Below are positions 1 through 43,999 of a stretch of 43,999 bases of DNA, in pieces; position 1 is the stretch's first letter, and each line of letters opens with the position of its first letter. The notes under the pieces are model-generated. The model had not been told where the DNA came from, made no database searches, and worked only from the letters and a program-made list of their open reading frames with translations. The translations under genes were made by a program, and so were the position numbers. Origin of the DNA: a virus; the IMG/VR virus record IMGVR_UViG_3300036770_001292, positions 1-43,999 of that record; one strand, given 5' to 3'.

Positions 1-22
1 TTGGTCAACTCAAACTAAAAGA

Positions 23-394
23 TTAGTTTGTAAATGTTGCTGTTGCGGTAACTGTTGATGTACCACCGGTTGCTGCGTCAACTGCGGCTGCAAGAGTAGC
101 AGTAGTCCATCCACCTGTTGGATATACAGCAAGAGCCAATGTGTCAGTAGTTGTGTTAGTAAATTCATAGATATGAATTGTTGCTAACTGCTCTACAGTC
201 TGAATTGTCTGCAATGCGATGGTTGTATTTGCTGCAACGTCTGCTAACTCGATTGTGAAGAAATCAAGTTTTGGACCTTGTGGTTGAACTGTTAATCCTG
301 AAGAAACAGCATTAACTGCGCCGGTTGTGTAATCTGGCTGATCAAGCCATAGAACTGGTTGAAAGTCACCATGTGTACGTGTAAATTGTGCCAT
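23..394 (-). CDS. Putative virion structural protein, 123 aa
   Basis: The protein is rich in Thr, Ala and Val and has alternating hydrophobic/Thr strands. Its last third is low-complexity (AAAVDAATGGTSTVTATATF), as seen in beta-rich phage decoration or head proteins. There is no signal peptide, membrane segment or enzyme motif. The ATG is preceded by AAAGGAA at good spacing, and a late-type ATAAATA box lies about 45 nt upstream, so late expression as a virion part is likely. The exact role is inference. Confidence 0.7.
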   Translation of the reverse strand: MAQFTRTHGDFQPVLWLDQPDYTTGAVNAVSSGLTVQPQGPKLDFFTIELADVAANTTIALQTIQTVEQLATIHIYEFTNTTTDTLALAVYPTGGWTTATLAAAVDAATGGTSTVTATATFTN

Positions 395-437
395 TTTTTT
401 ATTCCTTTAAGTTAGTTCGAACACTGAGGTTCGTACA

Positions 438-448
438 GTTATTTATGC
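438..448 (-). promoter_or_regulatory. T4-type late promoter box
   Basis: On the minus strand this reads GCATAAATAAC, close to the T4 late consensus TATAAATA. It lies in an 82-nt intergenic gap before a likely virion gene (23-394). No sigma-70 -35 box is present, as expected for gp55-dependent late promoters. Confidence 0.5.
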
Positions 449-476
449 CTGGAACAAAAAAATGTCGGTTTTGGTG

Positions 477-1625
477 TCAACGGCCGGCAAGATTTTGACG
501 GCTAAAGCCCATACGGTCTACAAATTTGAGTCCTTGAGCAACAAACCCTTCTTGAGTCTGTGTACCGTCTTGTAGATAGCCCTTAACAGGACTAGATTCT
601 GCGGCTTTGTTTAACTGTTGTACAACGTTCATTTTGAGATTATAGATAGCGATCCATATGGTAAATGCCCCTACTAAACCTTCAGCATTTTCTGCAAAAT
701 GCTTGTCTATCTTTGCTCTCATACTATCGGTCATCGGTCTTGAAGCAACATAATCTTTAAACCCATCAAGCAGATTACTTAAATCACCTGACACAATACG
801 CTTATTAATATAGGTTGTGAACAACTGATTAAACGTATTACGTGCTTGAGGGGCAGTAGTCATTAACTTCTGTACTGCTGTTCCATACTGATTTATTGCT
901 TTTTTAACTTCATTTACTAAGCCAGCATCTAACTTGAGTTTGGGAGTTATAGGCATTTTACTAGGAACGATAGCAATATTGCTATTGTTCTTTAGACTAC
1001 CTATAGTCCCGTTCAATGGTGTTGCTTGATCCGTTGAGGCAGCATCTGGAGGTATAAATTGATGCACCGCTATACCAGCAGTTTTACCTGCCATCAACTT
1101 ACCTACTTCACTATTAGGATCCACAGTGTACGTTATACCATTAGGATTAGCCCTAAAAGTATATACACCGTCTTTTTCTTCTAATGGTTGACTGAATAAT
1201 AAGTCACCCCAATAGAATCCTTTACTTCTATCTGCCTTCTCAAGTCCAGGCCATATTTCAGCAATAAGTTGATGTAATCCTACACGGTCTACACCACGTG
1301 CCTGATCGTATTGAACAAACTGCTCAGGGCTAAACACTTGTCTGCCTGTGCCGTCTTTTTTATTAAACATATGTTTGTCCATGATGCTAAACTTACCGTT
1401 AACACCGCGGCCAAATATCAATGCAGGATAGCCGTCCCATTTAATAGTGACAGTATCAGGAGTCTTTACAGTGCGTTGTATAGCATCTAATGCTCGTTTA
1501 GCACCTTGAACATCTCCCAAAAATACAAGATCCTCAGGATGATCTAGGTGACCCTTATCCTCTTTTACAATTTCTAAGGATTGTAACTTAGATGATAATA
1601 CTGATAGGCTTTCTGCTAAGTTCAT
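477..1625 (-). CDS. Nucleotidyltransferase/ligase-like phage protein (DUF6267-like)
   Basis: The 382-aa protein carries IKWDGYPALIFGR at residues 61-73. This resembles motif I (K-x-D-G) of covalent nucleotidyltransferases such as RNA/DNA ligases, with K62 as the candidate nucleotide-accepting lysine. An upstream HPEDLVFLGDVQGAKRAL block and downstream GFYWGDLLF (about 136-144) and GIAVHQF (about 184-190) could correspond to motifs III and IV. This architecture recalls a conserved family of unknown function in T4-like phages, which I associate with DUF6267. The C-terminal half is helical and unassigned. Its ATG overlaps the stop of the upstream gene by 4 nt (ATGA), so the two are probably translationally coupled. 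Enzymatic activity is inference. Confidence 0.7.
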   Translation of the reverse strand: MNLAESLSVLSSKLQSLEIVKEDKGHLDHPEDLVFLGDVQGAKRALDAIQRTVKTPDTVTIKWDGYPALIFGRGVNGKFSIMDKHMFNKKDGTGRQVFSPEQFVQYDQARGVDRVGLHQLIAEIWPGLEKADRSKGFYWGDLLFSQPLEEKDGVYTFRANPNGITYTVDPNSEVGKLMAGKTAGIAVHQFIPPDAASTDQATPLNGTIGSLKNNSNIAIVPSKMPITPKLKLDAGLVNEVKKAINQYGTAVQKLMTTAPQARNTFNQLFTTYINKRIVSGDLSNLLDGFKDYVASRPMTDSMRAKIDKHFAENAEGLVGAFTIWIAIYNLKMNVVQQLNKAAESSPVKGYLQDGTQTQEGFVAQGLKFVDRMGFSRQNLAGR

Positions 1626-3010
1626 TTGAATCTACGAATTTTAGTTTCTGCTACCTTTTGTGCTGGTGCGGCAGCAGGCGCTGATATAGTAGGTCTGTCA
1701 ACAAACCCTGGCTTTTGTGCAGGAGCAGCACTAGGTGCTGCCTTAGCATCAAGGCCCTGAGTAGGAGTACCAGTTGTCAATTCTTTCATTGTTTCTGCAT
1801 AAAGTTTAGCATCAACACTCTTTAATCTAGCCATTGTAGACTTGACAAGTTCAGCCATTTGATGACTGTTCATTTGCTGAGTTTGAGCGGCTGCGGCTGC
1901 TGCGGGTTGCGCGGCTGCTGCGGGTTCGGCTGCTTTCTCTGCACCTGCTTGTGGTGTTTCTGCTCCCTTACCTACAATGTTTGCGGCGCCTGCTGGAACA
2001 TTACCCTTAGAAACTGCATAACTTACTTGTGCTAACTTTTCTAGTGCGCTACGGCCTCTATCTTTAGCATATGAGGCTTGTACTGCATCAATACCTTTAT
2101 CAATAACTGCTTGATTTACAGCATAGTTAACACCCTTCATATATTGCGGGTACCATTGATTCTTAAGATATTGACTGATACTAACTTTACCTGAATCTGC
2201 TTCTAGTATGCTTTCAAAAATGTTATTAAGTTTAACATAACGTGATTCTACTATGCGATACTTTTTAGTATTAGATTCTACTAATACAGAAAGACCTAAA
2301 TCAGTCCATGTTAATCCAGCACCTTCAATAAGCATGTTTAGATAGTAAATCTTCCAACCTTCTTTTACGCCCATTGGGTTAAGATCCATGCGCTGACCTG
2401 CTCTCATTTTTTGAATAGCGGCTGTAGCAAAATTTGGATCACTATTTTTCTTTAATACGAATTCTGCTGTTTTAAGTGCATTAGCCCATTCTGGATAATC
2501 TTTGCGATCAGCCATGTAGTTTACTAATTCTTTAGTCAATGCAATCTTTTGCGCCTTGTCAGTTACCTGACCCAATTGCTGACTTACACCCTTAACGTAA
2601 TTGTTTAAATTCTGTGTAGTTTGTTGCTGTTGCTTGTATTTACCAGTGGCCATATTTGTGCCAGTCTTTGGTAAACCACCTGCTGTAGGTGCTGTTGGAG
2701 TAGTAGGAGTAGTTACAGGGGGAACAGTTGGTTCAGGTTTTACTGATTTTGGATCAACTGGTGTTCCCTGTGCTGCCTGAGGCTTAGCATTTCTCATTTT
2801 AGGGTCTACTAAACCACCCTCAATAGCAGTTTCTAATGATGATATAGCATCACCTACGAAATCCTTAATAAACATGTCCTGCGCCATTTGCTGTTGCAAT
2901 GTCTTACCACCTGCTTGGCCGGTCATCTTTTTAAGAGCAGCGGAGCCGTAGTCTCCTATTAAACTGCTTAATCTAAGTTCTTCTAACTTCTTGAATTCAT
3001 CTAATTTCAT
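1622..3010 (-). CDS. Ala/Pro/Gln-rich phage protein, probably virion-associated
   Basis: The protein has 462 aa. It begins with a charged helical segment (LDEFKKLEELRLSSLIGD). Residues about 78-125 form a Pro/Thr-rich linker, followed by a helical middle region. The last third again contains Ala/Pro/Gln-rich linkers with AAAA tracts. Such modular linker-rich proteins are common among T4-like head-core or virion-associated proteins, but no family is recognised with certainty. It is coupled by ATGA overlap to the ligase-like gene, and a 77-aa gene lies 3 nt upstream, so the three form one transcription unit. Confidence 0.65.
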   Translation of the reverse strand: MKLDEFKKLEELRLSSLIGDYGSAALKKMTGQAGGKTLQQQMAQDMFIKDFVGDAISSLETAIEGGLVDPKMRNAKPQAAQGTPVDPKSVKPEPTVPPVTTPTTPTAPTAGGLPKTGTNMATGKYKQQQQTTQNLNNYVKGVSQQLGQVTDKAQKIALTKELVNYMADRKDYPEWANALKTAEFVLKKNSDPNFATAAIQKMRAGQRMDLNPMGVKEGWKIYYLNMLIEGAGLTWTDLGLSVLVESNTKKYRIVESRYVKLNNIFESILEADSGKVSISQYLKNQWYPQYMKGVNYAVNQAVIDKGIDAVQASYAKDRGRSALEKLAQVSYAVSKGNVPAGAANIVGKGAETPQAGAEKAAEPAAAAQPAAAAAAQTQQMNSHQMAELVKSTMARLKSVDAKLYAETMKELTTGTPTQGLDAKAAPSAAPAQKPGFVDRPTISAPAAAPAQKVAETKIRRFK

Positions 3011-3013
3011 GAC

Positions 3014-3247
3014 TTATTTCCTTAAGGACTTCGAAAATCTCTTTTGATCTTTGCTTTTTATAGCACTGAGAAGTTTCTTTTCCAAGAGTTCTGCTTTTTC
3101 AGCGTCATATTTTCTATTGATAAGTTCAATAAGATTGATGGCGCTGGTTATGACATTAAGAGCCCTAGACTCAATAACATGATTTATATCACGGTTTGCC
3201 CCTATAGACTCTAACTCTTCCAATAGGCTTCTTGTTTTCTTTTGCAT
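3014..3247 (-). CDS. Small charged helical protein, 77 aa
   Basis: The protein is unrecognised. It is Lys/Glu-rich and predicted all-helical, with a basic C-terminus (KSKDQKRFSKSLRK). The ATG is preceded by AGGAT at about 8 nt. A TAAATAC box at 3264-3270 may be a weak late promoter. It is the first gene of the 477-3247 unit. Confidence 0.6.
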   Translation of the reverse strand: MQKKTRSLLEELESIGANRDINHVIESRALNVITSAINLIELINRKYDAEKAELLEKKLLSAIKSKDQKRFSKSLRK

Positions 3248-3288
3248 ATATAAGATCCTACTAGTATTTAGTCAATATGATGACAATT

Positions 3289-4695
3289 CTATTTCTTTAG
3301 AGAATTCAACAACGACTTAAGTTTAGCACTTTGAACGTCTGCTACAACCTTATTTACCTCTGGTTCTACAGTATTTTGAATAGTATCATTTACGGTGCTA
3401 GTTGCTTTAATTTTATTCATTATATCGTTGGCTGAGGGTTGAGCGTTTTTATGCTTTCCGTGCCCTTCTGGGTCAGGGTCTGTGATTCTCAAGGTTTCGT
3501 TATTAAAATCTAATTCTATCTTCTGCCCTACCCCTGAACTACTACGTGTTTTCATTAGTTGTAGTTGATACTGACCACGCTCACGCATGCTACGGCTAGT
3601 AAAAATACCAAACACGTTATCCGCAGTATTAATCTTCGAAATACCACCTGAGATATGGCTGTGATCAAATTCAATTTCTTCAACGGCTGATCTATTAAGT
3701 TGTGATGCTGTGACGAATAAGACATTTAATTCCTTTGCTAAGTTTCGTAATTCTTCGGATACATATTTATCCTTAACAAACAAATCACTTGGGCTGACCT
3801 TAGCACTTACAGGCATTATCAAGTCCAAATAGTCTACACATAGAAAATCAATTCTCATACCTGTTTGTATTTGTAGTTCTTTGCAATAAGCCCTAATATC
3901 ATTAACGGTGCTTTGCGCTGGCAAATATTTGATACGTAATTTACCTGCTTTCTTTGCAACCATTTTAACTTTCATTTCAACGTTGTCAATGTCTTTGAAA
4001 ATTTCACGGCTACTAGTTTCAGTCATCATACTATCAATACGCATACTACATAGACCTTCACTAAGTTCTAATGTAATATATACGCCACTAAGTCCTGCTT
4101 GTGCCCAGTTAACTGATAAGTTTTGCATGAACAAACTCTTACCTGATCCACTACCACCTGCAAAGATTTGTAGTTCGCCACGATTGAAACCACCATATAG
4201 TTTCTGATCCATACTAGGCCAACCTGTACTGTTCTGACCATTATTAGATTTCAATGCCATAAGCCTTGATCTAGGATCAGCAAAGTAATCAGTACCCATG
4301 TCACGTTGTAATGATATTTGTACTGCATCTTTAACCAGTTTTTCTACTGGATCATATTCGCCCTTCTCAAGCAGATCGGCTGCTTTAAGAATAGCCCTCT
4401 CAAGTTCTTGTCGTTTAGTAAATGATTCAAATTCTACTAAGAACCATTCATAGTGACCATCATCCAATTCAGGAATAATGTCTACCTCAACACCAGTCGT
4501 TGCTTTAATCTGTACAGGTTCAGGCATAGTGTTATACTTTTTACTATGCTCTGTTATAAACTCTGCGACTGGACGTAGTTTTCTATCAAAGTTTTGTGGG
4601 TTCATGATATTCATGACCCTAGTATACAACTCTGCATTCGTTACCATCATCTGCAAAAATAATTTTTGCACATCAATGTTATAATCTTTTATCAA
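3289..4695 (-). CDS. 41: Replicative DNA helicase, T4 gp41 / DnaB-type
   Basis: This 468-aa protein has the RecA-like fold of hexameric 5'-3' replicative helicases. Walker A is GGSGSGKS at residues 180-187, followed by an ITLELSE segment. The Walker B-like FLCVDYLDLI and the VTASQLNRS sensor region occur in DnaB order. The N-terminal 140 residues are the helical domain. It should unwind the fork together with the gp61 primase encoded directly upstream. The start is TTG at 4695. It is supported by a strong GAGGA ribosome binding site that lies inside the end of the primase gene (17-nt overlap). Confidence 0.93.
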   Translation of the reverse strand: MIKDYNIDVQKLFLQMMVTNAELYTRVMNIMNPQNFDRKLRPVAEFITEHSKKYNTMPEPVQIKATTGVEVDIIPELDDGHYEWFLVEFESFTKRQELERAILKAADLLEKGEYDPVEKLVKDAVQISLQRDMGTDYFADPRSRLMALKSNNGQNSTGWPSMDQKLYGGFNRGELQIFAGGSGSGKSLFMQNLSVNWAQAGLSGVYITLELSEGLCSMRIDSMMTETSSREIFKDIDNVEMKVKMVAKKAGKLRIKYLPAQSTVNDIRAYCKELQIQTGMRIDFLCVDYLDLIMPVSAKVSPSDLFVKDKYVSEELRNLAKELNVLFVTASQLNRSAVEEIEFDHSHISGGISKINTADNVFGIFTSRSMRERGQYQLQLMKTRSSSGVGQKIELDFNNETLRITDPDPEGHGKHKNAQPSANDIMNKIKATSTVNDTIQNTVEPEVNKVVADVQSAKLKSLLNSLKK

Positions 4696-5650
4696 GTTGC
4701 TTCCTCTTCATTTCTATTTTAATCTTACTATTTGTTGAATTTTGTAATATACTTAGTAATGTAGGTAATCGCCCATACTTTACTACAGCGTCATTAACGT
4801 CTTTACAATTATCCCAATTGGGTATACTTACGTAAAAGCCCAAATCTAATGCTCTATCACATATACTAAGACCTGTCTTATCTTGGTCTGGGACAAATAT
4901 AATTTTACGATTTAATTTTCGTAATACTTCTACTTGGTCATCATTAATCGTATTATGTGTTAATGCGCAACAATTCAAACTCAATGCATCAAATATACCT
5001 TCTACTAACAAACATACTTCCCACTCGGGTCGTTGCAAGTCGTAACCAAACACATAACCAGGTTGCTGTTCATTGATAAACTTAGGCTTACGGTCATCTA
5101 AGTATCTGCTTGTATGTCCTACAATTTTATTTTCAAAAGTAAAAGGTATAACAATTCTATTGGCTTGTCTACCTTCATCATTAGGTGTAACTATAAAAGG
5201 ATATTCATTATGGGCAATACCACGCTTTGCTAGATAATCAACAAATACTTTATGATTAGGGTTAAAAGGATCAATGATTTCACCATCGGGTAAATTCATC
5301 TCTTTAAATTTTACTTTAAACTTTTCTTTCTTAACCTTTACTAATGACAATAAATCTTTATGCTGTAAACTTTCTAAGTTCCAACGATTGATTTGTTGCT
5401 CATCGATACCGCACCATGTCAAAAATTGTTTAGTATTTTTTGTTAGACTTTTACCTAGCATGAATCCACATTTGAATCCACAGTTAAAGCAATGATACGA
5501 CCAGTTATCACCGTCTTGCTTTACTCCACCTCGTTGTCTTTTATCTTGTTTATGCCCACGATTGTGGCAACAGGGTGCGTTGAAACTATGCCAACCACTC
5601 TGTGTTAATTTCTTCTTTCCAGGGACAATCGTAAGGATATCAAGCATCAT
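4679..5650 (-). CDS. 61: DNA primase, T4 gp61 / DnaG-type
   Basis: The 323-aa protein has an N-terminal zinc-binding region (C27, C28, H33, then CFNC at residues 54-57). A TOPRIM core follows with CLLVEGIFDALSL as the glutamate motif and FVPDQDKTG as the DxD motif. It should make RNA primers with the gp41 helicase, whose start overlaps its end. Two adjacent ATGs are possible (5650 and 5647). No Shine-Dalgarno is visible, and a sigma-70-like promoter lies immediately upstream, so the mRNA may be leaderless with initiation at 5647 or 5650. Confidence 0.9.
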   Translation of the reverse strand: MMLDILTIVPGKKKLTQSGWHSFNAPCCHNRGHKQDKRQRGGVKQDGDNWSYHCFNCGFKCGFMLGKSLTKNTKQFLTWCGIDEQQINRWNLESLQHKDLLSLVKVKKEKFKVKFKEMNLPDGEIIDPFNPNHKVFVDYLAKRGIAHNEYPFIVTPNDEGRQANRIVIPFTFENKIVGHTSRYLDDRKPKFINEQQPGYVFGYDLQRPEWEVCLLVEGIFDALSLNCCALTHNTINDDQVEVLRKLNRKIIFVPDQDKTGLSICDRALDLGFYVSIPNWDNCKDVNDAVVKYGRLPTLLSILQNSTNSKIKIEMKRKQLDKRL

Positions 5651-5653
5651 GTA

Positions 5654-5681
5654 ATTATAACATGATTCTACGTAAAATCAA
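5654..5681 (-). promoter_or_regulatory. Sigma-70-like promoter of the primase gene
   Basis: On the minus strand: TTGATT, 16-nt spacer, TATAAT. The -10 ends 3 nt before the first ATG and 6 nt before the second ATG of the primase gene, so the expected transcription start is at the start codon. Confidence 0.6.
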
Positions 5682-5695
5682 TGTATGTTGGATAC

Positions 5696-6478
5696 TTATC
5701 TTGCCAAAATATTGGTTACTGCGCCCGTGTTACTGGTGAACACCATACGCACGAAAGGATGATAACCGTGTATCGTATACCCAAACGTGTCGGTTACGTT
5801 GGAATACTCTGTTGTAGTGATGGGATACCACTCTCCGCCCTGATTGTCTACGGATCCTTCAATAGTAACGTCCCCATTAAATTCAGTATAATGTGCTTGA
5901 AGTGTTAGTATTGGGTTATCCGCTGTATTAATTATGCTACTATAATATGTATTAGCGTTAGGTAACACATTGCTTATACTATTATTTGCATCTAAATTAG
6001 GGAACGGTTGGCCAGTAGGAATCGTAACTTCTTGTGACGGTACGAATGCAGGAAGAACACTATTTACTATGTTCATTTCTCCCCTAGCACCTGCATTTTG
6101 GTCTACATACACAGGATAATCAAACTGCCCTACAGGAATTTCTAAGGTATAATAGCATTTTTGTGCATCAATATCTTCAAGGTCTGCGGCATTTAACTGT
6201 AATACTGCTAAACCATTAACAGAAAGTGTTAGTGTAAGTGCTTTTCTAAGCAGTACTTGAGTACCGTTATAACTGATAATTCTACAGGTAATCTCTTTAC
6301 CTGTAATATCCACGGGTTTTTGTTCTTGGTTAAGAAACTGAAACTGGAGTTGGTTATCAACTCCCTTATGTAAGGTTAGGGGTTTAGCATATACTGGCAT
6401 ATATTTCCTCGGTGAGTTACCTGAAAGCAATACAACGATGTTACGTTGAAAATAATAGAATACAGATGTAGAGTACAC
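5696..6478 (-). CDS. Virion (baseplate/fibre-type) structural protein
   Basis: The protein is predicted beta-rich. It contains YAKPLTLHKGVDNQLQFQF and QEQKPVDITGKEITCRI near the N-terminus, an arrangement reminiscent of N-terminal baseplate/tail-adaptor domains of phage structural proteins. The C-terminal part (ITTTEYSNVTDTFGYTIHG, HPFVRMVFTSNTG) looks like a beta-sandwich. The chosen start is GTG at 6478, preceded by AAGGAG at 7 nt and by a late box at 6496-6505. An internal ATG at 6400, preceded by GAGGA, is a real alternative giving 234 aa. Both have good ribosome binding sites. Confidence 0.75.
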   Translation of the reverse strand: MYSTSVFYYFQRNIVVLLSGNSPRKYMPVYAKPLTLHKGVDNQLQFQFLNQEQKPVDITGKEITCRIISYNGTQVLLRKALTLTLSVNGLAVLQLNAADLEDIDAQKCYYTLEIPVGQFDYPVYVDQNAGARGEMNIVNSVLPAFVPSQEVTIPTGQPFPNLDANNSISNVLPNANTYYSSIINTADNPILTLQAHYTEFNGDVTIEGSVDNQGGEWYPITTTEYSNVTDTFGYTIHGYHPFVRMVFTSNTGAVTNILAR

Positions 6479-6495
6479 AAATTGGCTCCTTAAAC

Positions 6496-6505
6496 ATATT
6501 TATTC
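6496..6505 (-). promoter_or_regulatory. T4-type late promoter box
   Basis: The minus strand reads GAATAAATAT between the divergent genes 5696-6478 and 6571-6951. Transcription from here would give a very short leader carrying the AAGGAG site of the GTG start at 6478. Confidence 0.5.
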
Positions 6506-6570
6506 TATATTTTAGTAAAATATTTGTTTCGGTAAAGGGTGATTAAATAACAGCAGTACATAATAAAAAG

Positions 6571-6951
6571 ATGATTTCACACGATTTTTTTAAAAAGTTA
6601 AGCGAGAACCACCCCTTTATAACAGTGTGTTCCTATGCCAACCAAGATTACGTAGGGATAGTACAAAACAGGGATGATACATGTACCTCATTATATGATT
6701 ATGGCGCTATTATCGATAATGAGTTAAAGTCTAGGTTTCTAGAATTAGGGGATACTTGGTGGTGGGAGAGCAATAGACTAGTACCTATTAATCTATTCCT
6801 TAAGGAAGAATGGATAGTATTTAAGCCCTATCTAAGAACGTTCAATAACAAGAGTTTAGAGATAATACATGGACCTGTATGTAGTATGATGGAACTACAT
6901 AAACGCAGGTCCAAACGCCGTAGCATTACGTTAGTAAAACGTATGCCTTAA
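6571..6951 (+). CDS. Conserved T4-like phage protein, the only plus-strand gene
   Basis: The 126-aa protein has no recognised catalytic motif. It has Trp-rich and charged segments (GDTWWWESNRLVPINLFL) and a strongly basic C-terminus (HKRRSKRRSITLVKRMP), compatible with nucleic-acid binding. It resembles an uncharacterised small protein I recall from non-cyanobacterial T4-like phages. It is divergent from 5696-6478 and convergent with the peptide deformylase gene, and the two stop codons overlap. Only a weak purine stretch precedes the ATG. A TTAAATAA stretch at 6544-6551 could serve as a late promoter. Confidence 0.75.
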   Translation: MISHDFFKKLSENHPFITVCSYANQDYVGIVQNRDDTCTSLYDYGAIIDNELKSRFLELGDTWWWESNRLVPINLFLKEEWIVFKPYLRTFNNKSLEIIHGPVCSMMELHKRRSKRRSITLVKRMP

Positions 6952-7430
6952 CCCTTACGTTTACGTCTTTCTTTTGCTAGTTGCAAACTAAGTTTAGCGA
7001 CTTTGCTATCAAAACATACGCCATTTAAGTGATCGAATTCATGTTGAAATACTCTAGCAGGTAACTCACCTAATTCTTGCTCAACCACATTGCCCGCCAT
7101 TTGCTGATATCGAACTTTCACAGTTTCAGGTCTAGTCACAGTCAGCCATAGTTTAGGAAAACTCAAACAACCCTCTTGGGCACGATTTTCGCCACTGGTT
7201 TCTAATATCTCTGGGTTGATACAGACAATCAACTTGTCTGGATTGCCCATAAGAAAAATTCTCTTCTTGACTCCACATTGTGGTGCTGCTAATCCTATTC
7301 CACCACTTTCAAACATAATCTTAGCCATTGACTTGACTAGTTCAGTGGGATCACCATCGGCTTCAAAATCCCATGGTTCAGACATTTCTCGTAACTGAGG
7401 ATCATCCTCTTTAAGTAATTTTATTTCCAT
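6948..7430 (-). CDS. def: Peptide deformylase
   Basis: The 160-aa protein has all three PDF motifs in order: GIGLAAPQ (residues 44-51), EGCLS (86-90) and HEFDH (130-134). The metal ligands are C88, H130 and H134, and E131 is the catalytic acid. It removes the N-terminal formyl group from new proteins. It is slightly shorter than bacterial enzymes (about 165-190 aa) and lacks a long C-terminal extension, as in other phage-encoded PDFs. The start lies inside the end of the upstream mini-DnaE gene (20-nt overlap). The gene is convergent with 6571-6951. Confidence 0.95.
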   Translation of the reverse strand: MEIKLLKEDDPQLREMSEPWDFEADGDPTELVKSMAKIMFESGGIGLAAPQCGVKKRIFLMGNPDKLIVCINPEILETSGENRAQEGCLSFPKLWLTVTRPETVKVRYQQMAGNVVEQELGELPARVFQHEFDHLNGVCFDSKVAKLSLQLAKERRKRKG

Positions 7431-8001
7431 GTTCCCTCAACAAATTCATGTGTACTACTACTAGGTTTGCATATGCAATAGCATGACTCTTTTTAAAACT
7501 ATAACCTGTATGATCTTTATCCCATACTGATTTATTAATCTCTACAAATGTTTTACCAATCAAATGTCTTTTTGCAGGTCGTATAACTGCTAGAAACATT
7601 GCCAGCCTAGGTATACTATTTACTGGCTCAGGCATCTTACGTAAAGTATCGTATTGATTACCTAAGTGAATCAATTGTTCGACAACTGTTCTGTCTTTTA
7701 GCATATCCCAATTAGGTTCATTCATCAATTCTAATAAATGATTTTCATCACGAACCTTATTATACACATGAACATTCAATATATCTAATTTAAGATATCC
7801 TCTTTCTTCTGCCTCTTCATAATTCAATGATGACATATCATTGATAGGATCATAGGGTATTTCTGTTACATACACTCCAGTTGGATGCTTACGCATAGGA
7901 GTGACGTTACGCATACTTGCAGGTATGTGCTTAATCAGTGATAAAACTTTATCACGATCACCTACGTCAATATCAATGTCACTTTTAAATTTCATAACCA
8001 T
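7411..8001 (-). CDS. Miniature DnaE-like (C-family DNA polymerase) core protein
   Basis: The 196-aa protein carries several signatures of bacterial Pol III alpha in the correct order. SDIDIDVGDRDKV (residues 7-19) matches the catalytic PDxDxDF...R block. HPTGVYVTEIPYDPINDMSSL (39-59) matches the G-V-H..G-V-V..PL-D region. GYLKLDILN (68-76, D73) matches the third aspartate block GLVKxDFLGL. IRPAK (140-144) resembles the ALYRPGP element, and FKKSHAIAYANL (169-180) matches FNKSHAxAYA. Normal DnaE is over 1,000 aa, so most of the fingers, PHP and C-terminal domains are missing. An ATG at 7995 overlapping the upstream stop is an equally good start. Polymerase activity is not established. Confidence 0.75.
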   Translation of the reverse strand: MVMKFKSDIDIDVGDRDKVLSLIKHIPASMRNVTPMRKHPTGVYVTEIPYDPINDMSSLNYEEAEERGYLKLDILNVHVYNKVRDENHLLELMNEPNWDMLKDRTVVEQLIHLGNQYDTLRKMPEPVNSIPRLAMFLAVIRPAKRHLIGKTFVEINKSVWDKDHTGYSFKKSHAIAYANLVVVHMNLLREHGNKIT

Positions 8002-8216
8002 GTTAAACTAAAAAGCAATGCATCCTGCTCGTTTTGAAATTCCCATTTATATACGCCTGGTATGGCTCTGCCGCCCCAAAAGCAACACCACACACCATCT
8101 CTGTTATCTACAACACTCCAGCGTTTGCCAAACTTTTGTTCACACCAAACAGTTTGTGCGGCGTGACTGTCTCCTCTAGATTTAGGTACTGTGATAATAT
8201 ACTTGAAATCCTTCAC
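7992..8216 (-). CDS. Small F-x-L-R-W-tail family protein, 74 aa
   Basis: The protein is Trp/Cys-rich and ends NEQDALLFSLTWL, a variant of the C-terminal tail shared by about a dozen small proteins in this window. The middle includes WSVVDNRDGVWCCFWGG. The start is GTG at 8216, overlapping the exonuclease stop (GTGA) with GGAT upstream. Function unknown. Confidence 0.65.
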   Translation of the reverse strand: MKDFKYIITVPKSRGDSHAAQTVWCEQKFGKRWSVVDNRDGVWCCFWGGRAIPGVYKWEFQNEQDALLFSLTWL

Positions 8217-8761
8217 TTAGTCAATCCAAGTTTTCTATACGCCTCTTGTACGACAATCGCTTGTCTTTCTGCATCTTCGACGGCTTTGTGACTTGTAACG
8301 TGTCCTCCGTCTTTAAGTTTAACTCCCGCAATCTCGTATAAAGTCCTAGTATCTCTAACAGTGTAAAAAGGCCAAGGAATAGGATTAGGCTTATCTGTGA
8401 GTACCTGTCTAAAGGCTGTCTCAGCAACAACCACATCAAATGCAGCACCATTGCTCCAAACAGCACGGCGGTTCCAACAAAACTTATAAAGGGTTTCCAT
8501 GCATTCTCTAAATGATGTGCGTCCCCTGTCTCCAAGTGCCTCTTCCAATGCCTCAGGGCTTTGTTCAGACCACCAACGTAAAGTATCATCGTTAATTACC
8601 CTATTGTGAATTTCAGTTTGTTCTTCTACAGTGGGGCGCAATTCTAAACGCTCAACGACTCCTCGCCCCTTGGGGTCGAACCTAACAGCACCAATAGTTA
8701 AAATGACACAATACGGACTTGTATCTAGTGTCTCCATATCTATCATTATATCATTTGCCAT
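8213..8761 (-). CDS. DEDD-family 3'-5' exonuclease (DexA / ExoVIII-like)
   Basis: The 182-aa protein has the ExoI motif DMETL (D8, E10), an ExoII-type WSNGAAFD segment and the ExoIII motif SHKAVEDAERQ, giving the DEDDh set of two-metal 3'-5' exonucleases. The TLRWWSEQSPEA segment is typical of the RecE C-terminal / Rv2179c-like subfamily, and T4 DexA belongs to the same superfamily. A role in host DNA degradation or recombination end-processing is likely. It lies in a dense run of overlapping genes. A 122-aa hydrophobic reading frame overlapping it is a shadow. Confidence 0.88.
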   Translation of the reverse strand: MANDIMIDMETLDTSPYCVILTIGAVRFDPKGRGVVERLELRPTVEEQTEIHNRVINDDTLRWWSEQSPEALEEALGDRGRTSFRECMETLYKFCWNRRAVWSNGAAFDVVVAETAFRQVLTDKPNPIPWPFYTVRDTRTLYEIAGVKLKDGGHVTSHKAVEDAERQAIVVQEAYRKLGLTK

Positions 8762-9034
8762 TTAATTCTGCCACATTTCCCACATTGTAATCAATCTACT
8801 AGACCATATAGTGACTTCTAATGATTTTGTACCACCACTAAAATCCCAACCATCACCCCTATCACCAAAATTTCTACGACACCATTGTATAACAGTTTTA
8901 GGATCACCCTTTACTTTGAATGTGATCTTGCCATGATCTCTAGGATTCTTTCTGACAATATCGACATACTCTATTACTGGGTTAATACTTAATTCATAAA
9001 ACGGATTACTTAGTGCCATTGCTTGTCCAAACAT
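8762..9034 (-). CDS. Small Trp-rich protein, degenerate F-x-L-R-W-tail family member
   Basis: The 90-aa protein shares the family layout: an amphipathic segment with Trp (VIQWCRRNFGDRGDGWDF), a beta-like EVTIW strand and a C-terminal aromatic tail (LITMWEMWQN) in place of FxLRW. The start is uncertain, because ATG 9034 and ATG 9019 both have weak ribosome binding sites. The gene overlaps the end of the radical SAM gene by 29 nt and its stop touches the exonuclease start (TAAATG). Confidence 0.6.
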   Translation of the reverse strand: MFGQAMALSNPFYELSINPVIEYVDIVRKNPRDHGKITFKVKGDPKTVIQWCRRNFGDRGDGWDFSGGTKSLEVTIWSSRLITMWEMWQN

Positions 9035-11060
9035 TATCTATTTCGGTAACTTCTTGTATTATACTTGAATCTAGATAATTTAGCAAGAGGGCTGGGCGAG
9101 GCCGATTCTGCGGATTGGGCATACTGCTATGTAGTAGACGGCAGTTATAGATTAATGAGCAACCTTTGGGTAATGTGGGCTGTATCATGTTCTTTAAGAA
9201 CCATTCGTTATAGTGACCTCGATAACATAGATTAATATCATAGTCTAGTTTTTGACTATGTGGAACTATACCTGTGCTTGCTGTATCATGATCCATGTCA
9301 AACAATGCCACAATAACTTGTATACCTAATAGGTTTCTATCATAGTTCCATTTTCTAAATCTATGTGGTGTGTCAACGTGTGGGTTAAACCAACTGCTCT
9401 GACTTTCTATAGTGACAATATCGCTAGCATAAAACTCTGCGGTAGGCAAGTATTTTTTTACCTGCTCCCCAATAATATTACTAATTTCTTTCACCTGAGG
9501 CCAATCCATAACAGTTTGGCTCCACCATACACTAATGTCGGGTAGATTCTTAATATCATCACGTTCAGCATATTTCTTATCTTTACTACTTGCACGTACA
9601 GGATGACAAGTATTCAACTTAGAAATAATTGAATCGATCAAATGATTAGGTACAATGTTATCAGTAATAATGTACCCTGGACCGTCAACAAGTTGATTAG
9701 CAACATTTTCTTGTAACGTGCCCTGTATATAATAATCTCCTGGAATAATACCTGCCTCCCATATCTTGTTTAATTCTGTTTGTAACTCAGGAATATAATT
9801 TGCTAGACTTCTGTTTCTAAACTTATCTGATTTAGTTATAAAATGTTTATTCTGTGAGAGATATGTTGAATCTACGATTTGAGGTTCCTCTAACCATTTG
9901 ATAACAATCTTAATAGATTCAATAAATCCATTATTGATAACTTCAGTTGGATGTTCTTTTAAATAGGTATCTATAAATTCTAGTAACTTAGTACCCTTTT
10001 CGATTCCTCGTTTTCTATATTCAGGTGTTAATAAACTAACTAATGCATACAAAGGATGTGATACTCTGTTTACGAAACAGCCCACATCATGTGCCAACGT
10101 GCCATCTGATTTTTTGTATTCTAACAGCATGTTAAGCCAAAACTCAAACAAGTCCATGCATTGTATTGCATTGAATAAACTCACAGTGCAACTTAGTCCT
10201 ATACTAAATTTAGTTTTACTAGGATTAGGATCAAGCACTGATTGTTGAACCATGTTCAAAAATGTTCTAACATTAGATTCAATCTTAGTCCACTTGAATG
10301 GATATCTAATATATTCATTAACTTTTTGATAACCATCGATTGATACAGATACATGTACTGCATTGAATTGATTCCATAATTCAATCAATTCGTCAGTGAT
10401 TCCCGTTAGGTTAGTTACATAACTTAATCGTATTTTTCTGCTTCTACCTTTGTCAATTAGAAGTTTTAAAAACTTAATATGTTCTTCTGATATTGTAGGT
10501 TCACCGCCAATTAGACTTATAGCAACAACGTTAGGAAAATCATTCACTAACTTTTCTGCGGTTACATCATCAATTGAAATACGTTGTAATTTTTTACGTT
10601 GTGATGGATGTATTACCCAAATGTTTTCCCATTCTTCTGTCCAAAAATCACTTAGGTCGATACTGCAAGTCATACACTTGCTATTACACTTTGTACCAAA
10701 CGTTAGGTCTAGATAATAAATGCTATTTGAATCAACATGCTCAACTAATGGAATATCACATTCTTGTAATCCTTTATTCCAAATAGTTCGCATTGATCCT
10801 ATACCATTTTCCTCTGCTTCTTTACAGTTACCACATGCTTCAGGCCATTCACCATTGAGTAATGAACGTCTTATTTCTTTTAAATTATGTGCATTGATTC
10901 TAATATGAGGGTCTTTACCTACAACACCATAGTCATAATGACCGTCTTTGTACATCTTCCAATGGTTAGTTCTTATACCACAACAAGGTATGTATTCTCC
11001 GTAAGAGTTTACGCTAGCAGAACCAAATGCTAGTGAACAGAATATAGGTTTTACTTCCAT
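9006..11060 (-). CDS. Radical SAM (twitch-type) protein fused to a PhyH-like 2OG-Fe(II) dioxygenase
   Basis: The 684-aa protein has two enzymatic halves. Residues 1-100 hold a Cys-rich start (C8, C26, C27) and EACGNCKEAEE (75-83), typical of twitch/SPASM-type phage radical SAM proteins. The radical SAM core has C125-x3-C129-x2-C132 for the 4Fe-4S cluster and the SAM-binding GGEP at 185-188. The C-terminal part (about 460-670) resembles phytanoyl-CoA-dioxygenase-like enzymes: HVD at 561-563 and a distal H644 as iron ligands, with R653 or R655 as a candidate 2-oxoglutarate-binding residue. The substrate is unknown; peptide or small-molecule modification is inference. Its ATG lies inside the last codons of 11051-11443, and it is embedded in the F-x-L-R-W gene cluster. 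Confidence 0.85.
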   Translation of the reverse strand: MEVKPIFCSLAFGSASVNSYGEYIPCCGIRTNHWKMYKDGHYDYGVVGKDPHIRINAHNLKEIRRSLLNGEWPEACGNCKEAEENGIGSMRTIWNKGLQECDIPLVEHVDSNSIYYLDLTFGTKCNSKCMTCSIDLSDFWTEEWENIWVIHPSQRKKLQRISIDDVTAEKLVNDFPNVVAISLIGGEPTISEEHIKFLKLLIDKGRSRKIRLSYVTNLTGITDELIELWNQFNAVHVSVSIDGYQKVNEYIRYPFKWTKIESNVRTFLNMVQQSVLDPNPSKTKFSIGLSCTVSLFNAIQCMDLFEFWLNMLLEYKKSDGTLAHDVGCFVNRVSHPLYALVSLLTPEYRKRGIEKGTKLLEFIDTYLKEHPTEVINNGFIESIKIVIKWLEEPQIVDSTYLSQNKHFITKSDKFRNRSLANYIPELQTELNKIWEAGIIPGDYYIQGTLQENVANQLVDGPGYIITDNIVPNHLIDSIISKLNTCHPVRASSKDKKYAERDDIKNLPDISVWWSQTVMDWPQVKEISNIIGEQVKKYLPTAEFYASDIVTIESQSSWFNPHVDTPHRFRKWNYDRNLLGIQVIVALFDMDHDTASTGIVPHSQKLDYDINLCYRGHYNEWFLKNMIQPTLPKGCSLIYNCRLLHSSMPNPQNRPRPALLLNYLDSSIIQEVTEIDNVWTSNGTK

Positions 11061-11443
11061 CTTAATTCAGCCCATACTTTCTCTTCATCACCGCGCAAGT
11101 AAATGTTTAACTTGTGATCATCAGTATGCCAACACCATGCCGGGTTGAGTTGTACTACTCCTTCAAATCTAGGATCGTCCACAAATAGATATTGCTCACG
11201 CTCTATACTTTTACCCCATGTTTCTATGCACCAATCACGAAATTCATTAAATGCTTTGATTCTATTGATACGATGTGAGTCTACAAACTCAATCATATAT
11301 TTAAAGTTTGGGTAGCCAGTAAATCTAGCATCCATCTTTACAAATTTTGGTTTAATTTCTATCATCTTAGGTGTAAAACTTCCTCTGGCAATTAAAGGTT
11401 TCATTGTAATTCTTGCGGCAGACATAATTCTTTTCTTCATCAT
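11051..11443 (-). CDS. F-x-L-R-W-tail family protein, long member, 130 aa
   Basis: The C-terminus GDEEKVWAELRWK and the FRDWCIETWGK segment match the family layout (Trp-containing helix, then a beta strand, then the tail). It has an extra basic N-terminal extension of about 60 aa rich in Lys, Arg and Ile. Translation start ATG 11443 overlaps the upstream stop (ATGA). Its tail codons contain the ATG of the radical SAM-dioxygenase gene (10-nt overlap), so the two should be co-translated. Function unknown. Confidence 0.65.
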   Translation of the reverse strand: MMKKRIMSAARITMKPLIARGSFTPKMIEIKPKFVKMDARFTGYPNFKYMIEFVDSHRINRIKAFNEFRDWCIETWGKSIEREQYLFVDDPRFEGVVQLNPAWCWHTDDHKLNIYLRGDEEKVWAELRWK

Positions 11444-11670
11444 GTATATAACAGTCTTAGATATGTTGCATATTTTTCATCTTTGAAGAAAAATATAACT
11501 CTTTTACTTTTAATAGTTGTTATCTGACCATTATCTAATTCATATCCTACAACAGGTGGAACATATGCAAATTCAAAATCTTCTGATTTTAACACATTCA
11601 TTTTTTTAAGATCACTAAGTATTTCCCAAAGTTGATTAGTAGATTTTAATTCAATAACACATTCAATCAT
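11440..11670 (-). CDS. Small F-x-L-R-W-like protein, divergent tail, 76 aa
   Basis: The start is set at ATG 11670, which follows GAGGTGG and overlaps the upstream TGA (ATGA). A longer reading frame to 11691 only reads through the upstream gene's tail codons. The C-terminus FFFKDEKYATYLRLLYT keeps the D-E-x-Y/A-x-x-x-L pattern but has lost RW. Function unknown. Confidence 0.6.
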   Translation of the reverse strand: MIECVIELKSTNQLWEILSDLKKMNVLKSEDFEFAYVPPVVGYELDNGQITTIKSKRVIFFFKDEKYATYLRLLYT

Positions 11671-11888
11671 GCCCACCTCAATATAAACCAATTCATTTCT
11701 TTTTTAGCCTGTTCACCTTCAAGGAAAAAGAAGTCAATAAGGTCATTACCATGATGTCCGCCATGGTATTGATTAGTTATGTAATGTGGACAGTTCTTCT
11801 TTGTCCATTTTATAACATCATATAAATCTAATCGTTGACGATTTACAGTAATGTAATTATCTGTAACTAACATGTGATATTCTTTCAT
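11667..11888 (-). CDS. Small F-x-L-R-W-tail protein, 73 aa
   Basis: The C-terminus is EMNWFILRWA. A middle helix DVIKWTKKNCPHY matches the W-x-x-x-N/H position of relatives. It has a His-rich stretch (YHGGHHGND), unusual in the family. The ATG at 11888 follows GAGGTGG and overlaps the upstream stop (ATGA). Function unknown. Confidence 0.65.
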   Translation of the reverse strand: MKEYHMLVTDNYITVNRQRLDLYDVIKWTKKNCPHYITNQYHGGHHGNDLIDFFFLEGEQAKKEMNWFILRWA

Positions 11889-12262
11889 GACCACCTCAAT
11901 GCTAATATTGTAGCATACTTAGCATGCTTTTGTCTAATCTTTATGGTAAGTCTATTGGCTGCTACATCGTCATTTGCTACACCCCAGTTCCAATCCCAGC
12001 CCTGTTTACCAATATATTTTTCCATATATGGGCGATAGTGTTCGTTTGGATCTGCGCTTTCTACAAAATACCTACTAGGTCCTATAGTCCAATCCCATTG
12101 CGGCATACTCTCGTTAATCTCAGCCAAGCCCACAGGCCATTTAACATTAACAACAACTCCCGGCATAAATCTCCACCATAATTGCTGTACAATGTTTAAT
12201 CCACAAGGAAGATATCTTCCTGATGGTAATTGAAATAAATTTTTAATTTCCCATTTGGCCAT
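11885..12262 (-). CDS. F-x-L-R-W-tail protein, long member, 125 aa
   Basis: The C-terminus is KHAKYATILALRWS. It is very Trp-rich (WWRFMPG, WPVG, WDWTIG, WDWNWG). The ATG at 12262 overlaps the upstream stop by one base (TAATG) and is led by GAGGTGG from the preceding gene's tail. Function unknown. Confidence 0.65.
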   Translation of the reverse strand: MAKWEIKNLFQLPSGRYLPCGLNIVQQLWWRFMPGVVVNVKWPVGLAEINESMPQWDWTIGPSRYFVESADPNEHYRPYMEKYIGKQGWDWNWGVANDDVAANRLTIKIRQKHAKYATILALRWS

Positions 12263-12507
12263 TATGACCACCTCAATATAAACACGGTAGCATCCCGATC
12301 ATCTTCAAATCGTAATCTATCATATCCGGGTGCGAAGCCTAAACCGTTATTACCGGGCCCTGGATCAATCTCACACCCTTGTTCCTTCAACCATGCCCGA
12401 AAATCCTCACGCCAAACCCGATCATCGTTGGCTAAATTAACCAAGCGATTATGTCTATACCATACCTGGATATTGCTTATAATATTAAAATCATTAATAT
12501 AAGTCAT
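12262..12507 (-). CDS. Small F-x-L-R-W-tail protein, 81 aa
   Basis: The C-terminus is FEDDRDATVFILRWS, one of the two best-matching tails. The central part has FRAWLKEQGCEIDPGPG, the family's Trp helix followed by a turn. The ATG at 12507 is a TAATG overlap with GAGGTGG upstream. Function unknown. Confidence 0.68.
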   Translation of the reverse strand: MTYINDFNIISNIQVWYRHNRLVNLANDDRVWREDFRAWLKEQGCEIDPGPGNNGLGFAPGYDRLRFEDDRDATVFILRWS

Positions 12508-12734
12508 TAACTCCACCTCAATATAAACACGGTAGCAGCCTTCTCATCAAACTCGGCATAGACCTTAAAGATATTATGATTGGTTGGATCAAACTCTTTT
12601 ATGACAGCGCAATTGAAATATTCCGCAAACACAGGTTCTAATGTTTCATACTTGGGCATGTCCAAATGCTCTCTCAACCATACGGCAGCATTGAGCACTG
12701 GGCCCTTCCATCCTGGTAATCTTACTGTATTCAT
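12507..12734 (-). CDS. Small F-x-L-R-W-tail protein, 75 aa
   Basis: The C-terminus FDEKAATVFILRWS is nearly identical to that of the neighbour 12262-12507, while the N-terminal parts differ. It has AAVWLREHLDMP as the Trp helix. The true start is ATG 12734 (TAATG overlap, GAGGTGG upstream). A longer frame to 12758 is read-through of the preceding tail. Function unknown. Confidence 0.68.
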   Translation of the reverse strand: MNTVRLPGWKGPVLNAAVWLREHLDMPKYETLEPVFAEYFNCAVIKEFDPTNHNIFKVYAEFDEKAATVFILRWS

Positions 12735-12886
12735 TATGACCACCTCAAAGTGAACCAAACATAATCACTCTCACTACGGAAGTGTATGGTTTCCCATGCG
12801 GCAGACCATTCACCTTGTAGATTATCATAGCACCACCGTACGATATCTTCCCACGGTGCTACCCCGGTGTATTGCCAATGTGTCAT
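12734..12886 (-). CDS. Very small F-x-L-R-W-tail protein, 50 aa
   Basis: The gene is easily missed because of its length. It runs from ATG 12886 to TAA 12734, begins MTHWQYTGVAPWEDIVRW and ends SESDYVWFTLRWS. It keeps the helix (EDIVRWCYDNLQ), strand (ETIHFRS) and tail of the family in minimal form. Both ends use the family junction: the start overlaps the upstream TGA after GAGGTGG, and its own tail codons supply GAGGTGG for the next gene. This may be the family's minimal domain. Confidence 0.75.
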   Translation of the reverse strand: MTHWQYTGVAPWEDIVRWCYDNLQGEWSAAWETIHFRSESDYVWFTLRWS

Positions 12887-13116
12887 AGCCACCTCAACTT
12901 AAACATAATATAATCTTTTTCGTATCTAAATTTTACTTCAACATAAAATTCATACCAACGCCAACGTGAATGCCTATAAGGCATGTCAATGTTGTCCCGT
13001 ATCCAATCAAGTATTTCAAAGTACCTGTCAGCATCATCATTGACCAAATCTACTATAACTACTGGCCATTTAGAATTATCCCAATACTCAAAATTTAATC
13101 TTTCAGAATTTTCCAT
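12883..13116 (-). CDS. Small F-x-L-R-W-tail protein, 77 aa
   Basis: The C-terminus is EKDYIMFKLRWL. The Trp helix is YFEILDWIRDNIDMPYR, with an aromatic RWRWYEFYVEVKF strand. The ATG at 13116 lies inside the end of 13095-13445 without a clear Shine-Dalgarno. Function unknown. Confidence 0.65.
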   Translation of the reverse strand: MENSERLNFEYWDNSKWPVVIVDLVNDDADRYFEILDWIRDNIDMPYRHSRWRWYEFYVEVKFRYEKDYIMFKLRWL

Positions 13117-13445
13117 ACTAGTTGTTTATCTAATTGGTCCCGTATAGAAATTGCCTCTTCTTCTGTTTTTGCGACAACCCCCATAACTACATATCGTTTA
13201 CTAATAGCATCTACTAGATGACCCTGATAGTTCTGATAAAAACTGATACTGTCAATATAAAGTATTTCCCAACTGTCTAGTCTTTGTACCATTAGTCTAG
13301 CAATATCTATTTTACAAGTCTCAAATAAAAACTTCAATAGATTCTCAAAGCCCGATCTGGTGTGTATAGGGACAAACTTATCTGACGGCCAAGTTACTAA
13401 GTAACCTTTATCTGACTTTGTTATTATGAAAGGACTTATAGACAT
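13095..13445 (-). CDS. Hypothetical protein, 116 aa, within the small-gene cluster
   Basis: The protein is unrecognised. Several beta strands are followed by a C-terminal helix (KTEEEAISIRDQLDKQLVWKILKD). It does not have the F-x-L-R-W tail, though TEEEAISIRDQLDKQ sits where relatives have D-x-x-A. The ATG lies in the last codons of 13436-13645. Confidence 0.6.
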   Translation of the reverse strand: MSISPFIITKSDKGYLVTWPSDKFVPIHTRSGFENLLKFLFETCKIDIARLMVQRLDSWEILYIDSISFYQNYQGHLVDAISKRYVVMGVVAKTEEEAISIRDQLDKQLVWKILKD

Positions 13446-13645
13446 TTTAAATTAAACACTATTGCATCTTTTTCATCTTTAAACATAAAGTCCATGTACT
13501 CTTCAGTTGGATGAGTGATGAATTTATTGCCCGGTAATCCAAATTGTTCTATGGCTGAGGCGCATACTTCATTCCAACTTGATATAGTGTCCCCATGTTT
13601 CCATGGAATACGAACTAGATGTTTATAATTAATATCCGGCTTCAT
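13436..13645 (-). CDS. Small F-x-L-R-W-tail family protein, 69 aa
   Basis: The tail is FKDEKDAIVFNLKCL, where Cys replaces Trp. The N-terminal half has VRIPWKHGD, similar to the VPKSRGDSH of 7992-8216, followed by a helix (NEVCASAIEQFGLPG). This shared N-terminal strand supports common ancestry with that distant member. The ATG overlaps the end of the zinc-finger gene by 17 nt. Function unknown. Confidence 0.65.
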   Translation of the reverse strand: MKPDINYKHLVRIPWKHGDTISSWNEVCASAIEQFGLPGNKFITHPTEEYMDFMFKDEKDAIVFNLKCL

Positions 13646-14354
13646 TCAATAAACTCTTAACTTGTTGTACTGTTTCTGTACTACGCTTGAATTTAATTGC
13701 CCATAGTTCAGGGTTAATATAGTCAAGTATCATTTTGACTTGTGTTTCATCAAGTTCATCTAAAAACTTTTTACCACTTTCGCTATGATACAAGACCCAT
13801 GGACTAATTTTACCTGTTGTAATCGAATAGCAAATCTTATTACGATTACCATATCTTAGTACATCTTTAGCAGGTATCTTATCTATTGTGGCTAAGTCTA
13901 GCATTGTTTCTATACTACGTGCTACCGCATCCATGCTATCTTCTTCACGCAAATAACCTACAAGAAACTTAGTGTAGTTTGTATCACTAGTCCAAGTATC
14001 AATTTTAATTTTGTTACTCAATAGCCAATCAATATATCTGCTAACATTGATGACATTGACCTCGCTACAATAGATGCCAAACTTAACGAAGGCTAGATAA
14101 TATGAACTCTTAACAAAGTCCATATAATCACGTTTCTTTTTCGTAGCCGTATTCTTATTATAGAATTCTAACCAAGATTGAAATCCTATCCTATTACCTT
14201 GTTTGTCTTTGTCTTGCCACCTACGCTTAGTTTCGCATATGTGATTGAAAACCGTAGACTCACGCAAAAATGTGCGGCCACAAAACTCGCAACCAAAATT
14301 AGTTGCCGTTGTCTTTTTCGTATTGTTCGATTTCGTTATCACTAATGATGCCAT
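13629..14354 (-). CDS. Conserved T4-like zinc-finger protein, 241 aa
   Basis: An N-terminal C2HC-type finger (C22-x2-C25-x12-H38-x-C40) precedes ETKRRWQDKDKQGNRIGF. A long helical domain follows (SSYYLAFVKFGIYCSEVNVI, DTNYTKFLVGYLREED). The layout matches a conserved T4-like protein of unknown function that I recall from cyanophage and related genomes. Nucleic-acid binding is inference. The 56-nt overlap with the gp62-like gene puts the start at ATG 14354 in some doubt; GTG 14342 is the next option. Confidence 0.75.
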   Translation of the reverse strand: MASLVITKSNNTKKTTATNFGCEFCGRTFLRESTVFNHICETKRRWQDKDKQGNRIGFQSWLEFYNKNTATKKKRDYMDFVKSSYYLAFVKFGIYCSEVNVINVSRYIDWLLSNKIKIDTWTSDTNYTKFLVGYLREEDSMDAVARSIETMLDLATIDKIPAKDVLRYGNRNKICYSITTGKISPWVLYHSESGKKFLDELDETQVKMILDYINPELWAIKFKRSTETVQQVKSLLNEAGY

Positions 14355-14889
14355 TTAATATTTCTATCTCGTCAAATTTTAAATCGGGGAATTTCTGCGC
14401 AAGATATACTTTGCGTGTTTGTTCCTTAACAAATGCTTCGGCTAGTTCTTTATGTATTGTTTCAGACTCTTTAGGATATATCTTACTATAATACTCTTTA
14501 ACATCCTTAACAGTTGCTTTATCTTTTAGTTTACTAACACGTTCTTTTATCTGAGGTATCCATGGATGAAACTGTTTACCTTGACCAAGACCCGCCGCAC
14601 ATAACATCATCCATTGCAGTTTAGGATGATTAGTTATATGCTCATTGAACATATGTTTATTCGCAAACTCTTCAGTGCTTAACAAATGAAACTGTTGCAG
14701 TGCTGTATTTGACTTTACTGTACTTGCATAATGCAATAGCATCCATGGCACAAACTTCTTTTGTTGCTCTGGAGTTAGTCTATCATAGTAGCCATAGTCT
14801 TTATTGTCTATAGCATTAATAGCCTCAAACAGTGGGAAGTCTGTATCCTGAAACTTTTCGTCTGCTGGTGTTGCAGTTTTCTTTGCCAT
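14299..14889 (-). CDS. Clamp loader small subunit-like protein (T4 gp62-like)
   Basis: The 196-aa helical protein has an order of features resembling gp62: LFEAINAIDNKDYGYY near the N-terminus, then KKFVPWMLLHY, then LQWMMLCAAGLGQGKQFHPW, where T4 gp62 has a FNYLMAA..GKRYGKW region. Its place beside UvsW and its length (T4 gp62 is 187 aa) fit. With gp44 it would load the gp45 clamp; neither is in this window. The similarity is judged by eye. The start overlaps the upstream stop by one base (TAATG) with AGGTG upstream. Confidence 0.6.
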   Translation of the reverse strand: MAKKTATPADEKFQDTDFPLFEAINAIDNKDYGYYDRLTPEQQKKFVPWMLLHYASTVKSNTALQQFHLLSTEEFANKHMFNEHITNHPKLQWMMLCAAGLGQGKQFHPWIPQIKERVSKLKDKATVKDVKEYYSKIYPKESETIHKELAEAFVKEQTRKVYLAQKFPDLKFDEIEILNGIISDNEIEQYEKDNGN

Positions 14890-15389
14890 TAAAACACCTG
14901 ACTGTAATCTACTATCTCACAATTGCGACTAATTTCTTTTACAAAATAAACGCATCTAGGTTTAGGACCATCATCAATTGGTACTGCTAAAAATTGTCCG
15001 TTACGTAATCGGGGAGCATACCATGTTACATCGTGGTATATATCCATGATCTCTATTGGCAAGAAACTAGGATTGAAACTGCTTAGTGGATTAAATTCAA
15101 ATACACTAAAGCCTCTGTCATTTAGACTTGATAACGGTAATGTTTCTAAGTCTCCATGATCTTTTTCACCTATCAGTACTTGCCAATCAACAGGCATTTT
15201 AATTGTTCTGTTTCCTATTTTTAATACAAGTGCAGGGCTATTGAAACTTTCTAAAAAAATTAACGGTATATAATGATAATCTACGTTTTGTGGATTGCTA
15301 TTGTCTAGTATAGCAAATCTCAAATCGTCAATCTCTTCAGGTAACGTTTCTAAGTTGTACGGTATATTTTCTAATGTTAATATTCGCAT
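14889..15389 (-). CDS. Conserved phage protein of unknown function, 166 aa
   Basis: The protein is beta-rich and acidic, with no enzyme motif recognised. Segments such as IKMPVDWQVLIGEKDHGDLE and FEFNPLSSFNPSFLPIEI look like a conserved globular phage protein. It sits between the gp62-like and UvsW genes. A sigma-70-like promoter ends exactly 6 nt before its ATG and no Shine-Dalgarno is visible, so a leaderless mRNA is likely. Possible regulator or replication accessory; function unknown. Confidence 0.7.
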   Translation of the reverse strand: MRILTLENIPYNLETLPEEIDDLRFAILDNSNPQNVDYHYIPLIFLESFNSPALVLKIGNRTIKMPVDWQVLIGEKDHGDLETLPLSSLNDRGFSVFEFNPLSSFNPSFLPIEIMDIYHDVTWYAPRLRNGQFLAVPIDDGPKPRCVYFVKEISRNCEIVDYSQVF

Positions 15390-15395
15390 AGTATT

Positions 15396-15424
15396 AGTCT
15401 ATCATATAAAATGTTAGTAGTCAA
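15396..15424 (-). promoter_or_regulatory. Sigma-70-like promoter, leaderless geometry
   Basis: Minus strand: TTGACT, 17-nt spacer, TAGACT, then 6 nt (AATACT) to the ATG at 15389. The expected start of transcription is the A of the ATG. The promoter overlaps the end of the UvsW gene. Confidence 0.6.
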
Positions 15425-16868
15425 GTTTTTCCAAACTAAATGGATACTTAGCCTCTTTATAATAGGCTTTTCGTTGAGTTAAATGACGTTTGGCAAACTT
15501 GCAATCACTGGTGATATCCCAAATCTCTACATGGTCCTTATCCTCAGCCTTTCTGATACCTCGTCCAATACTTTGTATAACTCTAACAAAGCTCTTTCCG
15601 GGTTCCAAAAGAACCAGATTAAAAATCCTAGGGATATTAATACCCACAGCGGCCACACCATAAGTCGCCACAATAATCTTGTCGTTGCTAGTCGCAACCT
15701 CGTCATACTCTTCCTTTCTTTCTGTAAGTTTCGTTTCACCACTGATAAACACACTGCCAGGTAATCTATTGATTAACTCACGACCTGCATTAACACGATC
15801 AACCAATATCAATGTGTTGCCACTGTCTTTAATTTTATCAATTAAATCTGCAATCTTATCTAAACGTTTCTCGTTTTCTAGCAAATGTTTTAGTTCGCTT
15901 TGGTAATTAGTAAACTCTACCCCATCTTTCAATTGAACAATGTTTACATTACATTGTGCTAACACACCTTTGTCTTGTAATTCTGCGGCACTGAGTTTGC
16001 CAATCACAGGACCTAAACTAACTAACAATGCAATCTTTTCAAAGTCAGCCTTAGGTATAGTACCTGTTAGTCCCCAACGAATTGGTATATGACTGAATAC
16101 TCCAGTCAATAATGTTTTTAACGCATCAGCCTTTGCCATGTGTACTTCATCGACAATCACACATACAACATCTTCAATAAACTCACCTATGCTAACATCA
16201 GCCTCGCCTGCTTTAGTATTTTTCAATAGATTGTTAAGACTTTGCCATGTGCATATTGTATGTGTCTTACCAAACTCTTTGCGATCACCAAAGTATACAC
16301 CAACATCAAGACCCATATTAATATAGTCTGCTTCTGTTTGTGTGACTAGACTTTTGTTGGGAACAATAACAATACTACGACCATACTGCTCTACTGACTT
16401 GCTTAGAGCCGCGGTCATAATTGTTTTACCTGCTCCAGTTGCTACTTCTTGTAATGACTGTGGATTGGCTAAGAAGTTGTTTACGATATCTACCTGATAG
16501 TCACGCAATGTAATTGGTTGACCTGCCATTGGATGCTTATCTGGCCATTTTTTGTCAGCAAACGAATCCGAGGACACTTGCGTGAAATTGAATGTGTTGC
16601 TGTATTGCCTTAAATCTTGTAACTCTATGTCGTAATCATAGTGTTCAAGTATGGGTATGATTTCTGTTAGCAGATTGATATAACTGCTACCGCCTAAACT
16701 AAAGAAACTTACCTTACCATTCCATCTACCAAGTTTAACGCTAGGTAGATATCTTGCACCGGGTATTTCATATTCAAACTTCTTCATACACGCTCTACGT
16801 GCATCAAGTTCTAGACCCTCAATCTTTATGTTTACTTCATCTTTAACTATTATTTTTGCTTCTCTCAT
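15414..16868 (-). CDS. uvsW: UvsW-type SF2 DNA/RNA helicase
   Basis: The 484-aa protein has SF2 motifs in order: Q-region (ITLRDYQVDIV), motif I ATGAGKT, motif II DEVH, motif III LTGT, and motifs V/VI (ATYGVAAVGINIP, QSIGRGIRK). An N-terminal DNA-binding domain of about 110 aa precedes the helicase core, as in T4 UvsW. UvsW unwinds R-loops and branched DNA and shifts replication from origin- to recombination-dependent mode. It overlaps the upstream HARP-like gene by ATGA. Confidence 0.93.
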   Translation of the reverse strand: MREAKIIVKDEVNIKIEGLELDARRACMKKFEYEIPGARYLPSVKLGRWNGKVSFFSLGGSSYINLLTEIIPILEHYDYDIELQDLRQYSNTFNFTQVSSDSFADKKWPDKHPMAGQPITLRDYQVDIVNNFLANPQSLQEVATGAGKTIMTAALSKSVEQYGRSIVIVPNKSLVTQTEADYINMGLDVGVYFGDRKEFGKTHTICTWQSLNNLLKNTKAGEADVSIGEFIEDVVCVIVDEVHMAKADALKTLLTGVFSHIPIRWGLTGTIPKADFEKIALLVSLGPVIGKLSAAELQDKGVLAQCNVNIVQLKDGVEFTNYQSELKHLLENEKRLDKIADLIDKIKDSGNTLILVDRVNAGRELINRLPGSVFISGETKLTERKEEYDEVATSNDKIIVATYGVAAVGINIPRIFNLVLLEPGKSFVRVIQSIGRGIRKAEDKDHVEIWDITSDCKFAKRHLTQRKAYYKEAKYPFSLEKLDY

Positions 16869-17872
16869 TTTAGTGGCACCGGTCTAGAAATTTGTAATTG
16901 TATAATTTTGGCTAATCTTTTATTATAGTAACTTGGTAGATAATCGGTACCAGAGACTAGTTTTAACATAACCGGAGTCTTGGCATCATCTTCAGTATAG
17001 AATCTAGAATTATTAGCGACTTGAATATTTAGTTGCTTTAGTATAGCAGTAATCTCATTTCGGGTAGTTGTGTTGCCAAGTCCACGCCCAAAATAAACTA
17101 AATCTATATTAAGTTCACGTAGCCATTCTGCAACTGTGTGAAAGTTATCTAGATCAATCACAGGGCTAAAGTTAGATGCAAACAATTTTTTAGGATCATT
17201 CTGTGTTACTGATTCATCAATTTTAATTCCATGTTGCGACAACAAGAACAACGATTTAGGATGATCATCAAGTACAATATTATTAATTGCCTCTGACAAA
17301 AAGGAATTCATAGCAACTACATAATAGTTACCATTCAACTTTACATAAGTTGGATCCCAAAACTTTGCTTCATATGAAATTACTTGGTTCAGTAATTCCA
17401 TAATCTCTACGTTATAAACAACAGTATTAAAGTATTTAGGTAATACGTTATTGACTAACCTAAGTGCATTAGTAGTCAATGGACTAACATAATGTTTACT
17501 ATCACGATTCCATTCATATGAGTTATTATCTGTACTTCTGAAGTCACTTATGAAATGTTTGTTGAATGGAACCTTTAAAATAATTTCGTTACCAAATCTG
17601 GACACTTGAGCACCTGTGAATTCAGGTGTGCTTTCTACAATGGGAGTGGTCCATGGTAGTGACTTTAATTCTTCCTTTACAAATCCAACTTTAGTAAATT
17701 GCTTGGCATATTTGCTTATTAGTTTTTCAAACAATGCCTGTTGATTACTAGTCACACGATGATATTTGGCAATAAGATATTCCAAATTGTGTAAAAACTT
17801 TTGATCATATGTACTAAGTTTTATTTGTTGATTTAGGAAGTAATGTAATAAATGTTCCTTAGTTTTTAACAT
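16865..17872 (-). CDS. HARP-like domain protein next to UvsW
   Basis: The 335-aa protein (start ATG 17872) has a segment NEIILKVPFNKHFISDF followed by YEWNRDSKHYVSPL (about residues 95-132). This matches the pattern of HARP/SMARCAL1-type N-terminal domains: a hydrophobic strand, F-P/N, then W-x-x-x-x-K/H-x-W/Y-x-x-P-L. No helicase motifs follow. The C-terminal part (LRELNIDLVYFGRGLGNTTTR) is unassigned. A frame extending to 17911 exists, but a promoter lies within it and ends 6 nt before 17872, so the shorter, leaderless form is preferred. A role with UvsW in fork processing is inference. Confidence 0.7.
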   Translation of the reverse strand: MLKTKEHLLHYFLNQQIKLSTYDQKFLHNLEYLIAKYHRVTSNQQALFEKLISKYAKQFTKVGFVKEELKSLPWTTPIVESTPEFTGAQVSRFGNEIILKVPFNKHFISDFRSTDNNSYEWNRDSKHYVSPLTTNALRLVNNVLPKYFNTVVYNVEIMELLNQVISYEAKFWDPTYVKLNGNYYVVAMNSFLSEAINNIVLDDHPKSLFLLSQHGIKIDESVTQNDPKKLFASNFSPVIDLDNFHTVAEWLRELNIDLVYFGRGLGNTTTRNEITAILKQLNIQVANNSRFYTEDDAKTPVMLKLVSGTDYLPSYYNKRLAKIIQLQISRPVPLK

Positions 17873-17878
17873 CTTAAC

Positions 17879-17907
17879 ATAATAACAATTGTCTAAACAA
17901 AACGCAA
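17879..17907 (-). promoter_or_regulatory. Sigma-70-like promoter, leaderless geometry
   Basis: Minus strand: TTGCGT, 17-nt spacer, TATTAT, then 6 nt to ATG 17872. It lies just downstream of the terminator at 17918-17944, so the HARP-like/UvsW unit needs its own promoter here. Confidence 0.5.
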
Positions 17908-17917
17908 GCATAAAGGC

Positions 17918-17944
17918 AAAAAAAGGGACCTAAGTCCCCTTTTG
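17918..17944 (-). terminator. Rho-independent terminator of the AAA+ gene
   Basis: Minus strand: GGGAC-TTAG-GTCCC hairpin flanked by A's and followed by seven T's. It lies 18 nt after the stop of 17962-18999. Confidence 0.75.
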
Positions 17945-17961
17945 TTTAGATTGACTACTGA

Positions 17962-18999
17962 TTAACGATGACGCATCACCGTGTTCTCAGCAAGCATACG
18001 CCAGTTAGTCGGGCTAACCTTGACAAGATCACCGATCTTGAGGGCCATACGAAGTGACAACTCACGCAATTTAGACTTTTGATCCCACATGAAGTTCAAA
18101 ACTTCATTAGCCTGATCCTCACTAAAGTCATAGTCTTTGAACAGACCACCAGTGTCAGTACTGTCACGATGGACCTGCTTGATGCGGAGCATCTTGTCAC
18201 GTTCACTATCAACAGTGAGGTCCAAAAAGTGACAACGTGACTGAAGAGCCTCGAGGTGATCCTGCAACTTCTTACTCTTGAGGTTCTCAAACTTCAAGTT
18301 AGTAATGAAGATAGCACTACCACGGAACTCAAACTGATCGGGCACACCTTCACGGCGAAGCATAGCACTATCACTGTTCCAGCAAATTCGACGGCGCTTG
18401 CCTGAGTCAAGTGCGGCCTTAAGAATGTTCAGTGCAAGGTCGTCCTGAAATACAGAATCGCAGTCATCGAACACTAGCACATTCTTAGGGTCCGAGTACT
18501 TGAACAAAGTGCAATACAGACCGATCGGGGTCATAGCACCTTTGATAATTTCGAAACGGACCTTGCGACCTGCAAGTTTGTCAAACATCACGGCCTTTTC
18601 GAGTTGGGTCTCAACACCAAAACTCTTACCTACACCCGGAGGGCCCGATACAATCATTGCGCGGATATCACCGTTGATACACGCCTTACTCATTTCATCA
18701 AGAATCGCAAAGCGGGTAGCAATACGATCCATAGCCTGTTCATCAGTCTCCTGCACTACCGCAGGCTTCTTAAATTCTACTGTCTGAGACAAATCAGGTT
18801 CTCCTTCTGTAAATTGAATGTCGTTAATACTGTTCACCTTGACCTTGATCACATCGATAGCGATATCGAACTGGCCCTCATTTTTAACGGTAACATAGTT
18901 ACCTTTCTTACCTGTCTGAAAACCCTTGACAAGGGTAAAAGACTGATTGATTACCGGCTTGTTGCGATACTCACCAAATTTCACAAGAATCGTAGACAT
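17962..18999 (-). CDS. AAA+ ATPase with N-terminal beta-domain
   Basis: The 345-aa protein has Walker A SGPPGVGKS, Walker B VLVFDDCD and a sensor-1-like AIFITN segment, with an RREGVPDQFEFRG region between them. The first about 80 residues are beta-rich and unassigned. The start is ATG 18999, preceded by AGGA and about 30 nt below a perfect promoter; an extension to TTG 19026 would start at the transcription start itself. It ends at a terminator, so it is a single-gene early unit. The specific target is unknown; it is not the MoxR-type ATPase encoded at 42057-43154. Confidence 0.85.
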   Translation of the reverse strand: MSTILVKFGEYRNKPVINQSFTLVKGFQTGKKGNYVTVKNEGQFDIAIDVIKVKVNSINDIQFTEGEPDLSQTVEFKKPAVVQETDEQAMDRIATRFAILDEMSKACINGDIRAMIVSGPPGVGKSFGVETQLEKAVMFDKLAGRKVRFEIIKGAMTPIGLYCTLFKYSDPKNVLVFDDCDSVFQDDLALNILKAALDSGKRRRICWNSDSAMLRREGVPDQFEFRGSAIFITNLKFENLKSKKLQDHLEALQSRCHFLDLTVDSERDKMLRIKQVHRDSTDTGGLFKDYDFSEDQANEVLNFMWDQKSKLRELSLRMALKIGDLVKVSPTNWRMLAENTVMRHR

Positions 19000-19034
19000 G
19001 TAATTAGTCCTATGCATCAGTTTCAATACTATGT

Positions 19035-19063
19035 ATTATAGACCCAAATGGATTATTTGTCAA
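19035..19063 (-). promoter_or_regulatory. Perfect consensus sigma-70 promoter
   Basis: Minus strand: TTGACA, 17-nt spacer, TATAAT. The spacer ends in TTTGGGTC, shared with the promoters at 19800, 20098 and 43808. It drives the AAA+ gene. Confidence 0.88.
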
Positions 19064-19094
19064 GCCTTTTAGGCTATAAATAATCCATTATCTA

Positions 19095-19298
19095 TCAATG
19101 ACTTAGCACCCCAAAAATCTCATTTTTCAATGAGGAAACTTCATCGTGGGGCACGTAGAAGTCCGTAGTAGGATCCCAATACTCTCCAGCCTTTACATCA
19201 TAGTAAAGAACCCTACCACTGGGGTAGTAGAAAGGACCTTCAAGTCCCTTGCGGGGTTGCCACTTACGTTCCATTTCCGTCAATTTGCGATATGCCAT
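19095..19298 (-). CDS. Small hypothetical protein, 67 aa
   Basis: The start is ATG 19298, immediately after the stop of 19300-19767; a longer frame to 19436 is a shadow of that gene. It is rich in Tyr/Trp and charged residues (RKWQPRKGLEGPFYYPSGRV, VKAGEYWDPTTDFYVP), perhaps a small beta domain. It is cotranscribed with 19300-19767 from the 19800 promoter. Function unknown. Confidence 0.65.
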   Translation of the reverse strand: MAYRKLTEMERKWQPRKGLEGPFYYPSGRVLYYDVKAGEYWDPTTDFYVPHDEVSSLKNEIFGVLSH

Positions 19299-19299
19299 A

Positions 19300-19767
19300 T
19301 TAAGCAGCCTTGTTAAGATATTCGTTAACTTCCTCACCAGTGACCATGTCACCGTTACGCATCGTATACACGACACGATAATTCTCACGCCCACCACCCA
19401 TGAGCATGTCATACTCTTCGGTCTTGCGTTCCACACGCTGGTTCATGTAACCATACTCACCGTTCTCAACGGTGCGATTAGCAACCCACCGACCACCAAT
19501 CCAACGTAATTCGAACGGGGTCTCCCACTCCTCGCACACTACGGCATCGTTATCGAGGATAGCATAGTCAACCACATACTCCTCAAAACCCTCATTTTGG
19601 GTTTCGATCAACGCCTTGAGGGTGGGGATACCACTATCCTTGACCTTGAGGGTCTGCTCGACCGTGAGGTCGGGAACAATAAAGACCTCGCCGCCCTTCA
19701 TCTTCCAGTAGGGCTCGGCAACAGTACCGTAGTTTTCGCGGACTTGAGTGTAGATTGCGATCTTCAT
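19300..19767 (-). CDS. Hypothetical early protein, 155 aa
   Basis: The protein begins MKIAIYTQVRENYGT and has an alpha/beta layout with WKMKGGEVFIV and a C-terminal NGDMVTGEEVNEYLNKAA. It resembles small uncharacterised proteins of mobile elements; no function is assignable. It has a GGAG site at 6 nt and a perfect sigma-70 promoter about 33 nt upstream. The G+C content and codon use look higher than in the replication genes next door. Confidence 0.7.
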   Translation of the reverse strand: MKIAIYTQVRENYGTVAEPYWKMKGGEVFIVPDLTVEQTLKVKDSGIPTLKALIETQNEGFEEYVVDYAILDNDAVVCEEWETPFELRWIGGRWVANRTVENGEYGYMNQRVERKTEEYDMLMGGGRENYRVVYTMRNGDMVTGEEVNEYLNKAA

Positions 19768-19799
19768 ATTTGCTCCGTTGTTTGACTGTCTAAGCCTCT

Positions 19800-19828
19800 A
19801 TTATATGCCCAAATCGATTATTTGTCAA
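19800..19828 (-). promoter_or_regulatory. Perfect consensus sigma-70 promoter
   Basis: Minus strand: TTGACA, 17-nt spacer ending TTTGGGCA, TATAAT. The TGA within the TTGACA box is also the stop codon of gene 19825-20064. Confidence 0.88.
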
Positions 19829-20064
19829 CCGATTACGAACACACGGGGAGATTCATCACGATCCATGAAGTGATTACCCTGCAGGGGAGCGGTAAAGAAG
19901 TCCACTGCCTTCTCACGGCGATCATTCTCACCACACCAAACCCGCTTGATAAATTCTGCACGGAACGTGCCATCCATCTTGCTGATACCAACGACCTTGC
20001 CAATCATGTAGCAATCATCGATACCAACGAAATCTAGGCTCTTAACAATGTCACCAACTTGCAT
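19825..20064 (-). CDS. Small hypothetical early protein, 79 aa
   Basis: The sequence starts MQVGDIVKSLDFVGIDDCYM and continues IGKVVGISKMDGTFRAEF, suggesting a small SH3-like beta barrel, the kind of fold used for nucleic-acid or protein contacts. It is preceded by its own consensus promoter at 20098. Its stop is inside the -35 box of the next promoter. Function unknown. Confidence 0.65.
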   Translation of the reverse strand: MQVGDIVKSLDFVGIDDCYMIGKVVGISKMDGTFRAEFIKRVWCGENDRREKAVDFFTAPLQGNHFMDRDESPRVFVIG

Positions 20065-20097
20065 TACTGTCTCCGTGTCTCAACTGTCAATAATGCT

Positions 20098-20126
20098 ATT
20101 ATATGCCCAAACTCATTTATTGTCAA
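20098..20126 (-). promoter_or_regulatory. Perfect consensus sigma-70 promoter
   Basis: Minus strand: TTGACA, 17-nt spacer ending TTTGGGCA, TATAAT, in the gap before gene 19825-20064. Confidence 0.88.
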
Positions 20127-20165
20127 GCCTTTTCAGTAAGAAAAAAGCCTATATAAATCAATAAC

Positions 20166-20741
20166 TTACAGAATCTTACTGGAATAGACTTCTACGGACT
20201 TGTCTAATTGCTTGATAAAATCGACTTCAGTTTGGTCTTTTGGATCCATAACCGTATGATCGGCTATGATAATCCCAAGATTTGTAGGAACAACAGCATG
20301 TATACCGTCGCCACCTGAGGTACTATGTGCTTGTAATGTGGGCTTGTCAAAAAGTATAGCACCACGATTACTTACAAACATCAAAAAATCTGCATAGTGG
20401 GCTGGCAGTTGTGCATGAGTATTTGTGCCCATACTGTTAGTCAATTTAATACTACAGTTTTTTCGAATCTCGTTTTTCTTACTTGTATAGATGGCACCTT
20501 CAGTATATTTCATTTCAAGCCTTGTGTCTTTAAGACCTGTAATAAGAAAGTCTACACCATCCTGTGCAACATACTTCAATGTTTTGTTGCTATATTGCTC
20601 TACTGATTTTTCTAGTATACGTGCCTTAAGGAAGCGTAACTGTTCAGTATTGAGTTGATGGCCCAATGCTTTAACTAATTTACTAAAACGATGCCAATTA
20701 ACGTTGGCTCTAAGAAAATCTGCAACTTGTTGTGTGGTCAT
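20166..20741 (-). CDS. Possible PD-(D/E)xK-fold protein, 191 aa
   Basis: The N-terminal helical part (to about residue 55) is followed by DGVDFLITGLKDTRLEMKY, in which D64, E76 and K78 fit the D-x(10-20)-E-x-K pattern of PD-(D/E)xK nucleases. Strands on either side (FLITGL, RLEMKY) fit the fold. A later ADFLMFVSNRGAILF looks like another core strand pair. Nuclease function is inference from this pattern only. It is coupled to 20738-21013 by ATGA. Confidence 0.5.
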   Translation of the reverse strand: MTTQQVADFLRANVNWHRFSKLVKALGHQLNTEQLRFLKARILEKSVEQYSNKTLKYVAQDGVDFLITGLKDTRLEMKYTEGAIYTSKKNEIRKNCSIKLTNSMGTNTHAQLPAHYADFLMFVSNRGAILFDKPTLQAHSTSGGDGIHAVVPTNLGIIIADHTVMDPKDQTEVDFIKQLDKSVEVYSSKIL

Positions 20742-21013
20742 GAATTATGTGCTGTACTGAATATAGCATCTATTGTATCACGGGCTTGCATTAAATTGCA
20801 ACTAATATTTTTAGGATGACTATTAACGTTAAACGAAATAAAACTAGGGTTATATATTTTTATTTCAATTTTAGTACTATTGTACTCTGCCAATATATAA
20901 CGATACGAAAATATACTACCCTGTCTTAGATAAGACCTAACAGTTATGGGCATATATTTGCGTTGTGCGTTTATGTATTGAAGTATCAAGTCTGTGATAG
21001 TATCAGAATCCAT
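20738..21013 (-). CDS. Small hypothetical protein, 91 aa
   Basis: Unrecognised. It has an N-terminal helix (TITDLILQYINAQRKYMPI), a Tyr-rich beta region and a short C-terminal helix. It lies between 21022-21762 and the possible nuclease in one unit; ATGA overlap with the latter suggests a functional pair. Confidence 0.6.
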   Translation of the reverse strand: MDSDTITDLILQYINAQRKYMPITVRSYLRQGSIFSYRYILAEYNSTKIEIKIYNPSFISFNVNSHPKNISCNLMQARDTIDAIFSTAHNS

Positions 21014-21021
21014 GACTCTAT

Positions 21022-21762
21022 TTACTCAGTCACATTAATAACTAAATTCCATTTTGGATCATCGGCAGTAAGATATGAAATATTATCTTTTCTACGTTCG
21101 ACAAATTTACCTGATACTTCAACGTCAGACGTTTTAACGTGGTGATCAAAAAGATTTGTCAATACGTTATTACTATCAACAGCCAACATAACTTTATTGT
21201 CATTAGTATCATTAAACCAATACTCAACATAATTGTTATATTTTCTATACGGTGTTGTAGTTTTGATAAACTTTAATTTTAAGTTACCCTTGATTCTAGT
21301 ATCACCTTTGATTTGTACAAACTCGCCACCAAAGATATTAATGATTTCTAAATCATAGAAATAAAAATAAGGTAGTTTATAAGCCAAACCCATATAATTC
21401 TTAGGATAAATGTAACCGTTGTTAACATCATTACCATCAGTATTGTTAATGAAATCAAACAGATCCTGCCTATAATTAGTGAAGGGTGTGTTTTTAAGTT
21501 TCAACACCAATAACTTTTGCTGAAAGAATTTAGTAATCTTCTCTGCTAATTGTCTATCTTCAGGTACAATTTTAGTAAGGACCGAAGTATCATTTAGTGT
21601 CAAATATGCATTAGCCTTATCTAGTTTACGTAATCGGTAAACGGCACAACTGATAACCAATAAATTATCATTAACCCTAATATTTTTATTCTTTATAGGG
21701 TTTCTATCACCCAACAGATCGGTGATATTGAATACTTGGGCTGATGCGGCGCTACTAGTCAT
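21022..21762 (-). CDS. Hypothetical protein, 246 aa
   Basis: Unrecognised. It is beta-rich and Asn/Lys/Tyr-rich (YGY/FYFYDL segments, TTTPYRKYNNYVEYWFNDT). No catalytic motif was found. It is the first gene of a three-gene unit (20166-21762), driven by a TTGACT-17-TATAAT promoter about 20 nt upstream with a GAGAT ribosome site. Confidence 0.65.
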   Translation of the reverse strand: MTSSAASAQVFNITDLLGDRNPIKNKNIRVNDNLLVISCAVYRLRKLDKANAYLTLNDTSVLTKIVPEDRQLAEKITKFFQQKLLVLKLKNTPFTNYRQDLFDFINNTDGNDVNNGYIYPKNYMGLAYKLPYFYFYDLEIINIFGGEFVQIKGDTRIKGNLKLKFIKTTTPYRKYNNYVEYWFNDTNDNKVMLAVDSNNVLTNLFDHHVKTSDVEVSGKFVERRKDNISYLTADDPKWNLVINVTE

Positions 21763-21782
21763 AATTATATCTCAAAAATTAA

Positions 21783-21811
21783 ATTATACTGAATAAATGT
21801 GTTAAAGTCAA
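21783..21811 (-). promoter_or_regulatory. Sigma-70-like promoter
   Basis: Minus strand: TTGACT, 17-nt spacer, TATAAT, 20 nt before ATG 21762. Confidence 0.75.
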
Positions 21812-21818
21812 ATAGACA

Positions 21819-22277
21819 TTACCCAATGGTAATATCTTCCATACCTGCTGTGCGTAGGCGAACAATATGACCCAATTGCCATTGTTTACTGTCCAAACCT
21901 TTCATAATGCCTAACCATTTGTTGCGTAGTAATGCAACTTCGTTGACTAGGACTTCGTAGTCAATGACCTCTTCTTCGCCGTCAACATACTTTTCAGCAT
22001 CACGGCTAGTCAAGGCTCTGTTATAATTTTCTAAAAATTTTTGAAAATGTTTCCTACGAATTTTTCGTAGTTGTATATTGAGATAGTTTAACACTGCCTC
22101 AATCTCTTGTAATTGGTTAAAACGATATTCGGTAACGCCGGGTAAAGCGGCAATGTTTTTTTCAACTTTGCCGTTTACCCGAACATCACTTTTTGCAGAC
22201 AACAACTCATTTTCATAATGAGTAATGAAGTCTGGTATTGTACTTAAATCCTGTGTGACTCTAGTATACCAGTTCAT
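21819..22277 (-). CDS. UvsY-like recombination mediator (probable)
   Basis: The 152-aa helical protein has its C-terminal region (WLGIMKGLDSKQWQLGHIVR) resembling the UvsY C-terminus (ALDAIKSRGFAIKHIQDMR), and a basic central helix (QLRKIRRKHFQKFLENY) like UvsY's DNA-binding part. Position directly after UvsX and an 85-aa acidic protein supports a role in loading UvsX onto gp32-coated DNA. The start is ATG 22277 (TGATG overlap); the TTG at 22280 is less likely. Similarity is by eye and moderate. Confidence 0.5.
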   Translation of the reverse strand: MNWYTRVTQDLSTIPDFITHYENELLSAKSDVRVNGKVEKNIAALPGVTEYRFNQLQEIEAVLNYLNIQLRKIRRKHFQKFLENYNRALTSRDAEKYVDGEEEVIDYEVLVNEVALLRNKWLGIMKGLDSKQWQLGHIVRLRTAGMEDITIG

Positions 22278-22534
22278 CAATAATCTTCGTCGTCGTAATC
22301 TTCGTCCTCATACTCTTCCTCTTCTTCCTCGTATTCAGATTCCTCTTCTTGCGTGAAGAATTTAAGAGCATCCATTACCACTTGATCACGCCTAAACATT
22401 TCTTTAATTTCGGCAGTGTCAATGTCGTTATCAATTAATAAATTAATCAATGTCTCAGCCGCTTCTTCATGATCATTACGTTGAATAATTGGCTTAAGTC
22501 CATCCCATAATTCTTTAACTAATTCAATACTCAT
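22277..22534 (-). CDS. Small protein with acidic tail, 85 aa
   Basis: A helical N-terminal domain (ELVKELWDGLKPIIQ, EEAAETLINLLIDNDI) is followed by a strongly acidic Glu/Asp/Tyr tail of about 22 residues. Such proteins occur beside recombination genes in T4-like phages, uncharacterised. The acidic tail could mimic DNA or contact basic partners. It is coupled to uvsX by ATGA with GAGGAGG upstream. Confidence 0.7.
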   Translation of the reverse strand: MSIELVKELWDGLKPIIQRNDHEEAAETLINLLIDNDIDTAEIKEMFRRDQVVMDALKFFTQEEESEYEEEEEEYEDEDYDDEDY

Positions 22535-23598
22535 TCAGTAGTTTCCTCCTCAGGTGATACATTACTTATCTTCCCCTGAGATTTTTTTTGGAACTCTGTC
22601 ATTACTTTATCTAAACAACCATCTTCGTTTGATTCCCAGCCTTTACGGAAGAACTTAAGAATCTCACCATCTGTAGTTGTATATGATAAACGATTGCCTT
22701 CTTTAGTCAACAAGCCTTGACCTTCAAACAAATCAAGCAAGCCACTATAGGGGTTCATGCCTGTTTCATATGGGATCTTAACTTGAACACTTTCAAAAGG
22801 CTTTGCGTAACGTGTTTTCATTACCTTACAGGCACTACGAATACCACGTACTTCACTTACCTTGTTGCCATCTTCATCTTCTTTAAGTTTCAGTTTACGC
22901 ATAGCAACAACAATTGAACTTGCGTAGATAAAACCTTGACCACCTGAGATTTTATCATCAGGGTCAAACATATCTTGGCTTGCGTATGTATGATTAGTTG
23001 CTACTAATCCAACATTATGACTGCCAAACATGTTAACACAATTGCGAACAAGTGATGTTAGTGCCTTAGGCTTACGACCCATGTCACCTTTCATATCACC
23101 TGCTTCAAACTGATTAACGTCAGTAGGTGTTAACAACATACCAAGTGAATCTATAATGAAAAGAACTTTAGGACGATCCTCTAGAGGCATCGTCTTATAA
23201 CTTTTCATAAACTCACTAATAGTTTTAGCAACGTCATCAATCATTGCCATATTCAACTTCAATAGTTTATCTTCGCTAGTATCAACACCAAGTGCCTTTA
23301 ACCAATCTTCATCAAGTGCGTTTTCGCTGTCAACTAGTACAACAAAAATCCCTTGTTGTTGCGCATGGCGAACAAGGTTACCGGAACAGATATATGACTT
23401 TCCTGATCCTGACTCTCCGGCAAAGACAGTAACTTTGCCAAGAGGTACACCTTTGTTAAAATCACCACTAATAAGAAAATTGAGTGCGTGATTTCCTGTG
23501 CTGATCCAATCGGTTGGGTCATTAAACCCGATACTAAGTCCTTCAATGGACTTGGTAATATCTTTTCTAAATTTGCTAATATCAAATGGCTTACCCAC
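22531..23598 (-). CDS. uvsX: UvsX, RecA-like recombinase
   Basis: The 355-aa protein has Walker A GESGSGKS, FVVLVDSENALDEDWL, Walker B VLFIIDSLG and the L1/L2-type regions (FEAGDMKGDMGRK, KISGGQGFIYASS) of the RecA/UvsX family. It carries out strand exchange for recombination-dependent replication and repair. The start is GTG 23598 with AGGAGG at 5 nt. It has its own promoter inside the upstream gene and is coupled to the acidic protein gene. Confidence 0.95.
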   Translation of the reverse strand: MGKPFDISKFRKDITKSIEGLSIGFNDPTDWISTGNHALNFLISGDFNKGVPLGKVTVFAGESGSGKSYICSGNLVRHAQQQGIFVVLVDSENALDEDWLKALGVDTSEDKLLKLNMAMIDDVAKTISEFMKSYKTMPLEDRPKVLFIIDSLGMLLTPTDVNQFEAGDMKGDMGRKPKALTSLVRNCVNMFGSHNVGLVATNHTYASQDMFDPDDKISGGQGFIYASSIVVAMRKLKLKEDEDGNKVSEVRGIRSACKVMKTRYAKPFESVQVKIPYETGMNPYSGLLDLFEGQGLLTKEGNRLSYTTTDGEILKFFRKGWESNEDGCLDKVMTEFQKKSQGKISNVSPEEETTE

Positions 23599-23610
23599 AT
23601 GGGCCTCCTA

Positions 23611-23844
23611 TCATCTTTGTATATTCATCCTCATTCTATCAGAATAACTAATTTTGTCAAGGTATTCGGGACTAGTATCTGCGATTCGTTCCAATTCATA
23701 ATCGCTTGGATAATGTCTCAATGCACCACGTGCCCGATCTCTAATGATACTAGGGACACGGGGTGTCTTACCCGGATCACATAATTCTTCCAATAGTTTT
23801 CTTCCTTGCTTTAAGGCTCGGAATCTTTCGTCTGGTAGTGTCAT
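23611..23844 (-). CDS. BPSL0761-family protein, 77 aa
   Basis: The arrangement MTLPDERFRALKQGRKLLEE, then RVPSIIRDRARGALRHYPSD fits the small BPSL0761 family known mainly from Burkholderia, Pseudomonas and relatives (start T-x-P-x-E-R, later R-x-x-A-x-x-L-R-H-Y/F-P). The role of the family is unknown. A phage copy between gp32 and UvsX suggests acquisition from a beta- or gammaproteobacterial host. AGGAG site 9 nt upstream. Confidence 0.75.
   Translation of the reverse strand: MTLPDERFRALKQGRKLLEELCDPGKTPRVPSIIRDRARGALRHYPSDYELERIADTSPEYLDKISYSDRMRMNIQR
23633..23660 (-). promoter_or_regulatory. Sigma-70 promoter of uvsX
   Basis: Minus strand: TTGACA, 16-nt spacer, TAGAAT, about 35 nt before the UvsX GTG, inside gene 23611-23844. 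Confidence 0.7.
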
Positions 23845-23861
23845 GGAAGTTCTCCTAAGAA

Positions 23862-23879
23862 AGGGGAGTTTCCTCCCCT
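23862..23879 (-). terminator. Hairpin terminator after the gp32 gene
   Basis: Minus strand: AGGGGAG-GAAA-CTCCCCT followed by TTCTT, a 7-bp GC-rich stem with a GNRA-type loop between gp32 and the next gene. Confidence 0.65.
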
Positions 23880-23887
23880 ATACCCTT

Positions 23888-24877
23888 TTAGGCTGACTTA
23901 TTCTGCCTTGCACGAATCATCGCAAGAATGTCCTGCGCTTTATCGCTTGAAGGCTTATCAGTAGTCTTTGGTACTACTACAGGGCTTGATGCACTTGTGT
24001 CATCATCCTCATCACTTGAAGATGAAACTGCGGGTGTGCTGGTTTCAGCAGTCACAGGTCGTTCGTTCGCAGTTCCAGCAGGTGCTTCAAGACCATATGG
24101 ACGATAGTATTGACCCCAACGGTCATTATCGTAAGGTTGACCATCAACACTTGCCTCAAACATTTCTTTGATAACACGCAACTCAGCCTCGTTAGGCTTC
24201 TTAGGTAAGAAGTCTACAAGATTGAAAAGTCCATGACTTTCAATTGCTGCCTGTTCTGCTTCAGTAAGTGCTGATTCCTTACGTGCCCAAGTTGAAGTGC
24301 TATAATCAGCATAACCACCTTTGCTAGTCTTTTTGATGTTGAAATCAAGACCGCGCATGTAGTCAGTTGGCAACTCTTCCATTTCAGGATCCATCAAACT
24401 AGATTTGATAATAGTAAAGATTTGTGGGCTGATGATAAATCTGCGAATAGGGTTCGCAGGAGTTTTGTCATCGCCGAGTGGGTTCTGACGTACAAAGCCT
24501 TGAAAGATATAACTACGCTTCTTCCAATACTTGTTAGCAAGTTCCTTAAGTGTTTCATCCTTATACCAAGGACGAACCTCAGCAAGAACTGGACAACTAT
24601 CACCATACATTTCTACGCATGGAACTTGTACAACTACTTGCTTGTGATTTGGATCACCTTTAACACCATTGAATGGCAACTTGATGATTTGACGTTCTAC
24701 CCAAAAGAATGTATTCTTTGAATCTGCATCTGGCAAGAAACGGACGGTAGCAGTTGTACCTTCGCTCATGTTCCAGTGGGGGTAGATTGCGTTGTCAGAT
24801 TGGGTTCCAGAACCCTTGTTGTTTGACTTATTTTCTTGTGCCGCGATACGGGCACGAATTTCTGCGAGTGAGGCCAT
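23888..24877 (-). CDS. 32: Single-stranded DNA-binding protein, T4 gp32
   Basis: The 329-aa protein has the gp32 layout. A short basic N-terminal cooperativity segment (SLAEIRARIAAQ) precedes the core with HWNMSEGTTATVRFLPDADS and a region (VPCVEMYGDSCPVL) where T4 has its zinc site. The C-terminal linker contains an acidic patch (SSDEDDDTS). Unusually the protein ends not in acid but in a basic amphipathic AQDILAMIRARQNKSA, which resembles its own N-terminus. It covers ssDNA and contacts UvsX, UvsY and primosome proteins. AAGGAG site upstream; early and late promoters lie in the gap before it, and a hairpin in the leader may be regulatory. Confidence 0.92.
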   Translation of the reverse strand: MASLAEIRARIAAQENKSNNKGSGTQSDNAIYPHWNMSEGTTATVRFLPDADSKNTFFWVERQIIKLPFNGVKGDPNHKQVVVQVPCVEMYGDSCPVLAEVRPWYKDETLKELANKYWKKRSYIFQGFVRQNPLGDDKTPANPIRRFIISPQIFTIIKSSLMDPEMEELPTDYMRGLDFNIKKTSKGGYADYSTSTWARKESALTEAEQAAIESHGLFNLVDFLPKKPNEAELRVIKEMFEASVDGQPYDNDRWGQYYRPYGLEAPAGTANERPVTAETSTPAVSSSSDEDDDTSASSPVVVPKTTDKPSSDKAQDILAMIRARQNKSA

Positions 24878-24924
24878 AATATTTCTCCTTAAGTTGGTCT
24901 TTGTTGAGCCTTAAAATAATTCGC

Positions 24925-24941
24925 TGATTCCCTATGAATCA
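24925..24941 (-). promoter_or_regulatory. Leader hairpin of the gp32 mRNA
   Basis: Minus strand: TGATTC-ATAGG-GAATCA, a 6-bp stem with a 5-nt loop about 50 nt upstream of the gp32 ATG. T4 gp32 represses its own translation by binding a structured element in its leader. Whether this hairpin has that role is inference. Confidence 0.35.
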
Positions 24942-24956
24942 ACTAACATAAGCATT

Positions 24957-24985
24957 ATTGTAATACTACACGGTGCCTATGTCAA
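24957..24985 (-). promoter_or_regulatory. Sigma-70 promoter of the gp32 gene
   Basis: Minus strand: TTGACA, 17-nt spacer, TACAAT, giving a leader of about 70 nt. Confidence 0.75.
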
Positions 24986-24986
24986 T

Positions 24987-24998
24987 AGTATTTATCCC
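24987..24998 (-). promoter_or_regulatory. T4-type late promoter box before gp32
   Basis: Minus strand: GGGATAAATACT, directly upstream of the sigma-70 -35 box, so gp32 may be made both early and late. Confidence 0.45.
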
Positions 24999-25007
24999 AG
25001 ATGTGGG

Positions 25008-25031
25008 AAACCGCAGAAAAATCTGCGGTTT
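25008..25031. terminator. Hairpin terminator between 25041-27230 and the gp32 unit
   Basis: Perfect 10-bp inverted repeat: AAACCGCAGA-AAAA-TCTGCGGTTT. It lies 9 nt after the stop of 25041-27230. The longer T-run is on the plus strand, so it can act in both directions. Confidence 0.7.
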
Positions 25032-25040
25032 TTATTGAGT

Positions 25041-27230
25041 TTATTTACCCAACAATCTTAGAATGGCTTCGAGGTCTTCTTGACCCTCTTTGACATCTTT
25101 CTTATGTGCTTTATCCATTTCCTTATTCAATACCTTTTCAGCATCTTTAGCAGTGTCTTTGGTTTTAGAAGGAGTAGCCTTACTACCTTTAGCATATGGA
25201 TCTCCATCTTCACGATGTCCTTTATAACCTTCGCTATCCATTTCAGTAATTGCCTCTTCTTTTGATTCAGTTGATTCACTTGCTCCAACTAACTTACCAA
25301 TATTATTGTTCTTAACTTTTTCAGTTGGGCCTAATTGACCTACACGCTTTTGATTGGCATCTAAATCTTCCGCCACACCTTGCTCTTTAATGTTTAGTTG
25401 TTTTTTAGTATAGGCCACTGCGTCATCCAATGCGGCTAAACCTTTTTGCTCTGAATTCTTGCTCAATCCAGTGTCATAAAGTTCATCGCCATTGTAAATT
25501 CTAACTTGCCAACCAAAACCAGTATCAACTAAATCGTGTCTAAAATTTCCCACCTTGACTGACTTGACTACATTCTTACCGGAGCCTTCCGCCACACCTT
25601 CTAAAGATAAATCATCGTCTTGTGATTTTAATAAACTTACAACTTCATCACGGTTGGCTAATTGACCTTCACCGTCTCTTACACATGATTTTCCTAAACC
25701 CATTTGATTACAGAGTCTTATTAACTCTATATCACTCATATCTTCATATGGCTCATTATCTTCTTCTAAACCTGTAACGTCATGTACTAAGTCACCGGCT
25801 GTTTTCTTTTCAACTTTACGAACTCTTTCATGTGCGGCTTGTGCAATTTGGCTTTGTTTAGTATCGCTACTATAATGGCTATCAGGCTCTTGTGAATCTT
25901 TCTTCTTGCCTAATCTGTCAGAATAAATTTTCAATTTAAATTTTAAATCTTTTTTCTCTTCGTCTGATAGTTTTGGATCTTTTAACTTTGAATTAATGTT
26001 ATCAATATTTGCTTTAAGTTTTCTGCTTAGTTTAGTATCTTCGCTATCTTCTTCTAAATCAAATGCTTTCAAATTACCTTTTTCAGTATTTTGATTATGT
26101 GCTAATGTCTCTGCACCAGGTGCTTCCATTAAATCATCTTCAGGTGCATCTTCTCCGCCACCTTCACCTGCGTCACCTGCTGTTTCAACATCATTTTCTT
26201 CACTTGCTTCAGGACCATCACCGCCTTCAAGCAAACTACTTGCCCATTCAGCCAATTCATTTACTTCACGCATTTCACTTACATTCTTTTGTAAACGTGA
26301 AAGGATTGGCATTACACTTTCAATACGTGGATCTAATGTTTCTTGTACGAACAACTCTGTTAAATTAGTTTCATCACCTTCTGTTTCCATTAATGCAGGT
26401 GTGTAACTTTCAAAATACTTGTGGTATCCACGATGACCACGCATCTTACCTAATGTCTCACGTAAATTGTGATAATGATTGATACCTTCATTAACTAATC
26501 TTTGTGCTGATTCGTTAAATTGATTACCTCTAGTGGCACGAACGAACCCTGCCATTTTTTGATACTCTTCACAAAGACCCTTGATATGGTTCCAACGTTC
26601 ATCATTTGGAACTCCGCCTTCGGCCAAATGTCTAGCATAAACTTGGGCAACTCCCGGGCGGGTAGTAGGGGCAAGAATTCTTTCGCCAACTTGATTCTCC
26701 AAAAATATTCTAGCAATATTACGATAACGCTGTTCGCCTTCTTGGATCTGACGGGTATGCTGAAGTATAATTTTAACAGTTGGAACTGCATCGCTATAAC
26801 TTGACTGCTTACCCATCGGGTAATATCCTTCGGATATATTTTCTTTCTTTTTAGTATATTCTCTTTGTGCCATATCGTCACCTAATTTGTTTTTATCTCT
26901 GAGTTCGAATCCAAGTTGTTTACTCATTGCCCAACGCTTTAAATGTTGTATGAATGCTGTCCAACTATCATCATATTCTGAACCCTTGCTACGTCCACCT
27001 GTATCCATTATATCGTCATCATAATACAATATAACATCTTGTGCGTCATCGATGGTGACCCAAGCATCACCTAACTCTTCCCCAGCCTTAACAAATGTAA
27101 AATTGAAAACATCTGCATCCTGAGGACTCTCTGTTCTTTCGTTCTTGCTGTCCTTAGGAATAGGACGATAACCCCTAGTTTTTAGAAGGTCGTAAAGTTT
27201 CTTATTAAATGATTCTTGATCAATAGCCAT
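25041..27230 (-). CDS. Large virion-associated protein with GVAE motifs, 729 aa
   Basis: An N-terminal domain of about 340 aa (VFNFTFVKAGEELGDAW, DDAQDVILYYDDD, then helices) is followed by long acidic low-complexity stretches (GGDGPEASEENDVE, GEGGGEDAPEDD). A charged C-terminal half contains VEEDNEP-like, EGVAEGSG and EQGVAEDLDANQ segments. The GVAE tetrapeptide appears twice. It could be a prohead protease site (T4 gp21 cleaves after x-x-E before A/G/S), though this is inference. Position beside the terminase large subunit suggests a head or virion role. The start has AGGA about 11 nt upstream and an ACTAAATATC box. Confidence 0.7.
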   Translation of the reverse strand: MAIDQESFNKKLYDLLKTRGYRPIPKDSKNERTESPQDADVFNFTFVKAGEELGDAWVTIDDAQDVILYYDDDIMDTGGRSKGSEYDDSWTAFIQHLKRWAMSKQLGFELRDKNKLGDDMAQREYTKKKENISEGYYPMGKQSSYSDAVPTVKIILQHTRQIQEGEQRYRNIARIFLENQVGERILAPTTRPGVAQVYARHLAEGGVPNDERWNHIKGLCEEYQKMAGFVRATRGNQFNESAQRLVNEGINHYHNLRETLGKMRGHRGYHKYFESYTPALMETEGDETNLTELFVQETLDPRIESVMPILSRLQKNVSEMREVNELAEWASSLLEGGDGPEASEENDVETAGDAGEGGGEDAPEDDLMEAPGAETLAHNQNTEKGNLKAFDLEEDSEDTKLSRKLKANIDNINSKLKDPKLSDEEKKDLKFKLKIYSDRLGKKKDSQEPDSHYSSDTKQSQIAQAAHERVRKVEKKTAGDLVHDVTGLEEDNEPYEDMSDIELIRLCNQMGLGKSCVRDGEGQLANRDEVVSLLKSQDDDLSLEGVAEGSGKNVVKSVKVGNFRHDLVDTGFGWQVRIYNGDELYDTGLSKNSEQKGLAALDDAVAYTKKQLNIKEQGVAEDLDANQKRVGQLGPTEKVKNNNIGKLVGASESTESKEEAITEMDSEGYKGHREDGDPYAKGSKATPSKTKDTAKDAEKVLNKEMDKAHKKDVKEGQEDLEAILRLLGK

Positions 27231-27252
27231 AATGATATTTAGTCCTAAACGG

Positions 27253-28800
27253 TCAACCTAGCACAGCATAGAAGGGTAACGGGGCTATGATTTCGTCATG
27301 GTCACGTATTTGTGTCTCTAAATCATAGTGGAAATCACTTAATTGCTGTAACATTCTTACTACTAATAGTGAGGCCATAACTAAATCGTCTGTTTCCCCA
27401 ACTTTTGCTTTATAACTACCCTCTAACGCTACAAATGTCTTTAATTCCCCGATCAAACTACGACTGTGCAAAGTCATTTTTTTACTCTCTAACAGAGTTT
27501 TAAACTTAGCACAGGCTGTAAGTTTAACTTTATGCGTAGTGTTGAATCCTTTGCGCTTTTTTCCCGGCTCGCTTAAGAATATTCCAGGTATATTACTTTC
27601 CCCATATTCTGCTAATGACACTAACGCCGCTTCACCTATACTGTTATTTTCAATACTATAGTATAGATTGTTAGGTTCACCCGTACATTCTACAATATGT
27701 TTGTTTATTTGTGCAAGTAACTTTACTTGATTTGGAATATCCGTTTTATTATGCTTCCATTCACCAATTTGTGTAGTTGTATTTGCTTCATATATTTGTA
27801 TTGCTGAGGGGTCACTACCTGTACCTAAACTAGGATCTAATCCTACCGCATAGATATTACCCTTAGTTGGCTTTTTATACCAACGCACCTGACCCATACG
27901 ACTCACAGGTTCTATTCCTTCTAAGTCAATTAATGTTGTAGGTGCTATTAATGTCTCATCGGCAATAATGAATTCACAACCAATCTCTCGACGGAATCTA
28001 TCTTCACCTAATTGGGCTTTCATCCCCTCAGCCCATTTATCATCACGCCCTGGCTGTTCACTCCAATGTGCTTTATATGCTCTGAATCCATTAACACCTA
28101 ATTCAGTTTCATTGCCATAAGCATCTTCAGTCTTGTTGGCGCCCTTCCAAATTAATGCGAATTGATCTTCGTCACTATTTGGAGTACTAGTAATAATTGC
28201 TTTACCACCAGTAGATAAGGTAGGCGTGATTGAGGTCCAAAACAATTCGGCAATGGAAGGTCTAACGAATGCAAACTCGTCTAAGTATAGCAATGAGATA
28301 GACATACCACGACCCGTATTTTCCGTCGTGGTTGCTGAAACAATTCTTGATCCGTTCTCAAAATCAAGTGACCCTTTATTATAAGTAGTCACGCCTGCCT
28401 TAATATGCATGGGGCAGTTCTCATATGCATAACGAATACGTTGCATAATTTCCTGCGCACCTGTGTACTTATGTGCCGCAATAAGAATTGTGCTATCTGG
28501 AACAAACATAGCATACCATAATAAGTAACCTGCAGCACTAGTTGACTTACCACTTTGTCGAGGCATCAAACTAATACTGTAACGATAATTATGATATGTG
28601 TGAATTAATCGTTTTTGATAGTCCCATGGATGATACAACATTGATCCACGTGTTGGATGTTGTATGTAAAAGAAGTTATCCATAAAATGTAAGTAACCAG
28701 TCTGCGGGTCACAACACTTTACAAAATCGTCTAGTTCTTGTTGCGTCTTAAAGACTGTCTTTACATATGGATCTTTGATTAATGAACCGGTTCCACTCAT
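27253..28800 (-). CDS. 17: Terminase large subunit, T4 gp17
   Basis: The 515-aa protein has an ATPase domain with a Walker A variant MPRQSGKST, Walker B LLYLDEFAF and an ATTTENTGRG coupling segment. The nuclease domain has AVGLDPSLGTGSDPSA and later acidic residues (IENNSIGE, GETDDLVMA). It packages DNA into the prohead and cuts the concatemer. No Shine-Dalgarno is visible; a late box TAAATAAATAC ends only 7 nt before the ATG, so a very short or absent leader is possible. Confidence 0.94.
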   Translation of the reverse strand: MSGTGSLIKDPYVKTVFKTQQELDDFVKCCDPQTGYLHFMDNFFYIQHPTRGSMLYHPWDYQKRLIHTYHNYRYSISLMPRQSGKSTSAAGYLLWYAMFVPDSTILIAAHKYTGAQEIMQRIRYAYENCPMHIKAGVTTYNKGSLDFENGSRIVSATTTENTGRGMSISLLYLDEFAFVRPSIAELFWTSITPTLSTGGKAIITSTPNSDEDQFALIWKGANKTEDAYGNETELGVNGFRAYKAHWSEQPGRDDKWAEGMKAQLGEDRFRREIGCEFIIADETLIAPTTLIDLEGIEPVSRMGQVRWYKKPTKGNIYAVGLDPSLGTGSDPSAIQIYEANTTTQIGEWKHNKTDIPNQVKLLAQINKHIVECTGEPNNLYYSIENNSIGEAALVSLAEYGESNIPGIFLSEPGKKRKGFNTTHKVKLTACAKFKTLLESKKMTLHSRSLIGELKTFVALEGSYKAKVGETDDLVMASLLVVRMLQQLSDFHYDLETQIRDHDEIIAPLPFYAVLG

Positions 28801-28806
28801 AGTAAA

Positions 28807-28818
28807 GTATTTATTTAG
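28807..28818 (-). promoter_or_regulatory. T4-type late promoter box of the terminase gene
   Basis: Minus strand: CTAAATAAATAC, overlapping the last codons of 28811-29488 and ending 6 nt before the terminase ATG. Confidence 0.5.
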
Positions 28819-29488
28819 GTAACATATCGAACAGACTTAATATTTTACACATTTTATTATACCATAAATGATGCATTTGTTTGGCTTCAATTGGTAAATT
28901 GATCTTTAAAATATCTTCTACTAACTGATATCCACTCTCGGTGAAGAAATCTTCAGTATTTAAATATGCTCCATTACTATAATCTGCTTTTGGATAATGA
29001 GCCGGTTGACCTGAACCTATACAATAGAACGGAAAAGTATATCTATCAGAACGAGGTGTAAATTCGCATAATTTTATTCTTTGGTATGGGATAGTATTTT
29101 GTTTTGGAAAACTCATTACGATCCAAAACGGCTTAGGTATTTTACTAATTAGTTGATAGTCTGTTTCTAATTCATAATAAGCATGATCGTGTTGAGCAAG
29201 TATATTGATATGATCCTTACTTAATGTATCTAAACTATTTTTATTAAGTATATATGTTTCTGAAAAATGACAATTGATACCTTTTGCCTCAAATTTAGTT
29301 TCATCTTTTATTGTATTTTTAAATTCAACGCTTAACTTAACATTATGCAATCGTTCATAATGTGCTAATAAATCAGAAAGATAATTTGTACTGTCAAAAA
29401 ATTTATTAAATTTTTTGTGAGTGCTTATTAAATTAGAAAGGTGATTGCCGCCACACCCACCGGGATATACTATTAGTAAATTCTTCAT
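28811..29488 (-). CDS. P-loop 'CGGNH' protein, sulfotransferase-like (paralog A)
   Basis: The 225-aa protein starts MKNLLIVYPGGCGGNHLSNL, a P-loop-like glycine-rich turn after a beta strand, reminiscent of sulfotransferase 5'-PSB loops but with an unusual C-G-G-N-H. It shares with 31139-31810 the blocks N-L-I-S-x-H, IPY-x-R, Y-x-NTE-D/E-FFT-x-x-G and a C-terminal H-x-L-x-x-W-Y. Paralogy is clear by eye; activity is inference. It lies directly after the fibre-like gene 29492-31114. Confidence 0.65.
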   Translation of the reverse strand: MKNLLIVYPGGCGGNHLSNLISTHKKFNKFFDSTNYLSDLLAHYERLHNVKLSVEFKNTIKDETKFEAKGINCHFSETYILNKNSLDTLSKDHINILAQHDHAYYELETDYQLISKIPKPFWIVMSFPKQNTIPYQRIKLCEFTPRSDRYTFPFYCIGSGQPAHYPKADYSNGAYLNTEDFFTESGYQLVEDILKINLPIEAKQMHHLWYNKMCKILSLFDMLPK

Positions 29489-29491
29489 TCA

Positions 29492-31114
29492 TTAAGTAAT
29501 TTCTTGCCATTCAAGACTTACATATACATCTTGGTTAGTACCAGTGGTTGCCATCATAATTACATATTCGTATACTGTTCCGGTAAACGAATCACGTTCT
29601 AGTTGATATTCAAATCCAAATGACTCTTGTGTAGGGGCACTACTACTTTGATTACTTGAATTAATAAATGACTGTTCAGCAATGTCACCACTTACCAGTG
29701 AAGTAGGTGCAAGATTATATTGAACCGCACTATCTGCCGCACTGTCTACCCAAATACCACCTGATGTAATGGCTCGTTTATAAACACGATATTGGAATAT
29801 ACTCTGTGATACCGGAACAATTGAATAGTTGATAGGTACTACTATAGCATCTAACATTGTACTCTTTAGTCTTATAGCCATAACAGGTTTAAAACTTTGG
29901 TCATTTGGCAATCTTATTGGGCTACCAATAACGTGTGACGCCGCTCTTGGATTCCCTGATCCTGATAATTGGAAGCCGCCTTCACTTATAACACTTGAAC
30001 AAATCTGTCTCATTAGACTTGGACTTGCAGTTGCACCGGTATTGGTAATTTCACAACGTAACGGCAATGTAGCAGTTGTCATATATGTTGTGGTGTTATC
30101 AGTAGATACAGTGCTTACTGTGTTTGCGTGATGGAATGTGTGGCAAGTGATGTAAACACCATCGATGATGAATCCTACTCTAACACTGCCAACACCCAAC
30201 CATTCAATGTCTATCCAAAAAATCTGATCTAGTGCAGGGTCTAATGTAATGCCGCTTGGATTGTTCGCACCACCTGCGCCATTTAATCTGTCACCATTCC
30301 ATTGGCTCTGTGGGATTCTATCTTCTACAAGTGTGCCTGTGCTACTACTTCTAATTACCATGTTGAGAGTAGTACCAACAACTTCAAAATATATACCATT
30401 ATCCTCACCAAAGTATCCTATTCGTTGGCGAAGATTTGCTTTAGGTTGACTCATGCAGAAAGAAGAAAGAACTAATAAACTCTTACCCGGCTGATATGGG
30501 AAAGTCTTAGTTGTTTCTCTTTGAACACTATCACCTGAACCAGTTGCAACATTAAGTTCATACGTGCTTGAATCTGCACTATAGACTACGCTTGCGGTTC
30601 CTGCAATATTAGAACTAAACTGTTCATGGTCATAATATCTTGCTTGCGTATCATATAATGTATACGGATTGCTAACTCTTAGTCTACCGAATGCATCTGT
30701 TGCTTCTGGGGCAAAAGATACACTTGCCGTACCACTAATACCCACATTGCCTGTAACGTTCCAAGGATCAGTACCTTGAGTGACTTCAACACTGTTGTCG
30801 ATGTTTACATTACCAGTAACGTTAGCATTGACATTACCTTCAATCATCCAAGGATCAGTACCTTGAAATACTGTAACGTTACCTGCATCTATGTTGATAT
30901 TGCCACTTACAGGAAGTGTATTTCCAGAAACATCAACGTTTCCTAATGCATCTACTGTGATATTACTGACGATGACGTTACCTGCAATAGTAACGTTACC
31001 ACCTACAATACTGGAGCGTACATGTACTTGTCCAGTAACGGTGTCAAGTTCTAATGCTTGTGTAATGTTGCGTAAGTACCAAGGACTTACGTTCGCTGGT
31101 TCAGGATATGCCAT
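29492..31114 (-). CDS. Tail-fibre/baseplate-like virion protein with GNV repeats, 540 aa
   Basis: Residues about 40-125 carry short repeats (GGNVTIAGNVIVSN, GNVNANVTGNVNIDN, QGTDPWN twice) typical of beta-helical or trimeric fibre shafts. The rest is a beta-rich globular domain (FEYQLERDSFTGTVYEYVI) ending VYVSLEWQEIT. It is preceded by a late box at 31133. It is probably a host-contact or capsid-decoration protein. It is flanked by the paralogous CGGNH proteins, which may modify it or its ligand. Confidence 0.78.
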   Translation of the reverse strand: MAYPEPANVSPWYLRNITQALELDTVTGQVHVRSSIVGGNVTIAGNVIVSNITVDALGNVDVSGNTLPVSGNINIDAGNVTVFQGTDPWMIEGNVNANVTGNVNIDNSVEVTQGTDPWNVTGNVGISGTASVSFAPEATDAFGRLRVSNPYTLYDTQARYYDHEQFSSNIAGTASVVYSADSSTYELNVATGSGDSVQRETTKTFPYQPGKSLLVLSSFCMSQPKANLRQRIGYFGEDNGIYFEVVGTTLNMVIRSSSTGTLVEDRIPQSQWNGDRLNGAGGANNPSGITLDPALDQIFWIDIEWLGVGSVRVGFIIDGVYITCHTFHHANTVSTVSTDNTTTYMTTATLPLRCEITNTGATASPSLMRQICSSVISEGGFQLSGSGNPRAASHVIGSPIRLPNDQSFKPVMAIRLKSTMLDAIVVPINYSIVPVSQSIFQYRVYKRAITSGGIWVDSAADSAVQYNLAPTSLVSGDIAEQSFINSSNQSSSAPTQESFGFEYQLERDSFTGTVYEYVIMMATTGTNQDVYVSLEWQEIT

Positions 31115-31132
31115 AATATACTCTTTTAGTTA

Positions 31133-31144
31133 GAGTATTTATGC
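31133..31144 (-). promoter_or_regulatory. T4-type late promoter box of the fibre-like gene
   Basis: Minus strand: GCATAAATACTC, overlapping the stop of 31139-31810, 19 nt before ATG 31114. Confidence 0.5.
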
Positions 31145-31810
31145 ATGAACCGTTGCTATCTTATACCAATAATCGTGAAGGTTTTGATGTTTGCTATCTA
31201 TGCTGAATCCAAACTTTTCTAACAACTTAGCATTTAGCATTCTAAACCCGTTAGGGGTAAAGAATTCCTCAGTATTGATGTATATACCATTACTTTCAGT
31301 AATAAAGGTGTATTCGGGAATAGTAGCGGTTGTTGGGAATTTAATAGGCAGTTGATAATTTTTGTATTCGTTTTCTTCATTAAAGCCAGCCAATTGATTT
31401 CTTCTATAAGGAATAGAGTCTATTGACGGTTCAGTTAATACTATACCAACATAATTTTTAAACTGATGTAAACGTTTGTTAGCAAACAAATTATGAAAAT
31501 TTGTGTAATGCCCGGTAAAAACATTCTTTTTTCCATTGCTAAGAATGTCTGATAACCACTCGTCATTTTCTTCATAGTCATTGATATGTTTTTGAAATGA
31601 ATCAAAATGAACATTCAATGATTTTGGGGAGTGATAGTTTTTTGTTACGTATATGTCTATATACTTTACAAGCATCGTCTGCTCATAATTATCCCAAACA
31701 TATTTAGGGTTAAATGCTGGGTGTAGACTTATCAAGTTTGCAATATGGTTACCCCCGCATGACGGGGGATAGATTACAAAAACGTTTTTAATTTCTTCAA
31801 AAGATATCAT
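31139..31810 (-). CDS. P-loop 'CGGNH' protein, sulfotransferase-like (paralog B)
   Basis: The 223-aa protein has VFVIYPPSCGGNHIANLIS at residues 10-28 and the same downstream blocks as paralog A (PYRRNQLAGF, YINTEEFFTPNG, LHDYWYKI). The rest has diverged, so the duplication is old. It is coupled by ATGA to the methyltransferase gene. A role in glycan or protein modification is inference. Confidence 0.65.
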   Translation of the reverse strand: MISFEEIKNVFVIYPPSCGGNHIANLISLHPAFNPKYVWDNYEQTMLVKYIDIYVTKNYHSPKSLNVHFDSFQKHINDYEENDEWLSDILSNGKKNVFTGHYTNFHNLFANKRLHQFKNYVGIVLTEPSIDSIPYRRNQLAGFNEENEYKNYQLPIKFPTTATIPEYTFITESNGIYINTEEFFTPNGFRMLNAKLLEKFGFSIDSKHQNLHDYWYKIATVHA

Positions 31811-32505
31811 TTAATATCAAGAGGTCTTTGTTTAGTGGCAAGTATGCAGAAATATTTTTCTCTTACTACTTTTACATTTCCATCTTTATCAGGTACGTTC
31901 AAATCAAATTCAAGGTTATTAAACTTGTCAATATTGAAACCAGTACGTGTCAATAATGCTGCCAATTGATTTTGCCCTAATATACTATAATGGTTCAAAT
32001 TAAATTCATGCATTCTCTCACAGTCAGGAGCAGGAACTTCAATATAAATTTTACCACCTTGTTTTAGAATACGATTATATTCCATCAAACTAAAAATGGG
32101 ATATGGACTATGTTCTAGTGCATGACGTAGGAATACAAAGTCTACACTTTCATCATAGTATCCATCACGCTGTGGAATAAAACTTAAATCATAACGTTTA
32201 ATCGTATGACCTTTATCCTCACATAATTTAACGTCTCCGGGACTTAATGTTACTCCAGTAACATCGGTATAGCCACGTGACTTCATCTCATCTAAGAAGT
32301 AGCCCGGGCCACAACCCAAATCTAAAATTTTTGCATTTTTAGATAGATTCAATGGGTCAATATAATCAGTAACAACTTGTGATGTTAGTTGTTTATGAAA
32401 CGGGCTGTCACCCTCGTCATAGATATGTGCTGTATAAAGCCATTCATTGTAAAACTTAAGTTTTACAAGATCGAGGGTTGTGTTAATATCAATTAAATTT
32501 TGCAT
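31807..32505 (-). CDS. Class I SAM-dependent methyltransferase
   Basis: The 232-aa protein has the SAM motif ILDLGCGPGYFLDEM, then DVTGVTLSPGD, VDFVFLRHALEHSPYP and YNRILKQGGKIYIEVPAP. This is a type 11 methyltransferase typical of sugar or small-molecule methylation. The substrate is unknown. Its stop overlaps the start of paralog B, suggesting a joint pathway acting on the virion fibre or cell-surface glycans. Confidence 0.88.
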   Translation of the reverse strand: MQNLIDINTTLDLVKLKFYNEWLYTAHIYDEGDSPFHKQLTSQVVTDYIDPLNLSKNAKILDLGCGPGYFLDEMKSRGYTDVTGVTLSPGDVKLCEDKGHTIKRYDLSFIPQRDGYYDESVDFVFLRHALEHSPYPIFSLMEYNRILKQGGKIYIEVPAPDCERMHEFNLNHYSILGQNQLAALLTRTGFNIDKFNNLEFDLNVPDKDGNVKVVREKYFCILATKQRPLDIK

Positions 32506-32554
32506 GAGAATCCTGTATTGTTATGTCAATACTTATTCTCAAATACCAGCAAAT

Positions 32555-32929
32555 TTATTTTTTCTTATACCCTTTAAAAGGTTTAATTGGGCTTTGAATG
32601 TTAGTACCGGGTAATTCTTCGCTATCTAAATCACCATGATTTAAGTCAGTGGTATCGCTACCCACTGCTTTAAATGCTTGCTTAAGCATTTTCTGTTCTA
32701 CATCTGTATATGGATGGGCAGTGTTATATCTTCCGCTCCAAGTTTCTGCATCTAACTGTAAAGGAGTTGTGCCGTCTGCGCATGCAGTAGCCATCATAAT
32801 ACGATTGAGTTCGTATGTTCTATCATATCCACCCGGATCACGGAATTTGTGTAATCCACGTGTAGCGAAACGTTGACGTTTTGTTGGATGTGCAACCGTT
32901 CTCTCTATGATAAATTCTTTAGCCCTCAT
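32555..32929 (-). CDS. Tagged small protein (MRAxEFI start, SPIKPFKGYKK end), 124 aa
   Basis: It starts MRAKEFIIERTV and ends QSPIKPFKGYKKK. Both ends are shared with the neighbour 32926-33324, but the middles differ: here RQRFATRGLHKFRD, ATACADGTTPLQLD and TAHPYTDVEQKMLKQAF. The shared ends suggest targeting or processing signals, for example for the virion. It is coupled by ATGA. Function unknown. Confidence 0.7.
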   Translation of the reverse strand: MRAKEFIIERTVAHPTKRQRFATRGLHKFRDPGGYDRTYELNRIMMATACADGTTPLQLDAETWSGRYNTAHPYTDVEQKMLKQAFKAVGSDTTDLNHGDLDSEELPGTNIQSPIKPFKGYKKK

Positions 32930-33324
32930 TTCTTATATCCTTTAAAGGGCTTAATGGGCGACTGCTTCATAGTGTCATCCATTTCATCACTAGTAGGTGT
33001 ACTTACTGATTTTTTACCATGCTTGTGTACTTTAGCCAAAGCCTGATCAATAACTTTACCCACATTAGGATCAAAACTGCTTACTATTTGATTCTCACCC
33101 CAACTGCTTTCAGCACGAAAATTGGGCTTATAATTATTAATATTATCATTACCCATATTACCTCTTACATCAGCAATGGCTACCCCAAAACGATATAAGT
33201 CATAAAAGTCCTGATTTTTTAATTCTGGAATAACAAATGTGTTAGGTAGGGCTTTGTTTGCCACATCTAATCCATCATGGGCATCACTTAATTTTTGCTC
33301 AGTAATAAATTCTCTTGCTCTCAT
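32926..33324 (-). CDS. Tagged small protein (MRAxEFI start, SPIKPFKGYKK end), 132 aa
   Basis: It starts MRAREFITEQKLSDAHD and ends QSPIKPFKGYKK, matching the neighbour's ends. The middle contains YRFGVAIADVRGN and VIDQALAKVHKHGKKSV, an alpha-helical domain of unknown function. It starts right after the stop of the structural gene 33327-33863. Confidence 0.7.
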   Translation of the reverse strand: MRAREFITEQKLSDAHDGLDVANKALPNTFVIPELKNQDFYDLYRFGVAIADVRGNMGNDNINNYKPNFRAESSWGENQIVSSFDPNVGKVIDQALAKVHKHGKKSVSTPTSDEMDDTMKQSPIKPFKGYKK

Positions 33325-33326
33325 TA

Positions 33327-33863
33327 TTAATCTTCAGTAGTGATGTTATAATCATTTTCAGTTGACATAACTTGACCATCAGGATAACCATCAAGTTGAA
33401 TATCTAATCCTGGTATTGGATCTCCTACATACATAATTTGAGAAGATATAAAATGAAATAATGATGCTGTTGTAAAGGGACTGACTAGTACACGAACATT
33501 TGATCCAAATACATCCATATCGTAATTACATATTGCATTACCAGTGAATGTTGCACCGTATCCTGTAAACTTTACATCTGTTCCTGCGGCATTAATTTGC
33601 GCAGATAACGTTACATTTTGTGCATCATCAGTGCCCGGGTCATTGGATCTAACAATGAAAACACCATTAGTGAATCCAGATACAGGGGTTTCGAATATAA
33701 CTTGCCCTGGAGTATTTCCTGTGCTATATGTATTACTAGTATTAACAAATGTAGCGAAAAGATTACTAAAATTATTATTAATCTTTCCAAAGGCAACACG
33801 TAACGGATCACCTTCACCGTCGTTTGGCAGTGTGCCTATGTTAATTATTTGTTGTGTAGCCAT
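33327..33863 (-). CDS. Virion structural protein, 178 aa
   Basis: The N-terminal block INIGTLPNDGEGDPLRVAF followed by GKINNNFSNLFA is a segment found repeatedly in T4-like structural and fibre proteins as an attachment module. The remainder is beta-rich. GGGA before the ATG and a late box at 33884 support late expression. It is likely a fibre or baseplate decoration protein. Confidence 0.78.
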   Translation of the reverse strand: MATQQIINIGTLPNDGEGDPLRVAFGKINNNFSNLFATFVNTSNTYSTGNTPGQVIFETPVSGFTNGVFIVRSNDPGTDDAQNVTLSAQINAAGTDVKFTGYGATFTGNAICNYDMDVFGSNVRVLVSPFTTASLFHFISSQIMYVGDPIPGLDIQLDGYPDGQVMSTENDYNITTED

Positions 33864-33883
33864 ATCTAAATCCCGTAATTATA

Positions 33884-33895
33884 CTGTATTTATCA
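33884..33895 (-). promoter_or_regulatory. T4-type late promoter box
   Basis: Minus strand: TGATAAATACAG, 21 nt before the ATG at 33863. Confidence 0.5.
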
Positions 33896-33904
33896 GTATA
33901 ACTC

Positions 33905-34162
33905 TTAGAAACCAAACCAGTTCTTTTTAGGAGGTTCTACTTTAACGGTATCTGATTTGCATTTTTCTGCAAGTGCAATAGCATTAATTCTAACGCTGTC
34001 ACTTGCATTTTTAGCGATTTCACCTATAGCACCCCAACATGCTGATTGTGTAACGGTGTTATCTTTACTAATTGCTTTGCTAGCATCATAGTACAATTGT
34101 TCTTTATTCGTAGCACAACCTGCTAAAGTTAGCGCAAAAACTGCTACTATTATGTGTTTCAT
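33905..34162 (-). CDS. Small lipoprotein, 85 aa
   Basis: The signal peptide with lipobox (HIIVAVFALTLAGC) predicts acylation at Cys16. The mature part is short and helical, ending in a Pro/Lys-rich tail (VEPPKKNWFGF). It follows the spanin genes with a GAGGAT ribosome site. It could be a lysis accessory or an envelope protein; the function is unknown. Confidence 0.75.
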   Translation of the reverse strand: MKHIIVAVFALTLAGCATNKEQLYYDASKAISKDNTVTQSACWGAIGEIAKNASDSVRINAIALAEKCKSDTVKVEPPKKNWFGF

Positions 34163-34171
34163 TTGTTATCC

Positions 34172-34447
34172 TCACTTTACGGAATCATATATTTTTTTCT
34201 GCTCATTATACCATTCTTGCCAACCCTCAACTTTAGTTGAACATTGATAGTATAATGTATAGTTATGAACTACTGTTCTTAACATCTCTGTAATAAGAAC
34301 CTGATCACCCTCTACTTTTTTAAGTTCTTCGCATTTTTTCATTAATTCAGGTACCGGATCAGGGAACTTTTGTGTTACTGGAACAGTCTTAGTAAACAAA
34401 CTACATCCTGATAATAGTAGTACAAATATCAACGGGATAAATTTCAT
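34172..34447 (-). CDS. Outer-membrane spanin lipoprotein (Rz1-like)
   Basis: The signal peptide ends in lipobox LLSGC (Cys16). It is followed by a Pro-containing mature segment (KFPDPVPELMKKCEELKKV) and a helical region to the end (residue 91). It overlaps the inner spanin-like gene by ATGA, the usual Rz/Rz1 arrangement. It would bridge to the i-spanin to disrupt the outer membrane at lysis, so the host is Gram-negative. Confidence 0.75.
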   Translation of the reverse strand: MKFIPLIFVLLLSGCSLFTKTVPVTQKFPDPVPELMKKCEELKKVEGDQVLITEMLRTVVHNYTLYYQCSTKVEGWQEWYNEQKKIYDSVK

Positions 34448-34938
34448 TTTTTATCCCCTTTCATTCCTGCTGCCTGATTATGTATATCTATTAACTCTTT
34501 GGGGACAGGGCAAGATTCAACATATTTTATGACTTCTTCTACCCTAACACGTTCAGGACCTTCTATAGTTTTAAGTACTTCACGGTCACGATATCTATCA
34601 ACATACTTGATAATAGTATCTCCCTTTTCCTTAATAACCGTAGCCTTACCTGTCAATGCAGCCTGTAATTCTGTATTTTTCTTGGCTGTTTCTGCTTCGG
34701 CTTGTGCTACTCTAGCCTCCATTTCCTTAACACGTAGTTCCCATTCTTTATTGTCTGCTAATCCTCCTTCAAGATATACCCCAAAGGCAAAAACTATTAG
34801 ACTAATAATCTTGATGGGTAAACTATATTTCTTAATTAAAGGAATGAATCCTAGAACAAAACCGGCTATAATACCCAACAAGCCGGCAGCAAATATAAGA
34901 TGAACTACCCAATCGGGCATAATAGTAAAGATCCACAT
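34444..34938 (-). CDS. Inner-membrane spanin (Rz-like) with two membrane segments
   Basis: The 164-aa protein has two hydrophobic segments near the N-terminus (VVHLIFAAGLLGIIAGFVLG and IKIISLIVFAFGVYL) and a long coiled coil (KEMEARVAQAEAETAKKNTE). A C-terminal ESCPVPKELIDIHNQAAG segment resembles i-spanin ends. Paired with the lipoprotein gene downstream. A late box is directly upstream and AAGGG sits unusually close to the ATG. Confidence 0.72.
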   Translation of the reverse strand: MWIFTIMPDWVVHLIFAAGLLGIIAGFVLGFIPLIKKYSLPIKIISLIVFAFGVYLEGGLADNKEWELRVKEMEARVAQAEAETAKKNTELQAALTGKATVIKEKGDTIIKYVDRYRDREVLKTIEGPERVRVEEVIKYVESCPVPKELIDIHNQAAGMKGDKK

Positions 34939-34940
34939 AC

Positions 34941-34952
34941 CCTTATTTATCG
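34941..34952 (-). promoter_or_regulatory. T4-type late promoter box of the spanin genes
   Basis: Minus strand: CGATAAATAAGG, ending 2 nt before ATG 34938 and overlapping the end of the aminotransferase gene. Confidence 0.45.
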
Positions 34953-36004
34953 TAGAATTGGCATACTATGCTGGAAATATATTCTACTTCCCCGTCAGTC
35001 AGTTCTGGATATATAGGGAGACTTAATACACCTTTGGTCAGCATTACACTAGTGCTTACGATATCTGGTTTCTTTAGACTACGTGCTATTGGTAACTCGC
35101 TAAGTGCATGTGGATAATGTACTTTAGATTCTATATTATGCTTTTGTAAATATTCGTGTAAATCATCGCGGTTTTCTGTATAGACTACAAACTTTTGATC
35201 CGCATGTATGGAAAAATCTCTACTTAAGCAACGCAATGGTAAATTTTTAAATTGTTCTAGGTAATAGTATCTAATCTGTTTTCTGCGCCATTGCCAATTA
35301 TCTAAATGATTAGCACGTACTAATAAATGTGCGCAGTCTAGTTCGCTCATTTTACTATTAGTACCTGACATTTGATGCCAATCTGGTTTACCATTACTAC
35401 GATAGTTATATGCAAATTCATATAATTCTCTATCGTTAGTTACAATAGCACCACCATTACCACTAGAAGGTAAATTTTTTGTAGGATCAAAACTAATAGC
35501 CATACCCATACCTACTGAACCACTGTCTGCTATTAGCCAATGTTGCGCACCATCGACAATATGATTTGAATTTGCAGGAGAAGTTTTTGCTCCGTATAAT
35601 CCAACTAAACAAGCAGTCTCTTCAATGTTATGCTCTATCATTAATCCATTTTTATCAGTATCTAATATTTCTATATCATAATCAGCATTTAAAAAGGCAT
35701 TAAGTGTTGCAGGATATGTAATGTTAGGAATGTATACACTGGGTCTAATATCTGATTGTGTAGCATAGAACCATTGTGATCTTAACCACAATGCAATGAT
35801 CTCTAATGCTTGTGTGCCGCTATGTACTGTGACCGCAAACTCTGTTCCTGTTTTTAATGCTAACCAAGTTTCAAACTTATTGGTAAAAGGGCCGCTCATA
35901 AGGCAGCCCTCTCTTAACACTTGATCGGTAGCGTTTAGTAATTCTTCTTTAAGATTGCGGTATTGTCTTGCTAAGCCAAAATGGGCTATTGCTGAGCCAT
36001 TCAT
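34943..36004 (-). CDS. DegT/DnrJ/EryC1-type PLP aminotransferase
   Basis: The 353-aa protein has the fold-type I layout: VTVHSGTQALEIIAL (cofactor phosphate region), VYIPNITYPATLNAF, a VDGAQHW segment with the cofactor-contacting Asp, and the PLP lysine in SFDPTKNLPSSGNGGAIVTN. Family members aminate keto-sugar nucleotides in surface glycan synthesis. The 56-nt overlap with the epimerase gene suggests co-evolution of the pair. The start is needed to keep the N-terminal HFGLARQYRNLKEE block. Confidence 0.9.
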   Translation of the reverse strand: MNGSAIAHFGLARQYRNLKEELLNATDQVLREGCLMSGPFTNKFETWLALKTGTEFAVTVHSGTQALEIIALWLRSQWFYATQSDIRPSVYIPNITYPATLNAFLNADYDIEILDTDKNGLMIEHNIEETACLVGLYGAKTSPANSNHIVDGAQHWLIADSGSVGMGMAISFDPTKNLPSSGNGGAIVTNDRELYEFAYNYRSNGKPDWHQMSGTNSKMSELDCAHLLVRANHLDNWQWRRKQIRYYYLEQFKNLPLRCLSRDFSIHADQKFVVYTENRDDLHEYLQKHNIESKVHYPHALSELPIARSLKKPDIVSTSVMLTKGVLSLPIYPELTDGEVEYISSIVCQFYDK

Positions 36005-36929
36005 AATATTTTTGAAAACCTTCTTCTACATCGACCTTAGGATCAAATCCAAAATCAGTACGTGCCGCGTCAATGTTTAATGCTCCACGACTAGGAAAAT
36101 CGGGATCTCTATCTCGTACTTCAATAGTTCCCCTACCTACAATGCTTACTGCTAGTGTGGCAGCATATAGTAAACTACGGCTATGACTTTTAGTTATGTT
36201 GTAAATTTTGTTATTGGTGTTTTCGCTGAGTGCGGCATTGACGATTCCATCGGCTGCATCTTCAACATATGTGAAGTCGAGGGTTTCTCCTGTTCCATTG
36301 ACCTTGAGCATTCCACCTCGCATTGCAGTGAGCATAAACTTTGCAATAACTCTATCTTCCACATCAAGAGGCCCGTATACTGCGCTAGGACGAATAATAA
36401 CATGACTAAAACAATTTCTGCGTGTGTAATCTTCAACAAGGCGTTCTCCTGCAAGTTTTAAAATCCCATATTGACCTTGTGGCTTACAGTTATAATCCTC
36501 AGTCACATCATCAGGGAAAGTACCATACACCATACTACTACTGATGTATACAAATTTCTTTACATTATATTTTTTACTTAGTTCACAAAGGTTTAGTAGA
36601 CCTTCGCTCATAACTCTGCTACCAATTATTGGATTGGCGTTGACAACTTTCTGTCTTGGAAAACTTGCCATGTGAATCACAATATCAAACTTCTGTCCGG
36701 CAAACAACCAATCCATATTACGTTGATCACAGATATCAAATCGATAAACAAAAGGAGTTTTAATTTTCTTCTTTCGTTCTTTCATCAAATAATCTATTTC
36801 ATCTTGAGGTATAATTCCATAGTTTGTATATGTGTCTGTAATACAAACTTCGTGTCCTAAACTTTCTAATTTAGCGACAACATGATGACCAATAAGTCCC
36901 ATGCCTCCGGTTACTAATATTTTACTCAT
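35949..36929 (-). CDS. NAD-dependent epimerase/dehydratase (extended SDR)
   Basis: The 326-aa protein has the nucleotide-binding GGMGLIG near the N-terminus, a FVYISSSMVYG strand and the catalytic YGILK (Tyr-x3-Lys). Like GalE/RmlB relatives it should modify a nucleotide sugar, probably feeding the aminotransferase whose start overlaps its end. The product may decorate host glycan or virion; unknown. Confidence 0.9.
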   Translation of the reverse strand: MSKILVTGGMGLIGHHVVAKLESLGHEVCITDTYTNYGIIPQDEIDYLMKERKKKIKTPFVYRFDICDQRNMDWLFAGQKFDIVIHMASFPRQKVVNANPIIGSRVMSEGLLNLCELSKKYNVKKFVYISSSMVYGTFPDDVTEDYNCKPQGQYGILKLAGERLVEDYTRRNCFSHVIIRPSAVYGPLDVEDRVIAKFMLTAMRGGMLKVNGTGETLDFTYVEDAADGIVNAALSENTNNKIYNITKSHSRSLLYAATLAVSIVGRGTIEVRDRDPDFPSRGALNIDAARTDFGFDPKVDVEEGFQKYYEWLSNSPFWLSKTIPQS

Positions 36930-37167
36930 ATTTCAATTTCCAAAATGTATAATCTTCGGGTTTTAGTACAGCCTTTATAATAACCTCATGTCCATATATA
37001 TCGAGGTTAGGTATTAAATTCCACGTAGGAGGCTCAACTGAATTTTTCATAATCCATTGTCCTGGTTCACTGTGTTCCCAGTTATATAATGGTTCGGCAG
37101 CATACAACTGTGGATCTTCTACATCAGCCATGCGAAATTTATGAACTATAACATTTATATTTTTCAT
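36922..37167 (-). CDS. Small F-x-L-R-W-like tail protein outside the cluster, 81 aa
   Basis: The C-terminus KPEDYTFWKLKYE fits the family pattern (D-Y-x-x-W/F-x-L-K-Y). The middle is Trp/Pro-rich (YNWEHSEPGQWIM, EPPTWNLIP). The start is coupled by ATGA to thyA, and its tail codons overlap the epimerase ATG out of frame, as with other family members. Function unknown. Confidence 0.6.
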   Translation of the reverse strand: MKNINVIVHKFRMADVEDPQLYAAEPLYNWEHSEPGQWIMKNSVEPPTWNLIPNLDIYGHEVIIKAVLKPEDYTFWKLKYE

Positions 37168-38063
37168 ACCGCCATATTTGCCTTAATCTGACCATGTGAT
37201 GTATAGTTTAATAGATTGATGTCCTTCATCGTAAACTTAGTAATATCTTTGATTTTAGGATTTAGAACTAATGCAGGCGCCGCCAATATATCTCTTCTTA
37301 GTTGTTCTTTTACTTGTTCAACATGATCCTTATAGATATGTGTATCACCAGTACTAATAATTAATTCACCAACTCGCAAATCACAAACTTGTGCAATTAG
37401 ATGAGTGAGTAACGCATAGCTAGCAATGTTAAAAGGTAAACCAAGAAACACATCCACACTACGCTGGTACATATGACAAGATAGTTTTTTATCTTTGTTG
37501 ACATAAAATTGACTCATAACATGACACGGTGGTAGTGCCATTTGATCTAACTCAGCCACATTCCATGCACTAAGAATATGTCTGCGACCATTAGGATCTT
37601 TCTTGATACCTTCAATAAGATTCAATAATTGATCTACTTCAATACGATCTACTGCTAAACGATTTCCACCTTTATGTGCAGGACCATAATCCATTTCTTC
37701 TACATACTTGTTCCAATGGCGCCATTGTACACCGTATACACGACCTAGATCACCATCAAACTTTGCATTCTTTTTCCAATATGGTGCTAACGCATTGGGC
37801 GTCCAAATCGTGACTGTACCTTCTTTCGACCCATGCGTAATCTCCGCCAGTCTACGTTCATCGTTGCTACCCTCAATAAACCAAAGTAACTCTCCCACAC
37901 AAGCCTTCCAAGCCAACTTCTTTGTAGTGATTGCTGGAAAACCGGAATTAAGATTAAAACGAAGGTGACGACCAAAAACACTAATAGTGCCCACGCCAGT
38001 TCTATCATCTTTCGCTTCTCCGTTCTTTAGTATATCCTCTAACAAATCATGATACTGTTTCAT
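37164..38063 (-). CDS. thyA: Thymidylate synthase
   Basis: The 299-aa protein has DRTGVGTISVFG near the N-terminus, the catalytic Cys in LPPCHVMSQFYV, CHMYQRSVDVFLGLPFNIAS and the nucleotide-binding STGDTHIY. It makes dTMP from dUMP with methylene-tetrahydrofolate, whose recycling needs the DHFR encoded just upstream. The start is ATG 38063 (GGAAAAG upstream, ATGA overlap with DHFR); an extension to TTG 38075 is unlikely. Confidence 0.96.
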   Translation of the reverse strand: MKQYHDLLEDILKNGEAKDDRTGVGTISVFGRHLRFNLNSGFPAITTKKLAWKACVGELLWFIEGSNDERRLAEITHGSKEGTVTIWTPNALAPYWKKNAKFDGDLGRVYGVQWRHWNKYVEEMDYGPAHKGGNRLAVDRIEVDQLLNLIEGIKKDPNGRRHILSAWNVAELDQMALPPCHVMSQFYVNKDKKLSCHMYQRSVDVFLGLPFNIASYALLTHLIAQVCDLRVGELIISTGDTHIYKDHVEQVKEQLRRDILAAPALVLNPKIKDITKFTMKDINLLNYTSHGQIKANMAV

Positions 38064-38512
38064 TTTCTTTTCCAAATTTGATATTCATGGTCAGGAAATA
38101 CTTCATTATGTATCCTAACAAAATTATTTTCTAAGTATAACAAATCTATGAAAACATCGCAAGTATATTCGGTATAGGTTTTTGTTAAATGGACTTCGTG
38201 AATTTTTTCCCAACTACTATTAATTAATTGGGCACCTCCTATTATCCAAGCATCATCTGTAATATCATCGATTGTCATTGTAGTAAATGCATCATCAGGT
38301 AGATGAACCATTAACTGAGATGTTATAATTAGATTAGTACGATTAGGTAGAGGTTTCTTTGGAAGACTTTCCCAAGTTTTTCTACCCATCACAATTACAC
38401 AATCATCAGTAAGACGTTTGAATCTTGGTAAATCGCCTTGGATTTTATCCCAAGGCAATTTGTTTTTATAACCGATCCCTCCCTTAGGATCGCAGGCTAC
38501 AATCAATTTCAT
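38060..38512 (-). CDS. frd: Dihydrofolate reductase
   Basis: The 150-aa protein has the DHFR start LIVACDPKGGIGYKNKLPW, the conserved VMGRKTWESLP and the DAWIIGGAQL segment. It reduces dihydrofolate made by the neighbouring ThyA. The T4 counterpart is frd. It is coupled to thyA and to the upstream 98-aa gene by ATGA overlaps. Confidence 0.95.
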   Translation of the reverse strand: MKLIVACDPKGGIGYKNKLPWDKIQGDLPRFKRLTDDCVIVMGRKTWESLPKKPLPNRTNLIITSQLMVHLPDDAFTTMTIDDITDDAWIIGGAQLINSSWEKIHEVHLTKTYTEYTCDVFIDLLYLENNFVRIHNEVFPDHEYQIWKRK

Positions 38513-38805
38513 AGTTTGTTTAATAAACGATCTGTTTCAGGTTGCACTGTTTCCGCAATACTCTGAACATTTAAAACAAATTCTACACTTATAACCTGCT
38601 CATCTAATTCAAAGAGTTTGCGGCTTACTGCTTCTTCTATTTGATCTGGTTCAAGACCTTGATCTAACATCCTTGAGATATTGATTGTTTGCTGTCTTTT
38701 ACCTTCTAACTTGATTATTAATTTTTTAATAAACTGTATAGGTATTTTTTGCTTCTCAACATCTTCAAGGATGTGTTCCCATTTGGCTATAAATTCAGGC
38801 GACAT
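38509..38805 (-). CDS. Hypothetical helical protein, 98 aa
   Basis: All-helical and charged (WEHILEDVEKQKIPIQFIK, LEPDQIEEAVSRKLFELDE). It resembles small proteins conserved near this locus in T4-like phages, but no function is known to me. It overlaps the 238-aa gene upstream by 11 nt and DHFR by ATGA. Confidence 0.65.
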   Translation of the reverse strand: MSPEFIAKWEHILEDVEKQKIPIQFIKKLIIKLEGKRQQTINISRMLDQGLEPDQIEEAVSRKLFELDEQVISVEFVLNVQSIAETVQPETDRLLNKL

Positions 38806-39511
38806 TTACTTTCTTGGCCCTAGTTGACTTTACTTTTTTAGTGTCTAAGGTTACGGAAGTTTTCTCCTTCATAGGTTTAACGGGGTCTAATGATGCGGCT
38901 TCTTTCATTAGTCGCTGTGACTCTGCAAGCAAGCCTTGTGCTTCATTGTGCATCTTTTGTGCCTGTTGACGCAGGCTATTTGCTAATTGACTATCGCCCA
39001 ATGCATCACTTGATGATCCTTGAACCGGTGCAACTGGCGCTCTGTTCTCATTGATTTGTTGTGGCAACTTATCACCACGCATACGTCTTGCAACTTGCGC
39101 GGCGTCTTGCATACCAAGACTTGCATCCATCTCTGCAAGTTTCTTTGTCGCTTCTTCACCCATCTTCATCTCATCAAGTATCTTGTTCAATTCATTCAAC
39201 TTGATTTTGACGTTAGGAGCAGGTGTCATAACAATCATTTCTGTATTAACCTTCTTTAACATACCTTCAGCGTGTAACTTTTGAAGTATGATATGCCCGT
39301 CCTTAGTGTGAGTGCGATTTAATGCATCGGCTAAATTTTCACTGTTTTGTCCAATGTCACTTTCTATGCATTTGATGAGCGGGTCATGAATGTGTTGATT
39401 AAGAATTTCTGTATACGCAACCAAACACATATGAGGTTCACCTGGCACTTCACGGAAGATGACTGCTACTTTTCTGTCACCGTGTTTACCTACGTGTCTT
39501 AAAAAACTCAT
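38795..39511 (-). CDS. Conserved T4-like phage protein, 238 aa
   Basis: The N-terminal globular part (SFLRHVGKHGDRKVAVIFRE, EILNQHIHDPLIKCIESD, ENLADALNRTHTKDG) is followed by a helical Gln/Lys-rich C-terminus with Pro linkers and a basic end (KKVKSTRAKKVNVA). It matches a conserved T4-like protein of unknown function that I recall. It could be a virion or regulatory protein. AGGAG 8 nt upstream. Confidence 0.7.
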   Translation of the reverse strand: MSFLRHVGKHGDRKVAVIFREVPGEPHMCLVAYTEILNQHIHDPLIKCIESDIGQNSENLADALNRTHTKDGHIILQKLHAEGMLKKVNTEMIVMTPAPNVKIKLNELNKILDEMKMGEEATKKLAEMDASLGMQDAAQVARRMRGDKLPQQINENRAPVAPVQGSSSDALGDSQLANSLRQQAQKMHNEAQGLLAESQRLMKEAASLDPVKPMKEKTSVTLDTKKVKSTRAKKVNVA

Positions 39512-39568
39512 ATTGTTTTCTCCTGTTTATATTATTATTTAATGTGATATAGTAGTACTAAAAAATAT

Positions 39569-39823
39569 TTAGGACCACTTCAATTCGTAGAACACCGCTT
39601 CCTGAGGATCTTCGAAAGCGGGAACTTCTGATGGTACACCCAAAAATGAGGGTTCGCTAGATTCTAAAGTTGTAACTATACAGAAACGTCCCCTTAATGA
39701 TTCTAATATCCACTGTTTGCTTTCGTGTGTAATGGGTGTTTTGGCTACTATAAAATGGCGCGGGAAAATATTAATTTCCCGTTCCATAAACCAAGTATGT
39801 ATATTCAATTCAAAATCAATCAT
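39569..39823 (-). CDS. Small F-x-L-R-W-tail family protein, isolated member, 84 aa
   Basis: The tail EDPQEAVFYELKWS matches the family, yet no gene follows closely (58-nt gap downstream). The tail is therefore conserved here without serving as a ribosome binding site for another gene. It has a beta-strand region (FCIVTTLESSEP) and is coupled by ATGA to the 124-aa gene. Function unknown. Confidence 0.65.
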   Translation of the reverse strand: MIDFELNIHTWFMEREINIFPRHFIVAKTPITHESKQWILESLRGRFCIVTTLESSEPSFLGVPSEVPAFEDPQEAVFYELKWS

Positions 39824-40194
39824 ACAATCAGTTTTTGATCTTTCTTTACATAGTCACTATAAATCTTAGTGCCATTATCACGAATCCATTCTACCAATGG
39901 CTGAGGACACTCCGCAAAAATCTTGCGGATTTCCTTCATGGTGAATTCACTAGTGAATGTATAAATTTCATAACTACGTTGACTATTGAATCGGGCTCTC
40001 ATAATCAACATTTGCAATGGGATAGGATTTGGTTTTCTATCATTTACCTTCTCACCCTTTAATGTGTTCCACATCTTTTGCTTGTCATGATTTTCAATCA
40101 CTTCCATAGCCTCATCGATATCAAAAATCGATTCTAGACCTAGCATGTCCCATACAGCCAAAAATTTATATACTTTCTTTTTTCTTGAGGGCAT
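39820..40194 (-). CDS. Hypothetical protein, 124 aa
   Basis: Basic N-terminus (PSRKKKVYKF) followed by a mixed alpha/beta chain (EIYTFTSEFTMKEIRKIFAE). It resembles an uncharacterised conserved phage protein. It starts 29 nt inside the preceding small gene with GGAAA upstream. Confidence 0.62.
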   Translation of the reverse strand: MPSRKKKVYKFLAVWDMLGLESIFDIDEAMEVIENHDKQKMWNTLKGEKVNDRKPNPIPLQMLIMRARFNSQRSYEIYTFTSEFTMKEIRKIFAECPQPLVEWIRDNGTKIYSDYVKKDQKLIV

Positions 40195-40423
40195 ATAACA
40201 TTTCCACTTTGTTTATTGCATCGTTTAATGTTGGGTCACTATCAGCCATGAACACGGCTTCTTTTAAGTTAGCCCAGCGACTAGTCAACTCTTGTTCTTT
40301 TTTGTATACAGGATCTTGCCAATGTAAAGTGCGGACGGTCTCTCCCGACTTGCGAGAGTAGACCGTCTTGCCACCATCTGGACTTTCGTAGATGGTTATT
40401 TCTTCAAGACCTTTTATGATCAT
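40166..40423 (-). CDS. Small hypothetical protein, 85 aa
   Basis: The start is ATG 40423, just inside the end of the VWA gene (20-nt overlap). A longer frame up to 40543 lies within the VWA gene and is a shadow. The sequence IIKGLEEITIYESPDGGKTV ... DPTLNDAINKVEMLYALKKK is a small alpha/beta domain. Function unknown. Confidence 0.6.
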   Translation of the reverse strand: MIIKGLEEITIYESPDGGKTVYSRKSGETVRTLHWQDPVYKKEQELTSRWANLKEAVFMADSDPTLNDAINKVEMLYALKKKESI

Positions 40424-41711
40424 TGTAAATTGCAAAAGTACCGAATGGGGGATTCGGATCGGGGTCACCGTGAATGATCCATGTAGTATCGCAATAGTCA
40501 GCATCACCCCAACTACCACAAGGATATCCATCAGTGAAAACAATCAAACGTTTGGGTTCGATTGCTTCTTTCTTCAAGTAATCAAAGATAGCATCAAAGT
40601 CAGTACCACCGCCACCTTGCGGTTCGTAAGTATCGATAGTATCCATGTTCTCGCTAGTGAAGTTAGCAGGGTTATAGATATCAGTATCAAAACAAAATAC
40701 ATGAACCTTGTAACCATCAAACGAACTCATCATACCTGCAATCTCACCTAAGAAAGCCTGAGCCTGAGTATTTGAGATTGAACCCGACATGTCGATTGCT
40801 ACAGTAACATCGATTTCTTCGCCGGGGGTCATACCGGGCATGATAGCATCCATGTGCCAACCCCTACGTGAAGGGCGCATCCAACTAAAGTCAGTACGAA
40901 TAGCACTGGTCAAGTTAGTCTGAATCAGTTCACGCCAAGGCATCACAGGGTTAGTATGTTGCTTGATCAGACGTTCAACACCTTTAGGCAACGTACCGGC
41001 TTCAGCACTTTGTGCGGCGTTGAGAATAGCCTGCTTGACTTCTTGACGGACACGCTCACGCTCCTCATCAGTCATCTTAGGGCGCTTATTCTTACCTTCT
41101 TTGTCCCCGTCACCTTCTTCGCCTTCACCATCACCTTCACCGTCCATGTGATCATCAATCATTTGGTCGATGAGGTCATCGATAGAAATCTTTTGAACAT
41201 TCTTCATGAGGTCATCATAGATTTCTTCAGCGGCCTTACCATCATACTTTGCTTCGTACAAGCAAGGTACTGTAGTAATGAACTCACCAACCTTATGGCG
41301 CTTCAAGTCAGCATTAACCGCGTAGTCATCGGCAATGTTCCAAATTTGAGGATCACGATCACCTCGGCGATTCATATGATCATACACCACGTGCAACACT
41401 TCATGACCTACAAGGAATTCTACCTCTTTAGGCTTCAGCATCATAATGAAACGTGAATTGTAATAGAACTTGAGACCGTCAGTTGCGGCAGTGCTACACC
41501 ATTCATCAGCATTAATTAGTTGTAGTCGGGTAGCGAGATTACCAAAAAACGAATGACGCAACAATAGGCCAATACGTGCAGTAACCAAACGTTCACGTGC
41601 GTTATGATCAACCTTGGGGTCAGTAGGACCTACAAGGTTTTCGAATTTCTTACTACGTTTCTTCTTGCCTTTAGTGCCGGGAAGAACATCAGACATTTTG
41701 AGAATATGCAT
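40404..41711 (-). CDS. Zincin-like metallopeptidase / VWA domain protein (DUF2201-like)
   Basis: The 435-aa protein starts at ATG 41711 (GGAG at 6 nt). Residues 102-112 hold GHEVLHVVYDH, an HExxH motif (H103, E104, H107) with extra D111/H112. A Glu/Gly/Asp-rich linker (190-210) leads to a von Willebrand A domain with the MIDAS start IDMSGS (D307, S309, S311) and FTDGYP. This is the DUF2201-type architecture, usually paired with a MoxR ATPase, here encoded at 42057-43154. The pair could be a chaperone or proteolytic maturation system; its target is unknown. Confidence 0.85.
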   Translation of the reverse strand: MHILKMSDVLPGTKGKKKRSKKFENLVGPTDPKVDHNARERLVTARIGLLLRHSFFGNLATRLQLINADEWCSTAATDGLKFYYNSRFIMMLKPKEVEFLVGHEVLHVVYDHMNRRGDRDPQIWNIADDYAVNADLKRHKVGEFITTVPCLYEAKYDGKAAEEIYDDLMKNVQKISIDDLIDQMIDDHMDGEGDGEGEEGDGDKEGKNKRPKMTDEERERVRQEVKQAILNAAQSAEAGTLPKGVERLIKQHTNPVMPWRELIQTNLTSAIRTDFSWMRPSRRGWHMDAIMPGMTPGEEIDVTVAIDMSGSISNTQAQAFLGEIAGMMSSFDGYKVHVFCFDTDIYNPANFTSENMDTIDTYEPQGGGGTDFDAIFDYLKKEAIEPKRLIVFTDGYPCGSWGDADYCDTTWIIHGDPDPNPPFGTFAIYNDHKRS

Positions 41712-41738
41712 TAGAGGCTCCTTTACTTGAATAACACT

Positions 41739-41767
41739 ATTGTAGCACTGTTTGGAATTAATGTCAA
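41739..41767 (-). promoter_or_regulatory. Sigma-70 promoter of the VWA gene
   Basis: Minus strand: TTGACA, 17-nt spacer, TACAAT, about 20 nt leader to GGAG and ATG 41711. Confidence 0.75.
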
Positions 41768-41770
41768 GCC

Positions 41771-42004
41771 TCAATTTAGTGTGCGGGTAGGAGGTTGAAT
41801 GTCACGTATATTGACTTCCAACCCATCAAAAAGTTCATCACGTTCCTCATCCGTCATATCTTCGATATTAACGGCATGATCAAAAAACTCTCCGGTCTCT
41901 ACCATTTCATTAATCTCAGCAATCATGGCATCCAATTCTTCCTGAGTACCAGTAAAATTATCAAAACATCCGGGAGCAAAAACAACTTTAGGTTTGATAG
42001 TCAT
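41771..42004 (-). CDS. Small acidic protein, 77 aa, conserved in T4-like phages
   Basis: It begins TIKPKVVFAPGCFDNFTGTQ and continues with Glu-rich helices (EELDAMIAEINEMVETGEFF). The APGCFDNFTGTQEEL block resembles a small conserved T4-like family of unknown function. It is between the MoxR ATPase and VWA genes, so it may belong to that module. No Shine-Dalgarno is seen; an A+T stretch (TAAATATAAATT) precedes the ATG. Confidence 0.7.
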   Translation of the reverse strand: MTIKPKVVFAPGCFDNFTGTQEELDAMIAEINEMVETGEFFDHAVNIEDMTDEERDELFDGLEVNIRDIQPPTRTLN

Positions 42005-42020
42005 AATTTATATTTAGTAA

Positions 42021-42049
42021 AAAAGGGGAGGGGTTTCCCCACTCCCCCG
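42021..42049 (-). terminator. Rho-independent terminator after the MoxR gene
   Basis: Minus strand: GC-rich hairpin (GGGG-AAA-CCCC core with flanking imperfect G/C pairs) followed by six T's, 8 nt after the MoxR stop. Confidence 0.75.
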
Positions 42050-42056
42050 GAGCAAC

Positions 42057-43154
42057 TTAGTTGCCTGCTTCAACAATGTACTTACCGTACTTCTTGTGGA
42101 AGTCATCAAAGTTTTTCAACTGACTAGGTTCAATCGGCAACTTGTAAGTCTTAAGTGCGATCTTAGCACCCATAACGACCAGTTCAGTCTCAAAGTTTGC
42201 CATGATGTAACTGAAGAAATTATCAGCCATTGCATGGAATTCTTTGTTGTTGACCTTCTTGTTGTCAAGAGCATCCTTCAACTCATAGCACATTGAAATG
42301 GTCAGTGAGTACATAGCAGAAATTTCTTTGACTGCGAGGTCCTTAACCTTGCCTGAGAGAATATCGCTAGGTTCGGGCATACGACCTGCAACCTTACGGT
42401 GTGCCATAAACTTGACTGCAAGACCCTCACCAACTGCACCTGCTACAAGATTGAACAATGTATCAGTATCAGAGTCCTCATCATTCAAGAGGTCGCTAAC
42501 GAAAACCCAACTGCGGGGAGTAGCAAATGCACGGCTTGACGATTTGTTATCAAAATCGTAAATGTCCTGCTTTGCGAACGACAAGTAACCAACAACGTCT
42601 TTGTGAATACCTTTGTTCACAGCCCAGTTTTGCCATGAAGTAAAGTCGGGACGCATTTCAAGGTGAACGAAACGATTAGCAAGGGGCATCGGCATGCGAT
42701 AAGTAACACCCTTGTCACTATCACGATTACCTGCCGCTACGATAACAACGTTATCGGGTAGCACATACTTACCAACACGACGGTTAAGCACCAACTGATA
42801 ACCTGCAGCCTGTACTGCGGGCGGAGCACTGTTCATTTCATCGAGGAACAATACAATCAATGGATACTGACTAGCAAGTTCAGCATCGGGCAGATCAACA
42901 GGGGGAGCCCAGTCCATCTTACCATTATCTTTGTTGAAGAAAGGGATACCGCGAATGTCAGTCGGCTCCATTTGCGCCATACGCAAGTCAATCATAAAAC
43001 CACCAAGTTCATCAGTGATTTCGCTCACGACCTCACTCTTGCCGATACCGGGAGGGCCCCACAAGAAAACGGGACGCTTAGACTTGAATGCCTTGAGCAA
43101 TGCCTTACGGGCTTGCACACTTGTAATAGTAAGATTGTCAGAAACTTTGCTCAC
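42057..43154 (-). CDS. MoxR-type AAA+ ATPase
   Basis: The 365-aa protein has Walker A GPPGIGKS (33-40), Walker B VLFLDEMNSAP, sensor 1 VIVAAGNRDSD and a PMPLANRFVHLEM segment. These are MoxR/RavA-like features, and the typical partner is a VWA protein. It is a single-gene unit with its own promoter (43186) and terminator (42021). The adjacent zincin-VWA gene makes a MoxR-VWA chaperone pair the best reading. Confidence 0.9.
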   Translation of the reverse strand: MSKVSDNLTITSVQARKALLKAFKSKRPVFLWGPPGIGKSEVVSEITDELGGFMIDLRMAQMEPTDIRGIPFFNKDNGKMDWAPPVDLPDAELASQYPLIVLFLDEMNSAPPAVQAAGYQLVLNRRVGKYVLPDNVVIVAAGNRDSDKGVTYRMPMPLANRFVHLEMRPDFTSWQNWAVNKGIHKDVVGYLSFAKQDIYDFDNKSSSRAFATPRSWVFVSDLLNDEDSDTDTLFNLVAGAVGEGLAVKFMAHRKVAGRMPEPSDILSGKVKDLAVKEISAMYSLTISMCYELKDALDNKKVNNKEFHAMADNFFSYIMANFETELVVMGAKIALKTYKLPIEPSQLKNFDDFHKKYGKYIVEAGN

Positions 43155-43185
43155 AGTTTGCTCCTAAAAAATTTGTGATGTTTGA

Positions 43186-43214
43186 AGTATATATCAACTA
43201 CGATTATTTGTCAA
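43186..43214 (-). promoter_or_regulatory. Sigma-70 promoter of the MoxR gene
   Basis: Minus strand: TTGACA, 17-nt spacer, TATACT. The first spacer bases (AATAATC) match the promoters at 19035 and 19800. Confidence 0.72.
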
Positions 43215-43218
43215 CTAC

Positions 43219-43488
43219 TTAGATTACCCGAAAAGAATTATATGACCGAATCGGGCTACGTTTATTGGTATGCTTGTTCTCATACTTAATAACGATACCT
43301 TTAACTGCAAGGGCAGTAGCCAACACACTAAGGTCGCAATCTTCCTCAAGGTACACGGTACAACCTTTTTGATAACTAAAGGGTGAAATCTTATCGGCTA
43401 TACCCAGTTCGTAAAGTTTTTGAAGTTTAACTGCGCCCCAGCCATGACCGGGGTCAGTATAAAATTTAACCTTAAATTCCTTCGACAT
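43219..43488 (-). CDS. Hypothetical early protein, 89 aa
   Basis: The start is ATG 43488 (GGAG 9 nt upstream, inside the end of 43491-43778); an extension to 43503 is not needed. KVKFYTDPGHGWGAVKLQKL with FSYQKGCTVYLEEDCDL looks like a small beta domain seen in uncharacterised phage and plasmid proteins. Function unknown. Confidence 0.68.
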   Translation of the reverse strand: MSKEFKVKFYTDPGHGWGAVKLQKLYELGIADKISPFSYQKGCTVYLEEDCDLSVLATALAVKGIVIKYENKHTNKRSPIRSYNSFRVI

Positions 43489-43490
43489 GA

Positions 43491-43778
43491 TTAGTTGCTC
43501 CAATATGCTTCGCTAGCAGGGTTACAAGCCCACGGTGTGTCACTGGCAATTTCTACATCCTTACCGGTCATCAGATTTTTGACAATCATAGTTGCCGGTT
43601 GAACATCAAATCGCCAACCATTCTTTTTGGGATACAATACTTGTGCAAGATCACTTAGTTCACGTTGGACCGTATCACGTGCCATACCCGAAAAAGGATA
43701 CTTTGCAACAAAACGCTCACCGGACTTGCACCGCTTATCCGCTTTGTATACACTAACAATCCAATCTTGCTTAGTCAT
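43491..43778 (-). CDS. Hypothetical early protein, 95 aa
   Basis: An alpha/beta protein with DWIVSVYKADKRCKSGERFV and a helix (ARDTVQRELSDLAQVLYP). GGAG lies 6 nt upstream, and the perfect promoter at 43808 about 30 nt upstream. Function unknown. Confidence 0.68.
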   Translation of the reverse strand: MTKQDWIVSVYKADKRCKSGERFVAKYPFSGMARDTVQRELSDLAQVLYPKKNGWRFDVQPATMIVKNLMTGKDVEIASDTPWACNPASEAYWSN

Positions 43779-43807
43779 TTATTGCTCCGTTACTCGACTG
43801 TCTATAT

Positions 43808-43836
43808 ATTATAGACCCAAACTGATTTAATGTCAA
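43808..43836 (-). promoter_or_regulatory. Perfect consensus sigma-70 promoter
   Basis: Minus strand: TTGACA, 17-nt spacer ending TTTGGGTC, TATAAT, before gene 43491-43778. Confidence 0.88.
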
Positions 43837-43838
43837 CC

Positions 43839-43999
43839 TTAGGCCGACACTTGTTGGCAGTGCCAACCCTCACGCTCAATCTTACGCTTTGCGGACATCA
43901 TAGACTTGCGGTGAGCCATAAACTCAGGGGTAGGTTGAGCATGAATACCACCCAATTCTATCATTGCCAGCAATGCGGAGTCACGCTTTGCATAGGTCT
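43839..43999 (-). CDS. C-terminal part of an unidentified gene running off the right edge
   Basis: An open frame from the edge to TAA 43839 ends ...AKRKIERE-GWHCQQVSA. It is basic and helical (EFMAHRKSMMSAKRKIERE). No start is inside the window, so length and function cannot be judged. Confidence 0.6.
   Translation of the reverse strand, partial: TYAKRDSALLAMIELGGIHAQPTPEFMAHRKSMMSAKRKIEREGWHCQQVSA

Follow-up and report, generated by a model that had tools for sequence, protein, structure and literature searches.

Gene content and organization of the window

The window, by which we mean the whole stretch of DNA analyzed here, is an IMG/VR virus record of 43,999 bases and probably represents part of the genome of an uncultured tailed phage of the jumbo type. 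It encodes a T4-type terminase and a replication module comprising a UvsW-like helicase, a primase, a DnaB-like helicase, and a 3'-5' exonuclease. An island of small related genes is placed within this module, not in an obvious takeover region, and most of its genes belong to a minus-strand run from 14354 to 6948 in which each gene overlaps or abuts its neighbor. Upstream of the island lies a conserved gene that serves as its anchor:

13629..14354, minus strand, conserved anchor gene, PHROG 11058, function unknown

Homologs of this gene occur in 61 records of cultured phages, and at least 80 contigs of IMG/VR also carry one. A family member follows the homolog within 60 nt in 61 of 76 relatives, and the 13436-type member is thus nearly fixed beside it; in the window, the 13436 gene overlaps the end of the 13629 gene by 17 nt.

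An earlier note on this DNA had claimed that 11 small genes in this region and 2 elsewhere share one C-terminal tail. All of them exist as open reading frames on the minus strand, at or near where they had been placed, although six (12734, 12507, 12262, 11885, 11667, and 11440) had over-extended starts and begin at internal ATGs 6 to 24 nt inward. Membership was assessed with a leave-window-out profile, from which all window rows were removed before it was run on the 230 window ORFs; the E values listed here come from it unless the A4 profile is named.

13436..13645, minus strand, family member, first of the island; 69 aa, tail FNLKCL, E 8e-19
12883..13116, minus strand, family member; 77 aa, tail MFKLRWL, E 2e-18
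12734..12886, minus strand, family member, shortest copy, its start in an ATGA overlap; 50 aa, tail WFTLRWS, E 4e-11
12507..12734, minus strand, family member with a weak score; tail VFILRWS, E 2e-3
12262..12507, minus strand, family member; 81 aa, tail VFILRWS, E 2e-6 (A4 profile, 1.8e-9)
11885..12262, minus strand, probable family member; 125 aa, tail ILALRWS, E 9e-4
11667..11888, minus strand, family member with a weak score; 73 aa, tail WFILRWA, E 0.04 (A4 profile, 3e-5)
11440..11670, minus strand, probable family member; degraded tail YLRLLYT, E 0.02
11051..11443, minus strand, family member; 130 aa, tail WAELRWK, E 7e-10
8762..9034, minus strand, family member after the radical-SAM gene; variant tail TMWEMWQN, E 2e-12
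7992..8216, minus strand, family member; 74 aa, tail LFSLTWL, E 3e-15
39569..39823, minus strand, possible distant member; tail FYELKWS, E 0.0085 (A4 profile, 1e-4)
36922..37167, minus strand, claimed member, not confirmed; the end EDYTFWKLKYE looks similar

One diverged family

The leave-window-out profile gave 12 of the 13 claimed genes the highest or near-highest ranks among the window ORFs, 7 of them at E values of 2e-6 or lower. The claim of membership therefore held for the 11 local genes (7 strong, 4 weak) and, weakly, for 39569, which a whole-record profile search found at 9e-4. It did not hold for 36922, which was recovered by no iterated, leave-window-out, or whole-record profile. 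The E values of the weakest members (11440, 11667, 12507, and 39569) would not stand alone. Profiles started from 11440 and 11667 themselves reached other members at 1e-7 or better; iterated, the former found 13436 at 1e-7 and 7992 at 8e-5, and the latter reached 13436, 12883, and 12734. Similarly, 12507 was recovered at 2e-6 by a profile begun from 7992, and 11885 has an ortholog in a related contig (L004:8136) with the tail VLNWA. Iterated single-member profiles recovered other members in general when run on 3,567 non-identical ORFs from 80 related contigs and the window. The earlier note had considered that a profile built from some members might fail to find the others; the profile lacking window sequences does recover the window members, 36922 excepted.

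A strand control supports these assignments. In the enlarged set of 168 sequences, all 208 non-redundant members lay on the coding strand, which is a useful control because candidate ORFs are more numerous on the other strand (2,768 of about 4,790). With the cultured Sinorhizobium phage Phosso as its sole source of sequences, another profile recovered 123 members of the IMG/VR set; all were again on the coding strand, and 4 were window genes. When the last 14 residues were removed, single-query profiles found only close orthologs and not other paralogs; therefore, the C-terminal tail carries most of the detectable sequence signal, and the bodies are tied together by the predicted fold described below. 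Taken as a whole, the window genes are one diverged domain family by common descent, in which membership is graded in confidence.

This family did not correspond to any described one in the resources searched. No Pfam, PHROGs, NCBIfam, or PADLOC family was matched by more than two members; the only value that looked strong, for the Pfam entry HAD_SAK_2, appeared at 2.7e-5 in 2 of 86 members and was not seen in 20 members scanned singly. A defense library gave no matches to the members, and text searches of the literature returned no paper on the family. The idea that the proteins are DNA mimics was rejected, as it had a single weak DMP12 profile match (E 0.044 over 23 residues) and the net charge is near zero.

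Predicted fold

AlphaFold models were obtained for two dissimilar members, whose alignments share some rows. Both the 12883 model (pLDDT 87.2) and the 7992 model (pLDDT 90.9) are beta-alpha-beta-beta-alpha, and the tail forms the C-terminal helix (66 to 76 and 63 to 73, respectively). Thus, two dissimilar members gave one fold with the tail inside it, and not the unrelated folds that the earlier note had allowed for. The statement that the N-terminal parts differ is correct for sequence and incorrect for structure, since these two models share their fold. Nor does a constant docking tail on a variable body describe the family best: the tail is a structural core helix, the last of the domain, and not a docking tag, and its final two residues drift in relatives (FSLACQ, FSLKVE, FELCCG, FKLAFG) while F-x-L stays constant. 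The tail pattern sits at the very end of the protein, with Trp as the penultimate residue in 95 of 116 distinct IMG/VR matches. The Trp content of the family is 5.6% versus 1.5%.

Foldseek searches against the PDB returned nothing significant for either model, the best match of 12883 being a DCoH-like RuBisCO factor (E 0.68, TM 0.48) and that of 7992 a mutase (E 0.30). Against viral models, many small uncharacterized proteins of uncultured phages were matched, together with proteins of Atu_ph07 and BcepSauron. DCoH-like, RRM-like, and ACT-like folds (PDB 4low, 1usm, 5v0s, and 7xx9) have a similar order of strands and helices over ~60 residues (TM 0.41 to 0.50); the family differs from them in that the E values are 0.7 to 3 and the sequence signatures are missing, and homology is not demonstrated. 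Using motif patterns, we rejected pterin-4a-carbinolamine dehydratase (DCoH), whose catalytic signature occurred in 0 of 208 members (Foldseek E 0.7 to 2), and the RRM domain, whose RNP1 pattern was equally absent (0 of 208) and whose fourth strand has no counterpart in models that stop at the second helix.

These weak structural neighbors, which include RRM, DCoH, and ACT domains, bear on the possibility that the proteins are nucleic-acid-binding regulators, with an RRM/DCoH-like part of the fold and with copies binding different RNAs or DNA sites in replication or transcription. The location of the island among replication genes and the frequent aromatic residues on the strands are consistent with such a role. 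However, no PDB match was better than E 0.3, neither an RNP1 nor a PCD signature was present in any of the 208 members, and the mean net charge is slightly negative (-1.3), and we consider this explanation unlikely.

Tail codons and the Shine-Dalgarno core

At the DNA level, the tail shows a second regularity. The window contains six exact copies of TTGAGGTGG, all at consecutive gene junctions between 12897 and 11673 on the minus strand:

12889..12897, minus strand, TTGAGGTGG, encoding L-R-W; GAGG 5 nt before the ATG at 12886
12740..12748, minus strand, TTGAGGTGG, before the ATG at 12734
12513..12521, minus strand, TTGAGGTGG, before the ATG at 12507
12268..12276, minus strand, TTGAGGTGG, before the ATG at 12262
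11891..11899, minus strand, TTGAGGTGG, before the ATG at 11888
11673..11681, minus strand, TTGAGGTGG, before the ATG at 11670

In frame, this element reads Leu-Arg-Trp, and as mRNA its GAGGTG matches the Shine-Dalgarno (SD) consensus. Each copy is followed by an ATG after 2 or 5 nt, which puts GAGG 5 to 8 nt upstream of the next start; the spaced pattern is expected 0.01 times. The genes at these six junctions (12883/12734 to 11667/11440) overlap by 4 or 1 nt, so the coupled-pair architecture, a -4 or -1 nt overlap with an SD before the second start, is present throughout. At other junctions (11051 and 7992), the next ATG is formed by the tail's own A|TGG; in the 11051 gene, which is involved in a 10-nt overlap, AGA-TGG of the tail provides it.

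Codon choice in relatives followed the same pattern. The tail Arg was AGG in 55 of 106 cases; at other positions of these genes, AGG made up 49 of 662 Arg codons (~7%, counted on a slightly smaller set). Where a start lay 4 to 12 nt downstream, 52 of 80 tails had AGG, compared with 3 of the 26 remaining tails (Fisher p 2e-6). Against coupling, an SD is missing from many overlaps between genes outside the family in these phages. To judge from the arrangement of codons and starts, the tail DNA probably doubles as a translation-coupling signal for the next gene, and the constancy of R-W in this phage partly follows from the same DNA serving as an SD site.

Could the tail be a translation signal and nothing else, with L-R-W being simply how TTGAGGTGG reads and the proteins otherwise unrelated? 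The position of all six window copies at junctions and the strong AGG bias in the tail would fit, yet several observations make this very improbable. In Phosso, which is GC-richer, the F-K-L-R/T-W tail is encoded mostly by CGN, ACC, or GCN codons, without an SD; therefore, selection also acts on the protein. LRW is kept even in members that have no start close downstream, and the F, D/A, and L residues before the SD are conserved, with codons that agree little more than usage predicts. The two models, moreover, have one fold. Hence, an SD artifact as the sole cause of the tail was rejected on the basis of the Phosso codons and the members without a near downstream start.

Two further proposals were discarded. 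The first was that the tail is a recombination module. At tail residues shared by paralogs whose bodies are dissimilar, codon agreement was 53% within contigs, 52% between them, and 46% from usage, which argues against recent tail exchange in general. Individually promoted cassettes in Phosso were not supported either, as TTGAC-type promoters preceded 3 of 53 members versus 31 of 326 controls. By eye, 12262 and 12507 share 24 identical nucleotides at their ends, an apparent exception to the lack of exchange.

Family size, spread, and turnover

The earlier note's remark that phages seldom keep so many paralogs fell far short, since single related giant phages have up to about 95. At E values of 0.01 or lower, a 417-kb record had 95 copies, two records of 465 and 436 kb had 80 each, and records of 462 and 608 kb had 76 and 65, respectively; two smaller records, of 277 and 183 kb, had 60 each, and others had 5 to 33. 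These counts use per-genome E values, were made by profile outside Phosso, and come from records that may be fragments. Genes for a terminase and for a 13629 homolog are both present in each of the five highest-count records larger than 400 kb. The cultured phage Phosso has about 53 copies (40 by a separate search at E values of 0.1 or lower), 13 of them in a cluster at 5.7 to 14 kb, Agrobacterium phage Atu_ph07 up to 8, and Pseudomonas phage PA5oct 3. No convincing members were found in cyanophages P-SSM2 and S-SSM7, pelagiphage HTVC008M, coliphage 121Q, XacN1, or phage G. Collection-wide scans with an exact degenerate 27-nt DNA pattern of the tail gave 66 stretches in IMG/VR; bacterial and archaeal genomes, 257 billion bases in all, gave only 3, and 2 of these 3 look like prophage copies.

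The variation in copy number is also evident at a single locus. After gene 13629, 0 to 8 copies were present in the 33 relatives whose sequence extends 5 kb or more downstream. Orthologs of 13436, 12883, 11440, 11051, 8762, and 7992 occur in close relatives, whereas the nearest contig lacks orthologs of 12734, 12262, and 12507. The dN/dS of the family ranged from 0.02 to 0.48 in 28 ortholog pairs (median 0.195), versus a median of 0.074 in 57 comparisons of neighboring ORFs, a few of which overlap other frames (Mann-Whitney p about 9e-5). The family is therefore under clear purifying selection, weaker than that on its neighbors: its members are kept as proteins and evolve faster. With dN/dS well below 1, these residues give no indication of an arms race.

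High copy number and turnover, together with weaker constraint than in the neighbors, are what would be expected of dispensable filler, that is, a self-duplicating small-gene cassette kept with little function. Against this, none of the 28 pairs has a dN/dS near 1, and apparent prophages of Rhizobium and Novosphingobium, although compact, have kept pairs of copies, which leaves filler quite improbable. A place in a large phage assembly (the virion, a replication compartment, or a polymerase complex), in which each copy would be a subunit or adaptor for one position, also seems unlikely. The near fixation of the 13436-type member beside gene 13629 agrees with it, and the products of coupled, overlapping genes are often partners in heteromeric complexes (PMC10666635). 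On the contrary, the number of copies varies from 0 to 8 at one locus and from 3 to 95 among phages, unlike a fixed assembly, and the three PA5oct members carry no MS/MS note while some neighboring products have one.

Possible function and comparison with known systems

The explanation that we tentatively favor, at somewhat less than even weight, is that these genes encode a co-translated set of host-interacting proteins for takeover or counter-defense; this caution arises because the interpretation extrapolates from expanded sets of small phage genes in general. Weighing against it are the position of the island inside a replication module, the lack of matches in the defense library, and a dN/dS that gives no hint of an arms race. 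The host-factor binders or decoys suggested by the earlier note are likewise a putative role. According to the favored explanation, one small single-domain protein expanded in a lineage-specific way, and the array would be translated as a coupled unit through termination-reinitiation. Each copy may bind a different partner, most likely a host protein, so that the copy set would form a host-takeover or counter-defense repertoire growing by duplication and divergence. A bolder version, which we regard as rather doubtful, is that this undescribed superfamily is the largest phage paralog set, consisting of Trp-rich specialized binders in which the DNA of the C-terminal helix doubles as a chaining ribosome-binding site.

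Small genes without an assignment abound in giant phages. Were one domain to account for up to roughly 65 to 95 of them per genome, one structure and a few interaction tests could explain a sizeable share of these genes, and the cultured pair of Sinorhizobium meliloti and Phosso makes the family testable now. The use of the same codons for a protein core and a ribosome-binding site is a clean, testable overlapping coding constraint. The family would likewise offer a large set of candidate phage tools, most likely for handling host proteins.

Among known proteins, the closest counterparts are those of Phosso, PA5oct, and Atu_ph07, which belong to the same family by profile and, for Atu_ph07, also by structure search; they exist only as hypothetical-protein records, and Phosso has far more copies. 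Regarding the junctions, published work has shown that genes overlapping by 4 or 1 nt are coupled in translation and that intragenic SD motifs frequently increase reinitiation (PMC6728339, PMC10666635); termination-reinitiation at such overlaps is established in E. coli and Haloferax (PMC6728339). The window resembles these published cases in its ATGA/TAATG overlaps and in having the SD inside the upstream coding sequence. It differs from them in that, in six successive genes whose coupling is putative, the SD coincides with the same codon positions of a conserved C-terminal tail. Finally, Bacillus phage G carries about 35 zinc-ribbon paralogs, an expansion that its authors called unprecedented in 2021 (PMC7824862). 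Both cases involve a jumbo phage with dozens of paralogs of a small domain; however, the phage G set is built on another domain, the zinc ribbon, whereas the present family reaches 65 to 95 copies per record and occurs in many phages.

Genes in and around the island

The ends of family members 12262 and 12507, which carry the C-terminal F-x-L-R-W tail, are identical over 24 nucleotides (gctaccgtgtttatattgaggtgg; 12262-12290 and 12507-12536, minus strand) despite the dissimilar bodies of the two genes, and a recent conversion or duplication is possible. Other genes in and beside this row of overlapping minus-strand genes are the following:

13095-13445, minus strand: conserved gene, 116 aa, without the family tail, between two family members
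9006-11060, minus strand: radical SAM and PhyH-type dioxygenase protein, 684 aa, mid-island
8221-8589, minus strand: nested ORF, 122 aa, in an alternative frame within the exonuclease gene (8213-8761)
7411-8001, minus strand: 196-aa protein matching only portions of DNA polymerase families

The 116-aa gene has orthologs in relatives and gave no family match. The frame of the nested ORF is also open in the nearest contig (L001) and in that with the 11885 ortholog (L004). Its dS is low and its dN/dS close to 1; the ORF may be a gene that arose by overprinting, or else a frame shadow. For the 196-aa protein, one possibility is that the polymerase is split in this phage and its relatives. Both domains of the 684-aa protein are fused in one chain, and its position in L029 is occupied by a 237-aa ORF with a C-terminal end resembling it.

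Family members outside the window

Pairs of family members were found in apparent prophages of bacterial genomes:

2034-2264 and 2939-3295, L395: Novosphingobium guangzhouense
4566-5245, L393: Rhizobium sp. 2MFCol3.1

The cultured Sinorhizobium phage Phosso (PV764938, L180) holds 13 members in one run of about 8 kb (5672-14020).
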